Below are positions 1 through 64,000 of a stretch of 64,000 bases of DNA, one piece after another. The notes under the pieces were generated by a model. It saw nothing but the letters and a program-made list of their open reading frames with translations. It ran no database searches and was not told the origin of the DNA. The translations under genes were made by a program, and so were the position numbers. The stretch spans positions 1 to 64,000 of the forward strand of contig NZ_FNPB01000002.1 in the NCBI RefSeq assembly GCF_900107195.1. The letters are read 5' to 3'. Each line of letters opens with the position of its first letter. Position 1 is the stretch's first letter. This DNA comes from Halobellus clavatus. GTDB taxonomy: Archaea; Halobacteriota; Halobacteria; Halobacteriales; Haloferacaceae.

Positions 1-177
1 AGTATTCCACTGAGAGAGCGCTATGACGGATTGGCCTCAGTTTCCCGAGGTTATCCGTCGCTGTAGGGTAGTTTGGCCACGTGTTACTGAGCTATATGCC
101 ACGAGTATGAACTCGTGCGACTAGCATGGCTAAATCGGACTCCGATAGCAATGGCCTCCGGCAGGATCAACCGGAAT
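1..177 (-). rRNA. rrs: 16S ribosomal RNA, 5' end (partial)
   Basis: Read on the minus strand from 177 leftward, the sequence opens with the archaeal 16S 5' end (ATTCCGGTTGATCCTGCCGG) and continues through the helix 6-8 region typical of haloarchaea (ACGAGTTCATACTCGT, then the TAACACGTGGCCAAACTACC segment). The gene runs off the left edge of the window, so only about the first 177 of roughly 1470 bases are present. Identification is by direct recognition of conserved bases. The rest of the rRNA operon must lie to the left. Confidence 0.98.
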
Positions 178-384
178 GGGTCTCCCCCGTGTGGGGGAGG
201 GGTGTGGCGGGATTCCCTCTCTAAGAGAGGGGAATCACCATATATCATTGCGTGGTCCAGAAGTGGTTCGGGTCGACCAGACAGGTGTCACCGAACCACC
301 AAGGCTAACATCAGATTCCATCTGTACGGCGGACCGCAGGGGTGGAATCCTCATCTCTTGCGGACGTAAACGTACGGCGTTCGG
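178..384 (-). other. rRNA operon leader with hairpins
   Basis: This is the transcribed leader upstream of 16S. Three inverted repeats are visible: CTCCCC...GGGGAG at 182-199, a strong ATTCCCTCTCT/AGAGAGGGGAAT hairpin at 212-234, and GTGGTTCGG/CCGAACCAC at 263-299. In haloarchaea this region supplies the 5' strand of the 16S processing stem, whose partner lies downstream of 16S outside the window, so the bulge-helix-bulge cut site cannot be confirmed here. Confidence 0.7.
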
Positions 385-385
385 A

Positions 386-412
386 GCCATAAAGGCACCG
401 ATCCGCATCGTT
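386..412 (-). promoter_or_regulatory. possible rrn promoter P3
   Basis: Minus-strand reading gives CGATGCGGATCGGTGCCTTTATGGC. The CCTTTATGG element and its position relative to an upstream CGAT block resemble P1, but the GACGG block is degraded, so this assignment is weaker than for P1 and P2. Confidence 0.4.
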
Positions 413-504
413 GCCGGCCGAAGCCGGCGCGTCCGAGTGGGGGCGGAGTCGAACCGCGCCCCGGTCGCGGTGTGTCGTTCGCATTCAACCGGAACCGACT
501 CGAA

Positions 505-524
505 CACTTAAGCCCGTCGTATCG
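505..524 (-). promoter_or_regulatory. rrn promoter P2
   Basis: Minus-strand reading gives GATACGACGG followed by GCTTAAGTGTTCG. The upstream block matches P1 exactly, and the TTAAGTG element fits the haloarchaeal TATA box. It lies about 330 bases upstream of 16S. Confidence 0.75.
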
Positions 525-640
525 TCCCCGTCCCGAGATCGGGACGAAGACGGCGACGCGCTCGTCGAGGGGCATCCGGCGAAGGTCCCGTCCGGGTCGT
601 CCCGGGCGGGCTTCCGCGTATTAATCCGAATGCCCGGGTA

Positions 641-662
641 ACATAAAAGACCGTCGTATCGT
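641..662 (-). promoter_or_regulatory. rrn promoter P1 (distal)
   Basis: Minus-strand reading gives GATACGACGG directly followed by TCTTTTATGTTACC. This has the form of haloarchaeal rRNA promoters, with a GACGG block next to a TTTTATG-type TATA element. The same GATACGACGG block recurs about 136 bases downstream at P2, which supports tandem rRNA promoters. Function is inferred from the motif. Confidence 0.75.
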
Positions 663-663
663 T

Positions 664-967
664 CCCGCTTCGTTATGCGATTTCACACCGAACGGTGCGA
701 GCGTGATTCGAGTGGCAGCTGCTCGACAGAAGTGGTGACGCGAACGCAGAAACCGTATCGCGCGGTCGGAGGCCGAGACGTCATCCCACGCATCGGGCGT
801 GCGGTCTGCTCGGATGGTAACCGCGCGTTCGGAACTGGAAGTGGGACGGACAAAGGGATGACGGACCTGACGAGGCGGAGCGCCGGCGAGGTGTCGGGAT
901 CTCCCGAGAGACTGGTCGGAGTAGCCCCTACGGATAGCACGGACGGAGCCGTCGTGCGATCGGTCGG
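664..967. other. intergenic, no gene seen
   Basis: About 300 bases lie between the distal rRNA promoter and the MC1 stop codon. Open frames exist on both strands, but their translations are arginine-rich shadow sequence without recognisable motifs, acidic haloarchaeal composition or a TATA box at the right distance. No repeat or strong hairpin was noticed. Confidence 0.6.
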
Positions 968-1300
968 TTACTTCTCGATGTGTTCGATGCCCTGCTTCGA
1001 GACGTTGCCTCGTGTGACAGTCGACACCTCGTTGTCCTGCATCCACCCGGGCTTGTCGTCGGGCGCGGAGTCGTGCCACGCCCACGCGTGATAGACGTGG
1101 ACCCTGTCGGTGCCGCGTTCGAGCAGTCTGATCTCGGTGGGGTCGTCCTTGGCTTCGTCTTCGGTTTCGCAGTCTTCGTATCCTTCGAGCCGTCGCGCCG
1201 CCTTCAGCGCTGCCTGTCGCGGCATCCGACCGGTGAACTGTTTGGTCTTCTGTCCGTCCTCGAGCATAACGAAGTTCCGCTTGCCGTCCTCGCGTACCAT
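968..1300 (-). CDS. Non-histone chromosomal protein MC1
   Basis: This small DNA-binding protein of the MC1 family (110 aa) binds and bends double-stranded DNA as an abundant archaeal chromatin protein. The family signatures are clear: KRNFVMLEDG at the N-terminus, FTGRMPRQAALKAARR near residues 24-39, an IRLLERGTDRVHVYHAW core and a WM motif near the C-terminus. The start at 1300 (MVREDGKRNF) is preferred over in-frame upstream ATGs at 1330 and 1354, because a TATA box (GTATATTTAA on the minus strand, about 1337-1347) would start transcription near 1316, downstream of both. It is divergent from the next gene and read toward the rRNA operon. The halophilic version is much more acidic than methanogen MC1. 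Confidence 0.93.
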   Translation of the reverse strand: MVREDGKRNFVMLEDGQKTKQFTGRMPRQAALKAARRLEGYEDCETEDEAKDDPTEIRLLERGTDRVHVYHAWAWHDSAPDDKPGWMQDNEVSTVTRGNVSKQGIEHIEK

Positions 1301-1336
1301 CTTTGGGACCTCTGTGTCAAGGAAACACATGGTTCG

Positions 1337-1347
1337 GCTTAAATATA
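1337..1347 (-). promoter_or_regulatory. TATA box of the MC1 gene
   Basis: GTATATTTAAG on the minus strand lies about 27 bases upstream of a predicted start of transcription near 1316. That gives a leader of about 16 bases and rules out the longer MC1 reading frames. Confidence 0.7.
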
Positions 1348-1652
1348 CCGGCAAAACCGGCTGCGGCGGCGGGGTCGGTGGTCACATTCGGGGCCGCAAT
1401 CGCCCCCGTCGACGCCGCCTTGACGAGTCGATCGAGGCAATCGTCGCTCACCAGCCAGCGCTGGGCTGATCGCTCGACGGAGATCCGAGCACCGGAGGGC
1501 CGGGCGGAACACCGAGAGGCGGGCCGCGGCCACGGGGCCGGCAGTCGCTCCCGACGCCACCAAACAGGTGACAGCGAGGTAATCGATCCCCGCCTGCTCG
1601 CGTGTGCACGCGAAGAATAATCCGCTACTGTAATTGAGAAGTGGTAAACAAC
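1348..1652. other. intergenic, no gene seen
   Basis: About 300 bases separate the divergent MC1 and AbrB-like genes. The long frames through it on both strands continue into the antisense of pyrD and have no recognisable content. No repeat was found. The right end holds the TATA box of the next gene. Confidence 0.55.
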
Positions 1653-1695
1653 ACTTATGTATATCCTGCGGCGAATCTTCGGCTAGACAGTTCCG

Positions 1696-1893
1696 ATGGT
1701 TCGGAAAAAGAAGCTCAGCCCGAGTGGCGCGAAAGACGAAGACGGCGAGTATCACAACGTCCACGTGAACCTCCACGAAGACGAACTCGCCGTAGCCGGG
1801 ATGGAGATCGGCGACGAGGTGTTCGTTCGGGTCAGAGACGGGAAGATCATCATTCAGCAGGCCGACCCAGACGCGGTCGAACACGACTTCTAA
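1696..1893 (+). CDS. Small AbrB/SpoVT-like domain protein
   Basis: This is a 65-aa protein. The part from about residue 21 (HVNLHEDELAVAGMEIGD, then EVFVRVRDGKIIIQQ) has the strand-turn-strand pattern of AbrB/MazE/SpoVT swapped-hairpin domains, which bind DNA as dimers. The lysine-rich N-terminus (MVRKKKLS) is unusual for an acidic halophile protein and would suit contact with nucleic acid. A TATA box (CTTATGTATAT, 1653-1663) about 35 bases upstream of the ATG indicates a nearly leaderless transcript. No antitoxin partner is visible next to it. The family assignment rests on pattern recognition; the function is unknown. Confidence 0.75.
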   Translation: MVRKKKLSPSGAKDEDGEYHNVHVNLHEDELAVAGMEIGDEVFVRVRDGKIIIQQADPDAVEHDF

Positions 1894-1956
1894 CCGGATG
1901 CATCGAGGCACTGCTCGGACGCCGGAGCCGGGACGCTCGAACGAGCGCGAGCGACG

Positions 1957-3027
1957 GTGGCTCCCGTGATCGGGTCCGCGTACCGCGCACTCAGGCCCCT
2001 TCTCTTCTCGCTGCCCGCAGAGAGCGCACACCGCACGGTCCATCGGGGGCTGAACGCGGTCCAGCACACGCCGGTCGAAGACGAACTCCGGCAGCGGCTG
2101 ACGGTGGATGACACGCGCCTCGCTGTCGACGCGTTCGGGCAGTCGTTCGCGAACCCCGTCGGCGTCGCCGCAGGGTTCGACAAGAACGCCGAGTTGCCGT
2201 CGGTCCTGGGCGCGCTCGGCTTCGGCCACGTCGAGGTCGGGGGCGTCACCGCTCGGGCACAGCCCGGGAACCCCAGACCGCGGATGTTCCGCCTCGTCGA
2301 GGATCGGGCCATCGTTAACCGGATGGGACTCAACAACGAGGGTGCCGACGCCGTCGGTGAGCGCTTGCGGGAGCAGCCCGATCCGGGGATCCCGGTCGGT
2401 GTCAACGTCGCACTCTCGGAGACGGCAGACAGCGACGAGGCTCCCGAAGACTACCGCGACACGTACGAGCAGGTGGCTGCAGGGGCCGACTACCTGGCAG
2501 TCAACGTCTCTTGTCCGAACAGCGAGGGGATGCGCGACCTGCAGAACCGCGAGTCGCTGGAGGCCATTCTCGGGACGCTCGCCGACGCCGGCGCGTCCCC
2601 GCTGTTGGTGAAGCTCTCGCCTGATCTCCCGGGGCCTGCGGTCGAAGACGCACTCGCTGTCGTCGACGACTTCGACCTCGACGGTGTCATCGCGACGAAC
2701 ACGACGACGGACCGGCCGGCGGGGCTCCGGAGTCCGAAACGAGCCGAACGGGGCGGTCTCTCGGGCGACCCGATCGAGGACCGCTCGACGGGAATGGTCC
2801 GGTTCGTGGCCGAGCGAACCGACGTCCCCGTGATCGGCGTCGGCGGCGTCTCGGACGCGTCAGGCGCGTACGCGAAGATCCGTGCGGGAGCGAGTCTCGT
2901 GCAACTGTACACCGGACTCGTCTACGAGGGGCCGACGCTCGCTCGCGACATCAACGAGGGACTGCTCGACCTGCTCGAGCGAGACGGATACGACAGCGTC
3001 GCGGACGCGGTCGGCGCGGATCTATAG
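1957..3027 (+). CDS. pyrD: Dihydroorotate dehydrogenase (quinone-type)
   Basis: This FMN enzyme oxidises dihydroorotate to orotate, the fourth step of pyrimidine synthesis. At 356 aa with an N-terminal amphipathic segment (YRALRPLLFSLPAE) before the barrel it has class 2, membrane-associated, quinone-linked architecture. Visible barrel motifs are GFDKNAE (73-79), NRMGLNNEGA (121-130), NVSCPNSEG (183-191), IATNTT and GVGGVSDASGAYAKI near the C-terminus. At the catalytic base, residue 186 is Cys, where characterised class 2 enzymes have Ser and class 1 enzymes have Cys. The start is GTG at 1957; a second GTG at 1966 is equally possible. It converges on valS, leaving 24 bases between them. Confidence 0.93.
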   Translation: MAPVIGSAYRALRPLLFSLPAESAHRTVHRGLNAVQHTPVEDELRQRLTVDDTRLAVDAFGQSFANPVGVAAGFDKNAELPSVLGALGFGHVEVGGVTARAQPGNPRPRMFRLVEDRAIVNRMGLNNEGADAVGERLREQPDPGIPVGVNVALSETADSDEAPEDYRDTYEQVAAGADYLAVNVSCPNSEGMRDLQNRESLEAILGTLADAGASPLLVKLSPDLPGPAVEDALAVVDDFDLDGVIATNTTTDRPAGLRSPKRAERGGLSGDPIEDRSTGMVRFVAERTDVPVIGVGGVSDASGAYAKIRAGASLVQLYTGLVYEGPTLARDINEGLLDLLERDGYDSVADAVGADL

Positions 3028-3051
3028 AAGCGACGCGAAGCCCGCGCCCGA

Positions 3052-5676
3052 TCAGTCGCGGTGGACGATCACGACGACGTCCTCGGCATCGACCATCTCA
3101 CCCGCACCGGTGTACTGCTGTTCTTCTTGAATCTCGAACATTTCCGAATCGAGTTCGACGCCCGCGACGTGCAGTTCGTCGCCGACGCGTTCGTACGCGT
3201 CGTCGTCGATCACGGCCTCGATCTCTGAGACCTGGCTGCCGAACTCGGGGCCGACCAGCGAGTAATCGAGGTCGACACCGGTGACGACCGTCTCGATCGG
3301 CGGCCGCTCGTCTAAGATCACCAGTTCGTCGACGTGCATCACGCTGGAGATGTCGTCTTCGAAGCCGGAGACGTCGCCCCAGACCTCGACGCGGTCGAGA
3401 TCGGCGTTCATCGACAGCTTCGCGTCGCTCTTGTACTTCCGGAGCGCGCCGACGGCCTCCATCGCCGTCTCGCCCGCCTCGAAGTCAGCGTCGATGCCGA
3501 GCGGCTCGGGCCACCCGCTCTGGTGGACGCTGTCGTCCCCGTACATATCGTGCCAGAGCTCTTCGGTCGCGTGCGCGAGGATGGGCGAGAAGAGCTTCAG
3601 AAACCGCCGGTGGGCGACCGACAGCGTGTAGGCGGCCGAGGGGTCGCCCCCGTCGCGGACGCGCTGTTTCGCGATCTCGAGGTAGTCGTCGCAGAACGTG
3701 TGCCAGAAGAAGCCGCGAAGGCCGTCGCGGGCCTTCGAGAACTCCCGGCTCTCGAAGCGGGCGGTCAGTCGCTCGATCTCCCGGTCCAGCGACGCCAGGA
3801 GCCAGCGGTCCAGCGCCGCGAGGTCGTCGTGATCGAACTCCGCGGGCGCGTCCTCGGTGAGGCTCTCGACGAGTTTCGAGGCGTTCCAGAGCTTTCGGAG
3901 GAGTTTCTCGCCGGCGCGGAGTCCCTTCTCGGAGTACGGGAGGTCGTCGCCGACGGCCGACCCGGCCGCCCAGTACCGCGCGGCGTCGACGGGGTACTTC
4001 GAGACGACCTCGTCGGGCGCGACGATGTTGCCCTTGGACTTCGACATCTTTTCGCGGTTTTCGTCGAGCACCATCCCGTTGATCATCACGCTATCGAACG
4101 GCACCTCGCCGGTGTGCTCATAGCACTTCACGACCGTGTGGAAGAGCCAGAAGGAGATGATGTCGTGGCCCTGCGGCCGGAGGTCGAACTGGTAGAGTTC
4201 GGGGTGCTCGAACCTGAACTCCTCGTGTGCTGCGTCCCAGTCCCACCCGGCGTTGATAAGCGGCGTGAGCGACGAAGTCGCCCACGTGTCGAGGACGTCG
4301 TCCTCGGGGACGAACGCCGTGTGGCCGCACTCCGGACAGGCGTCGACGGGCGGGTCGTCGCTCAGCGGGTCGACCGGAAGCGTTTCTTTGTCGGCGAGGA
4401 CCGGTTCGTCGCAGTCGGCGCAGTACCACACGGGGAACGGAATTCCCGAGGAGCGCTGCCGGGAGATGGCCCAGTCCCACTGGAGCCCTTCGATCCAGTT
4501 TTTGTACCTGGTGTACATCTTCTCGGGGTACCAGTCCATCTCCCGTCCGGCCTGGAGGTACTCCTCGCGCTTGTCGAGGAGTTCGACGTACCACTGGTCT
4601 TTGACGAGGAATTCGACGCCGGTGCCACAGCGCTCGTGGACGTTCACCGTATGCGTGATCCCCCAGCGATCCAGAAGCGCGCCGGCCTCGTCGAGATCCT
4701 CGACGATGGCCTCGCGGGCGTCCGCCGATGAGAGGCCCTCGTACTCGCCGGCGACGTCGGTCAGCGTGCCCGACTCGTCGATGGCGATCCGGAGGTCGAG
4801 GTCGTGCGCCTGGTACCACTCGATGTCGGTCTGGTCGCCGAACGTACAGCACATCACGATCCCCGACCCGGTCTCCATATCGACGCGCTCGTCCGCGAGG
4901 ATCGGTACCTCCTGGTCGAACAGCGGGACGCGCGCGGTCTCGCCGACGAGGTCCTGGTTCCCGTCGTCGTCGGGGTGGACGAAGACGGCGACACAGGCCG
5001 GCAGGAGTTCGGGCCGAGTCGTCGAGATGGTGAACTGCTCTGGGTCGTCGGCGTCCGCCTCGCCGACGACCTCGAAGGCGATGTCGTGGAAGTGACTCGG
5101 CTGCTCGTCGTCTTCGGTCTCGACCTGTGAGATCGCCGTCTCACACTCCGGACACCAGATCGCCGGCGCGCGCTGTCGGTACTCGCGACCCTGCTCGTAG
5201 AGGTCGATGAAAGAGAGTTGCGAGATCCGGCGGACCTCCGGCGAGATCGTCTGGTACGTCTGGTTCCAGTCGATCGAGATACCCAGACTCTGCATCTTCT
5301 CGGTGAACGCCGCCTCGTACTCGGCGCAGACCTCCTGGGTCATCCGCTGGAACTCGCGGCGCTCGTAGTCCTGGTGGCGCACGTCGAGTTCGTCTTCGGC
5401 AAGCCGCTCTGAGGCGATCCCGTTGTCGTCGTAGCCGAACGGGAAGTAGACGTCTTTCCCGCGCATCCGGTTGAACCGAGCGACGAAATCCTGCAGTGTG
5501 AAGCCGTAGACGTGGCCCCAGTGCAAGCTCCCGGATACCGTCGGTGGCGGCGAGTCGATCGAGAACGCGGTGTCGGGGTTCTCGGCGTCGCCCTCGTAGG
5601 CGTAGGTCTCCTCGTCGACCCACCGGTCTTGCCACTTCGCCTCGACGGTGTCGGGGTCGTATTCTCCGCTCGGCAT
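3052..5676 (-). CDS. valS: Valine-tRNA ligase
   Basis: This class I aminoacyl-tRNA synthetase of 874 aa charges tRNA-Val. The HIGH-type signature is HWGH at residues 52-55 after PPPTVSGSL, and the KMSKS loop (EKMSKSKGN) lies near residue 545. A zinc-finger pair (CPECETAI and CPECGHTA) flanks the editing domain, which carries the STTRPE motif. A C-terminal anticodon-binding region and coiled tail follow. A TATA element (CCACTTAACAG on the minus strand, about 5703-5712) lies about 31 bases before the ATG, consistent with a leaderless transcript. It is a single gene, convergent with pyrD and downstream of pheT. Confidence 0.97.
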   Translation of the reverse strand: MPSGEYDPDTVEAKWQDRWVDEETYAYEGDAENPDTAFSIDSPPPTVSGSLHWGHVYGFTLQDFVARFNRMRGKDVYFPFGYDDNGIASERLAEDELDVRHQDYERREFQRMTQEVCAEYEAAFTEKMQSLGISIDWNQTYQTISPEVRRISQLSFIDLYEQGREYRQRAPAIWCPECETAISQVETEDDEQPSHFHDIAFEVVGEADADDPEQFTISTTRPELLPACVAVFVHPDDDGNQDLVGETARVPLFDQEVPILADERVDMETGSGIVMCCTFGDQTDIEWYQAHDLDLRIAIDESGTLTDVAGEYEGLSSADAREAIVEDLDEAGALLDRWGITHTVNVHERCGTGVEFLVKDQWYVELLDKREEYLQAGREMDWYPEKMYTRYKNWIEGLQWDWAISRQRSSGIPFPVWYCADCDEPVLADKETLPVDPLSDDPPVDACPECGHTAFVPEDDVLDTWATSSLTPLINAGWDWDAAHEEFRFEHPELYQFDLRPQGHDIISFWLFHTVVKCYEHTGEVPFDSVMINGMVLDENREKMSKSKGNIVAPDEVVSKYPVDAARYWAAGSAVGDDLPYSEKGLRAGEKLLRKLWNASKLVESLTEDAPAEFDHDDLAALDRWLLASLDREIERLTARFESREFSKARDGLRGFFWHTFCDDYLEIAKQRVRDGGDPSAAYTLSVAHRRFLKLFSPILAHATEELWHDMYGDDSVHQSGWPEPLGIDADFEAGETAMEAVGALRKYKSDAKLSMNADLDRVEVWGDVSGFEDDISSVMHVDELVILDERPPIETVVTGVDLDYSLVGPEFGSQVSEIEAVIDDDAYERVGDELHVAGVELDSEMFEIQEEQQYTGAGEMVDAEDVVVIVHRD

Positions 5677-5835
5677 CCTGGGCGAAAATACCGGCGGGCG
5701 GGCTGTTAAGTGGCTCGATTACACGGACAGAGGAGTGTGACTCGGGGGGTCGACGGCGTCGTACTGATTACTCTCGTCCCACCGAGCGCCGCCAACAGGG
5801 GTGGCTCTCGGCGGAAAAAGTGAGAGTGATCGGTA

Positions 5836-7617
5836 TCAGTCGTCGCCGAGCGCCGCGAGCTCGAACTCGAAGGCCGCCACCGGCAGTTCGAGGTCGTGCT
5901 CGACCAGCACTGCCGGGTGGAGTTCGCCCACGAGGCCGACGTCCTCGCCGTCGATCACGACGGCGGCGACTCGCCCGTCGATGAACGACGGGTGGTCGGT
6001 CGGCGGCGTCGCCAGGTCGACGTCGAAGTCGCGGCAGATCGCCTGCAGGCGAGCCTTCGCGTCCTCGTAGGTGGCGTCGTTGCGGGCGAGGACGCCACCG
6101 ACGTGGCGGCGCTCGCGCACGCGGGTGTTGACCTCGTCGTCGCGCTCGGCCACGAGGCCGACCTCCGCGAGGTCCTGCGGGTAGCCGCGGTGCGTGTTGT
6201 TCTCCAGCACCATCACCAGCGACGGGAGCAGCCACGGCCGGAGGATAGTGTAGTCCTCGCTGTAGGGCTCGGTGATCTCGACCGCCTCGCCGCCGCCCAG
6301 ATACTCGCTTCCGGGCTCGACGTTCATCCGGTCGTAGACCGCCGCTTCCCGCGTCATATGGAAGTTCAGGAGGTCCTCGAAGCCCAGGCCGGTGAGGACG
6401 GTTCGCGTCGCGGCTTCGAGTCGAGAGCGCTCGTGGCGGCCGCCGACGGTACCGAGGTCCGGGTACTTGGGTTCGAGTTCGTCGAAGCCGTACGCGCGGC
6501 CGACGTCGTCGATCAGATCCAGGGGATGGAGCACGTCCGTCCGGTAGGGCGGAATCGACACCTCGTAGACGGGGTCGTCGGGGAGATCTGCCGGATCCGT
6601 CCCGACGGCCGCGCTCGCCTCGACCTCGTCGTCGATGACCGCGGCGAGACCGGAGCGCTCGAAGAGGTCGATCACCTCTCGGGGCTCGAACTCGACGCCC
6701 AGCATCGTCTCGATCCGGTCGTGGCTCACCGACTTGGTCTCGACCTCGAAGTCCGGTCGGACGAGCGTTCGCTCGCCCGCCGGTGACGACGGCCCGTACT
6801 CGATTTCGACCTCCTCGATGGTCGCGCCGCGGGCGGCGAGGGCGTAGCAGATGATGTTGCACATCCGGTCGATCGTCCACTGGTCGGTCCCCGTGAGTTC
6901 GATCAGCAGTTCGCGGGAGTCAGTCGAGACCTCCGTCCGGCGGCCGTTGATGACCGGCGGGAACGAGAACAGCCCGAGCTCGTCGTAGATCGCGGGGTAG
7001 CGGTCGTACTCGGCGACGAGGTCGGCGTACGTCTCGCCGGTCGGGTGTTCCGCCAGCACCTCGGCGGGCGTCAGTTCGCGGTCGCTGTCCAGCGGGACGA
7101 ACGTGTCGCCGTCGGGGTCGATCCCCGTGTAGGTGATCGAGTTGCCCTCGCCGTCGTCCGTCAGCGTGTCGCCCTTGATCGCCACCAGGTCGTGGATCCC
7201 GATTGCGCCCTTCGCCCGCTTGCGACCCATCGTGGCGTGCAGTTTCTCCTGCAGTTGGATCAGCGAGTCGAGGCTCCGCTCGTCGAGGTCGACGCCGCGG
7301 ACGATCGCACCCGTGACGTAGGGTCGCTCGTCGGGGACGTCGCTGTCGACGACGTACGTTAAGTCGGGATCGTTGGTGTCCGGCACGCGGACGCCGCGGT
7401 CGTCGCCGTAGTGGTACCGGAGCGAGCGCGCGACGCCCTCGACCGACAGGCGATCGAGCCGGTCGGGACCGAACTCGAACTGGAGTAGGCCCTCCTCGGT
7501 CTCGCCCTCGAACTCCAGGCCGAGTCCGAACAGGTCGGATTTCAGTTCCTCGTCGTCCTTCTCCTCGTGGCCGGTCAGTTCCCGAAGCTCGTCGGGATCG
7601 ATGTCGACGACAGGCAT
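5836..7617 (-). CDS. pheT: Phenylalanine-tRNA ligase beta subunit
   Basis: This is the beta subunit of the alpha2beta2 phenylalanyl-tRNA synthetase. The archaeal form of 593 aa starts with MPVVDIDPDELRELTG and carries B3/B4-like editing sequences (HDLVAIKGD region, FSFPPVINGRRTEVST) and a B5/B6-like C-terminal half (SIPPYRTDVLHPLDLIDDV, RPWLLPSLV, VGELHP). The ATG at 7617 overlaps the pheS stop codon by one base (TGATG), so the two subunits are probably translationally coupled. The open frame extends upstream antisense of the pheS frame, but that part has no homology-like features. A T-run (CACTTTTTCC, minus strand about 5812-5824) just past the stop is a plausible terminator. Confidence 0.96.
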   Translation of the reverse strand: MPVVDIDPDELRELTGHEEKDDEELKSDLFGLGLEFEGETEEGLLQFEFGPDRLDRLSVEGVARSLRYHYGDDRGVRVPDTNDPDLTYVVDSDVPDERPYVTGAIVRGVDLDERSLDSLIQLQEKLHATMGRKRAKGAIGIHDLVAIKGDTLTDDGEGNSITYTGIDPDGDTFVPLDSDRELTPAEVLAEHPTGETYADLVAEYDRYPAIYDELGLFSFPPVINGRRTEVSTDSRELLIELTGTDQWTIDRMCNIICYALAARGATIEEVEIEYGPSSPAGERTLVRPDFEVETKSVSHDRIETMLGVEFEPREVIDLFERSGLAAVIDDEVEASAAVGTDPADLPDDPVYEVSIPPYRTDVLHPLDLIDDVGRAYGFDELEPKYPDLGTVGGRHERSRLEAATRTVLTGLGFEDLLNFHMTREAAVYDRMNVEPGSEYLGGGEAVEITEPYSEDYTILRPWLLPSLVMVLENNTHRGYPQDLAEVGLVAERDDEVNTRVRERRHVGGVLARNDATYEDAKARLQAICRDFDVDLATPPTDHPSFIDGRVAAVVIDGEDVGLVGELHPAVLVEHDLELPVAAFEFELAALGDD

Positions 7618-9128
7618 CAGTAGGTCACCTCCGCGCCGCGGAGGAAGTCGAGGTCGGCCAACGTCCCGTGCAGATCGCGGATGTCTTCGGCCCCCGTTGT
7701 CAGCATCGCGAGGCGTTCGAGCGCGAGCCCCCACGCCATCACGTCGTGCTCGACGCCGAGCGGTTCCAGCACCTCGTCGCGGAACATCCCCGAGTTACCG
7801 ATCTCGATGAGTTCCCCGGTCGTGGGGTGTTTGCCGAAGAGCTCGAAGGAGGGTTCGGTGTAGGGGTTGTAATGCGGTTTGAACTGAATGTCCGTGATGC
7901 CGAACTGCTCGTAGAACTCCACGAACGTCCCCATCAGGTCCCGTACCGAGAGGTTCTCTGCCATCACCCAGCCCTCGATCTGGAAGAACTCCAGCAGGTG
8001 CGTGGCGTCCAGCGTGTCGTTTCGGTAGACCTTCTCGACAGAGAAGTAGCGCTGCGGCGGGTCCAGTTCGCCGACCTCGGTGCCCGAGAGATACCGCATC
8101 GACAGCGACGTGGTGTGGCCACGGAGGGCGATCGCCCGCGCGAAGTCCTCCGACCACGGGGAGTGATAGCCGTCGCCGTCCTCGCCGACGCCCGCACGAT
8201 GCGCGCGCTCGACGTTGTCGACGAGCTCGTCGGGGAGGTCAGCGATCGGCGGGACGTCGAGTGCGAAGCGGTCCCAGTGGGTCCGGGCCGGGTGGTCCTG
8301 CGGCATGAACAGGCAGTCGTTGATCCAGAAGTCCGCGTCCGCGTGCGGGCCCTCCATCTCCTGAAAGCCCATCCCGACGAGGACGTCCTTGACGCGCTCT
8401 GCGGTCTGTCTGAGGACGTGCGTCTTGCCGCCCTGGACCTCGGGCGCGTCCGCCTCGACGTTGTATTCGGTGAACGCCACGTCCTGCCACGCGCCGGAGG
8501 TGAGCATCTCCGGGGTGAGGCGGTCGACGGTCTCGGCAGTCTCGACGCCCTCCATCAGCGCGGTGACGCCCGCGTCGGTGAGCGTGACCGTCCGAACGGT
8601 GCGCTCGTTTCGGTCGAGGAGGTTCCGCGAGACCAACTGATCGAGGACCTCGTCGTCGATCCCGTCTGCGCCCTCGCCGCCGGCGAGGGTCTCGAGCGCG
8701 GCCGCTTCGGGGTCTGCGCCCGCGTCGGCGTCGGGGTCGGCGGCGAGTTCCCCGCTCTCGATGTCGCCGTAGCCTTTCCGGCCGTAGTTCGCGAGCGCGA
8801 TGTCGACCTCCGGGCCGTCGAGGTCGGCCGCACCGATGACCTGACCCATCTGCACGGGGTCCTCGTCGGCACCGGCGTCGACGGCGGCGCGGTACAGTCG
8901 CGTTTCGGGGAGGTCGGCCTCGACGTACGCGCGGCCCTCCTCGGTCAGTTCGTACTCGACGGACTCGCGCTCGGTGACGTCGAGCAGGCTCTCGTCCCGG
9001 AGTTCGAAGACCGCCTGCGTCGCGGTTTCGGGCTTGAGGTCCGCCTCCGTTGCGAGTCGGTCGATCGGCGTCTCGTCTGTCGCGCTCGCGGCGTTCAGCA
9101 CCGCGACCTGTGATTCGGGAAGTTTCAT
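7617..9128 (-). CDS. pheS: Phenylalanine-tRNA ligase alpha subunit
   Basis: This class II catalytic subunit of PheRS has 503 aa. The N-terminal roughly 200 residues form winged-helix, tRNA-binding repeats (TATQAVFELRDESLLDV, LVSRNLLDRNERTVRTVTLTDAG). The class II core follows: GKTHVLRQTAERVKDVLVGMGFQEMEGP, DDPA-like HPARTHWDRF, the motif 2 region LDATHLLEFFQIEGWV and the motif 3 region MAWGLALERLAML. It is the first gene of a pheS-pheT unit. Upstream, at 9192-9212, lies a near-perfect 10+1+10 palindrome, and a weak TATA (GCTAACTGG) follows at about 9170-9180. Confidence 0.97.
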   Translation of the reverse strand: MKLPESQVAVLNAASATDETPIDRLATEADLKPETATQAVFELRDESLLDVTERESVEYELTEEGRAYVEADLPETRLYRAAVDAGADEDPVQMGQVIGAADLDGPEVDIALANYGRKGYGDIESGELAADPDADAGADPEAAALETLAGGEGADGIDDEVLDQLVSRNLLDRNERTVRTVTLTDAGVTALMEGVETAETVDRLTPEMLTSGAWQDVAFTEYNVEADAPEVQGGKTHVLRQTAERVKDVLVGMGFQEMEGPHADADFWINDCLFMPQDHPARTHWDRFALDVPPIADLPDELVDNVERAHRAGVGEDGDGYHSPWSEDFARAIALRGHTTSLSMRYLSGTEVGELDPPQRYFSVEKVYRNDTLDATHLLEFFQIEGWVMAENLSVRDLMGTFVEFYEQFGITDIQFKPHYNPYTEPSFELFGKHPTTGELIEIGNSGMFRDEVLEPLGVEHDVMAWGLALERLAMLTTGAEDIRDLHGTLADLDFLRGAEVTY

Positions 9129-9191
9129 TCTGGAGTGTGTGCAGTCGTTGTCGCGTCTACCGCTCGGCCGCCAGTTAGCAGTTCCGAAGAC

Positions 9192-9212
9192 CGCGGACGC
9201 GTCGCGTCCGCG
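9192..9212. promoter_or_regulatory. Perfect inverted repeat upstream of pheS
   Basis: CGCGGACGCG and CGCGTCCGCG are exact reverse complements separated by one base. The site is 64-84 bases upstream of the pheS start and just upstream of its weak TATA element, a suitable place for an operator. It could also be a GC-rich coincidence or the remnant of a terminator. The rest of 9129-9476 holds no gene. A shorter palindrome, GATTCCGGAATC, lies near 9400-9411. Confidence 0.4.
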
Positions 9213-9476
9213 AGGGGTCGGTTCGGGGGGTGCACCGGGACCCGAAAGCCGGGTCGCCGGTGCGACGGGGCCACCGTCCTCACGCGACCGCGAAAACGAA
9301 CGCGGATCCGTCGGTGTCGGTCAGTCCGGTGGCGACGCCGCGCGGTATGCAGTTGCGCCCGTGACGCATACGCGAACACAGCGCGAGCGCGAGCAAAATG
9401 ATTCCGGAATCGTGCGATGCGGTGTCACGGGACGTAGCGGCCACGCACTTATCTCCTCGGACGGCGAAGTAGAAGT

Positions 9477-9761
9477 ATGCCCGAAGAAGTGCTGTTCGAA
9501 TCTGAGAGTGCCCAGGACCGCGCGGCGATCGCATCCTACCTGCGTGACGTCGCGGCGAAACTCGAGGCGGGCGAGGAGGTCTCGCTCACCGCCGGCGACC
9601 AGTCAGTGACGCTCTCGCCACCCGAGCGGCCCACGTTCGAGGTCAAAGCCGAGCGCGAGGGGCCGGCCGGCGGGCAGGGCGAACTGAGCATCGAGTTCGA
9701 GATCGAGTGGAACGAAGGCGAATCGGGCGGCGGCAGCAGCGGCGAACTGTCGATCGAGTGA
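9477..9761 (+). CDS. amphi-Trp domain-containing protein
   Basis: This is a 94-aa acidic protein of the haloarchaeal amphi-Trp domain family, recognised from the start (MPEEVLFESE...), the conserved helix RAAIASYLRDVAAKLEAGE, the TAGDQSVTLSPPERPTFEVKAE segment and a C-terminal strand ending in EFEIEWNE. The C-terminus has a Gly/Ser linker and repeats the LSIE motif. The molecular role is unknown. A TATA-like CACTTATCTC lies about 27 bases before the ATG, so the transcript is probably leaderless. Confidence 0.88.
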   Translation: MPEEVLFESESAQDRAAIASYLRDVAAKLEAGEEVSLTAGDQSVTLSPPERPTFEVKAEREGPAGGQGELSIEFEIEWNEGESGGGSSGELSIE

Positions 9762-9787
9762 TCTGACCCCGACCGCGGAGCAGACGT

Positions 9788-11431
9788 TCAGTCGTCGCCG
9801 GGTGCGACGCCTCGCCGCGGCGACTCAAGCGAGATGTCGAGGTCTTCGAGGAGTTCTTCGACCTCCGCGCGCTTCGCCTGGTGGTCTTCGAGGAACTCCC
9901 GCATCAGTTCGGCGGCCTGCTCTTTGCAGCCGCCGCAGAGCCGCTCGCCGTTCACGCACTCGTCGTAGACTTCCTTGGCGAACTCGTCGTCGTCGCCCGC
10001 GAGGAGATACGCGTAGAGTTCATAAACGGGACACTCGTCGGCTTCGCCGCCGAGTTCGCGCTGTTTCTCGGCGGTGTCGCGGCCGCCGGTCGTCGCCGCT
10101 CTCACCTTGTCGTACCCCTCCTCGGGATCGTCGAGCAGCGAGATGTGTGACGCCGGGATCGACGACGACATCTTCCCGCCGGTCAGGCCGGTCATAAACC
10201 GGTGATAGACCGACGACGGGGGAACGAAGCCGTAGCCGCCGTGGTCGAGTTCGACATCCCGCGCCAGCTCCTCGGCTTCGTCACCCTCCAGGTCGAAGGC
10301 GTCCACGTGTTCGTCGTAGCGCCGCTTCTCGCCCGGAATCGCCTCGAGGAGTCCCTCGAAGGCCTCGTCGGTGGCGTTGAGATCGAGGAAGCGAACGCGG
10401 GGACGGAGCGGCTCCATCCCGCCGTTTTCGAGCTTCTCGACCGTGGATTCCCGAACGCCATCGTCGACGACGACGCCGAGTTCGTCCAGCGTCGGCTGGT
10501 CCGCTTCGGCGAGCCACGCGCCCGCCTCCTCACAGCGGGGTCGCTCGGGCTCGTCGGCGTACTGGTCTCGTGCGTCGTAGACGGCCCCGACGAGCGCCCG
10601 TTCGGCGTCTGTGAGCTCGAAGCTCGCGTACGCCTCCGTCACGCCGAAGAAACGCATCCGAGCCGCGAGATCGCGGGCGAAGCGGACGTGTGGGTCCTGA
10701 TCGGGACCGACCGGGATGACCGTCGGTTTCGGCTCCTCCAGTTGCGGGTAGAGGATGTCGGCCATCTGGGTGACGACCGACTGCATGTGTGAGACGTTCG
10801 TCTCGCCGTCGAAGCCGTAGATGCCCTGGAACTCGGAGAAGTTCGCTTTCGAGCCGAGTTCGAACGCGAGATCCTGCAGTTCGCGGTTGTCCGATTGGCG
10901 GTAGAGCTCACCCGCTTCGGGGTCGAAGCCGAGCGCAAGCAGGCTGAGGAGGTAGTCGCGGGCGTGCTCGTCGATCTCGGCCCAGGTCATCCCGCGGGCC
11001 GAGTGCGCTTCGAGATCGGCGATCAGGGCGTAGGCGTCGGCGCCCTGCTCTTGGTGCCAGATGATCTCGTCGAACACCAGTTTGTGCCCGATGTGGGGGT
11101 CACCGGTCGGCATAAAGCCCGAGAGGACGGCCGCGTCCTCGCCCGCGCGGAGCGCGTCGGCGACCGGTTCGTAGTCGCGGTGGCCGAAGATGACGCCGCG
11201 GCGCATCAGGTGGTGGGGGTTCGGGGTCTGTGAGAGGACGTCGTCGAACTCGCCGATGCCGAACTCCTCGAAGAGTTTCCGGTAGTCGGTGACCGTCGAG
11301 GAGCCCCACGGGTCGAGCGCGACGTCGTCGGCACCGGCCGCGGCGTCGTCGGTGCCGCCGTCCGCCAGCGCCCGGCGTGCCTGCTCGTCGTCCTGGGCCT
11401 CGCGCTCGGGGGCGTCGTGGTCTCGTGTCAT
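9788..11431 (-). CDS. trpS: Tryptophan-tRNA ligase
   Basis: This class I synthetase charges tRNA-Trp. It has 547 aa with an N-terminal acidic extension of about 45 residues, which is normal in haloarchaea. PHIGH is at 112-116 and KMSSS (GGKMSSSIPASH) near residue 420, followed by a Cys-containing C-terminal helix region (CVNGERLCGGCKEQ). The start at 11431 (MTRDHDAPERE) is chosen because it overlaps the endA stop codon as ATGA. The frame is open much further upstream, but there the translation is arginine-rich antisense-type sequence. Confidence 0.96.
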   Translation of the reverse strand: MTRDHDAPEREAQDDEQARRALADGGTDDAAAGADDVALDPWGSSTVTDYRKLFEEFGIGEFDDVLSQTPNPHHLMRRGVIFGHRDYEPVADALRAGEDAAVLSGFMPTGDPHIGHKLVFDEIIWHQEQGADAYALIADLEAHSARGMTWAEIDEHARDYLLSLLALGFDPEAGELYRQSDNRELQDLAFELGSKANFSEFQGIYGFDGETNVSHMQSVVTQMADILYPQLEEPKPTVIPVGPDQDPHVRFARDLAARMRFFGVTEAYASFELTDAERALVGAVYDARDQYADEPERPRCEEAGAWLAEADQPTLDELGVVVDDGVRESTVEKLENGGMEPLRPRVRFLDLNATDEAFEGLLEAIPGEKRRYDEHVDAFDLEGDEAEELARDVELDHGGYGFVPPSSVYHRFMTGLTGGKMSSSIPASHISLLDDPEEGYDKVRAATTGGRDTAEKQRELGGEADECPVYELYAYLLAGDDDEFAKEVYDECVNGERLCGGCKEQAAELMREFLEDHQAKRAEVEELLEDLDISLESPRRGVAPGDD

Positions 11432-12606
11432 AGGGTGAGTCGGGCTACCGAGAGCCAGTCTATCTCGCCGTTGGCCGCGGTGAGCGCAAAAACCATTCGT
11501 TTCCGGACCCCGCCGGCGAGCCTGACGTCCAGTGAGAGGTCCCGCGGGTAGAAGACGTGGTCCGGGGCCACGACCCGCACGAGATCCGTCGAGTGAGAGA
11601 GGTCCTCGACGCCGGTGAACTCGTCGTAGACCCGGAAGTCCGCGCCGAACTTGAACCCGCTCTTGGGAACGACGCCGCGGTCCCGGAGCGCGGCGTACGC
11701 CCGCAACCGGCGGTCGAACCGCTCGCCCTCGACCTCCCGGCCGAGGGCGACGACCGCGGCGGGATCGACGTCGACGACGCCGCGCTGGGCGAGGTACGCC
11801 CCCTCGACGAGCGAGAGTTGCAGGGGTCCCGAATCGGCGTTGCGGCCGAACAGCCGCTGGCCGTAGAACCGCCGCTCGTAGAGCGCTTCGGATGCGCCGT
11901 AGCAGACGACGCGGTCGCCGAGGAGGTCGGCGTCGACGCCGGACGGGAGGCCCGCCTCGGCGCCGGGGTCCGCATCGGTGTCGTCGGACGCCGTCGTCGC
12001 TTCGTCGGCCGATACCCCCGTCGCTGCTGCAGCCGCGCTTGCGTCGGCCGCAGAGCCGATCGCCGGACCGCTGACGGTCTCGAAGTAGGTCAACTCGCCG
12101 TCCTCGTCGACGACCGCGAGGACGACGTCGCCGAGGGAATCCGCACGGATCGCTTCGCGCTCGCCGGCGACGCGGATTCGGTGAGCCACCTCGTCGTCCC
12201 AGGGGCCGTTCCCGCGGGGGTAGACGACGAAGTCGACGTCGTCCGACACGTCGCCGGCGACGCCCGGCCACGCGTCGCGGGCGGGCGACAGGTAGAATCC
12301 CCGGTCGCGGAGGTCCTTGTAGACCGCGAAGTGAAGCGTCGCGCCCGTCCGGACGAGGAACTCGCGGAAGTGCAGTCGTCGGGCCGCCTCGGCGTCACTC
12401 CCGGTGGCATCGCCGTCGGCAGTCGACGCCGCAGATTCGTCGACGACGGCGTCGAGGTCGCCGCGCGAGAGCAGGTGGGCCGCCTCGACGGGTGCCAGTT
12501 CGATCCGGTTCCGGTCCAGCGGCCGGCCGTAGCCGCGGGCGTCGTAGAACCGCTGTCTGGCGTCGCCGCCGACGTGGACCACGCCGTCGGCCAGTGTCCC
12601 GTCCAT
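11428..12606 (-). CDS. endA: tRNA-splicing endonuclease
   Basis: This is the archaeal intron endonuclease that cuts bulge-helix-bulge motifs in pre-tRNA and pre-rRNA. At 392 aa it is the tandem-repeat form, with two copies of the endonuclease fold in one chain: an N-terminal repeat beginning MDGTLADGVVHVGGDARQRFYDARGYGR and a C-terminal catalytic repeat with matching RVVCYGASEALYERRFYGQR. The catalytic triad fits Tyr327 (FRVYDEF), His338 (LSHSTDLVRVV) and Lys369 (GVRKRMVFAL). An alanine/aspartate-rich linker separates the repeats. The ATG at 12606 is taken because the family starts at this motif. It overlaps trpS by 4 bases. Confidence 0.95.
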   Translation of the reverse strand: MDGTLADGVVHVGGDARQRFYDARGYGRPLDRNRIELAPVEAAHLLSRGDLDAVVDESAASTADGDATGSDAEAARRLHFREFLVRTGATLHFAVYKDLRDRGFYLSPARDAWPGVAGDVSDDVDFVVYPRGNGPWDDEVAHRIRVAGEREAIRADSLGDVVLAVVDEDGELTYFETVSGPAIGSAADASAAAAATGVSADEATTASDDTDADPGAEAGLPSGVDADLLGDRVVCYGASEALYERRFYGQRLFGRNADSGPLQLSLVEGAYLAQRGVVDVDPAAVVALGREVEGERFDRRLRAYAALRDRGVVPKSGFKFGADFRVYDEFTGVEDLSHSTDLVRVVAPDHVFYPRDLSLDVRLAGGVRKRMVFALTAANGEIDWLSVARLTL

Positions 12607-12752
12607 ACCACAGAGGGGAGTCGGCGGGGACATAGGGCCTGCGATGCGCGAGAGCGGAACTGGATTCTGATTCGGCAGCAAGGGCGAGGGCTCGGAACGG
12701 ACACCGGTGGGAACCGTCCGAGAGGGGCTGACGTGTCGGCGTGCCGCTCGCT

Positions 12753-13664
12753 TCAGACGTCGAGGCGCTGGAACTGGACGAGCGCAACCGCGAGCAGTCC
12801 GAGAGTCAGACACACACACAGCGCCAGCGAGACGACGGGGTCGACGTAGCCGACCAGTTCGAGCGACTCACCGAGCGCGTCCTGTCCCTGAGGGACCTCG
12901 TAGACGCCCGCCCAGAACCCGAGTTGGGCCTGCAGTTCGACCGGCAGCGGGTCCCCGAGCGTGCCGAGGAGGAGCGCGTAGACGTTGCCGAGGTGATAAC
13001 TGACGTCGATCATATAGAGGGAGTAGTCCTCGTAAATGCTCCCGGGAACGAGGCGAGCGACGAACAGGACGAAGAAGAGGGCGGGAACGACGGCAGTCAG
13101 CGCAGCGGTCTGCAGACGGTTCCGCGTGGCGACGCTAGCCGCCATACCGACGGCGTTGACGAACGCCGAAACGAAGAGCGCATACACCAGCGTCGCGGGG
13201 AGGACCGCGAACACGCCACCGCCGAGTGCTGCGGTACTGAACCCGCCCATCTGGTAGAGGAAGACGGCGACGAGCAGCAGGCTGGCAACCGCGACGGCAA
13301 ACAGGAACGTGACGTTCGCGAGGAAGATGGCGAGCAGCACCTCCCAGCGCCGGACGGGCTTGCTCAAGAGCAGATCGAGGGTGCCCCGGTCGGCTTCCGT
13401 CGCGAGCGTGAGCGCGACGAACAGCGCTCCGGCGACGAGGAGTCCGATGCCGACACCCCACAGCCACGTCAGCGGGACGTAGGCAGTGAGGAGTTCGAGT
13501 TCCTGTTCGGCCAGCGGGAGCTTCGCCACGGCGTCGGGAATCTCGTTGTTCCCGAAGCCGATCAGAAGGAACCACAGGACCGAGACGAAGACGAGGAGGT
13601 ACGTGAGGATCGCCTTCGGCTCCGAGAGGTCGCCCAGCGTCTTCCGGTAGATGGCGAGGAACAT
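12753..13664 (-). CDS. ABC-2 type permease (NosY-like)
   Basis: This 303-aa integral membrane protein has about six hydrophobic segments. The cytoplasmic N-terminus is MFLAIYRKTLGDLSEPKA, and the family signature ATEADRGTLDLLLSKPVRRWEVLLAI is typical of ABC-2/NosY permeases. It is the third gene of a unit with the ATPase just upstream (3 bases between) and the subtilase-NosD fusion before that. By analogy with NosDFY, it would be the membrane channel that couples ATP hydrolysis to a process outside the membrane. The transported substrate is not indicated by the sequence. Confidence 0.87.
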   Translation of the reverse strand: MFLAIYRKTLGDLSEPKAILTYLLVFVSVLWFLLIGFGNNEIPDAVAKLPLAEQELELLTAYVPLTWLWGVGIGLLVAGALFVALTLATEADRGTLDLLLSKPVRRWEVLLAIFLANVTFLFAVAVASLLLVAVFLYQMGGFSTAALGGGVFAVLPATLVYALFVSAFVNAVGMAASVATRNRLQTAALTAVVPALFFVLFVARLVPGSIYEDYSLYMIDVSYHLGNVYALLLGTLGDPLPVELQAQLGFWAGVYEVPQGQDALGESLELVGYVDPVVSLALCVCLTLGLLAVALVQFQRLDV

Positions 13665-13667
13665 CGG

Positions 13668-14588
13668 TCAGTCCTCCCCTCCGTCGTCGAGGATGTCGAG
13701 GAACCGCTCTTCGAGGCCGCCCTCGCGGTCCACCGAGTACAGGCCGAGCGTCGCGTCGCTGAGAGCCTGTGGAAGAGCGACGGCGAATCCCTCCGGATCG
13801 TCGGTCCGCACCACGACCGCGCCATCGTCGTTGCGGTCGACCTCGTCGACCGACTCGTGGGTCGCGAGCAGACGAGCCGCGCGGTCGTTGTCTGAGGCGT
13901 CGACGACGAACCGTTCGATCCCCGTATCGGAGAGCACCTCCGTGAGCGGTCCCGAGGTCACGACCTGTCCCTCCTTGAGGAAGGTGACCGTGTCGATGAA
14001 CTGCTCCAGTTCGGTGAGGACGTGGCTGCTCACGAAGATGGTCGTGCCCTCGTCGGTCAGGCTCTCCAGCGCGTCGATGATCATCGCCCGGCCCTCGGGG
14101 TCCAGCGCCGCCGTCGGTTCGTCGAGGATCAACAGTTCGGGATCACCGAGCATCGCCTGGCCGACCGCCAGCCGCCGCAACATCCCGCCGCTGTACCCCT
14201 CGACCGCCTGGTCCGCCGCGTCAGTGAGGTTCAGCCGCGTGAGCAACTCGTCGGCCCGCTCCCGCGTCGATCCGTCGACGGCCGAGAGTTCGCCCATATA
14301 GGTGAGATAGTCCCGGCCGGTCATCGACTCGTAGAACGCCGGGTCCTGCGGCGCGTAGCCGATTTTCTTCGTCGCTGCGCGGGTTCCCGCGGGTTCGCCG
14401 CCGATGTAGGCCTCGCCCCGGGTGGGGGTGACCAGCCCGGTGAGCATCTGCATCGTGGTGGTCTTGCCGGCGCCGTTGTGTCCGACGAAGCCGTGAATGT
14501 CGCCGCGGTCGACCGTCAGATCGACCTCCGTGACCGCCGTGACGTCGCCGTATTCCTTCGTCAGACCGCGCGTCTCGATCATCGTCAT
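13668..14588 (-). CDS. ABC transporter ATPase (NosF-like)
   Basis: This is a 306-aa ATP-binding subunit. The Walker A motif is GHNGAGKT at 36-43, the Q-loop lies in YAPQDPAFYESMTG, the signature is YSGGMLRRL, Walker B is LLILDEPTAALDP and the switch His is in VSSHVLTEL. A C-terminal domain of about 90 residues follows, as in ABC-2 exporter ATPases and NosF. The ATG at 14588 overlaps the stop codon of the upstream subtilase-NosD gene (ATGA), which indicates translational coupling. The long open frame upstream is antisense-type sequence in another frame of the protease gene. Confidence 0.9.
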   Translation of the reverse strand: MTMIETRGLTKEYGDVTAVTEVDLTVDRGDIHGFVGHNGAGKTTTMQMLTGLVTPTRGEAYIGGEPAGTRAATKKIGYAPQDPAFYESMTGRDYLTYMGELSAVDGSTRERADELLTRLNLTDAADQAVEGYSGGMLRRLAVGQAMLGDPELLILDEPTAALDPEGRAMIIDALESLTDEGTTIFVSSHVLTELEQFIDTVTFLKEGQVVTSGPLTEVLSDTGIERFVVDASDNDRAARLLATHESVDEVDRNDDGAVVVRTDDPEGFAVALPQALSDATLGLYSVDREGGLEERFLDILDDGGED

Positions 14589-17329
14589 CGTCGGGCCCCC
14601 AGTCGCCGCCGTCCGTAGGGGTAAAACAGCGCGCCGACGGCCCCCGCTGTCGCGGCGTACAACACGAGGTCGAGCATCGAGTTCGCCGGTGGCTCCCCGC
14701 CGGTCTGTCTCGGTTCGCCGTCGCCGCCGGTGATCGTCGCCGTTCCCTCGCTGTCGATCGGGGTCCCGACGCTCTCGAACGTGTTTCCCGTCACGGTGAC
14801 GTCCACGTCGAACAGTCGGTCGCCGGTGCGGCCGCTGAGGTAGACGCCCTGCTGCGCGTCTCGGATCGTACTGTCGCTGACGAGTCCGTTGACACTCAGC
14901 TCTCGGAACTCGACGGCGGTCTCGGTCGCCGAGATCCGACACTCCTCGACGACGAGACTCTTCGTGAACTGCGAGTACACGCCGTTCGTCCCCCCGGAGA
15001 GATCCAGATTCCGGAGGTGGACACCGTCGCCATCGAGGACGCTCACTGCGGCGGTGGCACCCTCGGCGACCACCTGGATGCCTCGGACCGTAGCGAAGTG
15101 GCTGGCGACCTGAAGCCCGAACGTCCGGTCGCCGGAACCACCGCTCGCGACCAGCGTCGGGTCGGAGTCGTCGGCGGCCACGAGCCTGATCGGTTTGTCG
15201 ACGACTAAGCCGGCCTGGTCGTCGCGAGTCTGATCGAAGATCGGGTTCCCGAATCGCGAGTCGGGCAGCGGTGATTCGAAGTCGGAGACCGCCACCTCCC
15301 ACCTGTCGCCGGCCAGTTCGACGGTCGTCTCGGGGGCGGCGATGTCGATGGCCCGCTGGATGTCTTCATCTGCAGACACTCGCAGGGGCCGCTCGTGGAC
15401 GTGGATCGGCGCTAGTTCGATGTCGGCGTTGCGCTCGCCGTCCGCCAGAGAGAGCTGCAGCGGAACGATGCCCCTTGCTCCCTCGTCGACGTCCAGTTCG
15501 ATCCGGAGCGTCGCTTCGTCTGCGATCTCTGTCGGTTCCTCGACCGTCGCCGGCTCGCCGTTGACCCGCACCGACACCGCCGAAGCGGGGACGAGGAACG
15601 GCGACTCGCGCGCGAGGATGGTGACGTACCCGGCGTGTGCCACCTCGAATTCCAGCGCGAGCGTGTCGCCGGGAGCCACGTGGGTCGGGAGCCGTCCCGC
15701 TCGCCGGACGTCCGGCCGACGTTCGGACTGCAAGCCGATTTCACGGCCGTCGCCGGGCGCGAGACGTCGAGTGACGGGGTCGTATCCCACCGCGTCGGCG
15801 GTGACGGTCTCCTCGCCGTCCGGGACCGACAGGGTGTATCGTCCCTGTTCGTCGGTCCGGGTGGTAGCGCCGGTCACGGCGGACACGGTCGCGCCGGCGA
15901 CGGGGACCCCGTCGGGATCGGTCACCGTTCCGGAGAGCGTTCGGTCGCGGCCCGCCACCTCGCCAGCGGCAGCGGCGGCGTCGACGATCCCGTGCCCGAA
16001 GTCACCGTTCGGATCGGGGTGCTCGGAGGGATCGCCCGGTTGCTCGGCGGTCTCTCTGAGGATCCTCCCGAGTTCTGCGGGCGAGCGGTCCCCGTCGAGA
16101 GAGCGCAGGAGCGCGATGACGCCCGAAACGTGGGGCGCGCTGTTGCTGGTCCCGTCTGTCCGGAGATGGCCGCCGTCGAACTCGTCGTTGTCGGGGACCG
16201 CTGTGAGGACGTCGACGCCCGGGGCCGTCGCGTCCGGGACGACGTACCGATCGGGCCACTCGTCGGGCACCGCATCACTCCGCCAGTACCGATCGGTTCG
16301 GATCTCGCCGCCGTTGCCGTTCTGGTACGGCTGCCGTTCACTGTCGACAGCCCCGGTCGTGAACGTGGAGTACAGAGAGCCCGGAGAGAGGTAGAGTTGC
16401 GGGCCGACAGCACCGGCGACCACGACAGTCCCGGCCGCGATGGCGTTCGCGAACGGTTCGATGGCTTCGTGTTCGAGCGGACCGAACTCGAAGCTCATCG
16501 AAACGACGTCGGCTCCGTTCTCGACCGCCCACTCCAGCGCGGCGAGCGTCGACGCGAATCGCCCGTCGGGGGCCTGCTTTGCGACGAGCAACTCCGCCTC
16601 GGGCGCGACGCCGATCTGCGTGCCGCTGGCGTCGCCGCCGGTCGCGAGGCTACTCATCCCGGTGCCGTGTCCATCCGGATCGTGCGGCTCACTGTCGACG
16701 CGCTGCCCCTCCGCGTCGAATTCGGCCCACGCAGTGAGGTCGATGTCGGGATGAGAGGCGTCGATACCGGTGTCGACGATGGCGATCCGCGTCCCCTCCC
16801 CGCGGGACCCGAACCGTTCCCAGACCGCGGGGACGTTCATCATCTCCAGTCCGTAGCTGACGCCGTCGTCCTGTGTCGTCTGCGCGACCGACTCACCGGT
16901 CGCGTCGAGGTCGGGGGGACGCCGGTCGGCGCCGGTGGCCGTCCGATGGATCCGATCGACGCCGTCGATGGCGGCTATGTCGGCGAACGACGCCACTTCG
17001 GTGTCGACGGTGACCAGCACCGCGTTCGCCACCCAGAACTGCCGTCGGAGCTCGACGCCCGGCGTCCTCTTCACGGAGTCGACGACGCGCTGTTGCGTCC
17101 GGGTGGCGTGCCGTCTGAGTGCCCCGACGCGCTCGTTGCGCGAGGGGAGTTCGCTGACGTCGTCGGCCGTGCCCGCCTCGACCCGGATGATACCCTCGAC
17201 TCGCCCGGCGCGCTCCACCAGTTCCGGATCGACTGCGCCTTGACTCACCTCGGCACAGCCGGCGACCGTCGCCGCGCCGGCAGCGGCGGAGAGGAACGCG
17301 CGCCTCCCCACGGCAGTTGTCTCGTCCAT
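14585..17329 (-). CDS. Secreted subtilase fused to a NosD-like beta-helix
   Basis: This is a 914-aa multidomain protein. Residues 1-25 look like a Tat lipoprotein signal (GRRAFLS, then VAGC with Cys25). An S8 peptidase domain spans about 170-455, with the triad Asp186 (IAIVDTGID), His221 (GHGTGM) and Ser395 (GTSNSAPH). Around 463-535 is a carboxypeptidase-regulatory-like Ig fold (GTVTDPDGVPVAGATV), and about 660-870 a right-handed beta-helix of NosD type (TVELAG..., FATVRGIQVV, VHLRNLDLSGGTNGVY, GVYLSG). A C-terminal membrane segment near 880-900 ends in a GRRRLGARR anchor. The oxyanion-hole Asn (usually AAGN) seems replaced by Ala307 in VVAGAVGP, so activity is uncertain. The start at 17329 follows a TATA element (GAGTTACCTATTGG) at the leaderless distance. 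It is the first gene of the unit with the ATPase and permease. Confidence 0.9.
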   Translation of the reverse strand: MDETTAVGRRAFLSAAAGAATVAGCAEVSQGAVDPELVERAGRVEGIIRVEAGTADDVSELPSRNERVGALRRHATRTQQRVVDSVKRTPGVELRRQFWVANAVLVTVDTEVASFADIAAIDGVDRIHRTATGADRRPPDLDATGESVAQTTQDDGVSYGLEMMNVPAVWERFGSRGEGTRIAIVDTGIDASHPDIDLTAWAEFDAEGQRVDSEPHDPDGHGTGMSSLATGGDASGTQIGVAPEAELLVAKQAPDGRFASTLAALEWAVENGADVVSMSFEFGPLEHEAIEPFANAIAAGTVVVAGAVGPQLYLSPGSLYSTFTTGAVDSERQPYQNGNGGEIRTDRYWRSDAVPDEWPDRYVVPDATAPGVDVLTAVPDNDEFDGGHLRTDGTSNSAPHVSGVIALLRSLDGDRSPAELGRILRETAEQPGDPSEHPDPNGDFGHGIVDAAAAAGEVAGRDRTLSGTVTDPDGVPVAGATVSAVTGATTRTDEQGRYTLSVPDGEETVTADAVGYDPVTRRLAPGDGREIGLQSERRPDVRRAGRLPTHVAPGDTLALEFEVAHAGYVTILARESPFLVPASAVSVRVNGEPATVEEPTEIADEATLRIELDVDEGARGIVPLQLSLADGERNADIELAPIHVHERPLRVSADEDIQRAIDIAAPETTVELAGDRWEVAVSDFESPLPDSRFGNPIFDQTRDDQAGLVVDKPIRLVAADDSDPTLVASGGSGDRTFGLQVASHFATVRGIQVVAEGATAAVSVLDGDGVHLRNLDLSGGTNGVYSQFTKSLVVEECRISATETAVEFRELSVNGLVSDSTIRDAQQGVYLSGRTGDRLFDVDVTVTGNTFESVGTPIDSEGTATITGGDGEPRQTGGEPPANSMLDLVLYAATAGAVGALFYPYGRRRLGARR

Positions 17330-17487
17330 ATCGCCGGCTGTGTGAGCCAATAGGTAACTCTTTGCTGTCGGGTATCAGATTCGATACGTCCAGTGGGCGG
17401 CCAGGGGTGGTCGAGGGACGGTCGGACGGTCTCTACGGCCGATTCGGCACCCGAACAGCGGATCACCGGAGACGTCGACCACGGGTA

Positions 17488-18228
17488 TCAGTCCGTGGAG
17501 ACCGCACACGTCGCGTCGAGACACCGCCGGCCGCGCGCAGTCTCGAAGACCGGCAGGCCACAGGCGCAGTCGTCGGCGGCGACGCCCGCGGGGATGGCGA
17601 AGGCGGTCTCACAGTCGGGATACGCGTCGCATCCGGCGAGCAGGCGGCCGCCGCGCCGGATGATCCGGAGGTCGTCGCCGCAGTCCGGACAGGTCCACTC
17701 GCGGTCGAACCGCTCTCGGACGGCGTCGTCGAGAGACTCACAGGAGCGATCGAGACAGAGGTCGAACGCCGCCCCCGCTTCGGCGCGGATCCTCGGCAGG
17801 CCGCACGCCTCGCAGGTGTCGTCGCGGACGGTCGCTCCCGCGGGGAGCGGGAACGTGACGTCGGAGTCGAGGCCGCGGACCGCGCCGCTCGCCCGCACCA
17901 GCGGTTCGCCGGTCTCCGGGTGCGACCCGACCGGGACGCCCGCCTCCGTGATCGGGTACTCGACCCAGTCGGACTCCCCGTTGGAGACGACTCGGAGGAC
18001 CTGCTCGTCGGCACGAGCGACGAGCCCGAACCCCGAGGAATCGGTCTCGACCGTCAGCGAGTCCGGTCGCGTCAGCCACGTCACGGGCTGGTAGCCGTCG
18101 GCGTCGTGGACCAGCACGGTTCGGTCCGGCTTGACCACCACCGCGACGTGGCCGCGCTGTGTGCGGGTGCGCGCTCCCTCGAACGTCGTCGTACAGTCGC
18201 CGGCGAAGAGTCGGATCGTCTCGGACAT
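17488..18228 (-). CDS. NucS N-terminal-like domain with topoisomerase-type zinc fingers
   Basis: This is a 246-aa protein. Residues 1-80 (FEGARTRTQRGHVAVVVKPD, VLVHDADGYQPVTWL) resemble the N-terminal DNA-binding and dimerisation domain of NucS/EndoMS mismatch endonucleases. The C-terminal RecB-like nuclease domain is absent. Instead come four Cys-rich modules from about 135 on (CEACGLPRI with CLDRSC, CPDCGDDLRII with CDAYPDC, and CACGLPVF with CLDATC), like the C4 fingers at the end of topoisomerase I. A DNA-binding role is likely; no catalytic motif is seen. A TATA box (CTTTATTACC) lies 27 bases before the ATG. It is divergent from the HAD gene. Confidence 0.8.
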   Translation of the reverse strand: MSETIRLFAGDCTTTFEGARTRTQRGHVAVVVKPDRTVLVHDADGYQPVTWLTRPDSLTVETDSSGFGLVARADEQVLRVVSNGESDWVEYPITEAGVPVGSHPETGEPLVRASGAVRGLDSDVTFPLPAGATVRDDTCEACGLPRIRAEAGAAFDLCLDRSCESLDDAVRERFDREWTCPDCGDDLRIIRRGGRLLAGCDAYPDCETAFAIPAGVAADDCACGLPVFETARGRRCLDATCAVSTD

Positions 18229-18303
18229 ACGACGGGCGTGGTCCCGTCATCGGTAATAAAGCCGCTCGCGAAGGTCTTTGTTCGATGGCGTGTGAGGAGA
18301 GAT

Positions 18304-18960
18304 ATGGACCTGCCCGACGGCGCGGTGTTGTTCGATATGGACGGCGTGTTGGTCGACTCGGAGACCTACTGGCACCGCTTCGAGGACGAGTGGGTCTTCG
18401 CGACGGCCGTTGCCTCGGGCGACCCCGCCCACGAGGAGGTGACGGGGATGTCATACGGCGAGATTTACGACTATCTCGACCGGGAGTACGGGACCGCAGT
18501 GAGCAAAGCCGAGTTCGTCTCGGCATACGACGACCGCGCGACGTCGCTCTACGGCGAGGACGTGGCGCTGACCGACGGGGTCCCCGACCTGTTCGACACA
18601 CTGCGCGCGGCGGGACGACCGCTCGCGATCGTCTCCTCCGCACCGCAGGCGTGGATTTCGATCGTCCGCGAGCGGTTCGCCCTCGGCGACCTCGACCTCG
18701 TGTTGAGCGCCGAGGACATCGACGAACCCGGGAAGCCCGAACCCCACATCTACGAGCGCGCGGCGGCGGCCCTCGGCTGTGATCCCGCCGACTGCGTCGT
18801 CGTCGAGGATTCGGTGAACGGCATCGAGGCGGCCGTCCGGGCGGGGGCGTTCACCGTTGCGTACCGCACGACCCACAACGCGGCGCTGGACCTCTCACAG
18901 GCGGATCTCGTCGCCGAGGGGCCCGAGGGACTCCGGGACGTGTTTCTCGGAGAGGCGTAG
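18304..18960 (+). CDS. HAD-superfamily phosphatase (phosphoglycolate/beta-phosphoglucomutase type)
   Basis: This is a 218-aa HAD subfamily I hydrolase. Motif I is LFDMDGVLVDSE at about 9-20 (two catalytic Asp), a helical cap follows, motif II is IVSSAP, motif III the Lys in GKPEPHIY, and motif IV VVVEDSVNGIEAA. The pattern matches phosphoglycolate phosphatase and beta-phosphoglucomutase-like enzymes, but the substrate cannot be read from the sequence. The start at 18304 is preferred because family members begin just before motif I and a TATA-like GGTCTTTGTTC lies about 27 bases upstream. Confidence 0.87.
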   Translation: MDLPDGAVLFDMDGVLVDSETYWHRFEDEWVFATAVASGDPAHEEVTGMSYGEIYDYLDREYGTAVSKAEFVSAYDDRATSLYGEDVALTDGVPDLFDTLRAAGRPLAIVSSAPQAWISIVRERFALGDLDLVLSAEDIDEPGKPEPHIYERAAAALGCDPADCVVVEDSVNGIEAAVRAGAFTVAYRTTHNAALDLSQADLVAEGPEGLRDVFLGEA

Positions 18961-18986
18961 ACGAGGCCACAGGAGACGGCCTCGTC
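18960..18986 (+). terminator. Hairpin directly after the HAD gene
   Basis: GACGAGGCC and GGCCTCGTC form a perfect 9-bp stem with a 9-base loop, starting on the last base of the HAD stop codon. There is no long T-run after it. It lies between two convergent genes and could act as a terminator or RNA 3'-end stabiliser. Confidence 0.45.
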
Positions 18987-19000
18987 CGGCGGTGGCAAGG

Positions 19001-19062
19001 CGAATTCACTGGGCAGTAGCGAGACTGAGTCACTCGGCCGTAGCGAGGCGGAATCACTCGAC
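19001..19062. repeat. 24-bp tandem repeat overlapping the helicase stop codon
   Basis: Units at 19001-19024, 19025-19048 and 19049 onward share a core TCACT.GGC.GTAGCGAG. Units 1 and 2 match at about 18 of 24 bases. The last unit contains the TGA stop codon of the helicase gene (19054-19056), and the same stop triplet recurs exactly 24 and 48 bases further downstream, in frame. This looks like duplication of the gene's 3' end followed by drift. Confidence 0.75.
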
Positions 19063-21393
19063 GGCGACGGTCCGCGTCGCTCTGATCGGGAGCAGCGGCT
19101 CGTCGGGGAACGTCACCTCGACGACGTACTCCAGATCGTCGGCGTCAGCGCCGAAGACGCCCACCGGGACGGTCGTCGCATCGGAGAGATACGTCTCAGT
19201 CTGACTCATCTCGACGCCGTTGACCGTCACGCGGACGCCGATCGCCGCGCTTCCGCCGTCGTTGCCGACGACGACGTCGCACATCTCGTTCTGCCCGCGT
19301 GGGATGCGCTCGGGGAAGTCCCCCCACGAGACGTCGATCGCCGGGAAGTCGCGCGCGTTCTCGACGATGCGTTCTGCGACGCCCGCTGAGAGTCCGGCGC
19401 GTTCGAGTTCGTCGGTCCCGGCGGCGACGACTTCGGCGGGGTTGTGAAGCCCGCCGGTCGCGAGCGTCCGCGCACGGTTGGGGCCGATCCCGTCGACCGC
19501 CGTGAGGCCGACGGCGTCCCGCGGGACGCCGTGTTCGACGCGGGCTTCGACCCGGCGGGCGAGGTTGGCCGCCCGGGGCCCCGAGAACTCCGCGAGGAAC
19601 TCCCGGAGTGCCGACAGCAGTCTGAGCGCGTTCTGTCGGATGATCCACGCGTCCGAGCGGAGGTCCGCGGGGGTGCTGTTCTGCATCCCGGCGTGGAGGA
19701 TCGCGAGCACCTTCCGGGGCCCGTCCTCCAGCCCGGTCGTGACGTCGGAGAGCACCGCGTCGACGGCGTCGGTCTCGGACTGCCGGGCCGACACAGAGTG
19801 GAACTCCGCCGCGCCCGCGACCGTCTCGAGGATCCCGTCGGCGTCGATCGTCTCCCGGGTACAGAGGTCGTGAAAGCGCTCGGCGGTGTCGAGGCGGAGA
19901 TAGTACTTCGAGGCGAGGCGCCCGAGTGGCGTCCCGTCGACCGAGAGGTCCTCGCCCATCTCGACGAAGCCGCGGTCGACGAGCGATTCGAGCGTCTCGC
20001 GAACCCGCCCGCGGAGGTTCGCGAAGTCGTACTGCTCGGGCTTCGACTGCGCGCGCCGGTAGTAGAACGTGGTCTCCAGCCACGAGAGCACGTCGTCGAG
20101 GTCGCGGATGGTCCCCATCGCGATCTCGGCGTTGAGGTGAGAGTCCAGATCCTCCGCCAGTCGGGACTCGATCTCTTTGCCCTCCCGGAGCAGTTGTCGG
20201 TACTTCTCGGCGTCCCCGCGGTCGCAGACGACCCAGCCGTACCCGACGTCGTCGTAGCCCGGCCGACCCGCGCGCCCGAGCATCTGGAGGATGTCCAGCG
20301 GCGAGATGTCGACCTCGCCTTCGAGGGGGTCGTGGTACTTGGTGTCGCGGATGACGACGCAGCGCGCCGGGAGGTTCACGCCCCACGCGAGCGTCGACGT
20401 CGAGAACAGCAGCTGGATCTTCCCCTCTTTGAACCACTCCTCGGCGCGGTCGCGGTCACCCTTCGAGAGCCCCGCGTGGTGGAACGCGACGCCGTCCGGG
20501 ACGCTCTTCGCGAGGGTGTCGTCGTCGAGGTCCTGCGCCTCGGTGTGGAAGTCGTAGTCGCCGCGCGCGCCCATCGGGATGTCCCGCTCGGCGATCACGT
20601 CCCGGGCCTTGCCCGCCGCCCGGGAGGCGTCCTGTCGCGAGGAGACGAACACGAGCGCCTGCCCGTCGTCGCGGATGTGTTCCTCGGCCAGATCGAGTGC
20701 GCTGTACAGTCGGCGGTACTTGTCGGCGAAGGCGTTGTCGCCGTGGGTGTACGTCTCAACGCCCGCGTGGAGGTCGACGGGGCGGTACTCGTCGCCGAAC
20801 TCGAAGGTCGTCTCCTCGGCGGCGTCGAGCCACCCCGCGACATCTTCGATGTTCGGCATCGTCGCCGAGAGTGCGACGATCCGCGGGTCGCAGATCCGGC
20901 GGAGCCGCGAGACCGTCACTTCGAGGACGCCGCCGCGGGTGTCAGAGTCCAGGAGGTGGACTTCGTCGATGACGACGCAGTCGACGTCGGCGATGAACGA
21001 GTAGCGCGCGGAGTCGTGCTTCCGCGTCGCGGAGTCGGTCTTCTCGGGCGTCATCACCAGGATGTCCGCGCGTTCAGCGCGTCGGGGGTTGAGGTCGCGC
21101 TCGCCGGTGACGACGTAGACCGAGTAGCCGAGGTCCTCGAAGCGCTCCCACTCGGACTCTTTCTCGTTGGTGAGCGCCCGCAGGGGCGCGACGAAGAGCG
21201 CGGTGCCGCCGTCGTCGATCGTCCGGCAGATCGCCAACTCGGCGAGCGCGGTCTTGCCCGAGGCGGTCGGCGCAGCCGCGACGACGTTCTCGTCGCGCTC
21301 GAGGATGGCGGGCGCGGCCTCCCGTTGCATCCGGTTGAACTCCTCGAATCCGAACGCCTCCGCGAACTCCGGGACGATCTCGGCGACTTTCAC
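19054..21393 (-). CDS. Ski2/Hel308-family DEAD/DEAH helicase
   Basis: This is a 779-aa superfamily 2 helicase. The Q-motif region is FEEFNRMQREA, motif I APTASGKTALAE, motif II DEVHLLDS, motif III SATMPN, motif IV QALVFVSSR and motif VI LGRAGRPGYDD. Winged-helix and ratchet (Sec63-like) regions follow, then a helix-hairpin-helix (LTAVDGIGPNRARTLATGGL) near 620-650 and a C-terminal beta domain. Hel308-type enzymes unwind lagging-strand forks, and haloarchaea carry several paralogues. The extra C-terminal beta domain (about 690-779) sets this one apart from a minimal Hel308. The start is GTG at 21393 with a GAGGAGG ribosome-binding site about 10 bases upstream. Confidence 0.87.
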   Translation of the reverse strand: MKVAEIVPEFAEAFGFEEFNRMQREAAPAILERDENVVAAAPTASGKTALAELAICRTIDDGGTALFVAPLRALTNEKESEWERFEDLGYSVYVVTGERDLNPRRAERADILVMTPEKTDSATRKHDSARYSFIADVDCVVIDEVHLLDSDTRGGVLEVTVSRLRRICDPRIVALSATMPNIEDVAGWLDAAEETTFEFGDEYRPVDLHAGVETYTHGDNAFADKYRRLYSALDLAEEHIRDDGQALVFVSSRQDASRAAGKARDVIAERDIPMGARGDYDFHTEAQDLDDDTLAKSVPDGVAFHHAGLSKGDRDRAEEWFKEGKIQLLFSTSTLAWGVNLPARCVVIRDTKYHDPLEGEVDISPLDILQMLGRAGRPGYDDVGYGWVVCDRGDAEKYRQLLREGKEIESRLAEDLDSHLNAEIAMGTIRDLDDVLSWLETTFYYRRAQSKPEQYDFANLRGRVRETLESLVDRGFVEMGEDLSVDGTPLGRLASKYYLRLDTAERFHDLCTRETIDADGILETVAGAAEFHSVSARQSETDAVDAVLSDVTTGLEDGPRKVLAILHAGMQNSTPADLRSDAWIIRQNALRLLSALREFLAEFSGPRAANLARRVEARVEHGVPRDAVGLTAVDGIGPNRARTLATGGLHNPAEVVAAGTDELERAGLSAGVAERIVENARDFPAIDVSWGDFPERIPRGQNEMCDVVVGNDGGSAAIGVRVTVNGVEMSQTETYLSDATTVPVGVFGADADDLEYVVEVTFPDEPLLPIRATRTVAVE

Positions 21394-21604
21394 GCCGCGG
21401 CCCTCCTCGGGGGCGACGGTCGTCGGGACGCGGGGAAGACGACGCTCGGCGGACGGGACCGAACGGGACGAGAGGAAAGAGGGGGCGGAGCGAGACGAGT
21501 CATATCCGACACCGGGGCTTCCGGGTGCAAAGTCGTTTCTCCATCGGCCGCACGAAACGCGCGCGGAGCGCGGACGGAACGCGGCGGGCGCACGTGAAAC
21601 ACCC

Positions 21605-21650
21605 CGTGGAGTTCACGCGTTACTCGCCGTGGAGCTCACGCGCTACTCGT
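21605..21650. repeat. 23-bp tandem duplication at the ferredoxin stop codon
   Basis: CGTGGAGTTCACGCGTTACT (21605 on) is repeated as CGTGGAGCTCACGCGCTACT (21628 on), with about 20 of 23 bases identical. The right-hand copy includes the TAG stop codon of the ferredoxin gene on the minus strand, and the left copy carries the equivalent TAA. The rest of the 21394-21604 gap shows no gene. Confidence 0.7.
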
Positions 21651-21984
21651 CCGAGCGCCGCTTCGGGAGGACCTGCCCCCAGAGCACCTTGTCGAGCAGT
21701 CGGACGGTCGTGGGCTCCTCGACGGAGAGTTGACAGGAGAGCCGCGGGTAGCCGAAGCGAACCGCCGCCGCGTCGTGCCAGTGGCTCGGCTCCGGCGCGG
21801 GGTCGACTTCGACGGTGCAGGTCGCACACAGCCCGCGGCCGCCGCAGTTAGCGTGCCGGGAGAGCGATCCGTAGACGGGGTAGTCTCGATCGAGCAGCGC
21901 CCGGCGGAGGTTCGCGCCGCGGTCGACCTCGACGGTGGTCTCGGCGTCGCCATCGACGACGGTCAGCGGAACCGGGTCGTCCAT
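21643..21984 (-). CDS. [2Fe-2S] ferredoxin
   Basis: This is a 113-aa plant-type ferredoxin. The cluster ligands follow the C-x5-C-x2-C...C pattern in ANCGGRGLCATCTV and RLSCQL. The preceding beta-grasp segment TVEVDRGANLRRALLDRDYP is typical. The start at 21984 (MDDPVPLTVVDG) is chosen because the beta-grasp begins there; upstream residues are arginine-rich shadow. As a soluble one-electron carrier it could serve the aldehyde:ferredoxin oxidoreductase encoded 450 bases away, though that pairing is only inferred from position. Confidence 0.92.
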   Translation of the reverse strand: MDDPVPLTVVDGDAETTVEVDRGANLRRALLDRDYPVYGSLSRHANCGGRGLCATCTVEVDPAPEPSHWHDAAAVRFGYPRLSCQLSVEEPTTVRLLDKVLWGQVLPKRRSDE

Positions 21985-22113
21985 AGGCCGTGTATCGACC
22001 GCTGCCCACCTCACTCTACCGGCGGTTGCGAGCGGATCGGGGGATCGTCGCGACCGCGCGGTCCCTCGATGTCGACCCCCGCACCTCATTACGGGCGGCC
22101 GCCAACGCCGGAT

Positions 22114-22389
22114 ATGGAACTCGAGTGCGCCTTCTTCGGGCCGTTCCGCGAGCCGGTCGGAACGAAGACGGTCGTCGTCGATACCGACGCCGAGACCGTC
22201 GGCGACCTCCTCGTGGAACTTGAGGACCGGTACCCGGGCTTGGAGGGACGACTCCGCGACGGCGAGGAGTTAGCTGGAGAGGTCGTAGTGACGCTGAACG
22301 GGAGCCACGTCCAGCACGAGGACGGGTTCGAGACGCCGCTGTCGGCCGGGGACGTGATTCGGGTCTCGCCCGCCGTCTACGGCGGATAG
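22114..22389 (+). CDS. Ubiquitin-like MoaD/SAMP protein
   Basis: This is a 91-aa beta-grasp protein ending in VYGG, the C-terminal Gly-Gly needed for adenylation by an E1-like enzyme. FFGPFREPVGTKTVVVD, DLLVELEDRYPGLEGRL, VTLNGSHVQHEDGFETPLSAGD and VIRVSPAVYGG align with MoaD and with haloarchaeal small archaeal modifier proteins. It may donate sulfur for molybdopterin/tungstopterin, act as a protein modifier, or both. The neighbouring tungsten-type oxidoreductase favours a cofactor role. A TATA-like CATTACGG lies 27 bases before the ATG at 22114. Confidence 0.88.
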   Translation: MELECAFFGPFREPVGTKTVVVDTDAETVGDLLVELEDRYPGLEGRLRDGEELAGEVVVTLNGSHVQHEDGFETPLSAGDVIRVSPAVYGG

Positions 22390-22426
22390 CGCGGAAGTCG
22401 GAGGCCGATCGGAGACGGCGACTCGA

Positions 22427-24103
22427 TCAGTCGTCCGCCGAGGCCTGCGCCGCGCCCGAATCGAACCGCGGTTCGGGGACGGTGCCGTCCTCGTTCCACT
22501 CGCGGGCATCGTAGTACGCAGCGAGGGCGGCGTCGATGTCCGGGAGGTCGTAGGGGAGTTCGTCGTCCGCGCGGTCGTAACCGCGGCGGTTGTTGAAGTG
22601 TCGCTCGCGCTCGATGACGCCCGCACCGACGTCGAGCAGGTCCTCGTAGTCGGCGTCGAAGAGCGCCTCGAAGTCCTCGGGTTCGATGTACTGGCCCGAG
22701 AACGCGCAGACGACGCCCGAGTCGCGGAACGCACAGAAGTTCTCCTGGTCGATCAGCGTCTCCACCTTGTCGAGCGTGCCTTCGGTCTCGATGACGCCGC
22801 CGTAGGTGAGACCCATCATCTCCGCGTACAGGTGATCGCCGCCGCGGTTCGCGACCGCGTACTGGAGACCGAGTCCGTGCAGGACACGCCCGTCGTGGGC
22901 GGCGAACTCCATCCCCTTCATCGTCATATCGTCGACGCCGAGGTCGTCGTGGACGCGGTGGACGCCTTCCGCGAGCAGGTCGCCAACGCCCTCACGTCGG
23001 GCGATCTGCTCGGTCACTTCCTGAGCGAGGTCGGCGTTCCCGAACTCGTCTTCGCTCTTGAGGTAGGCGGCGACCGTGACGCCCGCGGAGATGGTGTCCA
23101 TCCCGTACTGGTCACAGAGTTCGTTCGCTTTCATCACGTCGAGGAGGTCGCCGATGCCCTGGCTGGACCCGAACGAGTAGATCGTCTCGAACTCCGGGCC
23201 CTCCGTCTCGAAGCCCGTCTCCTCGTCGCGTGTCGGGAGCTTACACGCGAAGGCGCACTGCGAGCAGGCCGCCTTCTTGTACTTCTTCTCCTCGACCGCG
23301 TTCCCGCCGATGTCCGCGGCGTGTTCGAACTCGTAGTCCTCGAAGTAGTGCGTCGGGAGCGAGAAGTTGTCGTTGATGAACTCGGTGCCGCCGGCCGTTC
23401 CCTGGCGCTTCATACTATCGTCGGCGGTGGCTGCCTCGCGGTGAATCTCCGCGGCGGCGTCGGCGGGGACCTCGACGTCCGGTCGGGCGTCGCCCTCGAA
23501 CGTGACGAGTTTCACGTTCTTCGAGCCCAGGACGGCCCCGAGCCCGCCGCGGCCGAAGGCCCGCGAGTCGAACGTCATCACGCTGGCGAACCGGACGAGG
23601 TTCTCGCCCGCGGGCCCGATCGCGACGCAGTGCTCCGAGCCGAGGTCGTGGTGTTCTTCGGCGTAATCGCTTACCTCCGGGACGAGTGCGCCCTCGAGTT
23701 CCGGTACCTCCTCGAAGGTCACGCCGTCGTCGCGGACGTGGACCGCGAGCAGTTCGTTGCTCTCGCCCACCAATTCAACCACGCTGGCGCCGGTGTCGGC
23801 GAAGTTCCGCGAGAGGTAGCCGCCGGCGTTCGACGAACAGAGACCATCTGTCAGTGGCGACAGCGCGGTCATATTCATCCGCCCAGTGAAGCTCATCCGT
23901 GCGTGTTGCAGCGGTCCTGTCGAGAGGTACGCGCGGTTCTCCGGACCGAACGGATCGGCGTCGAACGGGATCCGTTCGTGTGCGAGGTGTGTCGCTGTGG
24001 CTCGCCCGCCGATCGTCTCGGACAGCAGATCGTCGATGTCGGTGCGCGTCGCGGTCCGATCGGTGAGGTCGATGGTGAGGAGCGGACCTTTCGCGTGTAG
24101 CAT
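22427..24103 (-). CDS. aor: Aldehyde:ferredoxin oxidoreductase
   Basis: This 558-aa enzyme of the AOR family oxidises aldehydes to carboxylates, with tungsten (or molybdenum) bispterin and one [4Fe-4S] cluster. The N-terminal domain shows LSTGPLQHARMSFTGRMNM and FGRGGLGAVLGSKNVK. The cluster cysteines are in ACSQCAFAC (about 278-286), with the distal Cys in GVVCAFSG (about 465). The AOR middle and C-terminal domains include EFETIYSFGSSQGIGDL and the HDGRVLHGLGLQYAVANRGG pterin-binding region. A TATA box (CTAATTATTATTTGC, minus strand about 24123-24137) puts the transcript start at the ATG. A GTAGCA/TGCTAC inverted repeat covers that start. Confidence 0.93.
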   Translation of the reverse strand: MLHAKGPLLTIDLTDRTATRTDIDDLLSETIGGRATATHLAHERIPFDADPFGPENRAYLSTGPLQHARMSFTGRMNMTALSPLTDGLCSSNAGGYLSRNFADTGASVVELVGESNELLAVHVRDDGVTFEEVPELEGALVPEVSDYAEEHHDLGSEHCVAIGPAGENLVRFASVMTFDSRAFGRGGLGAVLGSKNVKLVTFEGDARPDVEVPADAAAEIHREAATADDSMKRQGTAGGTEFINDNFSLPTHYFEDYEFEHAADIGGNAVEEKKYKKAACSQCAFACKLPTRDEETGFETEGPEFETIYSFGSSQGIGDLLDVMKANELCDQYGMDTISAGVTVAAYLKSEDEFGNADLAQEVTEQIARREGVGDLLAEGVHRVHDDLGVDDMTMKGMEFAAHDGRVLHGLGLQYAVANRGGDHLYAEMMGLTYGGVIETEGTLDKVETLIDQENFCAFRDSGVVCAFSGQYIEPEDFEALFDADYEDLLDVGAGVIERERHFNNRRGYDRADDELPYDLPDIDAALAAYYDAREWNEDGTVPEPRFDSGAAQASADD

Positions 24104-24116
24104 CTCGACGTGCTAC
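24097..24116. promoter_or_regulatory. Possible operator over the AOR start
   Basis: GTAGCA-8-TGCTAC is a perfect 6-bp inverted repeat spanning the AOR initiation codon and the 13 bases upstream, just downstream of the TATA box. A repressor bound here would block a leaderless transcript. Six-base arms can arise by chance, so this is a candidate only. The remainder of 24138-24350 holds nothing recognisable. Confidence 0.35.
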
Positions 24117-24387
24117 GTGAGCAAATAATAATTAGCTTTGGGACGTTACGCGCAGCCGAGCGAGCGAAACACGACGCCGACGGAACCCACGCGGAGTTGG
24201 ACTGGCCGTCGCGCTGAAACTACGGTTCTCACGGCACTGATCACGCGGCAATCGAGACAGCGAGTCGGACCGTTCCCGGGAGATCCGGAGACCCGCCCCG
24301 TCCGCACCGTGTGAATGCCCCCCAACATCACATCTGATAAGCCGGCAGCAATCTTGAAGTATGTACGACGGAACCTTCACATCTTGA

Positions 24388-27354
24388 ATGGTGCCCGTTT
24401 CGGATACGGACGTTCTTCCACTACAGCCGTATATCGACGGTGAATACGGTGCCGCACGGGACGAGCTCGAATCGGTCCTGAACACACTTGAGGCGTCGAC
24501 GGACCTCGCGTTCGGCAGACTTGCCGACGCGTCCGAGTTCGATCCCGACTCGCTGTCGCCGAAACATGCCGGAGCGATGGTGTTCGCGACGGGACCGGAC
24601 GCCGTCCCAGAGCGCATCGACCGACCGACGGTATGGGTGTCTGCGGATGCGGCGACGGCCACGCGAGCGATCGAGGCGGGCGCGGTCGACGCCCTGACCT
24701 GGACGCCAGGAGCGGATCACTCTCTCCTCGCGACGAAGGCGACGCGCGCGTTCCAATCGGTCGAAGAATCTCCCCCCGACATCGACGAAGTTCGACCTGC
24801 ATCGGTGAACGGCCGGGGACCGGTTCGGGCCTTAGAACGGATCGAAGACGGGATCATCGAAATCGACTGCAGCGACAGGGTTACCTACCTCAACAGTGCT
24901 GCGGCGGCGTTTCTCGATACGGAGCGATCCGAGGGGATCGGCGCGCCGCTCTGGGAGCTGCTTACCGACGAGACGGCCGCGCAGATCAGCGACGAGTTGG
25001 AGACGGCGCGATCGACGGGCGAGGTGACAGGCGTAGAAGTCACCACGCCGAACGATCAGTGGTTCGAGGTCACCCTGTACCCGGACGACGACGGAACGGC
25101 GGCCTACGTCCGCGAGATCACCGCGGAGCGGCGGCGGGAGACCGACCAGACGCTGTATGAGTACCTCGTGAAGACCGTCGGCGACGCCGTCTACATCCTC
25201 GACGAAGAGGGTCGATTCATCTTCGTCAACGACGCGCTGTGCGAAATCTGCGGCTACGACCGGGAGGAACTCCTGGGGTCCTCAGTCCACCTCATCAAGG
25301 ACGATCACACGGTCGAGGAGGCCGAGGACGCACTCAGAGACCTGCTGCGAGAGACGGGAGACGCGAACGGGAGCGACGTCTCGATCGCAAAGCTCGACGT
25401 CGAACTGATTACAAAAGACGGAGAGCGGATCCCGTGCACGGACCGGATGACGCTCCGGCCGCTGGAAGACGGGAGCTTCTCCGGAACCGTGGGAACCCTC
25501 CGGGACATCAGTCGGCAGCGTCGTCGCCAGCAGATCCTGAACAACCTGTTGGAGGCCACGCAGGATATGGTCGCCGCCGAGACGACGACCGAAGTCGCAG
25601 AACGGGTCGTCGACGTCGCGGCCAACACGATCGAGACGGACGGCGCAGTCGTCCGCGAACACGACTCGAAGACCGACCAACTCGTCCCGGTCGCAGCCTC
25701 CGACGGCGTCGTCGGGACGATGGGCGAGCGGCCGCTGTATGAGACCGACGAGGGCCCGGTCGGGACGGCGTTCACCGAAGATCGGGTCGTCACGACCGCC
25801 GGTGCCGACCACCTGCCGGACACCCCGATCGACGTGAGTATGTACCTCCCGATCGGCGATTCGCGCACGCTCAGTGTCGGCCACCGTGACAAGGACGGGT
25901 TCACCGACGACGAGCGGCGCTTCCTCGAACTGCTGACGGCGACGGCCGAGTCGGTGTTCGAGCGCGTCGAGCGCGACGAGGAGTTGCGGCGGTACGAGGC
26001 CCTCGTCGAGACGGTCGACGATATGCTGTTCACCATCGACGACGAGGGCGCGTTCACGCTCGTGACCGAGTCACTGGCCGAAACGCTCGGGACGACGCGC
26101 TCGCAGTTGGTCGGGACGAACATCGCGGACGTGCTGTCCGAGAGCGCGGTCGCATCGCAACTGGTCTCGCTCTCGGACGGCTCTGCCGTCGCGGAGGTGG
26201 GACTGAACTCCCGCGACGGCGATGAGGTCCCGGCCCGCATCTCAGCGACCCCGATTGCGCAGTCGAGGGGGGATGGGGTGGTCGGCACCCTCCAGGACAT
26301 CCGGGAACTCCGGGTGGCACAACAGGAGGCGTCCCGCCACCGGACGCGGTTCGCCGAGCTGTTCGGGAACCTGACTGATCCCTTAGTCGAGTTGTCGTTC
26401 GAGCAGGACCACACCGAAATACGCGCCGTCAACGAGCCGTTCGTGGACATCATCGAAGGGACCGAAGACGATGTGGAGGGCTCGCGGCTGACAGCGATCG
26501 ATAGCGCCGTGCCGCCGGGGATCCGTGACGCACTCGAAGACGTCCGCGATCAGGACGCAGACGTCGAACGCGAGGTTCGTGTTCAGACGACCGACGGTGT
26601 GGGCTTCTACCTGCTCCGGAGCGTCACGTACAGGAACGGCGGGGGCAAGCAGGCGTTCGTCGTGTTGACCGACGTGACCGAGGTCAAACGACAGGGGACG
26701 CATCTACAGGTGCTTCACCGTCTCCTCCGGCACAACCTTCGCAACCGGACGAACGTCATACAGGGCCACGCAGACCTCATCGAGGCCAAGACCGACAACG
26801 AGCAGGTCGCGACGTACGCCGAACAGATCGCCACTGCCTGTCGGGCGCTCGTCGACACGAGCGAGACGGCCCGGGCGATACAGCGTGTGCTCCGGAACAG
26901 CGACGCCGAGCCCGAACGGCTGTCACCTGCGGAGATAGAAACCCGACTCCAGCGGCTCGTCTCCTCGACCGCCGGATCGGACGCGGTCGACGTTCGGATC
27001 GCCGTCGACGCGACCACGAACGTCCGGTACGACGACCTGATCGAGAGCGGCTTGCGAGAGCTGCTGGAGAACGCCATCGAGTACGGGACGCCGGACTCGG
27101 ACGCCGTCGTCGAGATTTCGGTCACCACGTCCGAGGAGGGAAGCGTCCGGTTCGCAGTCAGCGACGACGGCCCGGGGATCCCCGAAGCGGAGTGGTCAGT
27201 CGTCACCGAGGATCGGGAGATCACGCAGCTCCAGCACGCGTCGGGGCTGGGTCTCTGGCTCGTCAAGTGGGTCGCCAACGCACGCGGCGGGGAGCTGGAG
27301 CTCGTGGTCGCGGACGAGTTCGGAACGACGGTGGCGATGGACCTCCCGGCGTGA
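24388..27354 (+). CDS. Multi-PAS/GAF sensor histidine kinase
   Basis: This is a 988-aa protein without membrane segments. Residues about 45-115 resemble a receiver-type fold but lack a phosphorylatable Asp. PAS domains follow at about 150-250 (RIEDGIIEIDCSDRVTYLNS), 255-380 (VYILDEEGRFIFVND, GYDREELLG), 530-645 (MLFTIDDEGAFTLVTESLA) and 655-770, with a GAF domain at about 385-525. The H-box is LLRHNLRNRTNVIQGH near 785. The HATPase domain has N (LRELLENAIEYG), G1 (SDDGPGIP) and G2 (GLGLWLVKW) boxes. It is an orphan kinase, with no response regulator next to it. The signal is unknown; haloarchaeal kinases of this kind often sense redox or light. Confidence 0.92.
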   Translation: MVPVSDTDVLPLQPYIDGEYGAARDELESVLNTLEASTDLAFGRLADASEFDPDSLSPKHAGAMVFATGPDAVPERIDRPTVWVSADAATATRAIEAGAVDALTWTPGADHSLLATKATRAFQSVEESPPDIDEVRPASVNGRGPVRALERIEDGIIEIDCSDRVTYLNSAAAAFLDTERSEGIGAPLWELLTDETAAQISDELETARSTGEVTGVEVTTPNDQWFEVTLYPDDDGTAAYVREITAERRRETDQTLYEYLVKTVGDAVYILDEEGRFIFVNDALCEICGYDREELLGSSVHLIKDDHTVEEAEDALRDLLRETGDANGSDVSIAKLDVELITKDGERIPCTDRMTLRPLEDGSFSGTVGTLRDISRQRRRQQILNNLLEATQDMVAAETTTEVAERVVDVAANTIETDGAVVREHDSKTDQLVPVAASDGVVGTMGERPLYETDEGPVGTAFTEDRVVTTAGADHLPDTPIDVSMYLPIGDSRTLSVGHRDKDGFTDDERRFLELLTATAESVFERVERDEELRRYEALVETVDDMLFTIDDEGAFTLVTESLAETLGTTRSQLVGTNIADVLSESAVASQLVSLSDGSAVAEVGLNSRDGDEVPARISATPIAQSRGDGVVGTLQDIRELRVAQQEASRHRTRFAELFGNLTDPLVELSFEQDHTEIRAVNEPFVDIIEGTEDDVEGSRLTAIDSAVPPGIRDALEDVRDQDADVEREVRVQTTDGVGFYLLRSVTYRNGGGKQAFVVLTDVTEVKRQGTHLQVLHRLLRHNLRNRTNVIQGHADLIEAKTDNEQVATYAEQIATACRALVDTSETARAIQRVLRNSDAEPERLSPAEIETRLQRLVSSTAGSDAVDVRIAVDATTNVRYDDLIESGLRELLENAIEYGTPDSDAVVEISVTTSEEGSVRFAVSDDGPGIPEAEWSVVTEDREITQLQHASGLGLWLVKWVANARGGELELVVADEFGTTVAMDLPA

Positions 27355-27454
27355 CAGCGCCGGTCGGCGACGCCGGTGCGAACGGAACCAGTTGTGGCTA
27401 CGAACGGCACCGGTCCATCCGCAGGCTTTTGCTCGGGCGCACTAAGGTAGGGAT

Positions 27455-28393
27455 ATGAGCGGGACGGGCAGGCGTAAGCCGGACTGGCTAAAGATGCGAC
27501 CGCCTGCGGGGCGTCAGTTCACCGACATCAAGGAGACGCTTCGCGACCGGGACCTCAACACGGTCTGTGAAGAGGCCAACTGCCCGAATATGGGCGAGTG
27601 CTGGAGTGGCCGTGACGGCCCGGGGACAGCGACGTTTATGCTGATGGGCGATCGCTGCTCGCGCGGGTGTAACTTCTGTGACGTCGAGACCGGCGGGATG
27701 GAGGCACTCGACGCCGAGGAGCCGGCGAACGTCGCCGAGGCCGTCGCCGAAATCGGCCTCGACTACGTCGTCCTCACGTCGGTCGACCGCGACGACCTGC
27801 CGGATCAGGGCGCGAGCCACTTCGCGGAGACGATCCGGGAGATCAAAGAGCGGGATCCGACGATCCTCGTGGAGGTCCTGATCCCGGACTTCCAGGGCGA
27901 ACCGGAGTTAGTGCGAGAGATCATCGACGCCGGACCGGACGTGATCGCCCACAACGTCGAGACCGTCGAACGCCTCCAGTGGCCCGTCCGTGATCGGCGG
28001 GCGGGCTACGAGCAGTCGCTGTCGGTGCTCGAACAGGTGAGCGAGGAATCTGACGTGTACACGAAGACGAGCCTAATGCTCGGGCTGGGCGAGTACGATC
28101 ACGAGATCTATCAGACGCTGTCGGATCTCAGAGAGGCCGACGTGGACGTGGTGACGCTGGGGCAGTATCTCCAGCCCTCGCGGTCGCACCTCGACGTCTT
28201 CGAGTACGTCCATCCCGACGCGTTCGAGACGTGGCGCCGGGTCGCCGAGGAGGAACTCGACTTCCTCTACTGCGCGTCGGGGCCGATGGTCCGCTCGTCG
28301 TACAAGGCGGGCGAACTCTTCGTCGACGCAGTCCTCCGGGACGGGAAGGACGTCGAAACCGCCCGGCGAGAGGCGCGCGCTGCGAGCGACTGA
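27455..28393 (+). CDS. lipA: Lipoyl synthase
   Basis: This radical SAM enzyme of 312 aa inserts two sulfurs into octanoyl groups to make lipoyl cofactor. Both clusters are visible: the auxiliary cluster Cys in TVCEEANCPNMGECW (C-x4-C-x5-C) and the radical SAM CSRGCNFCDV (C-x3-C-x2-C), plus the LipA-specific C-terminal RSSYKAGE, whose Ser ligates the auxiliary cluster. A TATA-like GGCTTTTGC lies about 27 bases before the ATG. It is a stand-alone gene; no lipB or lplA is adjacent. Confidence 0.96.
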   Translation: MSGTGRRKPDWLKMRPPAGRQFTDIKETLRDRDLNTVCEEANCPNMGECWSGRDGPGTATFMLMGDRCSRGCNFCDVETGGMEALDAEEPANVAEAVAEIGLDYVVLTSVDRDDLPDQGASHFAETIREIKERDPTILVEVLIPDFQGEPELVREIIDAGPDVIAHNVETVERLQWPVRDRRAGYEQSLSVLEQVSEESDVYTKTSLMLGLGEYDHEIYQTLSDLREADVDVVTLGQYLQPSRSHLDVFEYVHPDAFETWRRVAEEELDFLYCASGPMVRSSYKAGELFVDAVLRDGKDVETARREARAASD

Positions 28394-28607
28394 GGCTGTG
28401 CTGGAGCCCCGGCTGTTGGGAGGCCTCAGCGGGGAGTTTCGTCTGGAGGCACCGGCGGGACGTCGTCACACGCGGCCGCAGGAGTAACATCAAGCGATCT
28501 GGAGGGGGCATCCCGAGACTGAAGCGCCTGCCTGACGAAGTGGGGAGCGATATGTCCGACCGATGCCGCGGAAGTGAACGGACAGAGACAGGAGGCCGGT
28601 GTCTCCG

Positions 28608-29519
28608 ATGACGCCCATCGGGTTGCAGACGGCCCCGACGCCGGATGGCTACATCAGTGAACTGCTCGTGACCGTCGGACTCCCGACGCAACTCGCGAAC
28701 ACAGTCGCCTCGGGGGTCGTGTTCGTCGTGGTGTTCGTCGGGGTCTATCTGGTCAGCAAACTCGCGATCGTGCCGGTCGTCGCGCGACTGCTCGACAACC
28801 GTGGCGTCGAAGAGCACGTCCGGAAGCCGCTCACCCTCGTCGTCTACGGGGCGCTGTTGTTCGTCGCCGCCGGACTCGCCTTCTCGCTCGCCGGCCTCGG
28901 GAACATCCTGGTGGCGCTGTCGACGGTGACGGCTGCTGCGACCCTCGCCGTCGGGTTCGCGATGCAGGACGTCATCAAGAACTTCGTCGCCGGCGTGTTC
29001 ATCTACACCGACGAGCCGTTCCGGACCGGCGACTGGATCGAGTGGGAGGGCAACTCCGGCTACGTCGAGGACATCAGTCTGCGGGTGAGTCGCGTCCGAA
29101 CGTTCGACAACGAGCACCTCACCGTCCCGAACTCCCAGCTCACAGACGGCGTGATCAAGAACTACGACACGCACGGAACGCTGCGATTGAAGTTCACGTT
29201 CCGGGTCGGCTTCGACGAGGACCTCGACCGAGCGAGAGACATCGTCGTCGAGGCGGCGAAAGCCCAAGACGGCGTCCTCGACGAGCCGGAACCGTCGGTG
29301 CGGCTCGTGGAACTGAACGACGCCTCGTTCGGGTTACAGAGTCGCATCTGGATCGACGATCCCGGCGGCTCGGACTTTCTCAGGATCCGCGGCCAGTTCG
29401 TCCAGCGCGTCAGCGAACGCTTCGCTGCGGAGGGAATCAAAATTCCCTATCCCCATCGGACCGTCGACGGGTCACTGGAACAGGTGGATCGGTCCTCGCC
29501 GGCCACCTCTGACGACTGA
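28608..29519 (+). CDS. MscS-family mechanosensitive channel
   Basis: This small-conductance mechanosensitive channel of 303 aa releases solutes on osmotic downshift. Three membrane segments lie at about 25-50, 65-85 and 90-115, the last being the pore helix with glycine/alanine packing (AAATLAVGFAMQDVIKNFVAG). The cytoplasmic beta domain carries FRTGDWIEWEGNSGYVEDISLRV and VTVPNSQL-type sequence (LTVPNSQLTDGVIKNY). ATG 28608 is preferred over an in-frame GTG at 28599, because GGAGG at 28591-28595 is correctly spaced only for the ATG. The 214-base gap upstream, after lipA, shows only a weak CTGAGG...CCTCAG hairpin near 28389-28429. Confidence 0.92.
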   Translation: MTPIGLQTAPTPDGYISELLVTVGLPTQLANTVASGVVFVVVFVGVYLVSKLAIVPVVARLLDNRGVEEHVRKPLTLVVYGALLFVAAGLAFSLAGLGNILVALSTVTAAATLAVGFAMQDVIKNFVAGVFIYTDEPFRTGDWIEWEGNSGYVEDISLRVSRVRTFDNEHLTVPNSQLTDGVIKNYDTHGTLRLKFTFRVGFDEDLDRARDIVVEAAKAQDGVLDEPEPSVRLVELNDASFGLQSRIWIDDPGGSDFLRIRGQFVQRVSERFAAEGIKIPYPHRTVDGSLEQVDRSSPATSDD

Positions 29520-29611
29520 TCGCGGGGCCGCACTATATCGCCTGCCGGCGGTGAGGCGGGCACCGAACTGGCACCCACACGACTTTGATCCCCGGATCCG
29601 GAGTACGGAGT

Positions 29612-30502
29612 ATGCCCGGAATGGACGAGGAGACTGCGGATCTGATTCTCTCGATACGGGAGGACGAACGCCGGCGCGCGGTCCTCGATCACCTCTCCGC
29701 GGGAGCAAAGACCGTTGGCGACAGCGAGAGCGATGCGAACGCCGACGTGCGATCGGTTCTCGAGGAGTTCGCGTCGGCGGGCATCGTCGAGCGCGACGGA
29801 TCGACGTACGCACTCACCGAGGTCGGCGAGCGGATCCACGAGTACGCCACGGCGGACTGGAACCCGTCCAACGAGGGCACCAAGCGAGCGGCGACGTTCG
29901 AGACGCTATCGGACTGCGAGTGGCACTGTTCGGCGTGTGAGTTGCCGAGTTCCCAGCCCGCGAAGGACATTCAGATGCTCCGGAAGGAGGGGTTCGAGTT
30001 CGTACAGAACACCGGCCAGGGCCAGGGCGACTACCGTCACTGTGAGACCTGCGAGGCGACGACGTTCCACCGGAAACTCAAGTACCCGTTCCCGACCCAG
30101 CAGTCGATCACGCGGCAGGACATGCCCGATTCGTTCAAGCGCCGCGTCCGCGACCTCTACGACCACCGCGACGCGTTCGACGGCTCGTCCCCGAGCACGA
30201 CGCTGGAGGTCGACCACCGCGTGCCCGAGGTGCGCTGGGAGGAGTCCGAAAGCTTCGACTACGAGTCGATGACCGACGAGGAGGTCACAGAGCACTTCCA
30301 GATCCTCTCGCGGAAACACAACCTCCTGAAGAGCCGGAAGTGTGAGTCCTGCGTGGAGACCGGGACGCGACCGCCGTTTATGCAGATCGAATACTACTAC
30401 GAGGGCGACGAAACGTACGACGAGGACCTCGGGTGCGTCGGCTGTGGGTGGTACAACCCCCACGAGTGGCGAGCGTCGCTCCAGGCAGAACTCGACGAGT
30501 GA
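29612..30502 (+). CDS. Putative type II restriction endonuclease (winged helix + HNH)
   Basis: This is a 296-aa protein. Residues 1-85 form a winged-helix module (VRSVLEEFASAGIVERDGSTYALTEVGERI). Zinc-knuckle pairs follow at WHCSACELP and CETCEATTFH. An HNH-like nuclease core is centred on LEVDHRVPEVRW, with its Asn in RKHNLLKSRKCESC and a last knuckle CVGCGWYNP. The m5C methyltransferase gene 0.4 kb downstream, in the same direction, makes a restriction enzyme the most natural reading. The target site cannot be predicted. ATG 29612 is chosen because a TATA-like ACTTTGATC lies 26 bases upstream; ATG 29621 is the alternative. Confidence 0.75.
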   Translation: MPGMDEETADLILSIREDERRRAVLDHLSAGAKTVGDSESDANADVRSVLEEFASAGIVERDGSTYALTEVGERIHEYATADWNPSNEGTKRAATFETLSDCEWHCSACELPSSQPAKDIQMLRKEGFEFVQNTGQGQGDYRHCETCEATTFHRKLKYPFPTQQSITRQDMPDSFKRRVRDLYDHRDAFDGSSPSTTLEVDHRVPEVRWEESESFDYESMTDEEVTEHFQILSRKHNLLKSRKCESCVETGTRPPFMQIEYYYEGDETYDEDLGCVGCGWYNPHEWRASLQAELDE

Positions 30503-30559
30503 TCGGCAAAAAGAGCTATACTGGCCCGATGGCTCTACGGAGACACGCTGGAGGCTCAC

Positions 30560-30778
30560 GTGTCTACGCAAGTCGGGGAGGGGACGGTCGCACTGGTTCG
30601 GCAGGTCGTCGAGTTGAACTGCGACGATGAACATCTCGTCGCCCTTTCGGCCGCACAGATCGCACAGACGTTGCAGGGGAGCGGACTGGACCGCTCGGAG
30701 ATCGAGCGGGCGCTGTCGGAACTGACAGCGCGCGGCGAACTCGTACAAACCGAGGACGGGTACCGCTGCGCGGAGTAG
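30560..30778 (+). CDS. Small winged-helix protein between R and M genes
   Basis: This is a 72-aa protein with a helix-turn-helix and wing (LSAAQIAQTLQGSGLDRSEIERALSELTARGELVQTEDGYRCAE). The GTG start at 30560 has a GGAGG ribosome-binding site 7 bases upstream. A TATA element (AGCTATACTGG, about 30514-30524) precedes it. Its place between the nuclease and methyltransferase genes recalls controller proteins of restriction-modification systems, but those are Xre-type, and this fold is winged-helix. Regulation of the neighbours is only inferred. Confidence 0.65.
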   Translation: MSTQVGEGTVALVRQVVELNCDDEHLVALSAAQIAQTLQGSGLDRSEIERALSELTARGELVQTEDGYRCAE

Positions 30779-30802
30779 TGGACGCCGGGATGTACCGCTG
30801 CG
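30760..30802 (+). repeat. Duplicated 3' end of the winged-helix gene
   Basis: GTACCGCTGCG at 30760, in the last codons of the winged-helix gene, recurs at 30792, 32 bases later and beyond the stop codon, followed by GGA in both copies after a one-base gap. This is another gene-end duplication, weaker than the one at the helicase. Confidence 0.5.
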
Positions 30803-30886
30803 GGACGCCCGGGCGAGGGTCGGCCCCGCACCGGAACCCCGTGGTTGTTAAATACGACCGGCGTCGAGAGTTCGAGAGACCAGCGA

Positions 30887-31939
30887 ATGCCGGAGACAGA
30901 TCTCGATCGTTCGGCGGTCCACGTGCTCGACCTGTTCTGTGGGGGCGGGGGGCTCTCGGAGGGCTTCCTGCAGGCCGGCTACGACGTCGTCGCCGGCGTC
31001 GACGTCGAAGCGGACTTCCTCGCGACCTACGAAGCGAACCACGAGGACGCCCTCGCGATCCAGGCCGACCTCTCGGCGGTCGACCCCGAGTCGTTCTTCG
31101 AGTCGCACCCGATCCAGCGAGACGAAATCGACGTCGTGATCGGGGGGCCGCCGTGCAAGGGGTTCAGTATCGCCGGCCATCGCGATCCCGACGACGAACG
31201 CAACTACCTCGTCGGGACCTTCATCGACTTCGTTGAGTACGTTCAGCCGGATGCCTTCGTGATGGAGAACGTCCCCGGCATCAAGTCGATGGAAGGGGGC
31301 GAGACGCTGCGGGCGATCCTGGAGGGCTTCGAACGCGCGGGGTACGAAAAGCCCGCCTACGAGACGCTGAACGCCGCCGACTACGGCGTGCCCCAGAAGC
31401 GCCGCCGCGTGATCTTCCAGGGTCGGCGCGACGGCTCGATCCCGACGTACCCCGAACGCACGCACGGACCATCGAAGCAGGCGACACTGACCGGCAGGCA
31501 ACTGAAGCCGTACGTGACGGTCGAAGAAGCCCTGCTGCAGCGGGGAGACGCGGACCCGATCCCGGAGTTACCGAACCACGAGACGACAGATCACTCCGCG
31601 GAGATGATCGAGCGCATCGCCGACGTCGATCCCGGCGAGAGTCTGTATGAGAGTTACGGCGACAGTTGGCGGCGGTTGCCCCGGAGCGAGCCCTCGATCA
31701 CGGTCAAGGAGAACCACAACGCCCCGTTCATCCACCCCGTCGAGGACCGCGTGGGAACGGTTCGGGAGTGCGCGATCCTCCAGTCGTTCCCCGACGACTA
31801 CGTGTTTCGGGGGCCCAAGAGCACGCAGTTGAAAGTCGTCGGCAACGCCGTGCCGCCGGGGCTCTCGAAGGCCATCGCCGAGTCGCTGGCGACGGATCTC
31901 GCGGCGATGCGGCAGGCCGGCGTCGCGGACGCGGAGTAG
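30887..31939 (+). CDS. DNA (cytosine-5) methyltransferase
   Basis: This is a 350-aa m5C methyltransferase. Motif I is VLDLFCGGGGLSEGF (14-27), motif IV GGPPCKGFS with catalytic Cys90, motif VI FVMENVPG, motif VIII PQKRRRVIFQG and motif X VVGNAVPP near the C-terminus. A recognition region of about 80 residues lies between VIII and X. PPCKGFS replaces the more usual PPCQGFS. The start at 30887 follows a TATA-like GTTGTTAAATACG with a short leader, so it has its own promoter. Protection against the nuclease upstream is the likely role; an orphan regulatory methylase is the alternative. Confidence 0.93.
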   Translation: MPETDLDRSAVHVLDLFCGGGGLSEGFLQAGYDVVAGVDVEADFLATYEANHEDALAIQADLSAVDPESFFESHPIQRDEIDVVIGGPPCKGFSIAGHRDPDDERNYLVGTFIDFVEYVQPDAFVMENVPGIKSMEGGETLRAILEGFERAGYEKPAYETLNAADYGVPQKRRRVIFQGRRDGSIPTYPERTHGPSKQATLTGRQLKPYVTVEEALLQRGDADPIPELPNHETTDHSAEMIERIADVDPGESLYESYGDSWRRLPRSEPSITVKENHNAPFIHPVEDRVGTVRECAILQSFPDDYVFRGPKSTQLKVVGNAVPPGLSKAIAESLATDLAAMRQAGVADAE

Positions 31940-31941
31940 AG

Positions 31942-32589
31942 CTACTTCTCGCGCCTGACGATGTTGTACCCTTCGAGCACCTTACCGAGACGGGGCATCG
32001 AGGCGACGACGACGTCGCAGGCCGGCCGAACGGCGTCTTTCGGCAGGTAGCCGACCGAGAGGCCCGCGACCTCCAGCATCGGGAGGTCGTTGGCGCCGTC
32101 GCCGACGGCGATCGTCCGGTCGAGCGGCACGTCGAGGTCGCTGGCGAGTGATTCCAGCGCCTCGTCCTTCGTGCCCGTGACGAGCGGACCGTCGACCGCG
32201 CCGGTGAGGCGTCCGCCGTCCACCGGAAGTCGGTTGGCGACGATGGTGTCGACCTCGACGCCCTCGTGTGCTAAGGCCCGCTCGACCCCCCGCTCGAAGC
32301 CACCGGTGAGGATGGCGACGTGGTGGCCGGCATCGCGGAGGCGCGCGATGAGGGCAGCCGCGCCGGGCCGGAGCCGCACCTCGTCGAAGGCCGCTTCGGC
32401 GGCCTCCTGCTCGAGTCCGTCGAGTAGCGACGCTCGCTCGCGGAGGCTCTCGGCGTACGAGAGTTCGTCGTTCATCGCGCGTTCGGTGATGTCGGCGATC
32501 CGGTCGGCGACGTCCAGCTGCTCGCCGAGCAGGACCATCATCTCCGAATCCGAGAGCGTTCCGTCGAAATCGAAGGCCACGAGTCGCAT
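31942..32589 (-). CDS. serB: Phosphoserine phosphatase
   Basis: This HAD enzyme of 215 aa performs the last step of serine synthesis. Motif I DFDGTLSDSE carries Asp7 and Asp9, motif II is ILTGGF, the Lys lies in GTKDEAL and motif IV is AVGDGANDLPML, as in SerB. The cap domain is short and helical. A TATA element (GACTTGAAAGC) about 28 bases upstream of the ATG indicates a leaderless transcript. It is divergent from serA, so the two serine-pathway genes share a 130-base control region; it converges on the methyltransferase gene with 2 bases between. Confidence 0.93.
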   Translation of the reverse strand: MRLVAFDFDGTLSDSEMMVLLGEQLDVADRIADITERAMNDELSYAESLRERASLLDGLEQEAAEAAFDEVRLRPGAAALIARLRDAGHHVAILTGGFERGVERALAHEGVEVDTIVANRLPVDGGRLTGAVDGPLVTGTKDEALESLASDLDVPLDRTIAVGDGANDLPMLEVAGLSVGYLPKDAVRPACDVVVASMPRLGKVLEGYNIVRREK

Positions 32590-32719
32590 ATCTGGCCGTC
32601 GTCGCGGGAGGCTTTCAAGTCACCTATCGCGACACCCCACGACAATCGATAACAGGCCACAGACGGCCGCTACCGACGAGAAGAAACGTTTAACCCCGGA
32701 AACCAGATAGGGTTCGTAT

Positions 32720-34321
32720 ATGAAGGTGCTTATTACGGACCCGATCGACGACGCGGGGCTCGAACGCCTCCGCTCGTCGGGCCACGACGTAGAGACGGCC
32801 TACGACGTGGAGGGCGAAGCGTTGCTCGAAGCGGTCGCAGACGCCAACGCGCTCGTCGTTCGGTCCGGAACCGAGGTCACCACGGACGTGTTCGAGGCGG
32901 CCTCGGACCTCGTCATCGTCGGTCGCGCCGGGATCGGCGTCGACAACATCGACATCGACGCCGCCACCGAACACGGCGTGATCGTCGCTAACGCGCCGGA
33001 GGGAAACGTTCGCGCCGCCGCCGAGCACACGGTCGCGATGTCGTTCGCCGCCGCGCGTTCGATTCCGCAAGCGCACGTGCGACTGAAGGGCGGCGAGTGG
33101 GCCAAGAGCGACTACCTCGGGACCGAACTCAACGGGAAGACGCTGGGCATCGTCGGCCTGGGCCGCGTCGGCCAGGAGGTCGCAAAGCGGCTCGACGGCC
33201 TCGGGATGAACCTCGTCGCGTTCGATCCGTACATCAGCGAGGAGCGCGCTGAACGGCTCGGCGCCGAGCTCGTCGAGTTCGAGGCGTGTCTCGAGGCGGC
33301 GGACTTCCTCACCGTCCACACGCCGCTGACACCCGAGACCGAGGGGATGATCTCGACCGAGGAACTCGAACTGATGGGCGGCGGCTTCCTCGTGAACTGC
33401 GCCCGCGGCGGCGTCGTCGACGAGGACGCGCTCGCAGCGGCTGTCGACGACGGTATCCTCGACGGGGCTGCAGTCGACGTCTTCGCCGACGAACCGGTCT
33501 CGCCGGACAGCCCCCTGCTCGACGTCGACGAGATCGTCGTCACGCCGCACCTCGGCGCGTCGACGGAAGCCGCCCAGGAGAACGTGGCGACCTCGATCGC
33601 CGACCAGATCGACGCGGCGTTCGCGGGCGAACCGGTGATGAACGCGCTGAACGCGCCTTCGGTGGACGAGAGCGTCTTCCCGCGTATCCGTCCCTACATC
33701 GGCCTCGCGGAGACCGCCGGCAAGATCGCCGCGCAACTGCTCGACGGCCGGATCTCCACCGTCGAAGTCTCCTACGAGGGCGACATCGCCGAGGAAGACA
33801 TCGAACTCGTCACCGCGTCGGCGCTGAAGGGTGTCTTCGAGCCGCTTGAGTGGCAGGTCAACTCGGTCAACGCGCCGCAAATCGCCGAGGAGCGTGGAAT
33901 CGAGGTGACCGAATCCAAGCGGCTCCAGTCGGCAGACTTCCAGAGCCTCGTGACCGTCGAGGTCGGCAACGACGAGGATTCCCTGAGCGTCTGTGGGACG
34001 CTCTTCGCCGGTGAGGACCCACGGATCGTCAGGATCGACGGCTACCGGGTCGACGCAATCCCGTCCGGAAAGATGCTCGTCGCCCGCAACGCGGACAAAC
34101 CGGGCGTCATCGGGTTCATCGGGTCCGTGCTCGGCGATCACAACATCAACATCGCGGGGATGTTCAACGCTCGGCGGGACAAAGAGGGCGGCGAAGCGCT
34201 CACCGTCTACAACCTCGACGATCCCGTCCCCGAGGACGTCGTCGGGACGATCCTCGCGGACGACCGGATGATCGACGTCACGTATCTCACGCTCAACGGC
34301 GCAGAAGAGCACGAAAAGTAA
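32720..34321 (+). CDS. serA: D-3-phosphoglycerate dehydrogenase
   Basis: This 533-aa enzyme oxidises 3-phosphoglycerate with NAD, the first step of serine synthesis. The NAD-binding motif is GIVGLGRVGQEVA (about 144-156). The catalytic Arg and Glu are in NCARGGVVDEDAL and the DVFADEP region, and the catalytic His in TPHLGASTEAA. The C-terminal half contains an intervening allosteric-substrate-binding domain and an ACT domain (NADKPGVIGFIGSVLGDHNIN), so serine feedback is likely. A TATA box (GTTTAACCCC) 30 bases before the ATG indicates a leaderless transcript. Confidence 0.96.
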   Translation: MKVLITDPIDDAGLERLRSSGHDVETAYDVEGEALLEAVADANALVVRSGTEVTTDVFEAASDLVIVGRAGIGVDNIDIDAATEHGVIVANAPEGNVRAAAEHTVAMSFAAARSIPQAHVRLKGGEWAKSDYLGTELNGKTLGIVGLGRVGQEVAKRLDGLGMNLVAFDPYISEERAERLGAELVEFEACLEAADFLTVHTPLTPETEGMISTEELELMGGGFLVNCARGGVVDEDALAAAVDDGILDGAAVDVFADEPVSPDSPLLDVDEIVVTPHLGASTEAAQENVATSIADQIDAAFAGEPVMNALNAPSVDESVFPRIRPYIGLAETAGKIAAQLLDGRISTVEVSYEGDIAEEDIELVTASALKGVFEPLEWQVNSVNAPQIAEERGIEVTESKRLQSADFQSLVTVEVGNDEDSLSVCGTLFAGEDPRIVRIDGYRVDAIPSGKMLVARNADKPGVIGFIGSVLGDHNINIAGMFNARRDKEGGEALTVYNLDDPVPEDVVGTILADDRMIDVTYLTLNGAEEHEK

Positions 34322-34337
34322 CCACCGGCGACCGGGG

Positions 34338-34715
34338 CTACGGGCGGACCCGCGCCGCCGCAGTTCGAAGCCGTTCGGCGACGGACGCGGCCAGTGTGCG
34401 CAGGGTGTCGCCTCCGTTCGCCGCCGACTCGTCTTCACCTGTCGTCTCCGTCGCACGCTCCAGTTCCGCCGTTCGCTGCCGAAGTTGCCGTTCGTAGCGG
34501 TCGATGACGTCCTGACGCTCGCGTCGGCGGCGGTCCAGACAGCGCTCCAGACGCGCTTTCTCGCGCTGCAGACGGACGTTTTCTGCTTCGAGTCGGTCGT
34601 TCGTGCGTTCGAGTTCGACGATCCGTTCGACGAGCAGTGACGACGATGGCGGGCCGGTACCCGGCTCGGCGGTCGAATCGCCGTCGGTGGGCGGCGGGGA
34701 AGACGGCGAGGACAT
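34338..34715 (-). CDS. Coiled-coil protein, unknown function
   Basis: This 125-aa protein was not recognised. Residues 1-27 are Ser/Pro-rich and probably disordered. Residues about 28-92 are a continuous coiled coil rich in Arg and Glu (VERIVELERTNDRLEAENVR and onward), and the C-terminus is a short amphipathic helix. It has more Arg than its neighbours. A TATA-like GGTATGTAGTACC lies about 28 bases upstream of the ATG. The heptad pattern and promoter support a real gene. Confidence 0.7.
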   Translation of the reverse strand: MSSPSSPPPTDGDSTAEPGTGPPSSSLLVERIVELERTNDRLEAENVRLQREKARLERCLDRRRRERQDVIDRYERQLRQRTAELERATETTGEDESAANGGDTLRTLAASVAERLRTAAARVRP

Positions 34716-34839
34716 ATATGTGGTACGGTACTACATACCAAAGAAGGCCCGTCAGACGAGCGACAGACACTGAAACGCACGTGAAGAAGCGAGGCAGGAC
34801 GAACGGACGGAGCGGGGTGCGAGACGCGAGGGCGTGGCG

Positions 34840-36105
34840 TCAGTTCGCGCCGATATGCTCTAAGACGGCCTGCGTGTCGTTGGCGACGGGTTCGGGGTCA
34901 CCGCCGGCCTCGAACGCGGCGTCGGGATCTTTCAGCAGGTGGCCCGTGGTGAGACAGACGACGTCCTCGTCGGCGTCGACGACGCCGCGATCGCGGAGTT
35001 TCTTCAGCCCAGCGATCGAGGCGGCGGAGGCGGGTTCGACGCCGATGCCCTCCTTGGCCAGGTCGCGCTGCGCCCCGGTGATCGCCTCGTCGGAGACGGA
35101 GACGGCCGTGCCGCCGGTCCCGCGGATGCCGGGCAGCGCCTTCGGGGCGTTGACGGGGTTACCGATACGAATCGCCGTCGCGCGGGTCTCGACGTCCTCC
35201 CACCGCTCGGTGTCTTCCCACCCGTGCTCGATCGCCTCGACCATCGGGGCGGCGCCCTCGGCCTGGACGCCGGTGAGTTTGGGGACCTCGGCCGGGTCGA
35301 GCGCGCCGGACTGGACGAGTTCGCGGAACGCCTTGTACAGCGCCGAGGTGTTGCCCGCGTTCCCCACGGGCAGGACGATCCGGTCGGGGAACCGGCCGTA
35401 GTCGTCGCGGAACTCCTCGAGGATCTCGAGACCGATCGTCTTCTGCCCTTCCAGACGGAAGGGGTTCAGAGAGTTCAGGAGGTACACCTCGCCGCGCTGT
35501 GCGAGGTCCTGGACGATATCGAGACACGCGTCGAAGTTGCCGTCGACCTCCAGGATCCGCGCGTCGTGAAGTGCGGCCTGTGCAATCTTGCCGGCCGCGA
35601 CCTTCCCCGCCGGGAGGAGCACGAGCGTCTCCATCCCCCCGCGTGCGCCGTAAGCGGCGAGCGCGGCCGAGGTGTTCCCGGTCGAGGCACACGCCAGGCG
35701 ATCGACGCCGAGTTCCTTCGCGACGCGGACGCCGACAGTCATTCCCCGGTCTTTGAACGACCCCGTCGGGTTCATGCCTTCGTGTTTGACGCGGAGCGTG
35801 TTGACGCCGATCTCCTCGCGAAGGCGCGGTGCTTCGTGGAGTGGCGTGTCACCCTCCGGGAGACTGACGCCCATCTCGAACGGCAGTGCAGCGTGATACC
35901 GCCAGACGCCGCGACCCTCGTTCTGGAAATCCTCGAACGTCGGCGGGTCGGCGTAGCGGACCTCGAGCAAGTTGCCGTCCTCGCCGGTGTACCTGATTTC
36001 GTCGAACGGCGCGTACGTCTCGCCGGTCTCGATGTCGGCAAGCCAGACCCCGTCTTCAGCGACCGCAGGAGCATCGGGCGCTGGCGAAGTGAGTTCGAGA
36101 CTCAT
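34840..36105 (-). CDS. thrC: Threonine synthase
   Basis: This PLP enzyme of 421 aa converts O-phosphohomoserine to threonine. The PLP lysine is in HEGMNPTGSFKDRGMTVG (about 108-125), the substrate loop is ASTGNTSAALAAYGARGG and the phosphate-binding loop PVGNAGNTSALYKAF. The N-terminal zinc-ribbon residues of some archaeal forms are missing here, replaced by DGVWLADIETGE. A TATA-like TCCTTTTCACGG lies about 28 bases before the ATG. It is a single gene between a coiled-coil protein and an HTH regulator. Confidence 0.95.
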   Translation of the reverse strand: MSLELTSPAPDAPAVAEDGVWLADIETGETYAPFDEIRYTGEDGNLLEVRYADPPTFEDFQNEGRGVWRYHAALPFEMGVSLPEGDTPLHEAPRLREEIGVNTLRVKHEGMNPTGSFKDRGMTVGVRVAKELGVDRLACASTGNTSAALAAYGARGGMETLVLLPAGKVAAGKIAQAALHDARILEVDGNFDACLDIVQDLAQRGEVYLLNSLNPFRLEGQKTIGLEILEEFRDDYGRFPDRIVLPVGNAGNTSALYKAFRELVQSGALDPAEVPKLTGVQAEGAAPMVEAIEHGWEDTERWEDVETRATAIRIGNPVNAPKALPGIRGTGGTAVSVSDEAITGAQRDLAKEGIGVEPASAASIAGLKKLRDRGVVDADEDVVCLTTGHLLKDPDAAFEAGGDPEPVANDTQAVLEHIGAN

Positions 36106-36180
36106 CGTGAGAACTGTCGCGTTCGGCCGTGAAAAGGAGGGCGGTTCGCGTGCCGGTGCCCGAAGTCCGATGGGGCGAAC

Positions 36181-36561
36181 TCAGGCGACCTCGTCCTCAC
36201 CGTACTCGTCGATGCTGCGGTGGACCCGCTCGACCCACTCGTCGAGCGCGCCGTGGAGCATCTCTTTGGCGTCGGGAAGTTCGGTCCCGGTGTACTGATA
36301 GATGTACCCGCCGGAGTCGAGGAGTCGGCGCTCGCGTTCGGCGAGTCCCTTCTCCATCAGCGTGGTGAGCGACCGGTTCACGTTACTCCGGTCGCGATCG
36401 AGGATCTCCGCGAGTTCCGCGACGGTGCTGCCGGGATTGTCGAGGAGTGTGAGATATGTTCGGCTCTCGTGTCGCTGGATCCCGAAGACGCAGGCGAGGA
36501 CCTGCTGGAACCCGGGGTTTTCGGTCTCCAGGAGGTCGCTCATCTCTGGCACGTCGCTCAT
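36181..36561 (-). CDS. HTH transcriptional regulator (TrmB/MarR-like)
   Basis: This is a 126-aa winged-helix protein. FGIQRHESRTYLTLLDNPGS, TVAELAEILDRDRSNVNRSL, TTLMEKGLAERERRLLDSGG and YIYQYTGTELPDAKEM form the HTH and wing of the TrmB-like regulators found widely in haloarchaea. No sensor domain is attached, so it may read redox or bind a small partner; the conserved Cys in VLACVFG is noted. A TATA element (GACTTTAGTCG) is 28 bases before the ATG. Targets are unknown. Confidence 0.85.
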   Translation of the reverse strand: MSDVPEMSDLLETENPGFQQVLACVFGIQRHESRTYLTLLDNPGSTVAELAEILDRDRSNVNRSLTTLMEKGLAERERRLLDSGGYIYQYTGTELPDAKEMLHGALDEWVERVHRSIDEYGEDEVA

Positions 36562-36628
36562 ATCATCAATACACCGCCGCCGCGACTAAAGTCCGGGGTA
36601 CTCGGCAGAGACGAGCAGGCACCGCCTC

Positions 36629-36868
36629 TCACTCCGCGCGCCCGTAGCCCATATTCTCGATGCAGGTGCGCATCTCGGCTTCGTCGTCGTGTTTGTGCAG
36701 CGTCGTCGGCGTGTCGCAGTAGTACGTCTCGCCGTCGTGTCGGAGCGAGAGTTGGTGGGTCCCGCCGAGCAGTTCGGCCTCGACGACGACGCGGCGTCCC
36801 TCCCGGAGTTCGTCGAGAATCTCGGTCGCGGTCAACTCGCCGGATTCGATGCGGAGCGGATCGGCCAT
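36629..36868 (-). CDS. Small acidic haloarchaeal protein, unknown
   Basis: This is a 79-aa protein without a recognised domain. The pattern helix (TATEILDELREGRR), strands (VVVEAELLGGTHQLSLRHDG, ETYYCDTPTTLHKH) and helix (EAEMRTCIENMGYG) suggests a compact alpha/beta fold with two Cys. A TATA element (ATCATATTCTTC, minus strand about 36886-36898) at leaderless distance supports expression. Confidence 0.75.
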   Translation of the reverse strand: MADPLRIESGELTATEILDELREGRRVVVEAELLGGTHQLSLRHDGETYYCDTPTTLHKHDDEAEMRTCIENMGYGRAE

Positions 36869-36932
36869 ACTACACGATGTGAACAGAAGAATATGATTGT
36901 TTGCGGTCGCTCGGAACGGGACAGCGCCGAGA

Positions 36933-37619
36933 TCAGTTCGTCGTCGACCGCGACCGATCCTCAGACTCGGGGGGTTCGACGCCCTCGGCGGCCTCGGCGG
37001 TCTCTGTCTCCTTGCGGGTGTGGACGTGCCAGCGGGTCACCTCGTCGTCGTACTCGCTGAGGCGGTCGCTGACTTCCGTCTTGAGTTCGTCGTCGTTGAT
37101 GTTGACCTCGAAGATGAACGAGACCTCGTCCTCGCCGCGGGTCGACTTCTGGATGTTGGCGCTGACCAGTTCGTTGTCGAAGTAGTACGGCGCCAACTGG
37201 GTCATCACCCGCTGGTAGACGGTGTTCTCCACGCGCCGGAGGGCCCGGCGGCTGGCTGAGTCCGCCGCGCGGGCGACGTAGCCGAGGGACTCCGACCAGC
37301 GTTCCACCGCACCATTGCTGTCTCCCTCTTCGACGCGTTCGTATGACTCCGAAAGCCGTTCGCCTGCGGTCTGGAGGTCCTCGTCGGGATCTTTTCCTGC
37401 CTTTTCGCCCTCGCCTTCGGAGACGCTCGCCTGGACGGCCGTCTTCTCACTGACGTCCTCGCCGAGTCGCTCGTGAGACTTCGGCCGCCACTCGTCCCAC
37501 TCCTCGAAGGCGTCACTGTCGACGCCCGCATCTTGGAGCGCTCGCGTGATACGCTCGCCATGTTCGACGACGTCCCCCCAATTGCCCCGAACTTTGAATC
37601 CGGAGACGCTCTCTTCCAT
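36933..37619 (-). CDS. Conserved haloarchaeal protein, unknown
   Basis: This is a 228-aa protein of unknown function. An N-terminal segment begins MEESVSGFKVRGNWGDVVEHGERI. An acidic low-complexity middle follows (about 75-105), then a helical segment and a C-terminal alpha/beta region (YYFDNELVSANIQKS, EVSFIFEVNINDDELK) with a disordered tail. The start at 37619 fits a strong TATA box (TTTTTATACC, about 37645-37656) about 30 bases upstream; the frame is open further, but those residues would precede transcription. Confidence 0.8.
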   Translation of the reverse strand: MEESVSGFKVRGNWGDVVEHGERITRALQDAGVDSDAFEEWDEWRPKSHERLGEDVSEKTAVQASVSEGEGEKAGKDPDEDLQTAGERLSESYERVEEGDSNGAVERWSESLGYVARAADSASRRALRRVENTVYQRVMTQLAPYYFDNELVSANIQKSTRGEDEVSFIFEVNINDDELKTEVSDRLSEYDDEVTRWHVHTRKETETAEAAEGVEPPESEDRSRSTTN

Positions 37620-37773
37620 CGTCTCGGGCGAGGTAGGGCCGGCAGGGTATAAAAATCTACTCCGCGTTGTGCGACCGTTGCTCACACCCGACGGCTCGAA
37701 TCGGTGGCGCTAAACGGCCGTGAATGGCGGCAGTTCGGGTGAAGACGCGGGATTCAGACAAACAGGGTCGAGT

Positions 37774-37986
37774 TCAGCGGTCGCCGTAGATGAACGAGGT
37801 CGCCGCGCGATCCAGCCGGCTGGCGAGTCCACCGAGCCACGCGCCCGGCGAGATCCGTCGTAGCGCGTCGTCGTCGACTTCGATTCGCTCTCCGTCGAAG
37901 GGGCCGTCGCCGTCGACGTCTGTCGCTTCCACGACGGTCGACATCGAGCATCGGCCGCAGGATTCGGTGTTCCCGTTCGTGCGCAT
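37774..37986 (-). CDS. Small protein, unknown
   Basis: This is a 70-aa protein not recognised. An N-terminal SCGRC motif could bind metal, the acidic middle is EATDVDGDGPFDGERIEVDD, and a C-terminal amphipathic helix (ISPGAWLGGLASRLDRAATS) follows. ATG 37986 is chosen because a strong TATA box (CCTAATTTTAATG, about 38010-38022) lies 30 bases upstream. The longer frame from 38013 would start inside the TATA box, and an internal ATG at 37944 is the alternative. It is divergent from the cupin gene. Confidence 0.65.
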   Translation of the reverse strand: MRTNGNTESCGRCSMSTVVEATDVDGDGPFDGERIEVDDDALRRISPGAWLGGLASRLDRAATSFIYGDR

Positions 37987-38078
37987 TATCCCAAATGACG
38001 GCGCAAAGAACATTAAAATTAGGGGAAGATCGGGCCGGTCCCGAGCGGCTTTTGTGCCTGTATGCGGAGTAGGCGCGT

Positions 38079-38453
38079 ATGGGATATCGAATCGTGGATC
38101 TCGATACCGTGTCTCCGAGCGACGGGCGGCCCTGTGAGATGCGAGCGCTCGGAACCGCCGCCGAGCTCTCGAACGTCGCGATCAACCGCTTCCGCGCCGA
38201 GCCGGGCGAGCAGCTACCGCTAGCGTATCACTACCACGAGGAACAAGAAGAGGCGTTCTACGTGCTGTCCGGAACGCTGTCCGTCGAGACGCCCGAGGGG
38301 ACCTACGAGATCGAAGCTGACGGGCTGTTCGCGGTCGACCCCGAGAGCCCACAGCGCGCGTACAACCCCGACGACGCCGACGAGGACGTCGTCGTGCTCG
38401 CGATCGGAGCGCCGGCGGTGGACGGCGACGCCGTCGCGTACGACCCCGAATAA
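38079..38453 (+). CDS. Cupin domain protein
   Basis: This is a 124-aa single-domain cupin. The first cupin motif is YHYHEEQEEAFYVLSGTLSV, with metal ligands His51, His53 and Glu57 or 58. The second motif region is GLFAVDPESPQRAYNPDD, which lacks the usual His of motif 2 and so has three likely ligands. The reaction is unknown; such cupins can be isomerases, dioxygenases or sugar-binding proteins. Its stop codon overlaps the start of the next gene by one base (TAATG), so they form an operon. Confidence 0.88.
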   Translation: MGYRIVDLDTVSPSDGRPCEMRALGTAAELSNVAINRFRAEPGEQLPLAYHYHEEQEEAFYVLSGTLSVETPEGTYEIEADGLFAVDPESPQRAYNPDDADEDVVVLAIGAPAVDGDAVAYDPE

Positions 38454-39100
38454 TGGCCGAGGAATCCACGGAGCCGTTCGATCCGGTCGAGGCGGCCGAG
38501 GGGACCGATATCGACCTCTCCGACGTGCCCGTCTGGGAGGACGAGTACCTCGATCGGGTGTCCGACCGCCTGATGTTCAACTACGATCTCGAACAGGACA
38601 AGCGGGTCCGCGGCGAGCGGTTTCCGCTGTTCGCCGAGTTGCGAATGGAGAGCCAGAAGCACTTTTTTCACCCCGCCCTGGACTACGCGAACCACGAGCA
38701 CCGGGAGTTCCTGTTCGCTCGGCGCACTGATCGACCGACGGTAGCGGAGGTCGAACGACTCGTGACGCTCGGCCACGACCTCGCCGACTCCGAGGAGTGG
38801 GTCGTGCCCGACGAGGAGCACTTCGGGACGGACTTCACCTTCGTCCTCGTCGCCGAGACACTGCCCGACGACGTGCGGGAGTTTATCGACGGCTTCCGGG
38901 ATCGGACGCTGCTCAAGTTCGGGTACTACGGGCACTACGAGATCAGTCTCGCGGTCGTTGCACCCGAGACCGAATCGATCGTCAAGAGCGAGAGCGCGGC
39001 GTCCGCCGAGGCGTTCGCGCTGTGGCGCGATGTGCCGCCGAGCGACGATCGCTCGGTGTTGGGACGCCTCCGAGACGCGGTGGCACGGCGACTCGGCTGA
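38453..39100 (+). CDS. Conserved haloarchaeal protein, cupin operon
   Basis: This is a 215-aa soluble protein not recognised. It starts with an acidic disordered segment (1-25). A conserved-looking core follows (WEDEYLDRVSDRLMFNYDLEQD, FPLFAELRMESQKHFFHPALDYAN) and an alpha/beta C-terminal half (FTFVLVAETLPDDVREFIDGF, GHYEISLAVVAP). The one-base overlap with the cupin suggests coupled translation and a joint role. No catalytic motif is visible. Confidence 0.8.
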   Translation: MAEESTEPFDPVEAAEGTDIDLSDVPVWEDEYLDRVSDRLMFNYDLEQDKRVRGERFPLFAELRMESQKHFFHPALDYANHEHREFLFARRTDRPTVAEVERLVTLGHDLADSEEWVVPDEEHFGTDFTFVLVAETLPDDVREFIDGFRDRTLLKFGYYGHYEISLAVVAPETESIVKSESAASAEAFALWRDVPPSDDRSVLGRLRDAVARRLG

Positions 39101-39185
39101 CGAGAGCAACCGAGCGGGCTGGACCGTGCAGGTCCGGCGAAGCGAACGCAGAAAAGAAGGTAAACGCGGGGAATTCAGGTGCAGT

Positions 39186-40991
39186 TCAGTCGTCGCTCGG
39201 TGAGAAGCCGCCGGACTCCTCGCCGCTGCGCACCGCCTGGATGTTTTGGTATCCCAACCTGACGAGTGAGAGGCCGAGATACACCAACACGAGGGCGAGG
39301 ATGATCTGCGTCGCCGCCGAGAGCATCTGGACGGTCGTCGCCTCCGCCATCCACTGAGCGTTGAGGAACTTGTCGTAGAGGTTGGTCTTGAACGCGAGCC
39401 ACAGGAGGCCGGAGATGGTGATCGCGACCATCAGCGCCATCGGTGCCCCCGTGCTGAGGAGCTGCTTCGAGTCGTCCCAGTTCGCCAGCCAGACCGTGGC
39501 CGTCAGGAGCGCCAGCGCCGCGAGCAGCTGGTTGGCACCGCCGAAGAGCTGCCAGAGCGTGGACCACGAGCCGCTCGCGATCAGGATGTACGCCGGAATC
39601 GTCTGGACGGCGGCGTTGCCGTAGCGGTCCGACGCGAACGACTGCACCGACGTCTCGGGCGTCTCGACGATTTCTTCCATCATATAGCGGCCGAGGCGGA
39701 CCGCGGTGTCAGTCGACGTGAGGAGGAAGCTCACGAGCACGAGCGCCATGAACGGCGCGCCGAAGGAGGTCGGGATCCCGAAGCTCGTGAGCAGGATGCC
39801 ACCACCGCTCGCGAACGTGGGGAGCGCGAGTCCGATACCGCCACCCACGTCCGGCGCGACGAGCGCGACGGTGATGAGCGCGACTGTCGCGAGCAGCCCT
39901 TCACCGAGCATCCCGCCGTAGCCGATCGGGCGGGCGTCGGATTCTTGATTCAGTTGCTTGGCGGTCGTTCCCGAGGAGACCAGCGAGTGGAAGCCGCTGA
40001 TCGTCCCGCACGCGATGGTGATGAAGAGCAGCGGGAACAACGGATTGCCGTTGCGGGCTGTGAAGCCGTAGAACGGTTCGAGGTTGGTCACGAGCGGCTG
40101 GCTCGACGTCGCGAAGAGCGTTCCGACGATGACAGCCAGGAGCGCACCGCCGACGCCGGTGTACAGGAGGAACGACGAGAGGTAGTCCCGTGGCTGGAGG
40201 AGCACCCAGACCGGGAGCGCACTCGCGATCGCCCCGTAGATCAGGATGACCGGGATCCACGCCGCCGTGTTGGCACCGAAAGCACCCGCGGCCGGGAGCC
40301 ACGACATACTGGAACCGAAGAGGACGATCGTCCCTGCCGAGTAGTCACCGGGCACCAGCGCGAGCGGGTACTGGATGCCGACCCAGACGCCGACGAACAT
40401 CAGCGCGACGAAGATCCCGGTCCCGGCGAGGAACGGGAGATCGAACTGATACAGCCACGCGCCGAGCAGGACCGCCAGCCCGATGTAGATCAGGCTCGCG
40501 GTTGCCGCCTCTGGGAAGGCGTTGAAGACGATCGCCACGACGAGGGCGAACACGGCCACGACGAGGATGATCGTCAGGAATGCGAACCACAGCAGCATGT
40601 TCTTCCCGCGTTCGCCGACGTACTCGCCGATGATGTAGCCGATCGACTTCCCCTCGTGTCGGAGGCTGGCCGACAGCGCGGAGAAGTCGTGGACGGCCCC
40701 CATCAGCGGGTTACCGATCGCGATCCACAGGAGCGCCGGGACCCAGCCCCAGAGCACGCCTGCCGTGATCGGGCCGACGATCGGTGCGCCACCGGCGATA
40801 CTGGAGTAGTGATGGCCGAGGAGCACCGGTTTCTTCGATGGGACGTACTCCTGTCCGTCCTCGTATTTATGCGCCGGCGTTTCGCGATCGTCGTCGAGGT
40901 CGACGAACTGCGCGAGGTATTTCGAGTATCCGATATATCCGATACTGAACAGCGCGAGCACCGCTATGACTAACCATAGCACCTGAACCAT
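39186..40991 (-). CDS. cstA: CstA-family transporter
   Basis: This is a 601-aa carbon starvation protein A family member with about 15-16 hydrophobic segments. Signatures are HHYSSIAGGAPIVGPITAG near residue 60, WIAIGNPLMGAVHDFSAL and SGFHSLVSSGTTAKQL in the middle. CstA-type proteins import peptides or pyruvate; the substrate here is not predictable. The T-rich segment after the stop (TTTACCTTCTTTTCTG on the minus strand) could terminate transcription. The upstream region is AT-rich, with a palindrome over the probable TATA box. Confidence 0.93.
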   Translation of the reverse strand: MVQVLWLVIAVLALFSIGYIGYSKYLAQFVDLDDDRETPAHKYEDGQEYVPSKKPVLLGHHYSSIAGGAPIVGPITAGVLWGWVPALLWIAIGNPLMGAVHDFSALSASLRHEGKSIGYIIGEYVGERGKNMLLWFAFLTIILVVAVFALVVAIVFNAFPEAATASLIYIGLAVLLGAWLYQFDLPFLAGTGIFVALMFVGVWVGIQYPLALVPGDYSAGTIVLFGSSMSWLPAAGAFGANTAAWIPVILIYGAIASALPVWVLLQPRDYLSSFLLYTGVGGALLAVIVGTLFATSSQPLVTNLEPFYGFTARNGNPLFPLLFITIACGTISGFHSLVSSGTTAKQLNQESDARPIGYGGMLGEGLLATVALITVALVAPDVGGGIGLALPTFASGGGILLTSFGIPTSFGAPFMALVLVSFLLTSTDTAVRLGRYMMEEIVETPETSVQSFASDRYGNAAVQTIPAYILIASGSWSTLWQLFGGANQLLAALALLTATVWLANWDDSKQLLSTGAPMALMVAITISGLLWLAFKTNLYDKFLNAQWMAEATTVQMLSAATQIILALVLVYLGLSLVRLGYQNIQAVRSGEESGGFSPSDD

Positions 40992-41030
40992 ATTGCTAGT
41001 ACCCAGAGATCAATTGTGACAGATTCACGT

Positions 41031-41047
41031 ATAATGGTAACGATTAT
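41031..41047. promoter_or_regulatory. AT-rich palindrome at the cstA promoter
   Basis: ATAAT-7-ATTAT lies 40-56 bases upstream of cstA and overlaps the likely TATA element (CCATTATACG on the minus strand). It is a possible operator for starvation control. The arms are short and AT-rich, so chance is a real alternative. Confidence 0.3.
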
Positions 41048-41148
41048 TTTGTTATCTTGTACCGTGCGAAGAAGTGAGCAGGAGAGATCGATCGGAGCGG
41101 GGGTCGCTGACGAGCGGAGCGGGCGAGACGAATCGGCAGAACGAGCCC

Positions 41149-42129
41149 TCATTCGGCCGAGGACGAGACGGGATCGGGCCGCACTTCGATGTCGAGTTCG
41201 CCAGCGACGGTTTCGAGGATGCTCCCTTTCACTTCTGAAACCCGTGTTTCGATCTCGGCGACGACTGGCGGGTCGAAGGACTCGTGCAGCGTCTCGAGGT
41301 GGTCGCGTTCGGTGGCGACGCGGTCGCGGAGGAACGTCGCACCACGCCCTTCCTCGTGAGGCTCCGGTTCGGGCGTGAGCCGATTGATGGCCATCCCGCG
41401 GACGCTGAGGTCGTACGACCGGAGTTCTTCGACGGCGCGTCGCGTCTCTCGGAGCGAGAGTTCGTCGGGGTTGACGACGAGGAAGAACGCAGCGTCGTTC
41501 CTGAGTCGGTCTCCAGCGAACTCGAAGCGCTCCTTGCGGGTGCGGAGCCGATCGAGGATCGGATCGCCGTCCATCACCCGGCGCGGTTCGTTGTTCCCGA
41601 TCGCCGCCCGCTCGTAGAGTTCGATCGCGCGCTCCCGCTTGTGTGCGAGGCGGTCGATCCATCCCTCGAGCATATCCGGGAGCGAGAGCAGTCGAAGGGT
41701 GCCCCCGGTCGGGGAGGTGTCGAAGACGACGCGGTCGTACTCGTCGGCCTCGCGCATCACCTCGATGAAGCGGTCCATCAGGGCTGCCTCGTACGCGCCG
41801 GGCGTCTGGTGGGCCATCTCGATCTGTCGGTCGATCTCGTTGACCATCGCCGCGCTGACCTGATCGCTCATCGCCCGCTTCGTCTCCATCAGGTGTCGCT
41901 CGGTCTCGGATTCGGGGTCGATTTCCATCGCGTCGAGACCGTCGAGTCCCTCGACCGACGAGGGATCGTCGTCGAACTGCTGATCGAAGACGTCCGACGT
42001 GCTGTGGGCCGGGTCGGTCGAGACGATGAGTGTATTGAGGTCCGCGCGGGCACACCGCAACGCGTACGCCGAGGAGACGGTCGTCTTGCCCACGCCGCCC
42101 TTGCCGCCGAAGAAGACGTGTTTTCGCAT
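41149..42129 (-). CDS. ArsA/Get3-family ATPase
   Basis: This is a 326-aa deviant-Walker-A ATPase. The P-loop is FFGGKGGVGKTT (7-17), switch I STDPAHS, switch II FDTSPTGGTLRLL, and a long helical insert suits a substrate groove (LSLPDMLEGWIDRL). It has one ATPase domain, like archaeal Get3, and no CxxC dimer clasp is seen. Get3 homologues target tail-anchored proteins; ArsA homologues drive arsenite efflux. No arsenite pump is nearby, so targeting is the likelier role. It begins 2 bases after the stop of the 98-aa gene. The longer frame from 42183 overlaps that gene and is rejected. Confidence 0.9.
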   Translation of the reverse strand: MRKHVFFGGKGGVGKTTVSSAYALRCARADLNTLIVSTDPAHSTSDVFDQQFDDDPSSVEGLDGLDAMEIDPESETERHLMETKRAMSDQVSAAMVNEIDRQIEMAHQTPGAYEAALMDRFIEVMREADEYDRVVFDTSPTGGTLRLLSLPDMLEGWIDRLAHKRERAIELYERAAIGNNEPRRVMDGDPILDRLRTRKERFEFAGDRLRNDAAFFLVVNPDELSLRETRRAVEELRSYDLSVRGMAINRLTPEPEPHEEGRGATFLRDRVATERDHLETLHESFDPPVVAEIETRVSEVKGSILETVAGELDIEVRPDPVSSSAE

Positions 42130-42131
42130 CG

Positions 42132-42428
42132 TCAGAAGTGGTACTGCTGGCCCTTTCGTTCGAGAAGCGACCCTCGACCCCACATCCGGCGTTCCCAGGC
42201 CTCGAACTCGTCTTCGAGGTAGGGCAGCAACTCAGCGGTGTAGTACGACACCGGTGAGGGAATCCCGAACGCCTCCGGAAAACACGCGAGCATAAAGATG
42301 TCTTCGAGGTCTTCGGCCTCCTTCTCGATCTTCTCGTATGCTGGATGGGTGATCATCCCGTGATAGAGGCCACGAACCCACTCACCGAGCCGCGCTCTGA
42401 ACCGTTCGATCCGTTCGGCCAGCGTCAT
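42132..42428 (-). CDS. Small protein in operon with the ArsA ATPase
   Basis: This is a 98-aa protein, mostly helical and not recognised (RIERFRARLGEWVRGLYHGM, EDLEDIFMLACFPEAFGIPS, YYTAELLPYLEDEFEAWERR). The basic N-terminal helix and hydrophobic centre resemble a protein that sits at a membrane surface. A TATA box (GCTTTACTATCGG) is about 26 bases before the ATG, and a perfect GCCCCGA-4-TCGGGGC inverted repeat sits just upstream of the TATA (42464-42481). The tight spacing to arsA suggests a common function. Confidence 0.78.
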   Translation of the reverse strand: MTLAERIERFRARLGEWVRGLYHGMITHPAYEKIEKEAEDLEDIFMLACFPEAFGIPSPVSYYTAELLPYLEDEFEAWERRMWGRGSLLERKGQQYHF

Positions 42429-42563
42429 AGCACGCGATATGTCTCCCGATAGTAAAGCGTATTGCCCCGAGTGGTCGGGGCACCACCCAGACGCGGCCCG
42501 AGCGTCGGGAGCGACCGCTGCGGCCGCCCGGACGTTGAAGTGACGTCAGCGCCCATACGCGGT

Positions 42564-43886
42564 ATGTCGATGTCGTCGGACCAGATACCGGTAACGATCC
42601 TCAGCGGGAGTCTCGGCGCGGGGAAGACGACCCTTCTCAACCGGATTCTGGGAGGCGTGACCGACCGCGACGTCGCCGTCCTGGTGAACGATATGGGGGA
42701 GTTGAACGTCGACGCCGACCTCGTGGACGAGGCGTCGGATCTCTCGGTCGATCAGGGAGGCGTCACCGAGCTGTCGAACGGCTGTATCTGCTGTGAACTC
42801 CGGGACGACTTAGAGACCGCCGTGGTCCGACTGGCCCGGGAGCGATCCTTCGATCACCTCGTCGTCGAACCCTCCGGAATCAGCGAACCGGCACCCGTCG
42901 CGCGTCTCTTCACCGCCGGGTCGCCCGCGGCAGCGCGATACCGGGTCGACGCCGTCGTCGCCGTCGTCGACAGTCGGCTGTTCGCCGAGACGTTCAGTGC
43001 CACGGACGCGCCCTCGAAGACCGTCGCGGAGGGCGAGGATGGCGAGCGACGGCCGCTGTCGGATCTCCTGGTCGAGCAGGTCGAGTTCGCCGACGCAGTC
43101 GTCCTGAACAAGACCGATCTCGTCGACGACGCGGAGTTCGAGCGAGTCGAGGGCGTCGTTCGGACGTTGCGCCCGGACGCGCGGGTCTTCCGGGCCACGT
43201 ACGGTGACGTCGAGATCGATTCGATACTCGGCGTGGACCTGTTCGATCCGGGTGCGGCGGCGGAGAACGCGGGATGGAAACGCGCGCTGGATGCTGCGAC
43301 GGGCGACGGCGAGGACCACGGAAGCGAGGGCGAGGACCACGGAAGCGACCACGACGACGGTGGACACGCTCACAGCGACCACGACGACGGTGGGCACGCT
43401 CACAGCCATACCCACCCCGAGGAGGCGTACGGAATCGACTCGTTCACCTACCGTCGACGGCGACCGTTCCACCCCGGGCGGATCGCCGACGTACTCGGAG
43501 CGCTCCCGGACTCGGTGCTGCGATCGAAAGGCCACCTCTGGATCGCCGGGCGTGAGGCGACCCACTTGACGTTCGGTCAGGCGGGCGACGCCGCCGCCGT
43601 GGAGGCCACGGGACGCTGGATCGCGAGCCTTCCGGAGTTCGAACAGCGAAGCTACCGTGAGAATCGTTCTGATCTCGGCTTCGAGTGGGACGAGACCTGG
43701 GGTGACCGTCGGATCGGCCTGGTGTTCATCGGGCAGGACATCGACGAGGACGCCCTGCGTGCTCGACTCGACGACGCTCTGATAACTGATGCGGAGTTCG
43801 ACCGCGACTGGGACGAATTCTCGGGGCTCACCCCGTACCCGACCGAACCGGGTGACGACTACGTGCTCATCGATCCGACGGAGTGA
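42564..43886 (+). CDS. CobW/COG0523 GTPase (metallochaperone)
   Basis: This is a 440-aa G3E GTPase. The P-loop is GSLGAGKT (15-22), the metal-binding CxCC motif GCICC (Cys74, 76, 77), with EPSGISEPAPV and NKTDLV as guanine-recognition motifs, and a C-terminal CobW_C domain (FTYRRRRPFHPGRI, GHLWIAGREATHLTF). A His/Asp-rich loop at about 246-290 contains two copies of a 10-residue unit (DHDDGGHAHS), encoded by an exact-length 30-bp duplication. Zinc delivery is the best-supported family role; cobalamin-related use cannot be excluded. ATG 42564 is preferred to upstream ATGs that precede the Walker motif by arginine-rich sequence. Confidence 0.92.
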   Translation: MSMSSDQIPVTILSGSLGAGKTTLLNRILGGVTDRDVAVLVNDMGELNVDADLVDEASDLSVDQGGVTELSNGCICCELRDDLETAVVRLARERSFDHLVVEPSGISEPAPVARLFTAGSPAAARYRVDAVVAVVDSRLFAETFSATDAPSKTVAEGEDGERRPLSDLLVEQVEFADAVVLNKTDLVDDAEFERVEGVVRTLRPDARVFRATYGDVEIDSILGVDLFDPGAAAENAGWKRALDAATGDGEDHGSEGEDHGSDHDDGGHAHSDHDDGGHAHSHTHPEEAYGIDSFTYRRRRPFHPGRIADVLGALPDSVLRSKGHLWIAGREATHLTFGQAGDAAAVEATGRWIASLPEFEQRSYRENRSDLGFEWDETWGDRRIGLVFIGQDIDEDALRARLDDALITDAEFDRDWDEFSGLTPYPTEPGDDYVLIDPTE

Positions 43887-43909
43887 CAGAGGCGAGCGGG
43901 CGCCAGCAG

Positions 43910-44131
43910 TCAGCAGGCACACCCCGTCGAGCCGGGCGATCGTTCCAGGTCCATCTCGTCGCCGCACTCGGGACACGTCGGTGTCGTCTCACCGGCGACG
44001 TCGGCGGCCGGAATCCGTTCGGCGCAGTCGTGACACCAGTACGAACCGCGGGTCTCTGTCTTCCCGCCGCCTCGGTTGGGCGATTCCGTCGAGGCGACGA
44101 AGGCGTCCTTAAGTGTGCCAAGCAATCCCAT
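43910..44131 (-). CDS. Small zinc-ribbon protein
   Basis: This is a 73-aa protein. A helical N-terminus (MGLLGTLKDAFVAS) is followed by a zinc ribbon with WCHDC and CPECG knuckles and a C-terminal CAC. It is probably a structural zinc protein of unknown partner. Its position next to the CobW metallochaperone is suggestive but not proof of a link. ATG 44131 follows a TATA box (GAATTTTGTACG) at about 26 bases. Confidence 0.8.
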   Translation of the reverse strand: MGLLGTLKDAFVASTESPNRGGGKTETRGSYWCHDCAERIPAADVAGETTPTCPECGDEMDLERSPGSTGCAC

Positions 44132-44198
44132 ATTGATGCTGAATGATCCTGACGTACAAAATTCCGCCTCGCTCGTCCGCGAGACGGACACAAGCGTG

Positions 44199-44525
44199 TC
44201 ACCCCCCGTTCGCGACAGCCAAGACGCTCAGGAGGAGCAAGATGACCCCGAAGACGATCGCTCCGTAGCAGATCTGACGGAAGCGGAGTCCCACCGAGAG
44301 CTCGCGACGGACCGTCGGATCGACGGTCCAGACGAACCGCCGGTACGCCCACGCCGTCATCGCCGACGCCACTACGACGGACACGAGGAGCCCGTAGGCC
44401 CACGGAACGGCGAAGGCGTCCAGATACAGCGGGCCGAAGGAGAGACAGAGGAGCCACGCGGCGCTGGCGACGACGGCGAACGGAACGGGATCGACGGGTT
44501 CACCGCGACTGTTGCGAACCGGCAC
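44199..44525 (-). CDS. Small membrane protein (GTG start)
   Basis: This is a 108-aa protein with three hydrophobic segments (PFAVVASAAWLLCLSFGPL, YGLLVSVVVASAMTAWA and ICYGAIVFGVILLLLSVLAV), not recognised. The frame is open far upstream. The start is set at GTG 44525 because the shared TATA palindrome centred at 44553 lies 28 bases before it, the usual leaderless spacing. It is divergent from the 60-aa membrane protein gene. Confidence 0.72.
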   Translation of the reverse strand: MPVRNSRGEPVDPVPFAVVASAAWLLCLSFGPLYLDAFAVPWAYGLLVSVVVASAMTAWAYRRFVWTVDPTVRRELSVGLRFRQICYGAIVFGVILLLLSVLAVANGG

Positions 44526-44546
44526 AGTGTAACAGTGAGTCCCCAG

Positions 44547-44559
44547 CACAAAATATGTG
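44547..44559. promoter_or_regulatory. Shared palindromic TATA element for two divergent genes
   Basis: CACAAAATATGTG is a near-palindrome centred at 44553. Its centre is 28 bases from the GTG of the leftward gene (44525) and 30 bases from the ATG of the rightward gene (44583), so one TATA box fits both leaderless transcripts. Confidence 0.6.
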
Positions 44560-44582
44560 AAGGCCGGGATCGAGTGCTGAGT

Positions 44583-44765
44583 ATGGAGACCACTTCGCAG
44601 GGAGACCCGCGCGTGCTCTTCGTTATGAACCTCGTCCTCTCGTCGGTCTTCGCTGCCGTCGTCATCTGGGGGCTCAGCACGGTGGATATCACGCAGTTCA
44701 CGATCGTGAACGTCGGATCGCTGGCGCTCGTTGTGATGGCGGCGACGTACCTCATCACCCGGTGA
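44583..44765 (+). CDS. Two-span small membrane protein
   Basis: This is a 60-aa protein with two hydrophobic helices (VLFVMNLVLSSVFAAVVIWG and FTIVNVGSLALVVMAATYLI) joined by a short polar loop; unknown function. ATG 44583 is supported by the shared TATA element 30 bases upstream. The much longer frame running in from 44076 is antisense to the neighbouring gene and is rejected. Confidence 0.75.
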   Translation: METTSQGDPRVLFVMNLVLSSVFAAVVIWGLSTVDITQFTIVNVGSLALVVMAATYLITR

Positions 44766-44831
44766 GATCGGCGAGAGACCGGGTCGGGTGACGGATCGCC
44801 GGGGAGGTAGTGTCCAGCCGATCGCCGTCGT

Positions 44832-44946
44832 ACGGGTGGGAACGGCCGAACACCGTCGCACGAGTGAGAACGGCCGATCGCTGGTGCCACGGGTGGGAAC
44901 GGCCGACCGCTGGTGCCACGGGTGGGAACGGCCGATCGATGGGCCA
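44832..44946. repeat. Four-copy tandem repeat, about 29 bp
   Basis: Copies of ACGGGTGGGAACGGCCGA followed by a CGCTGGTGCC-type tail begin at about 44832, 44860, 44889 and 44918. Copies 3 and 4 are nearly identical in the 18-base core. The array lies between the 60-aa membrane protein gene and upp and ends about 25 bases before the upp TATA element (AGTTATGAGG, about 44972-44981). No open frame explains it. Confidence 0.8.
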
Positions 44947-45006
44947 TAGCGGCGAGCGGAGCGATCCCGGTGAGTTATGAGGGTCGGCGTTCCGAATGTG
45001 GAACTG

Positions 45007-45687
45007 ATGGCCATCGAAGACCGCGACGACGCGTACCTGATAACGCACGCCCTCGCGAAAGACACGCTCTCGCGACTCCGCGACGTCGACACCGAGCAGG
45101 TGGCGTTCCGGAAAGGCCTGGTCAAACTCGGCCGGATCTGCGGCTACGAGATCATCGACGGAGCGATGGAAACAGAGTACGTCTCCGTCGAGACGCCGCT
45201 CACCGAGACGACCGGCGAGCGCGTCCGGGGGCTCGACAACGTGGTGATCATCAACGTGCTGCGCGCGGCGACGCCGTTCGTGGAGGGGTTACTGAAGGCG
45301 TTCCCCCGCGCGAAGCAGGGCGTCATCAGCGCCGGGCGCGACGAGGAGGCCGGAATGGACGACGACGGGCAGTTCCCGATCACCATCGACTACGTCAAAC
45401 TGCCCGAGATCACCGAGGACGACACCGTCATCGTCGCCGATCCGATGCTGGCGACGGGGTCGACGATGTGCGCGGTGCTCGATCACGTCCTCGACGACGC
45501 CGGCGCGGATCCGGCCGACGTGTTCGTGCTCTCGGCCGTCTCAGCCCCCGACGGACTCCTGCGCGTCGGCGAAGCGTTCCCCGACGCGGACCTCCTGACG
45601 GTCGCCATCGACGATCACCTCGACGACGACGGATACATCGTTCCGGGGCTGGGCGACGCAGGTGACCGGGCGTTCAGGACGACGTAG
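45007..45687 (+). CDS. upp: Uracil phosphoribosyltransferase
   Basis: This 226-aa salvage enzyme makes UMP from uracil and PRPP. The PRPP-binding loop is [12 protein letters not shown], the uracil-binding tail region [13 protein letters not shown], and [16 protein letters not shown] is typical. ATG 45007 ([19 protein letters not shown]) is chosen from recall of haloarchaeal Upp N-termini and a TATA element about 30 bases upstream; an in-frame ATG at 44977 lies inside that element. Confidence 0.95.
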
Positions 45688-45746
45688 CGTCGAACGGCCG
45701 GCACACGGGGTGAACACCTTTACCGACGCGTCGCACACAGGAACGT

Positions 45747-45959
45747 ATGGCCGGGAGCGAGCCCTGTGACGCCTGCGGCGATCCGATCGAAGAGCCACTC
45801 GCGCGGACCGTCCAGTTGAACGTCGATCGATCGGAAGTCGACAGCCAGCGACTCTGTCCGGCGTGTTTCGCGGAGTGGATCGAGCGGTATCGGACCGAAA
45901 TGCAACCCGGAAGTCGTCAAGAGAGTTACGACGAGGACGCCGACATCATCGTCGATTGA
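45747..45959 (+). CDS. Small double-CxxC protein
   Basis: This is a 70-aa protein with CDACG and CPACF knuckles that would bind one zinc, an intervening strand (RTVQLNVDRSEVDSQRL), a helix (FAEWIERYRTEM) and an acidic tail (YDEDADIIVD). The function is unknown. A TATA-like CCTTTACCG lies about 27 bases before the ATG. Confidence 0.78.
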   Translation: MAGSEPCDACGDPIEEPLARTVQLNVDRSEVDSQRLCPACFAEWIERYRTEMQPGSRQESYDEDADIIVD

Positions 45960-45975
45960 TGATCGACGATTGAGG
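45948..45975. repeat. Inverted and direct repeat at a stop codon
   Basis: ATCGTCGAT-5-ATCGACGAT is a perfect 9-bp inverted repeat around the TGA of the small CxxC gene, with the stop codon in the loop. The same bases also read as two 14-base direct units (ATCGTCGATTGATG and ATCGACGATTGAGG), each with a TGA. It could be a terminator between two convergent genes, a gene-end duplication, or both. Confidence 0.6.
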
Positions 45976-45986
45976 CCCGTCGACGC

Positions 45987-46835
45987 TCAGACCGCGACGG
46001 CGCGCCGGGGATCGTCCGGACCCTCGAAGATCGCGATGTACGGCGCGCCGCTGTCATCACTCGGACACGCGTCGGTCCGCTGGATCGGGAACGTCTCGCC
46101 AGTCGTGTTCGTCGCGTCGAGATACAGCGTCACCGGGTAGGTCTTCGATCCGAAACTCATCACGTGCTCGTTGTAGCCGTCGTCGACGTTGATGTTCGCC
46201 CGAACTGGCGGTCGCCGCTCGCGCTCCGGTTCTGCGTACCGGTACTCACTCCAGTCACCAGCGGCGCAAGCGGCGTAGTCGGGTGTCTCCACCCGCTCCG
46301 GGAGCGGGGTCGGATTCGAGACGACCACGGACGCGACACGGTTATCCCCCCGCGGCGATTCGGTGATCTCGATCTGGCTCTGAGGCTGGAGTTCGTAGGC
46401 GAGTCCGCCCGTTCCGACGTCGACGGCGAGGACGAGCACCGCGATCACCACGAGGCCCCCGAAGAGAGACCTCGCCTGCGTCGCCGTCAGGAGTCGGTTC
46501 TGGTCGTCGAACCGGGTTCGAAGGCCGAAGAGGAGGGCGGCGAGCGTCAGGAGGCCGGCGACGACGACCGCGCTCCCCGCATCGAAGGTGTTCACGAGAT
46601 TGAAGAAGATGCCGACGACGGAGACGACGACGACGCCGTACGCGAGGAGCGTCAACTGCCGGTCGTCGGTCCCCTGCGAGAGGGCGAAGACGCCCGCGAG
46701 GAACGCCAGCGTGAGTAGGATCTTCGAGACCGGAGAGACGCCGAGTTCGACGTTGAAGACGAAAAACAGCGCGGCGATTGTGGTGAGCACTGCCGCTGCG
46801 CCGTTGAATAACGTTTCCGAGTCGATGTCGACCAT
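45987..46835 (-). CDS. Membrane protein with extracytoplasmic domain
   Basis: This is a 282-aa protein. Five hydrophobic segments lie in residues 1-140 (AAAVLTTIAALFFVFNV, ILLTLAFLAGVFALS, LLAYGVVVVSVVGIFFNLV, AVVVAGLLTLAALLFGL and FGGLVVIAVLVLAVDV). A C-terminal soluble domain of about 130 residues contains two Cys (YAACAAGDW, TDACPSDD) and beta-rich sequence (VVVSNPTPLPERV, YPVTLYLDATNTTG). Unknown function. The start at 46835 matches a TATA element (GATACTTGAATG) about 28 bases upstream. 46836-47103 holds nothing else recognised. Confidence 0.8.
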   Translation of the reverse strand: MVDIDSETLFNGAAAVLTTIAALFFVFNVELGVSPVSKILLTLAFLAGVFALSQGTDDRQLTLLAYGVVVVSVVGIFFNLVNTFDAGSAVVVAGLLTLAALLFGLRTRFDDQNRLLTATQARSLFGGLVVIAVLVLAVDVGTGGLAYELQPQSQIEITESPRGDNRVASVVVSNPTPLPERVETPDYAACAAGDWSEYRYAEPERERRPPVRANINVDDGYNEHVMSFGSKTYPVTLYLDATNTTGETFPIQRTDACPSDDSGAPYIAIFEGPDDPRRAVAV

Positions 46836-47103
46836 AGCCGTTCGATTCACCGGCCGCATTCAAGTATCCGATGGGAAACACAAACGCCGGTTTGACCCTC
46901 GCGACTGAACGGCTCTCGAACCCCGCTGTTTCGTCTCGAATCCCCACGGGGTATGTCGAATCCGTTTCGAACCGAAGGAGTGGAAGAGGACCCCCGTACC
47001 GACGGGAGACGAACCGTGTGTAAAGTAGTCACACGTATCCGACGCTGCGGAACGGGCACCGATCGATCACAGGCGGACTCGGCAGCGCAGCGATCACGCA
47101 CAG

Positions 47104-47200
47104 ACCGCTCACACGTGACGACCGCAGAATAGACCACTCATACGTGACGACCGCGCACATACCGCTCATACGTGAGGACCGTACGCGGGTCGCTCACAGC
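47104..47200. repeat. Three-to-four-copy tandem repeat, 28-29 bp
   Basis: Units beginning ACCGCTCACACGTGACGACC (47104), ACCACTCATACGTGACGACC (47133) and ACCGCTCATACGTGAGGACC (47161), with a partial CGCTCAC at 47191. The array lies between the IMPACT gene and the five-span membrane protein gene, downstream of the former. There are no spacers and no coding capacity. Confidence 0.8.
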
Positions 47201-47233
47201 ACGATAGCGTAGCCTCCGGGCACGGATCGCTAC

Positions 47234-47908
47234 TCAGTAGTCGATGCGCGCCCGACCGCTCGTCGCGCTCCGGATTCGGTCACGGAGCGCCGCTGCCTGC
47301 TCGATGGGTGCGCGGATCTCGAACGAGACGTCGGCGTCGTAATCGGCGTCGAACTCCACGTCCGCGCTCTCGATGAGGTCGCGGACGTTGCCGGAGTCGT
47401 CGTACTCGACGGTGACGGCGAATCGCTCGTGCGGGACCGTCTCGACGACGCCCGCGTCGTCGATGGCGTCCTTCACGGCGCGGGAGTACGCGCGGGCGAG
47501 TCCGCCCACGCCGAGGTTCGTCCCGCCGTAGTACCGGGTCACGACCGCGACGACGTTCCGGAGTTCCTGCTGAACGAGGACGTTCAGCGCGGGATCGCCC
47601 GCCGAGCCGCTGGGTTCGCCGTCGTCGGACTGGTACTCGCGGAGCATCGCCGCCGACCCGTCGCTTGGCCCGCTGCCCCCGGTTTCGACTGCAGGTGCGC
47701 GGTAGGCGGGAACGTTGTGCGTCGCGTCGGCGTGACGGTCGCGGATCTGCTCGACGAACGCTTCCGCCTCGGCGACGGTGTTGGCGGGGCCCACATAGCC
47801 GACGAACTCCGATCCGCGGATCTCGAAGGCCGCCTCACCCGGTCCGGCCACGGTCCGGAAGGCGTCCGGATGGTCGCTTCCGGCGGTGTCCTCGGACGGA
47901 TCAGTCAC
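47234..47908 (-). CDS. IMPACT/YigZ family protein
   Basis: This is a 224-aa UPF0029 protein. The N-terminal IMPACT domain shows EIRGSEFVGYVGPANTVAEA, THNVPAYRA, the family signature SDDGEPSGSAGDPALNVL and VVTRYYGGTNLGVGGLARAY; a C-terminal ferredoxin-like domain follows. Relatives influence translation regulation or bind nucleic acids. GTG 47908 is preferred over ATG 47929, because a TATA box (CCCTTTTGATCG, about 47932-47943) lies only a few bases from the ATG but 29 bases from the GTG. Confidence 0.88.
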   Translation of the reverse strand: MTDPSEDTAGSDHPDAFRTVAGPGEAAFEIRGSEFVGYVGPANTVAEAEAFVEQIRDRHADATHNVPAYRAPAVETGGSGPSDGSAAMLREYQSDDGEPSGSAGDPALNVLVQQELRNVVAVVTRYYGGTNLGVGGLARAYSRAVKDAIDDAGVVETVPHERFAVTVEYDDSGNVRDLIESADVEFDADYDADVSFEIRAPIEQAAALRDRIRSATSGRARIDY

Positions 47909-47962
47909 GGGTGGCGGTAGGTCCGCCATCGATCAAAAGGGTTCGCGTCGCGAGATTTCTGG

Positions 47963-48023
47963 CCGCCCGGTGGTGAGTTCTGTGACCTGACCGCCCGGTG
48001 GTAGATTGTGTGACCGCCGGGGG
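47963..48023. repeat. 28-bp tandem repeat between ACT and IMPACT genes
   Basis: CCGCCCGGTGGTGAGTTCTG (47963) is followed 28 bases later by CCGCCCGGTGGTAGATTGTG (47991), then a truncated CCGCCGGGGG (48014) that ends just before the stop codon of the ACT gene. Confidence 0.7.
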
Positions 48024-48027
48024 TCGA

Positions 48028-48531
48028 TCACGCGAGGCTGATCCGACGGACGAAGTCGAGTGCCGAGAGTTCGTTCAGGAGGTCGCCGGGGATCGGATCG
48101 TCGGTGATGACGTAGAGTTTCGGCTCGTCGGTGAACTCGGGATCTTCGCTGATCGTCTGGCGGATGGAGATGCCGCGATCCGCGAGGTGAGTCGTGATCT
48201 CAGCGACGATGCCGGGGCGCTCGGCGTCGTTGACCTCGACGGTGAGTGCGGAGAGATCGAGGACAGGTGCGAGATCCATAAGGCTCGGGATCGACGAGAT
48301 GTTCTGGAAGATTCGCCTGAGTTCCTCGTCTTCGAGGATCGCCGTCGTCGTCGAGTCGACCACGCGGCGGTCGACGTCGATCTCGCGAGCGATGCCCGTG
48401 TTCGGGATTTCGATTCCTCCGGAAACGACGCGCCCGTCGTCGTTGACCGAGAAGCCGCGTTCTAAGAGGAGACGGATGACCTCCTGTTGACTGGGGCTCC
48501 CCTCGAACTTCTCCATAATCTCGTCGAACAC
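48028..48531 (-). CDS. HTH-ACT domain regulator
   Basis: This is a 167-aa protein with an N-terminal helix-turn-helix-like part (MEKFEGSPSQQEVIRLLLER, IPNTGIAREIDVDRRVVDST) and a C-terminal ACT domain (LTVEVNDAERPGIVAEITTHLADRGISIR) that should bind an amino acid. Proteins of this type are widespread in haloarchaea; targets are unknown. GTG 48531 is chosen because a TATA element (TCTCATATCGG) lies 28 bases upstream; a GTG at 48546 would precede transcription. Confidence 0.85.
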   Translation of the reverse strand: MFDEIMEKFEGSPSQQEVIRLLLERGFSVNDDGRVVSGGIEIPNTGIAREIDVDRRVVDSTTTAILEDEELRRIFQNISSIPSLMDLAPVLDLSALTVEVNDAERPGIVAEITTHLADRGISIRQTISEDPEFTDEPKLYVITDDPIPGDLLNELSALDFVRRISLA

Positions 48532-48668
48532 GGTCGAAGTGATCACGGGCCACCGATATGAGACTGGCGTTCGGGCGGGAACAGACTGCCAGAGGCGGTC
48601 CCGACGCTACCGGAGAGTGTGTCGGGCGACGCCGCCGGGAATCGTGCTGGTATCCGTGTGCGTCGGAC

Positions 48669-50582
48669 TCAGTTGTCGAACCGAGCCTGCACGAACGGCT
48701 GGGCGTTTTCGATGTCGCCGAGTCGAGAATCAGAGAGGAGGACTGCTTCGGTCTCGTCGATCGGGACCGAGAGCGAGATCTCTTTCGTCCGGCCGTAGCG
48801 GCCCTTCGAGACGACGACGGCGTTGACGATCCCGAGCATATCGAGTTCGGAGATGAGGTCGGTGACGCGGCGCTGGGTGAGCACGTCGGCGTCGATCTCC
48901 TCGCAGAGCCGCTTGTAGATGTTGAACACCTCGCCGGTGTTCACGTTTCGAACGCCGTTCTTTTCCAGCAAGATCGTCGCGAAGAGCACGATCTTCGATT
49001 GGGTTGGCAGCGTCCGGACGACCTCGACGACCCGATCGAGTTCGATCTTGTCTTGGGCCTTGCGGACGTGTGCCTCCTCGACGGTGTCGGCCTGTCCGCG
49101 CTCGGCGAGTTCCCCCGCAGTCCGGAGGAGGTCGAGTGCGCGGCGGGCGTCACCGTGCTCCTGGGCGGCGAATGCCGCACACAGCGGGATGACGTCGTCG
49201 GTGAGGGCGTCTTGCTTGAACGCGACGTTCGCGCGGTGCTGGAGGATGTCGCGGAGTTGGTTCGCGTCGTACGGCGGGAAGACGATCTCCTCTTCGCCCA
49301 GACTGGATTTGACCCGCGGATCGAGGAAGTCGGTGAACTTGAGGTCGTTCGAGATGCCCATAATCGAGATCCGGGAGTTGTCCAGCTCGGAGTTCATCCG
49401 CGAGAGGTTGTACAGCGTGTCGTCACCGGATTTCTCGACGAGTTTGTCGATCTCGTCGAGCATAATCACGACGACGCGTTCCTCGTAATCGACGGCGTCG
49501 AAGAACGTGGAGTAGACCCGATCGGTGGGCCATCCCGTCATTGGGACCGACTCCATTCCCTCGCGGTCGTCTTCCAGTTTCTCGATCCGATCTGCGACGT
49601 CGTCGATCGTCTCGAACTCCGTGTCAGCGAGTGACGTAGCGGGAGCGGCGGCGTCTGCAGCCTCGGAGTGGAGTTCGTTCAGTTCCGCCAGTTCTGCATC
49701 GATGACGTTCTGGTTCTTTTCGATGAACTTGTTCGCGAGTTGCGCGAGAACGCGGTACTGCGTGTCGGTGACTTCGCAGTTGATGTACTCGACCTCGCAG
49801 GGGACGTCGTACTTCTTCGAGGTGGATTCGAGCTCCTGGCTGACGAACTTCGCGCTCGCGGTCTTGCCGGTCCCCGTCTTCCCGTAGATCAGAATGTTCG
49901 ACGGCGTCTCGCCACGGAGTGCCGAGACCAGGATCGTCGCCATCTGGTTGATCTGTTCGGTCCGGTGCGGGAGTTCGTGGGGGGTGTAGGACGGCCGCAG
50001 CACCTCTTTGTTCTCGAAGATCGGTTCGCCCGAGAGCAGGTCGTCGAAGAGTCCCTGACTGTCGTCGTCGTCGAGGACGACCTCGTCGAGCCCGAGGTCG
50101 GTCTTGCCCCCGCCGCTCGAGTCGGTCGGGCCGATGCTCTCTTCGATGTCGATGTCGGCGGCGGTGACAGGATCGGAATCCGATTCGGACGTCGAATTCG
50201 GTTCCGAACTGGGGGAGGGGTCGGACGGTGAATCGTCGGCGGACGTTGGGTCCTCCTCAGTAGGATCCGCTTCGACTGTGGGATCCGTGTCACGCGGCGA
50301 GCCATCCCCCTCAGATCCGTCCGACTGATCACCCTCTTCGGACGCGTCCGTTTCGACGGGAAACTCGTCGGTGATTGTGGCGTTCTCGGCGGTCCCACTG
50401 TCCGCACTCGCTTCAGCCGTATCCGCAGCGGGACGATCGCCGGCGTCGGGATCCGCGTCGGCGGTCGACTCCGCCTCCTCGATCACCGTCCGATCGTCGA
50501 CGTCGAGCGACGTGTCGGGCGCAGCGGCTTCCTCTCGGTTCGTAGCGCGTCTCTCGTTCCCGGATCCTGTATCTTCGCCCAT
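48669..50582 (-). CDS. orc1: Orc1/Cdc6 origin-recognition protein
   Basis: This is a 637-aa initiator. Residues 1-190 are an acidic, Ser/Thr-rich, probably disordered extension, longer than in most archaeal Orc1 proteins. The AAA+ core follows, with Walker A YGKTGTGKT, Walker B VVVIMLDEID and sensor 1 SIMGISNDLKF. An insert of about 50 residues precedes Walker B, the lid contains GDARRALDLLRTAGELAE, and a C-terminal winged helix binds DNA. It lies beside a predicted origin and reads away from it, the usual linkage of orc1 to oriC. The start at 50582 sits behind a TATA element (CGATATACC, about 50627-50637). An ORB-like site lies between the TATA and the start. Confidence 0.95.
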   Translation of the reverse strand: MGEDTGSGNERRATNREEAAAPDTSLDVDDRTVIEEAESTADADPDAGDRPAADTAEASADSGTAENATITDEFPVETDASEEGDQSDGSEGDGSPRDTDPTVEADPTEEDPTSADDSPSDPSPSSEPNSTSESDSDPVTAADIDIEESIGPTDSSGGGKTDLGLDEVVLDDDDSQGLFDDLLSGEPIFENKEVLRPSYTPHELPHRTEQINQMATILVSALRGETPSNILIYGKTGTGKTASAKFVSQELESTSKKYDVPCEVEYINCEVTDTQYRVLAQLANKFIEKNQNVIDAELAELNELHSEAADAAAPATSLADTEFETIDDVADRIEKLEDDREGMESVPMTGWPTDRVYSTFFDAVDYEERVVVIMLDEIDKLVEKSGDDTLYNLSRMNSELDNSRISIMGISNDLKFTDFLDPRVKSSLGEEEIVFPPYDANQLRDILQHRANVAFKQDALTDDVIPLCAAFAAQEHGDARRALDLLRTAGELAERGQADTVEEAHVRKAQDKIELDRVVEVVRTLPTQSKIVLFATILLEKNGVRNVNTGEVFNIYKRLCEEIDADVLTQRRVTDLISELDMLGIVNAVVVSKGRYGRTKEISLSVPIDETEAVLLSDSRLGDIENAQPFVQARFDN

Positions 50583-50590
50583 CGATGTAA

Positions 50591-50614
50591 CCCCCCAATT
50601 TCGACTGGAAATCA
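50591..50614 (-). promoter_or_regulatory. ORB-like element in the orc1 promoter
   Basis: On the minus strand GATTTCCAGTCGAAA runs into TTGGGGGG. This matches the core of the two origin boxes (TTTCCAGT.GAAA plus a G-run). It covers the probable transcription start of orc1, so Orc1 may bind its own promoter. It lacks the ACGAAGGGGTGGGG arm of the origin boxes and may be a half-site. Confidence 0.6.
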
Positions 50615-50615
50615 C

Positions 50616-51006
50616 GCCCCCGTGAAGGTATATCGGAGCGTTAGCCGAGAGAGAAACCGAATTAGACCGGTTCTCTCTCGCCGACGTGTCCAGTTGATGC
50701 AGAAGAAGCAGACGAACAGGTGGAATAAAAAACTTGTCTCTTTCTCCGTCCCCTCACGATGTGAGATGTCCAGACCACTGCGTGAGTGGCGCGAACTGCT
50801 GTAATCGGGCAAGGATTCCTCGCCAGTGAGGAGAACTACCCGGTGGAGCAGGAGTCGACCCAAGCGCCACCCCCGGGTGTGCACCCGCGGAGTGACGTGA
50901 TGGTGTGACTCGGTTGAGATTGTCGTTCGGAAGTCGTTCGGGAGTTGTTCGAGGTTGTTCAAGGGTCGCTCGGATCGCCGTCCACTCGGATTGTCGTTCC
51001 CTCGAC
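50616..51006. other. Left part of the origin intergenic region, no gene
   Basis: This stretch contains the orc1 TATA element. Around 50921-50970 there is a run of degenerate copies of GTCGTTCGG/GTTGTTCGAGG, of unknown role. Short open frames are Arg/Ser-rich and unsupported. Confidence 0.5.
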
Positions 51007-51036
51007 CCCTCCCCCACCCCTTCGTTTCGGGTGGAA
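51007..51036 (-). promoter_or_regulatory. Origin recognition box 1 (ORB, leftward)
   Basis: On the minus strand GTTCCACCCGAAACGAAGG is followed by GGTGGGGG. This is the haloarchaeal ORB arrangement: an interrupted TTCCA...GAAAC repeat plus G-run. It is inverted relative to the second box and on the other side of the AT-rich region. Confidence 0.85.
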
Positions 51037-51220
51037 CCGTCAGAACGGGGGTGGGGGTGTCAGCACCGGGTACTACTAGAGCGGTATCTTTATAATGTCT
51101 CTCCCGAAAACGGACCCGTATTCCAGTAGAGAATTAATATCAGTATATCTATTATTTAATTTTAGTATCTAAACAGCTGATTTTATCTGCCCAGTCGGCC
51201 GGCATCCCACACCGTCATCG
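51037..51220. other. oriC: oriC core with AT-rich unwinding region
   Basis: Between the two inverted ORBs, the stretch from about 51080 to 51190 is strikingly AT-rich for this genome (for example AATTAATATCAGTATATC and TATTATTTAATTTTAGTATC). With flanking ORBs and adjacent orc1 this is the expected duplex-unwinding element of a chromosomal origin. A second G-rich tract (GGGGGTGGGGGTG) lies at 51047-51059. Confidence 0.85.
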
Positions 51221-51250
51221 GTTTCCAGTTGAAACGAAGGGGTGGGGGGT
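51221..51250 (+). promoter_or_regulatory. Origin recognition box 2 (ORB, rightward)
   Basis: GTTTCCAGTTGAAACGAAGG is followed by GGTGGGGGGT, a strong match to the haloarchaeal ORB. The G-run points away from the AT-rich region, mirroring box 1. Confidence 0.88.
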
Positions 51251-51291
51251 TGATTTCAGTGGGTACCGACGCCAGCTGGTCGACTGGATAC

Positions 51292-51347
51292 CCGATCGGT
51301 CCACACCGCGTGTCGAAATCCGATCGGTTCACACCGCGTGTCGATTT
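51292..51347 (+). repeat. 28-bp direct repeat beside oriC
   Basis: CCGATCGGTCCACACCGCGT (51292) recurs as CCGATCGGTTCACACCGCGT (51320), each followed by GTCGA and an AT-rich triplet. It does not resemble an ORB. It lies between ORB2 and oapA, upstream of the oapA TATA element (GTTTAAGTG, about 51452). Confidence 0.65.
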
Positions 51348-51526
51348 CGCACGTCGATCGTGCCCCGGAGTCCACACGAATCGCCTTCCTGAGGCTGCTA
51401 CCGACTATCTACCGGCTGAATCCCCCTCGATCGTGGCCCGTCTGACGCAGTGTTTAAGTGAACACGGAGTTGTGATACCTCCATACGCCCTTCCACGAGT
51501 CGGATCGGGAGGCGCGGGAGGCCAGG

Positions 51527-52168
51527 ATGGGACTGTTCACAGACCTTAGAGACAGCATCTCACGGGCCGTCGACCGGATGTTCTCGGATGCCGAGCCCAA
51601 ACGGATCGGCATCTACGGACCCCCCAATGCCGGGAAGACGACCCTCGCAAACAGAATCGCACGTGACTGGACCGGCGACGCCGTCGGCCCCGAGAGTCAC
51701 ATCCCGCACGAAACCCGACGCGCGCGTCGGAAAGAAAACGTCGAGATCGAACGGGACGGCAAGACGGTGAGCATCGACATCGTCGACACGCCCGGTGTCA
51801 CGACGAAAGTCGACTACAAGGAGTTCCTCGACCACGATATGGAGAAAGAGGACGCCGTCCGCCGATCTCGCGAAGCGACCGAAGGCGTCGCGGAGGCGAT
51901 GCACTGGCTCCGCGAGGACGTCGACGGCGTGATCTACGTCCTCGACAGCACGGAGGATCCGTTCACGCAGGTGAACACGATGCTCATCGGGATCATCGAG
52001 AGCCAGGACCTGCCGGTGTTGATCTTCGCGAACAAGACAGACCTGGACGATTCGAACGTCCAGCGCATCGCCAACGCGTTCCCGCAGCATGAGACAGTGC
52101 CGCTTTCGGCGCTCGAGGGGAACAATATGGACGAAGTCTACTCGAAGATCGCGGAGTACTTCGGGTGA
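51527..52168 (+). CDS. oapA: Origin-associated small GTPase OapA
   Basis: This is a 213-aa Ras-superfamily GTPase. G1 is GPPNAGKT (31-38), G3 DTPG, G4 NKTDL and G5 is near LSALEGNN. The N-terminal helix (LFTDLRDSISRAVDRMF) is amphipathic and could attach to membrane. The gene is found beside oriC in haloarchaea and was named origin-associated protein A. In Haloferax the homologue has been linked to extracellular vesicle formation (ArvA). It is the first gene of oapABC, with a GGGAGG ribosome-binding site about 6 bases before the ATG and a leader of about 44 bases. Confidence 0.92.
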   Translation: MGLFTDLRDSISRAVDRMFSDAEPKRIGIYGPPNAGKTTLANRIARDWTGDAVGPESHIPHETRRARRKENVEIERDGKTVSIDIVDTPGVTTKVDYKEFLDHDMEKEDAVRRSREATEGVAEAMHWLREDVDGVIYVLDSTEDPFTQVNTMLIGIIESQDLPVLIFANKTDLDDSNVQRIANAFPQHETVPLSALEGNNMDEVYSKIAEYFG

Positions 52169-52563
52169 TCACGATGCCGGAAGTCACACCAGGCGAGACC
52201 GGAGACGGCGTCCAGATCGACCTCATCAGTGGCGCTCGGATGGAGGGGCTGACGAGTATGGAGAAAATTCGTCTCATCCTCGACGGCGTCCGCGACGGCA
52301 ACATCGTCGTGCTCGAAGAGGGACTGTCGCCCGACGAGGAATCGAAGCTCATCGAGGTCACGATGACCGAAATCAGTCCCGACGAGTTCAACGGGATCGA
52401 GATCGAGACCTATCCCCACTCCCAGACCGGAAGTCAGAGCCTTCTCGACCGACTGATGGGCAAAGGATCGGACAAGAAACTCACCGTCATCGGTCCTGCA
52501 AACCAGATCGAGACGCTCCACAAAGACGAGAACCTCATCAGCGCACTCGTCTCCCGAAAGTAA
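52165..52563 (+). CDS. oapB: Origin-associated protein OapB (DUF2073 family)
   Basis: This is a 132-aa protein recognised by GDGVQIDLISGARMEGLTSM, EKIRLILDGVRDGNIVVLEE, KLIEVTMTEISPDEFNGIEI and LTVIGPANQIETLHKDE. No enzyme motif is visible. GTG 52165 overlaps the oapA stop codon (GTGA), indicating coupling; ATG 52174 is the alternative start. It likely works with the OapA GTPase, as the genes stay together. Confidence 0.9.
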   Translation: MITMPEVTPGETGDGVQIDLISGARMEGLTSMEKIRLILDGVRDGNIVVLEEGLSPDEESKLIEVTMTEISPDEFNGIEIETYPHSQTGSQSLLDRLMGKGSDKKLTVIGPANQIETLHKDENLISALVSRK

Positions 52564-52692
52564 CAGGGCAAGTAGATGACACGCACTGCCCCGACCGGCC
52601 GTCCTCGACGCGTCGCTTCGACGCCACGACGACGTCGCCGGCCCGCCGGACGCCCGCTGCACCCGAACCCAGCCCTCCTTCCGTAATCACCA

Positions 52693-53808
52693 ATGCCTCA
52701 CCAATGTACGAACTGCGGCCGAGTGTTCGCGGACGGGTCCAAAGAGATGCTGTCCGGGTGTCCGAACTGCGGCGGTAACAAGTTCCAATTCCAGCCCGCC
52801 TCCGAGACGTCATTGGAGACGGAGACCGACAGCGGCACCGCCGCCAGCCAGTCGCCTCCGCCTTCGACGGACGAGCGGACTCCATCTTCACCCAGCGAAC
52901 CCGCTCCATCTTCGGCCGACGAATCGAGGGCGACTCCGGACGGCGCTTCGACGACCAGTACTCCCGACGAGTCGTCGCCGACTGGGTCGTCGGAAGCGTG
53001 GAGCGAGGCAGCGGACCGAGCGCTCGACGACCGCTCGGGTGCCACCGCGGATTCACCGGACCAACAGTCCACACCCACCGACGCCGGTCCCGATACACAG
53101 CGTGATCCGCTCGCATCCGATCGCGAGTGGCCGAATCAGTCGAACCGATCGGAGTCGGCCGGCGGATCCGACGACTCCTCCCAACCCGCTGGTCCGGACG
53201 ATTCGACGGGATCCGATTCAGACACGCAGTCTGCTTCTTCACCGTCTCGATCCGAGTCCTCACCATCTCGATCCGAGTCCTCACCGTCTCGATCCGAGTC
53301 CTCACCGTCCCGATCCGAGTCCTCACCGTCCCAGCCCGAATCTCCTGACTCTCAGAGCAGTTCCTCTTCGCCGGCGGACTCGACGATGGCGTCTGATACC
53401 GACGTCGACTCGACCGCGTCAAACGTTCCGGAAGACGCCGCGCAAGCGAACGCTCGAAGCGACGTCGTCTCGCCGGACGAGATCGCGGCTGGTGCTCCGG
53501 ATCCTACCGTCGACGATCCGTCTGACAACGAGGCCAGCGGCGAGGACGCTCGCGGTCCACCGAGCGACGCTGACGGTCGCGTCATCGAACCTTCGAATGA
53601 CGACCGGCCGGACCTCGACGACCTCCGGGAGGAACTCAACGAGCAGTTCGAGAGCATCCGCATCGTCGCCCCCGGCGAATACGAACTCAATCTGATGGAA
53701 CTGTACGACCGAACCGAGTACATCATCTCACTCCAGGAGGACGGCCGGTACATCATCGAAGTCCCGGATACGTGGGACACGACCCCGGGCGGCCCCGACG
53801 ACGCCTGA
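52693..53808 (+). CDS. oapC: Origin-associated zinc-ribbon protein OapC
   Basis: This is a 371-aa protein with three parts. Residues 1-30 are a zinc ribbon (CTNCG and CPNCGG). Residues about 35-310 are a Ser/Asp/Pro-rich disordered linker including five copies of a 7-residue unit (SPSRSES). The last 60 residues form a conserved domain (FESIRIVAPGEYELNLMELY, TEYIISLQEDGRYIIEVPD). Its architecture and position after oapB match OapC (ArvC in the vesicle literature). The 129-base gap after oapB shows no promoter that I can recognise. Confidence 0.9.
   Translation: MPHQCTNCGRVFADGSKEMLSGCPNCGGNKFQFQPASETSLETETDSGTAASQSPPPSTDERTPSSPSEPAPSSADESRATPDGASTTSTPDESSPTGSSEAWSEAADRALDDRSGATADSPDQQSTPTDAGPDTQRDPLASDREWPNQSNRSESAGGSDDSSQPAGPDDSTGSDSDTQSASSPSRSESSPSRSESSPSRSESSPSRSESSPSQPESPDSQSSSSSPADSTMASDTDVDSTASNVPEDAAQANARSDVVSPDEIAAGAPDPTVDDPSDNEASGEDARGPPSDADGRVIEPSNDDRPDLDDLREELNEQFESIRIVAPGEYELNLMELYDRTEYIISLQEDGRYIIEVPDTWDTTPGGPDDA
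53239..53343 (+). repeat. 21-bp in-frame repeat within oapC
   Basis: Five tandem units of TCACCGTCTCGATCCGAGTC plus C, at 53239, 53260, 53281, 53302 and a diverged copy at 53323. They encode SPSRSES in the disordered linker. Copy number is likely to vary between strains. Confidence 0.9.
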
Positions 53809-53818
53809 CGTCTCTCTC

Positions 53819-53857
53819 CCGTCGGATCCCGTCGGATCCCGTCGGATCCCGTCGGAT
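53819..53857. repeat. 10-bp tandem repeat after oapC
   Basis: Four copies of GTCGGATCCC (the last ends in TAAG) directly follow the oapC stop codon region. The first three copies are identical, so the array is recent. No gene was found from here to the microprotein at 54013. Confidence 0.9.
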
Positions 53858-54012
53858 AAGGTCCGTTCTTCGTTCAAGTCGATCACTCCAGACCTGCTCA
53901 TCCGCCTTTCCCGACGGTCTCTTTGACGGCCCCTGCTTCTACGAGACTCCGTCGACACCCTCACGGCGTCGAATTGGAGGGATTTAAGCGCCCCGCCCGA
54001 CACCGACCGGGT

Positions 54013-54102
54013 ATGAGTCAGGCGACCAAAATCGTCCTCGGAACTGTCGGTGTCTCAGCCGTCCTCGTGATCGCTATCGTCGTGCTGCTCGCGTTCGGGT
54101 AA
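54013..54102 (+). CDS. 29-residue single-span membrane microprotein
   Basis: The translation is MSQATK, then a hydrophobic stretch (IVLGTVGVSAVLVIAIVVLL) and AFG before TAA. A clear TATA box (GGGATTTAAGCG, about 53979-53990) is 28 bases upstream of the ATG, giving a leaderless transcript. The short polar N-terminus and single helix fit a membrane-inserted microprotein. The function is unknown. The run CCTTTTTT at 54161-54168 could terminate its transcript. Confidence 0.65.
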   Translation: MSQATKIVLGTVGVSAVLVIAIVVLLAFG

Positions 54103-54126
54103 TGTCGTGATGCTCGCGTTCGGGTA
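54079..54126 (+). repeat. 25-bp duplication of the microprotein 3' end
   Basis: GTCGTGCTGCTCGCGTTCGG at 54079 recurs as GTCGTGATGCTCGCGTTCGG at 54104. The first copy ends in the TAA stop, the second in TAC. Apart from one internal change and the last bases the copies are identical. Confidence 0.85.
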
Positions 54127-54180
54127 CCGGCGGTAGCCGGCAGCGTCCGGATCTCATTTCCTTTTTTCGGTCGTCGATGC

Positions 54181-54290
54181 CGGCTCCTCGTTCATCGACC
54201 CGACGCTTCGCTTATCGACACGGCTCCTCGTTCATCGACCCGACGCTTCGTTTATCGATATGGCTCCTCGTTTATCGACACGACGCTTCG
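54181..54290. repeat. 40-bp tandem repeat, nearly three copies
   Basis: Units start at 54181, 54221 and 54261, each CGGCTCCTCGTTCATCGACC, then CGACGCTTCG and CTTATCGACA or close variants. Each unit itself contains two ATCGA blocks 20 bases apart. The remaining intergenic DNA to 54511 holds no supported gene. Confidence 0.9.
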
Positions 54291-54511
54291 CGCAGACTAC
54301 TCTCCGACTCGTGGAGAGTTGCCCTGCCACACTCGGCGGATGACTTCCGGTACAATCCGGTTTCATGTCTCCGAAAAGACGCTTTTTCACCTCGAGTCAC
54401 CCGAGTCCCGACTCGTCGCCCCCCCGCGAACCGGGGTCGAACCCGCCTATTACGACATCGATCGTGGTTTCGAGGCGTACCGCTCAAGGCGCCCCGGGTT
54501 CAACCGAACGT

Positions 54512-55366
54512 ATGTTCGACCGCCGCGCGCTCACGGACGACGTCGATGCCGTCCGCGAGGCGCACGCTCCCGACGCACGCGTCCTTGATGTCGGCGCCGA
54601 CTTCGAGACGATTCCCCCGGCCGCCGCCGAGGATCTGGGTCTCCTCGTCGACGGGTTGGATCCCGCGACGTACCCATCGGAGTGGCTCCCGCCGGATGCG
54701 CCCGAGGCGCTCGTCAGCTACGCCGGTCCGGACTTCACCGTCGGTATGCCGGGAGATGGGACCGTCACGTGGACTCGCCAGACCGTGCCGCCGACGGTTC
54801 TCGTCAAGAAACGCGCCGAGGGGACACCGACTGACTTCCTCGACTTCCTGCTCGCGGAGGCGTTCGTCCAGGTCGGCACCGACGCGCCCGAGCATTTCCT
54901 CCCGTTCTTCGGAGAGGCGTATCGAGACCTCGACGCGGTCGTCCCACTCGGTCCGGCGGACGTCTACCAGATCGCCGCCGCCCTCTACGACGCCTGGCTC
55001 GGCATACAGACCCGCAGCAGCTTCCGCAGTTGGGAGGAGGACCGTCCCCGTCTCCACGACGCGTGGGCCGACGCGGGCCAGCGGCTCTCGGGTCGGCTCT
55101 CGACACTCCCCCGGGCGGTCGCCCGCGGGCAGACGTCGTTCGCGGAAGCCACTGAGTACGCCTGTTCGGCGATCAAGCACGGGCTCGATCTCCCCGCGCC
55201 GTTCGCCGCACTCGACACCCAGGCCTTCGTCGATCACGGCCCCGAATACGGGGTCCGCTGGGCCGAGACGACCTTCGAGAAACTCGGTGAAGAGACAGCA
55301 GAAGAGACTGCAGGGGAGTCCGACGCTTCCGACCCTTCCGACGCGCCGGACGAGACGCTCGAATAA
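54512..55366 (+). CDS. Conserved haloarchaeal protein, unknown
   Basis: This is a 284-aa acidic soluble protein. ATG 54512 (MFDRRALTDDVDAVREAHA) is chosen because residues before it in the open frame are Ser/Pro/Arg-rich and unlike halophile protein. The mid-region VQVGTDAPEHFLPFFGEAYR and LGPADVYQIAAALYDAWLGI look conserved and helical. The C-terminus is a disordered acidic tail. It is convergent with the next gene. I recognise it as haloarchaea-specific but assign no function. Confidence 0.8.
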   Translation: MFDRRALTDDVDAVREAHAPDARVLDVGADFETIPPAAAEDLGLLVDGLDPATYPSEWLPPDAPEALVSYAGPDFTVGMPGDGTVTWTRQTVPPTVLVKKRAEGTPTDFLDFLLAEAFVQVGTDAPEHFLPFFGEAYRDLDAVVPLGPADVYQIAAALYDAWLGIQTRSSFRSWEEDRPRLHDAWADAGQRLSGRLSTLPRAVARGQTSFAEATEYACSAIKHGLDLPAPFAALDTQAFVDHGPEYGVRWAETTFEKLGEETAEETAGESDASDPSDAPDETLE

Positions 55367-55462
55367 TCACGGGCTTCCCGGCGGCGGAGGCGACGCCTCT
55401 CTCCGAGAACTTCAGCCGCCAGGACGACCTCAAGTCTCGACGACGACGCTACTGTACCGTTC

Positions 55463-56041
55463 TCAGAACTCGGTCATCACGTCACCGTCGACGTCGAGTT
55501 CGACGACAGCGTCGAACAGGTCTCGGAACCGTTGGATCGTCTCGTCGTCGTGGACCTCGTTCGAGAGGTGGAACAGCCCGACGGCATCGTGCTCGGCGAG
55601 CAGTTCCAGCAGTCGCTCGGTCGCGTCGTACGCTTCGTCGACGTCCGCGTAGTACGCCATCTCCGTCACCGAGTCGACGCTGATTCGAACCTTGCCGCCG
55701 TGCGTCCTGAGGAACTCCTCAGTCTTCGTGACGATTCCATCGAGATCGTCAGGCGCGGCGACGTAGTGAACGCGATCGCTCCGTCGTCGGGAGTACCCGC
55801 GCTCCACCGAGAGCGTGTCGAGGACGACAGCCTTCGACTCGTCGACATCGTAGTGCTCCAGTTTCTGCTCGACCTCCCGGGCGGTGGTTCGTGTCGAGAC
55901 GACCAGGAAGTGATCGGTGTCGGTCTTCAGGAAGTCGGTGTCGATCCGGTCCGTCTCGCCGATGCTCGGATGCAGGAGCAGTACCCCGGTACCGCTGGGG
56001 ATCGAATCGGGTGCGTTCTCGATAGCGAGGGTATAATCCAT
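55463..56041 (-). CDS. RecA/KaiC-fold protein lacking a P-loop
   Basis: This is a 192-aa protein. The order of strands and helices (GVLLLHPSIGETD, FLVVSTRTTAREVEQKLEHY, VRISVDSVTEMAYYADVDEA, AVGLFHLSNEVHDDETIQRF) resembles the Rad55/KaiC-like ATPase family often found in haloarchaeal signalling. The Walker A lysine region is degenerate, so nucleotide hydrolysis is unlikely. A TATA box (CGTTAAGTCC) is about 30 bases before the ATG. Confidence 0.72.
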   Translation of the reverse strand: MDYTLAIENAPDSIPSGTGVLLLHPSIGETDRIDTDFLKTDTDHFLVVSTRTTAREVEQKLEHYDVDESKAVVLDTLSVERGYSRRRSDRVHYVAAPDDLDGIVTKTEEFLRTHGGKVRISVDSVTEMAYYADVDEAYDATERLLELLAEHDAVGLFHLSNEVHDDETIQRFRDLFDAVVELDVDGDVMTEF

Positions 56042-56187
56042 ACCCGTAGATCCGGCCGCGCGGACTTAACGATGCGGGGCATCCGATCGAATTACCCCAC
56101 CGACGATTCCGCGGCCCGGTGCGCGGTCCCCCGCACCTACGCCCGTCGTTGCGTATCAGGAGACTGCGTCGCTCCTGTCTCTGCGTA

Positions 56188-56643
56188 TCAGTAGATCGAG
56201 TCGGCAGTCGCTGCGCCGATCACGCTGAATACCGAACCGATGCTGACAGCCTTTACGGTCGTCACGACCAGCACGGGGTCGATCGTGACGCCGACGAGCG
56301 GCACCACCGTCACCTCGCCGCCGGCAAGAAACGTCGCCGGCGCGTCGAACGCGAGCGCGAGGATCGTCACGGAGAGATACGAGACGGCGACGAGCGAAAT
56401 GAAGCGCACCGGGATCCCACCGACCTCAGTCTCGCCATCCGGATCCCGATTGTCGGCCTTGTAGAGCGCTCCGTATCCGATAGTCAGGACGATGATCACC
56501 GTCAGCAGGGCCTGGACCCACGACATACTCCCCGCGAGGACCCACACCTCTTCGGTGACGACGAAGGGCCCGGCGAGGAGGAACCCGCCGATGATCTGCT
56601 GGACCGTATCGGAGAGTGCGAACCGGCGGCGGCGTCCGACCAT
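56188..56643 (-). CDS. DUF2391-like integral membrane protein
   Basis: This is a 151-aa protein with four hydrophobic segments (IIGGFLLAGPFVVTEEVWVL, WVQALLTVIIVLTIGYGALY, FISLVAVSYLSVTILALAF and LVVTTVKAVSIGSVFSVIGA). The FLLAGPFVVTEEVW start and GYGALYKADNR loop suggest the DUF2391/TIGR02587 family. Start M at 56643 is favoured over 56652, because the strong TATA box (GGTTATATATATCG, about 56664-56678) lies 28 bases upstream of it. Confidence 0.8.
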   Translation of the reverse strand: MVGRRRRFALSDTVQQIIGGFLLAGPFVVTEEVWVLAGSMSWVQALLTVIIVLTIGYGALYKADNRDPDGETEVGGIPVRFISLVAVSYLSVTILALAFDAPATFLAGGEVTVVPLVGVTIDPVLVVTTVKAVSIGSVFSVIGAATADSIY

Positions 56644-56806
56644 ATCTCCCATCCCCGCGGCACGATATATATAACCGCCCCTCGTCGGCCGACCGCCGAG
56701 AGGCCTCGGCCCTCGGCCCTCGCCCTCGATTGTCGCTGACTGACCGCAATCGATGGTCCCAGGTCGGAATCCGACCGTTCTTGTGGTGGCCGCTCCAGAA
56801 GCGGAT

Positions 56807-57487
56807 ATGAGCGTTCGAGCCGAGTTCGACGCCTGGGCGGCCGACGGGCGCGACAAGGGAATGGAGGAACGACACTGGCACACGGCGAAACACGCCCTCG
56901 CCCGGATGCCGATCGAGGATGGCGAGACCGTCCTCGATCTCGGCTGCGGCAGCGGATACATCGGTCGCGCGCTCCGCGAGACGGGGACCGCCGGTCGGGT
57001 CTACGGGCTCGACGGCTCTCCTGCGATGGCGCAGAACGCCCGTTCGTACACCGACGATCCGCTCGTCGGCTTCCTCGTCGGTGACTTCGACGCCCTCCCG
57101 TTCGCGGACGACTCGATCGATCACGTCTGGAGTATGGAAGCGTTCTACTACGCACGGGACCCCGACCACACCCTCGAAGAGATCGCGCGCATCCTCCGTC
57201 CCGGCGGAACGTTCTACTGCGGGGTGAACTACTACGAAGAGAACGTCCACTCCCACGAGTGGCAAGAGCGGATCGACGTCGAGATGACGCGCTGGTCGGC
57301 CGCGGAGTACCGCGAGGCGTTCCGCGCTGCCGGACTCCACGTCGCCGAGCAGGAGAACATCCCGGATCGCGAGGTCGAGATCCCGCCGGCGGAGGCCTTC
57401 CCCACCGACGACTGGGACGCTCGTGAGGCGATGGTCGAGCGCTATCGGACGTACGGGACGCTTCTCACTGTCGGAGTCTCCCCCTGA
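56807..57487 (+). CDS. Class I SAM-dependent methyltransferase
   Basis: This is a 226-aa methyltransferase of the UbiE/type-11 kind. Motif I is VLDLGCGSGYIGRAL (about 42-56), motif II YGLDGSPAMAQNA and post-II VGDFDALPFADDSIDHVWSM, with LRPGGTFYCGVNYY after. The substrate is unknown. ATG 56807 follows a TATA-like CGTTCTTGTGG at about 27 bases; the open frame upstream overlaps the divergent promoter region. Confidence 0.9.
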   Translation: MSVRAEFDAWAADGRDKGMEERHWHTAKHALARMPIEDGETVLDLGCGSGYIGRALRETGTAGRVYGLDGSPAMAQNARSYTDDPLVGFLVGDFDALPFADDSIDHVWSMEAFYYARDPDHTLEEIARILRPGGTFYCGVNYYEENVHSHEWQERIDVEMTRWSAAEYREAFRAAGLHVAEQENIPDREVEIPPAEAFPTDDWDAREAMVERYRTYGTLLTVGVSP

Positions 57488-57534
57488 GAAATTCTGAGAG
57501 ATTCTGTGAGTTCCTGAGGATCCCTAACACTACC
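57487..57534 (+). repeat. Short repeats of the stop context after the methyltransferase
   Basis: CCTGAGAAATT, CTGAGAGATT, CTGTGAGTTC and CTGAGGATCC follow each other at about 10-base spacing, starting on the TGA of the methyltransferase gene. A further CCTGAGATCC lies a few bases on. The copies are diverged. Confidence 0.55.
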
Positions 57535-57653
57535 TGAGATCCCTCCGAGCTCTCCGTCGCACGCGCTGCTATCCCCTCTGCGCCCGAGTACTTCCACCAC
57601 AATGCGCTGATCTCGGTGCTTTGATCCGACCACTTCGGGTGTCGGGCCGCGAT

Positions 57654-58928
57654 TCAGGGTCCTCTACCCTGTTCGGTCTCGACGACGCGCGCCGCCGAGG
57701 GGTCGAACCCGATCCGAACGTCGCCCTCCAGGGGGTCGACCGAGCGGACCGTCACCTCCTGGCCGTTCCACCGGAGGTGTGATCGGGTCGATTCGCCGAG
57801 GAACTCGGCCTTGGAGACGGTTGCGTCGAGAACGTTGGCCGGGGTGTCACCGAATCCGGTCCCGGAGCCATCGCCTCCGGAACGCGCTCTCGATTCGATC
57901 CCCGCCCGGTCGGTTCCCGGCCCGTCGCCCCCGTCTCCGACGACGGACATCCCCTCTGGTCGGACGCAGAACACCACCCGGTCGCCGGTATCGACGCGAC
58001 GATCGCTCGCCACCGTGACCGTCGTCCCCCCGACGTCGACATCGACCATTCGCTCTCTCCCAGACCCCTCTGTTTCATCTGGAGATTTTCGATCGTTGTC
58101 GACTGACGTCGTGGTTTTCTCGAACTCTCTCCCGTCGCGAATCGAGACCACCGGTCCTTCGAAGACGTTGTTGTCGCCGACGAAGTTCGCGACGAAGCGC
58201 GTCGCTGGCCGTCGGTACACGTCTCGCGGCGTGCCGATCTGTTCGATCGCTCCACCGTTCATCACGGCCAGTCGATCCGAGATCGCGAGCGCTTCCTCCT
58301 GGTCGTGGGTGACGTACAGCGTCGTAATGCCGAGTTCGGACTGGATCTCCTTGATCTGCATCCGGAGACGCTCTCGCAACTGGGCGTCGAGGGCACTCAT
58401 CGGCTCGTCCAAGAGGAGGAGATCCGGGCCCGGAGCCAGCGCCCGCGCGAGCGCGATCCGCTGTTGCTGCCCGCCGGAGAGTTCCGCCGGATCCCTGTCG
58501 CCCGCGTCGGGGAGGTCGACGAGTTCGAGCAGGGACGCGACGCGCTCGGCGTCGCTCTCGCCGCCGGGTGGATCGCCGAATTTCAACCCGTAGGCGACGT
58601 TCTCGCGGACAGAAAGGTGAGGAAACAGGGCGTAGTTCTGGAACACGACGCCGACGTCCCGGTCCTCCGGCGGGACCCCGCGCATCGACTCGCCGTCGAA
58701 CCTGATCGCTCCGGCACTCGGCGGTTCGAATCCTGCCACCAGCCGGAGGGTCGTCGTCTTCCCGCATCCCGAGGGACCGACAAGCGTGAAGAACTCCCCG
58801 TCGTCGACGTCGACACTGATACCGTTCGCTCCCCCGCCCGCCGCCGGGTCCGGCTGGTCCCCCTCCGACCCACCGAGCGCGATCGTCTCGCCGTACGTCT
58901 TCCGGACGTCTTCCAGCGTCAGTCTCAT
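57654..58928 (-). CDS. Thiamine-type ABC transporter ATPase
   Basis: This is a 424-aa ABC ATPase. Walker A is GPSGCGKTTT, the signature ELSGGQQQRIALARAL, Walker B LLLLDEPMSALD and the H-loop VTHDQEEAL. The C-terminal roughly 190 residues form a TOBE/MOP-like regulatory region interrupted by a disordered Gly/Asp-rich stretch. It resembles ThiQ/PotA/FbpC-type importers. A Gly/Ala-rich insert of about 20 residues sits between the first strand and Walker A. It is the last gene of the thiB-permease-ATPase unit, starting 1 base after the permease stop codon. Confidence 0.9.
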   Translation of the reverse strand: MRLTLEDVRKTYGETIALGGSEGDQPDPAAGGGANGISVDVDDGEFFTLVGPSGCGKTTTLRLVAGFEPPSAGAIRFDGESMRGVPPEDRDVGVVFQNYALFPHLSVRENVAYGLKFGDPPGGESDAERVASLLELVDLPDAGDRDPAELSGGQQQRIALARALAPGPDLLLLDEPMSALDAQLRERLRMQIKEIQSELGITTLYVTHDQEEALAISDRLAVMNGGAIEQIGTPRDVYRRPATRFVANFVGDNNVFEGPVVSIRDGREFEKTTTSVDNDRKSPDETEGSGRERMVDVDVGGTTVTVASDRRVDTGDRVVFCVRPEGMSVVGDGGDGPGTDRAGIESRARSGGDGSGTGFGDTPANVLDATVSKAEFLGESTRSHLRWNGQEVTVRSVDPLEGDVRIGFDPSAARVVETEQGRGP

Positions 58929-58929
58929 C

Positions 58930-60681
58930 TCAGAATCCTCCTCGGCCGTATCGGCCGCCGAACCGTTCGATTACGACGAAACTCAGACTCGTCACCCCGA
59001 GCAGCAGACACCCCATCGCGGTCGCCGGGCCGAGCCGCCGACCGAGATATCGCTCGACGGCGACGGGCATCGTGTAACTCGTCGATCCCTCCGCGAGGAC
59101 GACCGTGGAATCGAACTCGCCGATGCTGATCGCGAAGGCGAACGCCGCACCCGCCACGACGCCCGCGGCGACCAGCGGGAGTTCGATATCGAGGAGCGCC
59201 CGCACTCGGCTCGCGCCCAGGCTCCGTGCCGACTCGATCAGCCGCGGGTCGAGGTTTCCGAGCAGCGGCGCGACGTTCCGCGTCACGAAGGGATACGCGC
59301 CGACGGCGTGCGCGGCGACGATCGCGACTGCGCCGGTCGCGGTGATCCGCGTTCCGAACACCTCGATCCCGAAGACGAGGCCCCGGAGAAGGCCAAGCCC
59401 GACCACGATCCCCGAGACGGCCAGCGGGGCCATCGAGAGAGCGTCGACGAGGGCGCGCCCCCGGAAGTCCCGGGTCGTCAGTACCGCCATCAGCACCCCC
59501 ATCGGCACCCCGACGAGCAGCGTCCCGGCCCCGAAGACGAGCGAGTTCTCGATCGCGGGTAGCGGGCGCACCTGGTACGCCGCCCCGGTCTGCTGGCGTT
59601 CTACGAGGAACCGGTAGTGCCGGAGCGACAGCTCTCCTTGCGGTCCGGTGAGACTCGTCAGGATCATCGAGGCGATCGGGACGACGAACACCGCGAGCAC
59701 GACGACGGCGTAGCCGACGATCGCGAGGCGCGTCCCGAGTTCCCGCGACGTCACGGACTCGGGCCACAGCGACCGCCGAGGCTGTGGTCGCGCACCCTGC
59801 CCCGCCGCGCGCTGTCGGCCCTCGTACCGGAGATACAGATACGTCAGGCTGAGCGAAATCACGGTCTCGACGACGGCGAGCGCGGCCGCCTCGGCGTACG
59901 CGAGGTTCTGGATCCGCGAGTAGATGAACACCTCGACGGTCGCCAACTGGAAGCCGCCGAGCGCGAGGACGATCGGAAACGACGCGAACGTGAATACGAA
60001 GGTCAGCGTCGCGCCGACCGCCACGGCGGGGAGCAGTTGCGGCAGGACCACGTCACGGAAGGCCCGGACCGGCGACGCGCCGAGGCTTCGAGCCGTCTCG
60101 ATCGCCGAGGCGTCGACACTCTCCCACGCCGCCGTCGTCACCCGCGCGACGAGCGGCGCGTTGTAGAACGCGTGCGCGACGACGATCGCGGGCAGCGTGA
60201 ACAGCAGTTCGATCGTCGGGAGGCCGAGCGCCCGTAACACCGCGTTCAGCGTCCCGTTCTGTCCGAACGTCGCCACGAACCCGATCGCCACCATGATTGA
60301 GGGCATCACGAACGGCAGGATCGTCAGCGACCGGAGCGTCTCTCGGCCGGGGAACTCGAATCTGGCCAGCACCCACGCCCCCGGCAGACCCAGCGCGACG
60401 GACGCGACCGTCGAGAGGAACGCCTGGTACGCCGTGAAGCCGAAGATCTCGACCAGGTAGAACCGGGAGGTGAGCACGGAGACGAGCGGTTCGATCGTCG
60501 GCCGCCCGTCGACGACGATGGCGTCGACGAACACCGTCGCGACCGGGTAGTAGAAGACGCCCACGAGGACCAGCGCCGTCGCGAGCGCACCGAGTGCGAG
60601 CGCGTGCGACTCGACCAACCCGGCGACCGCCCGGATCCGATCGACGGCTCTCGAGGCGTGGTCCCGAAGCGTGGCTCTCAC
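58930..60681 (-). CDS. ABC importer permease, fused double domain (ThiP-like)
   Basis: This is a 583-aa permease with about 12 hydrophobic segments, containing two copies of the binding-protein-dependent transport domain. Each has an EAA loop (ETARSLGASPVRAFRDVVLP and ESARSLGASRVRALLDIELP), as in ThiP and Fe3+ permeases. A GTG start at 60681, 16 bases after the binding-protein stop codon, is preferred; the frame opens at 60741, but the extra residues overlap thiB. With ThiB-type binding protein upstream, thiamine import is likely. Confidence 0.9.
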   Translation of the reverse strand: MRATLRDHASRAVDRIRAVAGLVESHALALGALATALVLVGVFYYPVATVFVDAIVVDGRPTIEPLVSVLTSRFYLVEIFGFTAYQAFLSTVASVALGLPGAWVLARFEFPGRETLRSLTILPFVMPSIMVAIGFVATFGQNGTLNAVLRALGLPTIELLFTLPAIVVAHAFYNAPLVARVTTAAWESVDASAIETARSLGASPVRAFRDVVLPQLLPAVAVGATLTFVFTFASFPIVLALGGFQLATVEVFIYSRIQNLAYAEAAALAVVETVISLSLTYLYLRYEGRQRAAGQGARPQPRRSLWPESVTSRELGTRLAIVGYAVVVLAVFVVPIASMILTSLTGPQGELSLRHYRFLVERQQTGAAYQVRPLPAIENSLVFGAGTLLVGVPMGVLMAVLTTRDFRGRALVDALSMAPLAVSGIVVGLGLLRGLVFGIEVFGTRITATGAVAIVAAHAVGAYPFVTRNVAPLLGNLDPRLIESARSLGASRVRALLDIELPLVAAGVVAGAAFAFAISIGEFDSTVVLAEGSTSYTMPVAVERYLGRRLGPATAMGCLLLGVTSLSFVVIERFGGRYGRGGF

Positions 60682-60697
60682 GGGTGTGTCGTCGCCG

Positions 60698-61834
60698 TCA
60701 GTTGCTCGCGAACTGCCGCTCCCACGCCTGGGTCCACTCACTCACGTTGTCTCGAAGGGCGTCGTACGTGAAAGTGACTGCTTCTGGCGGGGCCTGAGCG
60801 TACTCGGCGAAGTCATCGGGGAGTTCGGCCGTCGTCGTCGCCGGGAACGCAACGTTTCGCTGCGCGATCTCGCCCTGCACCTCCGGCCGCAGCATAAACT
60901 CGAGGAACTGCTCCGCCAAGTCGGGGTTGTCGGCGTTCCGGAAGACGGACATCCCCTCGGGGTAAGCGTACCCCTGATCGTTCAGGAACCGGATCTGGTG
61001 CTTCGCGAGGTCCTGATCCTCCCGGTTAGCGTACACCTGGTCCGTCGAGTACGAGACCACCATCGGCGCTTCCTCGTTCGAGTAGGCCGTGTAGGAACTC
61101 GACCAGTCCGAAAGGACTCGGACGTCGTTGTTCTGGAGTTCCTGCCAGTAGTCGAGGTAGCCGTCCGGTCCTTTCGCCTTGATCGTGTGCAGCAGGAACG
61201 ACTTCCCGGTCGAACTCCCCGTGGGATTCTGCGCGAGCAGGTCGCCCTCGTACTCGGAATCGAGCAGCCCGTCGAACGTCTCGGGCGCGGTGAACGTCCC
61301 GTCGTCGCTCATCGTCTCGTTGTAGACGAGGCTGACGTAGCTGGTGTCGTAGGGGACGATCCGACCCTGTGGGTCGAAGTTCAGGCCGTCCTTCACTTCG
61401 CCACGTCCGTCGACGTCGCCGACGTCTGCGAACAGCCCGTCGTCGAGCCGATCGTCGATCCGAATGAGCATATCCACGTTGAGGCCGACGTAGGCGTCGG
61501 CGTCGATCTCGACACCCTGCAGCGCCCGCTCGATGAAGTAGTTGATCTCGCTGTCGGGCGTCGCGAACGTGAGCGTCGCGTCGAACTCCGACTCGAACGT
61601 CTCCTTGATCCACGGGCCGGGACTCGTCGACGGGGCGTCGACGAACGCACCGTACGTCGCGACGACGAGTTCGGGCGTTCCGCCGGCCATCCCGGTCGTC
61701 GTACCCGTCTGTGTCTGGGTCGTCGCGCTCTCGGTCGTCGATGTCGATCCGCCGCCTCCGCTCCCGCCGGCACATCCGGCCAGTCCAGCGACGCCGCCCG
61801 CACCGACCGTTCGAAGGAAGGTTCTCCGCTTCAT
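60698..61834 (-). CDS. thiB: Thiamine-binding lipoprotein
   Basis: This is a 378-aa solute-binding protein. It carries a Tat lipoprotein signal (KRRTFLRTVGAG, lipobox GLAGC with Cys21) and then a Ser/Thr-rich linker to about residue 50. The ThiB-family body starts with PELVVATYGAFVDAPSTSPG and includes IERALQGVEIDADAYVGLNV, TSYVSLVYNETM and NPTGSSTGKSFLL. A TATA box (GGTTAAATACC) puts transcription at the ATG, so the operon is leaderless. I saw no thiamine riboswitch-like structure in the upstream 100 bases. Confidence 0.9.
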   Translation of the reverse strand: MKRRTFLRTVGAGGVAGLAGCAGGSGGGGSTSTTESATTQTQTGTTTGMAGGTPELVVATYGAFVDAPSTSPGPWIKETFESEFDATLTFATPDSEINYFIERALQGVEIDADAYVGLNVDMLIRIDDRLDDGLFADVGDVDGRGEVKDGLNFDPQGRIVPYDTSYVSLVYNETMSDDGTFTAPETFDGLLDSEYEGDLLAQNPTGSSTGKSFLLHTIKAKGPDGYLDYWQELQNNDVRVLSDWSSSYTAYSNEEAPMVVSYSTDQVYANREDQDLAKHQIRFLNDQGYAYPEGMSVFRNADNPDLAEQFLEFMLRPEVQGEIAQRNVAFPATTTAELPDDFAEYAQAPPEAVTFTYDALRDNVSEWTQAWERQFASN

Positions 61835-61933
61835 TACCGGGTGATCACACTCGGTGGTATTTAACCGTGGTGCATCGCCGTTCCCGTGGTCGCCGTAGCA
61901 ACGCTCTTGCTCCCGCGCGCTGAGAGCGAAGGT

Positions 61934-63025
61934 ATGTCCCGACACAGACGATACGTGCTCGGTGGACTGTTCGTCGTCGCCGGCGCGCTCGCGGCCGCCC
62001 TCCTGGCGTCGGTGGTCGGGACAGTCTTCTTCGCCGTCACGGTCGCGTATCTCCTGTGGCCGCTTCGACAGGAACTCATCGACCGCGGACAGTCACGACG
62101 GATTGCGAGTCTCAGTACGACCGCCGCAGCGTTCTTGGCGACCCTGCTGTTGTTCGCGCCGCTGGCGGTCGTGGCGTATCTGCGATTCGACTCGTTCGTC
62201 GCGGTGATCGGCCTGCTCCCGACGGAGATCGACCTTTCCATCCTGGGGTTCGAGTACCGCTCCTCGCTGGATTCGTTCGTCGAACTCGCCGTCGTGTACG
62301 TCGAACAGGCCGCGCGTCGTGCCGCCCGAGCGGCCCCCGTCATTCTGGTGAAAGTCACGCTGTTCGTGTTTCTGATCTACTCGCTGCTGTTCTACGGCGA
62401 GGACGCCAAACACGCGGCGCTGGCGCTTGTCCCTCCCACGTACCGCGACACCGCCCGCGCGCTCAACCGCCGCGCCCGCGACACGCTGTTCGCGATCTAC
62501 ATCCTGCAGGCGGCCACCGCGCTCGGCACGTTCGTGCTCGCGCTTCCGGTCTTCTTCGCGCTCGGCTACGACGCGGTCGTGACGCTTGCGACGATCGCTG
62601 CGGTCCTGCAGTTCGTCCCGATTGTCGGTCCGGTCATCCTCCTCGTGGGGCTCGCAGCCTACCACGTCGCACTGGGACAGCTCGTTCAGGCGGTGCTGGT
62701 GTTCCTGATCGGTGGCTTCGTCGTCGCGTGGCTCCCGGACGTCCTGATCAGACCCCGGCTCGCACGCGAGACGGCTGGCGTCCCCGGGAGCCTCTATTTC
62801 GTCGGGTTCTTCGGCGGCGCACTCACCCTCGGCCCGATCGGACTGGTCGCCGGCCCGCTGGCCGTGGGGCTCTTCGTCGAGTCGGCGTCGCTGCTCTCCA
62901 CGGAACTGAACCCGACGGCGGTCGAATCAGACGCCGACGCTGTTGAGTCCGCAGACGCCGACGCTGCTGGACCCACAGACCCGGACCCAGTCGGCTCCGA
63001 CGAGTCGAGATCCGACCCCGGCTGA
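61934..63025 (+). CDS. AI-2E family membrane protein
   Basis: This is a 363-aa protein of the AI-2E/UPF0118 family with about eight membrane segments. The N-terminal pair is YVLGGLFVVAGALAAALLAS and VFFAVTVAYLLWPLRQEL, followed by a central amphipathic part. The signature loop is AVLQFVPIVGPVILLVGLAA, with VPGSLYFVGFFGGALTLGPI near the end and an acidic disordered tail. Members act as exporters or Na+/H+ antiporters; the substrate here is unknown. ATG 61934 has family-like sequence immediately after it. Confidence 0.9.
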   Translation: MSRHRRYVLGGLFVVAGALAAALLASVVGTVFFAVTVAYLLWPLRQELIDRGQSRRIASLSTTAAAFLATLLLFAPLAVVAYLRFDSFVAVIGLLPTEIDLSILGFEYRSSLDSFVELAVVYVEQAARRAARAAPVILVKVTLFVFLIYSLLFYGEDAKHAALALVPPTYRDTARALNRRARDTLFAIYILQAATALGTFVLALPVFFALGYDAVVTLATIAAVLQFVPIVGPVILLVGLAAYHVALGQLVQAVLVFLIGGFVVAWLPDVLIRPRLARETAGVPGSLYFVGFFGGALTLGPIGLVAGPLAVGLFVESASLLSTELNPTAVESDADAVESADADAAGPTDPDPVGSDESRSDPG

Positions 63026-63033
63026 CGTCGCCG

Positions 63034-64000
63034 CTACTGGTAGTCGCTGCCGACGACCTCGCGGATCCGTCCGGCAGTCACTTCGCCGATCCCGTCGACC
63101 TCACGGAGGTCGGCCTCCCGCGCGGTCATCACTCCTTCGACGGTCCCAAACTCCCGGAGCAACGACTGTGCGGTGACGGGGCCGATGTCTGCGATCGCGG
63201 AGACGACGTACTCCTGCTGTTCGCTCAACGTCTTCGCGCTCTTCTCCCCGTGGACGCTGACGGTCCGATCGCGCTCGGTCTGCTCGCGCTCGGCGATCGT
63301 CAGGAGCAACTCTCCGGTATCGTTCTCGTCGACCGTCCGGAGGACGCTCACGTCGAAGTCCACCGCGAGGGAGGCGAGCGCCCCGCGGATCGCGCCCGGG
63401 TGGACGTTGCGTTCCTCGTAGAGGCCCTCTCCCTCGATGATCATCACGGGCCGGGCGTACGCCCGAGCGAGGTCCCCGATCTGCTCGAACAGCGAGCGCT
63501 CGCCCTCCAAGAGCGTGTCGAGGAAGTCGGCGATCGATTTACGCTCGACGGCGACCCGATCCGAGAGCACGTAGTCGCCGACTGCGAGGGTTTCGAGTCG
63601 CGTCCGCACGTCGTCGCGCTTGGAGAGATCCTTCGCGATCGAGGCCTCGAGTTCCCGCTGGTCGACGACGATCTCCGTCTCCTCGCTATCGTCGCCGGCG
63701 GTCGCGACGACGCCGTCCGGTTCACCGGTGCTGTCGGCCGTGTTGGTACTGTCGGTCGACTCGGTGGTCTCGGCCGTCTCAGTGTTGCCAGCCGTCTCAG
63801 TGTTGCCGACCGTCTCGCCGCCATTACCGTCGGATCCGTCGATGTCGTCGCCGTCAGTGTCATCCGCGCGAGCGTGGCCCTCGCCAGTCTCGATTCCTTC
63901 TCCCTCGGCACGCTCGATCTCTTCGTCCGTCGCGGCGAAGTCGGTCAACCCGGCCTGCCCGTTCGTCGCTTCGCGGTCCCCGGACGCGGCGGTGGCTCCG
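63034..64000 (-). CDS. hef: Hef/XPF-type structure-specific nuclease, C-terminal part
   Basis: The frame stays open to the right edge, so the N-terminal part (in Hef, an SF2 helicase) lies outside the window. Visible are a long Thr/Asp-rich linker with repeated NTETAE-type units, the ERCC4 nuclease core (VVDQRELEASIAKDL and the catalytic VERKSIADFLDTLLEG, ERKxxxD type) and a tandem helix-hairpin-helix (ADIGPVTAQSLLREFGT, VDGIGEVTAGRIREVVG). Hef/XPF enzymes cut branched and stalled fork DNA. Because no helicase is in view, a stand-alone XPF nuclease remains possible. It is convergent with the AI-2E gene, 8 bases apart. Confidence 0.88.
   Translation of the reverse strand, partial: GATAASGDREATNGQAGLTDFAATDEEIERAEGEGIETGEGHARADDTDGDDIDGSDGNGGETVGNTETAGNTETAETTESTDSTNTADSTGEPDGVVATAGDDSEETEIVVDQRELEASIAKDLSKRDDVRTRLETLAVGDYVLSDRVAVERKSIADFLDTLLEGERSLFEQIGDLARAYARPVMIIEGEGLYEERNVHPGAIRGALASLAVDFDVSVLRTVDENDTGELLLTIAEREQTERDRTVSVHGEKSAKTLSEQQEYVVSAIADIGPVTAQSLLREFGTVEGVMTAREADLREVDGIGEVTAGRIREVVGSDYQ

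Follow-up and report, generated by a model that had tools for sequence, protein, structure and literature searches.

A haloarchaeal operon linking a subtilase–beta-helix surface protein to a NosY-like ABC motor that carries other arms elsewhere in archaea

The window, a 64,000-nucleotide stretch of Halobellus clavatus DNA, contains a three-gene operon for a large exported protein (here the "arm"), an ABC ATPase and an ABC-2 permease. Six haloarchaeal genomes, this one included, have the trio. In other archaea the same motor, that is the ATPase and permease, bears unrelated surface proteins, so that it resembles a device whose external arms can be exchanged. The wider setting is more interesting than an earlier, sequence-only reading of this DNA had stated, since the operon is a rare cassette from a broad archaeal ABC-motor group with exchangeable, membrane-anchored arms. 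We suggest, tentatively, an archaeal ABC-motor family with plug-in arms of unrelated fold and one docking tail in haloarchaea, in which the arm of the window represents a subtilase that has become a binding or regulated head of non-canonical type. If this is true, a NosDFY-like design is found across archaea, Lokiarchaeota included, with an outside tool that can be swapped while the motor stays constant.

Organization of the operon

The trio runs leftward across positions 12753-17329 in the order arm, ATPase, permease. The arm, a protein of 914 amino acids, starts with an ATG at 17329 and has its stop at 14585. The ATG of the ATPase (14588-14586) overlaps this stop as ATGA, and the ATG of the permease (13664) sits 3 bases past the ATPase stop; this is exactly the arrangement of three linked genes that the sequence-only reading had reported. 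The features are as follows.

14585..17329, minus strand: arm, with Tat signal, prodomain-like region, S8, CPD, Ig-like sandwich, beta-helix and C-terminal anchor (open reading frame, Pfam, alignment and model)
15989..16801, minus strand: Peptidase_S8 domain, residues 177-447 (Pfam 7.9e-30; PDB subtilisins down to 3.5e-20)
16376..16432, minus strand: oxyanion-hole segment AGTVVVAGAVGPQLYLSPG, which has no Asn and is two residues shorter than its counterpart in relatives
15725..15949, minus strand: CPD (carboxypeptidase-regulatory-like) domain, residues 461-535 (Pfam CarboxypepD_reg 5e-15; fold match)
15386..15721, minus strand: Ig-like beta-sandwich, residues 537-648 (model matches, Z 8-10)
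14702..15391, minus strand: predicted right-handed parallel beta-helix, residues 647-876 (Pfam Beta_helix 9.5e-6; model)
14588..14683, minus strand: C-terminal tail NSMLDLVLYAATAGAVGALFYPYGRRRLGARR, a membrane helix and basic end common to arms of unrelated fold
13668..14588, minus strand: ABC ATPase, 306 amino acids (Pfam ABC_tran 1e-29)
12753..13664, minus strand: ABC-2 permease of NosY fold, 303 amino acids (Pfam ABC2_membrane_2 7.4e-12; model)

Inspection of the ATPase translation found its motifs intact: Walker A (GHNGAGKTT), Q-loop, signature (YSGGM), Walker B (LLILDEP) and H-loop. The genes flanking the trio encode a tRNA endonuclease (EndA), TrpRS, a NucS-like protein and a HAD protein. 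Neither nosL nor nosZ is among the flanking genes inspected, which agrees with the earlier reading, and NosL is encoded at another locus. Matches to PADLOC came from general subtilase and ATPase models, and we claim no defence role.

Distribution of the trio

Outside the window, the S8 trio occurs in the same order in five haloarchaeal genomes, which belong to several families. The copies in G078 and G095 were found first, and those in G160, G255 (Halorubrum sp. LUM.57) and G482 were added by permease searches; the ATPase of G482 is absent from the gene calls and was recovered from the DNA. An ATPase and then a permease follow the S8 arm in every case. Matches to the arm are much more widespread, being present in 69 of 118 relatives, mostly as stand-alone secreted S8 proteins. 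The sequence-only reading had made its combined machine depend on S8 homologues having both the helix and the ABC genes, and all six ABC-linked S8 arms do have the beta-helix, together with the CPD domain, by Pfam or by alignment.

The motor itself is rare. The window permease has matches in 8 of the 391 genomes of the class, and a permease profile in 9 of 391; the profile matched 3 of 170 family genomes and, in the family to which G160 belongs, 7 of 146; the weakest profile matches look unrelated. Among the 16 other genomes of the window's genus there was no permease match. About 11 of these 16 have EndA near the NucS-like gene with no trio between them, the gap being roughly 200-600 bases in most and about 1 kb in two. 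Because these congeners have a closed site without the trio, the trio behaves like a single cassette that was gained or lost as a unit. The observation is not a product of chance, given six genomes with the trio and congeners with an empty site. The cassette is rare, its distribution is patchy, and horizontal transfer is a probable part of its history. Its G+C content, 68%, resembles that of its surroundings, and the repeats that flank it are just short ones, of the kind that chance would give.

Anatomy of the arm

The arm begins with a Tat motif (GRRAFL) and a lipobox Cys. The earlier description of a Tat-lipoprotein fits the window arm, but in the alignment of S8 arms only the window copy has the Cys, so the lipoprotein feature is peculiar to this copy. 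The description of an S8 peptidase running into a beta-helix and a C-terminal membrane anchor is borne out by the Pfam S8 match, the helix in the structure model and a C-terminal membrane helix. Between S8 and helix lie a CPD-like domain and an Ig-like sandwich that had gone unmentioned; in the model, residues 461-542 match CPD-like domains by VIA-align, such as the SusC NTE domain 9hfj (Z 12.3).

By sequence the beta-helix is weak. The Pfam Beta_helix match is marginal (25.8 bits against a cut-off of 25.9), and the NosD match falls below its cut-off (E 0.0012, 18.8 bits against 23.6). The AlphaFold model of the arm has mostly fair to good pLDDT over residues 465-830 or so, and its residues 647-877 match right-handed beta-helix enzymes in VIA-align at Z 18-21, the best being an alginate lyase (6kfn, Z 21.1) and Pel9A (1ru4, Z 18.5). 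The predicted structure thus supports the helix. There was no NosD chain among the 50 matches listed for the arm, which we do not count as a difference. The S8 region of the model has pLDDT below 50, probably since the input alignment consisted of three sequences; it is too poor for the active site, which was therefore judged from sequence.

The active site of the S8 domain

The catalytic triad is present in the window S8 domain (Asp186, 16772-16774; His221, 16667-16669; Ser395, 16145-16147), and its columns are invariant across all six arm-linked domains. Other parts of the active site have changed. In subtilisin, loss of Asn155 cuts activity by orders of magnitude. This Asn, the oxyanion residue of subtilisin (PMC11593635), is present in all 41 of the stand-alone S8 relatives and in three of the six arm-linked domains; a two-residue deletion removes it in the window, G160 and G255. 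The same three arms have SFEFG in place of the substrate-cleft segment SLG. Two further positions are changed in all six arm-linked domains: the second His of HGTH, which 40 of the 41 stand-alone relatives have, and the residue after the catalytic Ser, which is Met or Phe in all 41. Fisher p values are 6.5e-7 for the second His, 9e-8 for the residue after Ser and 0.0012 for the oxyanion Asn, and they overstate the strength of the association because they ignore kinship.

The sequence-only reading had proposed that the arm has a protease of its own. An intact triad agrees with this, but the claim is doubtful for the window arm, which has lost, along with the SLG segment, an oxyanion Asn that every stand-alone relative keeps. 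An active surface protease riding on a NosDFY-type motor, and maturing, releasing or clearing surface proteins, would fit the intact triad of all six arms and the retained prodomain-like region. It would also fit the oxyanion Asn kept in G078, G095 and G482, and the fact that, of the large domains, S8 has changed least within the window clade (72-73% identity versus 50-70% for the other parts), which indicates that the domain is under selection for something. The altered oxyanion hole and cleft of the window clade and the two changes common to all six arms weigh against it, as do relatives that run the same motor without an S8 domain, and we consider this explanation unlikely. The window S8 is probably not an ordinary protease but a subtilase head that binds peptides or proteins or has strongly attenuated activity, though these alignments may also be compatible with residual protease activity. 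Activity may differ among members, given that half of the arm-linked domains keep the Asn, and the Asn-less clade beside its Asn-keeping relatives offers a natural comparison for the role of the subtilase head.

Other arms on the same motor

The order arm, ATPase, permease is constant from Lokiarchaeota to Halobacteria, and the arms differ in fold. PQQ/FG-GAP propeller arms are found in G199, G150, Salinibaculum, Halorussus, Hadesarchaea, Aenigmatarchaeota and Lokiarchaeota. Arms with only a beta-helix, which is Pel9A-like, are encoded at two loci of Natrarchaeobius chitinivorans. G425 and the metagenome-assembled genome SW_6_65_15 have DUF5122-like propeller arms, an assignment that is weak, with a single sub-threshold Pfam match and none on a second scan. 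Two more haloarchaeal loci, in Halapricum and QS_6_64_34, are seemingly decayed.

In a tree of the concatenated ATPase and permease sequences, rooted on Lokiarchaeota, propeller arms are basal, and a single later-branching group contains the S8, helix and DUF5122-like arms (support 93/88). The four arm types require 3 changes on this tree, and none of 200 shuffles gave a number as low. A single origin of the S8 arms was not rejected by the S8 tree (AU p 0.71).

In haloarchaea, arms of unrelated fold nonetheless have a C-terminal tail in common. The final 40 residues of five S8 arms gave a first profile, which was compared with 1878 control C-termini. It ranked all eight of the non-S8 arms from haloarchaea known at that stage (E 1e-14 to 7e-4) and the Hadesarchaeal arm (0.04) above every control, the best of which scored 0.17. 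The profile did not place the tails of the arms from Aenigmatarchaeota and Lokiarchaeota above the controls, and the motif cannot be recognised in them. A second profile, made from nine arms, was run against 15 whole genomes, where it found seven arms at E below 1e-14 and the G199 arm at 0.003; all else was above 0.2, and there was no strong match outside the arms. The nine-arm profile contains sequences that it finds, so the profile built from S8 arms alone is the independent test.

If the genes shared nothing but co-transcription, the arm would be a surface protein held by its anchor, and the ABC pair would be an ordinary drug or lipid exporter that makes no contact with it. Many haloarchaeal surface proteins are tail-anchored, and we infer contact between arm and motor, and docking through the tail, from co-occurrence. 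We nevertheless regard co-transcription alone as distinctly unlikely: in haloarchaea one and the same tail goes with this motor on arms whose folds are unrelated, it occurs nowhere else in the 15 genomes, and gene order is fixed from Lokiarchaeota to Halobacteria. Unrelated folds that share a tail and a motor are best accounted for if the tail is a docking element, and the shared haloarchaeal tail is probably a docking helix. If so, a short tail has stayed constant in haloarchaea along with the motor, and the combination of tail and arm swaps makes docking directly testable.

A peptide exporter with a processing protease, of the lantibiotic or QhpE/QhpF style, would account for an S8 protease beside an ABC exporter, with S8 cleaving a leader, and the ATPase does resemble DrrA and lantibiotic-protection ATPases, below cut-off. 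A comparison of flanks, limited to genes of at least 80 amino acids, found none besides the trio that is common to most loci. Most arms on this motor are without a protease, and the oxyanion hole is altered. This explanation is very unlikely.

Relation to NosDFY

NosDFY is a well-resolved case of an ABC-2-type motor working on an external beta-helix protein. The trio resembles it (PDB 7o0y and relatives) in having an exported right-handed beta-helix protein, an ABC ATPase and an ABC-2 permease, and it differs in that the window arm adds S8, CPD and Ig-like domains and a C-terminal membrane anchor. The permease has a NosY-like fold. Its model (pLDDT 91) matches six NosY entries in VIA-align at Z 18.9-21.5, followed by PmtD at 17.5 and ABCG at about 17; Foldseek also placed NosY on top, with no match at E<=0.001. 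In a sequence profile search NosY was the sole PDB match, at a non-significant E of 7.9.

The ATPase is not specifically NosF-like, as NosF ranks fifth among its paralogues in the same genome (139.8 bits, versus 168.7 for the best). The arm scores 17.5 bits against the NosD model TIGR04247, whose cut-off is 300. The true NosD of this genome also falls under that cut-off, at 154.7 bits, yet clearly passes Pfam NosD. It belongs to a separate Nos locus that encodes NosL, a NosL-NosD fusion, NosF and NosY. A search for the NosZ propeller was silent in all controls as well, and so carries no weight on whether NosZ is absent. Because the arm misses the NosD cut-offs, the ATPase is not NosF-specific and a separate Nos locus is present, the trio is not a member of the NosDFY family proper. 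What survives of the NosDFY-type machine proposed in the sequence-only reading is the three-part plan, with an exported beta-helix arm and a NosY-like permease, and by analogy the trio may work as NosDFY does. A true NosDFY machine delivering copper or sulfur to a cuproenzyme, which the permease fold and the beta-helix might suggest, is scarcely credible beside a separate Nos locus elsewhere in the genome, an arm so far below the NosD cut-off and the lack of an adjoining NosL.

A proposed machine and its counterparts

We mildly favour one cell-surface machine in which the motor moves a tail-docked arm, the arms are exchangeable, and the arm of the window bears a subtilase head that is not an ordinary one. 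Two copies each of the ATPase and the NosY-like permease would form an ATP-driven membrane motor, as in NosDFY, and the exported arm would dock on it through the conserved C-terminal membrane helix. ATP hydrolysis inside would then move or load the arm outside, a mechanotransmission of the kind known from NosDFY and FtsEX-EnvC. The motor would be a general platform to which evolution fitted propeller, helix-only or S8-CPD-helix arms, with the docking tail retained in haloarchaea during the exchange. In the window, S8 would serve as the binding or strongly attenuated head, to be loaded or moved by the motor.

We found no account of this three-gene unit in the literature searched. A subtilisin domain followed by a NosD module was reported in 2008 for Methanosarcina acetivorans (NP_616940.1; PMC2605481), and the accessible part of that report describes it as a domain pair alone, without an ABC operon or tail; no Methanosarcina turned up when we scanned species genomes for the permease. 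YbbAP-TesA (PMC12646458) couples an ABC motor to an external hydrolase by what is thought to be mechanotransmission. It consists of a type VII transporter and an esterase partner, whereas in the window trio the permease is of the ABC-2/NosY type and the arm is membrane-anchored and subtilase-like, its active site altered. The comparison is one of function only. CspC-type subtilase pseudoproteases (PMC6636752) use the subtilase fold without ordinary catalysis, as the window arm probably does; the window arm differs from CspC in keeping the triad while losing the oxyanion Asn. The stand-alone secreted S8 proteases of haloarchaea have the same S8 domain, often with a CPD domain next to it. They show no match to the beta-helix of the arm and no adjoining permease of the trio's family, and they keep the oxyanion Asn, GTS[M/F] and, in all but one, the second His.

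The window organism's own genome carries a separate Nos locus, in which NosD has an N-terminal NosL domain fused to it in a single 678-aa protein (Pfam NosL 8.8e-13, NosD 2.1e-23). No nosZ was seen across the 18 kb read around this locus.

L128:6921-11278 (contig C20), NosL, NosD, NosF and NosY locus

Among the loci with helix or DUF5122-like arms, three have next to them a gene for a small protein; the three proteins are related to one another and may be regulators. S8 arms have no such neighbour.

L131:2798-3355, small related protein
L073:6551-7144, small related protein
L080:2029-2832, small related protein

At the cassette site, the gap between EndA and the NucS-like gene is about 1 kb in congeners G007 (L137) and G005 (L148), bigger than in other congeners, and the site may therefore hold other inserts. 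In Halapricum (L086) and QS_6_64_34 (L084/L133), the permease is accompanied by a truncated ATPase and the arm is missing; these loci look like cassettes in decay.

In Salinibaculum litoreum, the propeller arm (L078:4051-7045) is divided over two reading frames, which is a frameshift or sequencing error. The propeller arms of the Lokiarchaeal motor (L090, L091, L092, L094 and L096) are very large, at 1462-1767 aa, and possess a C-terminal membrane helix.
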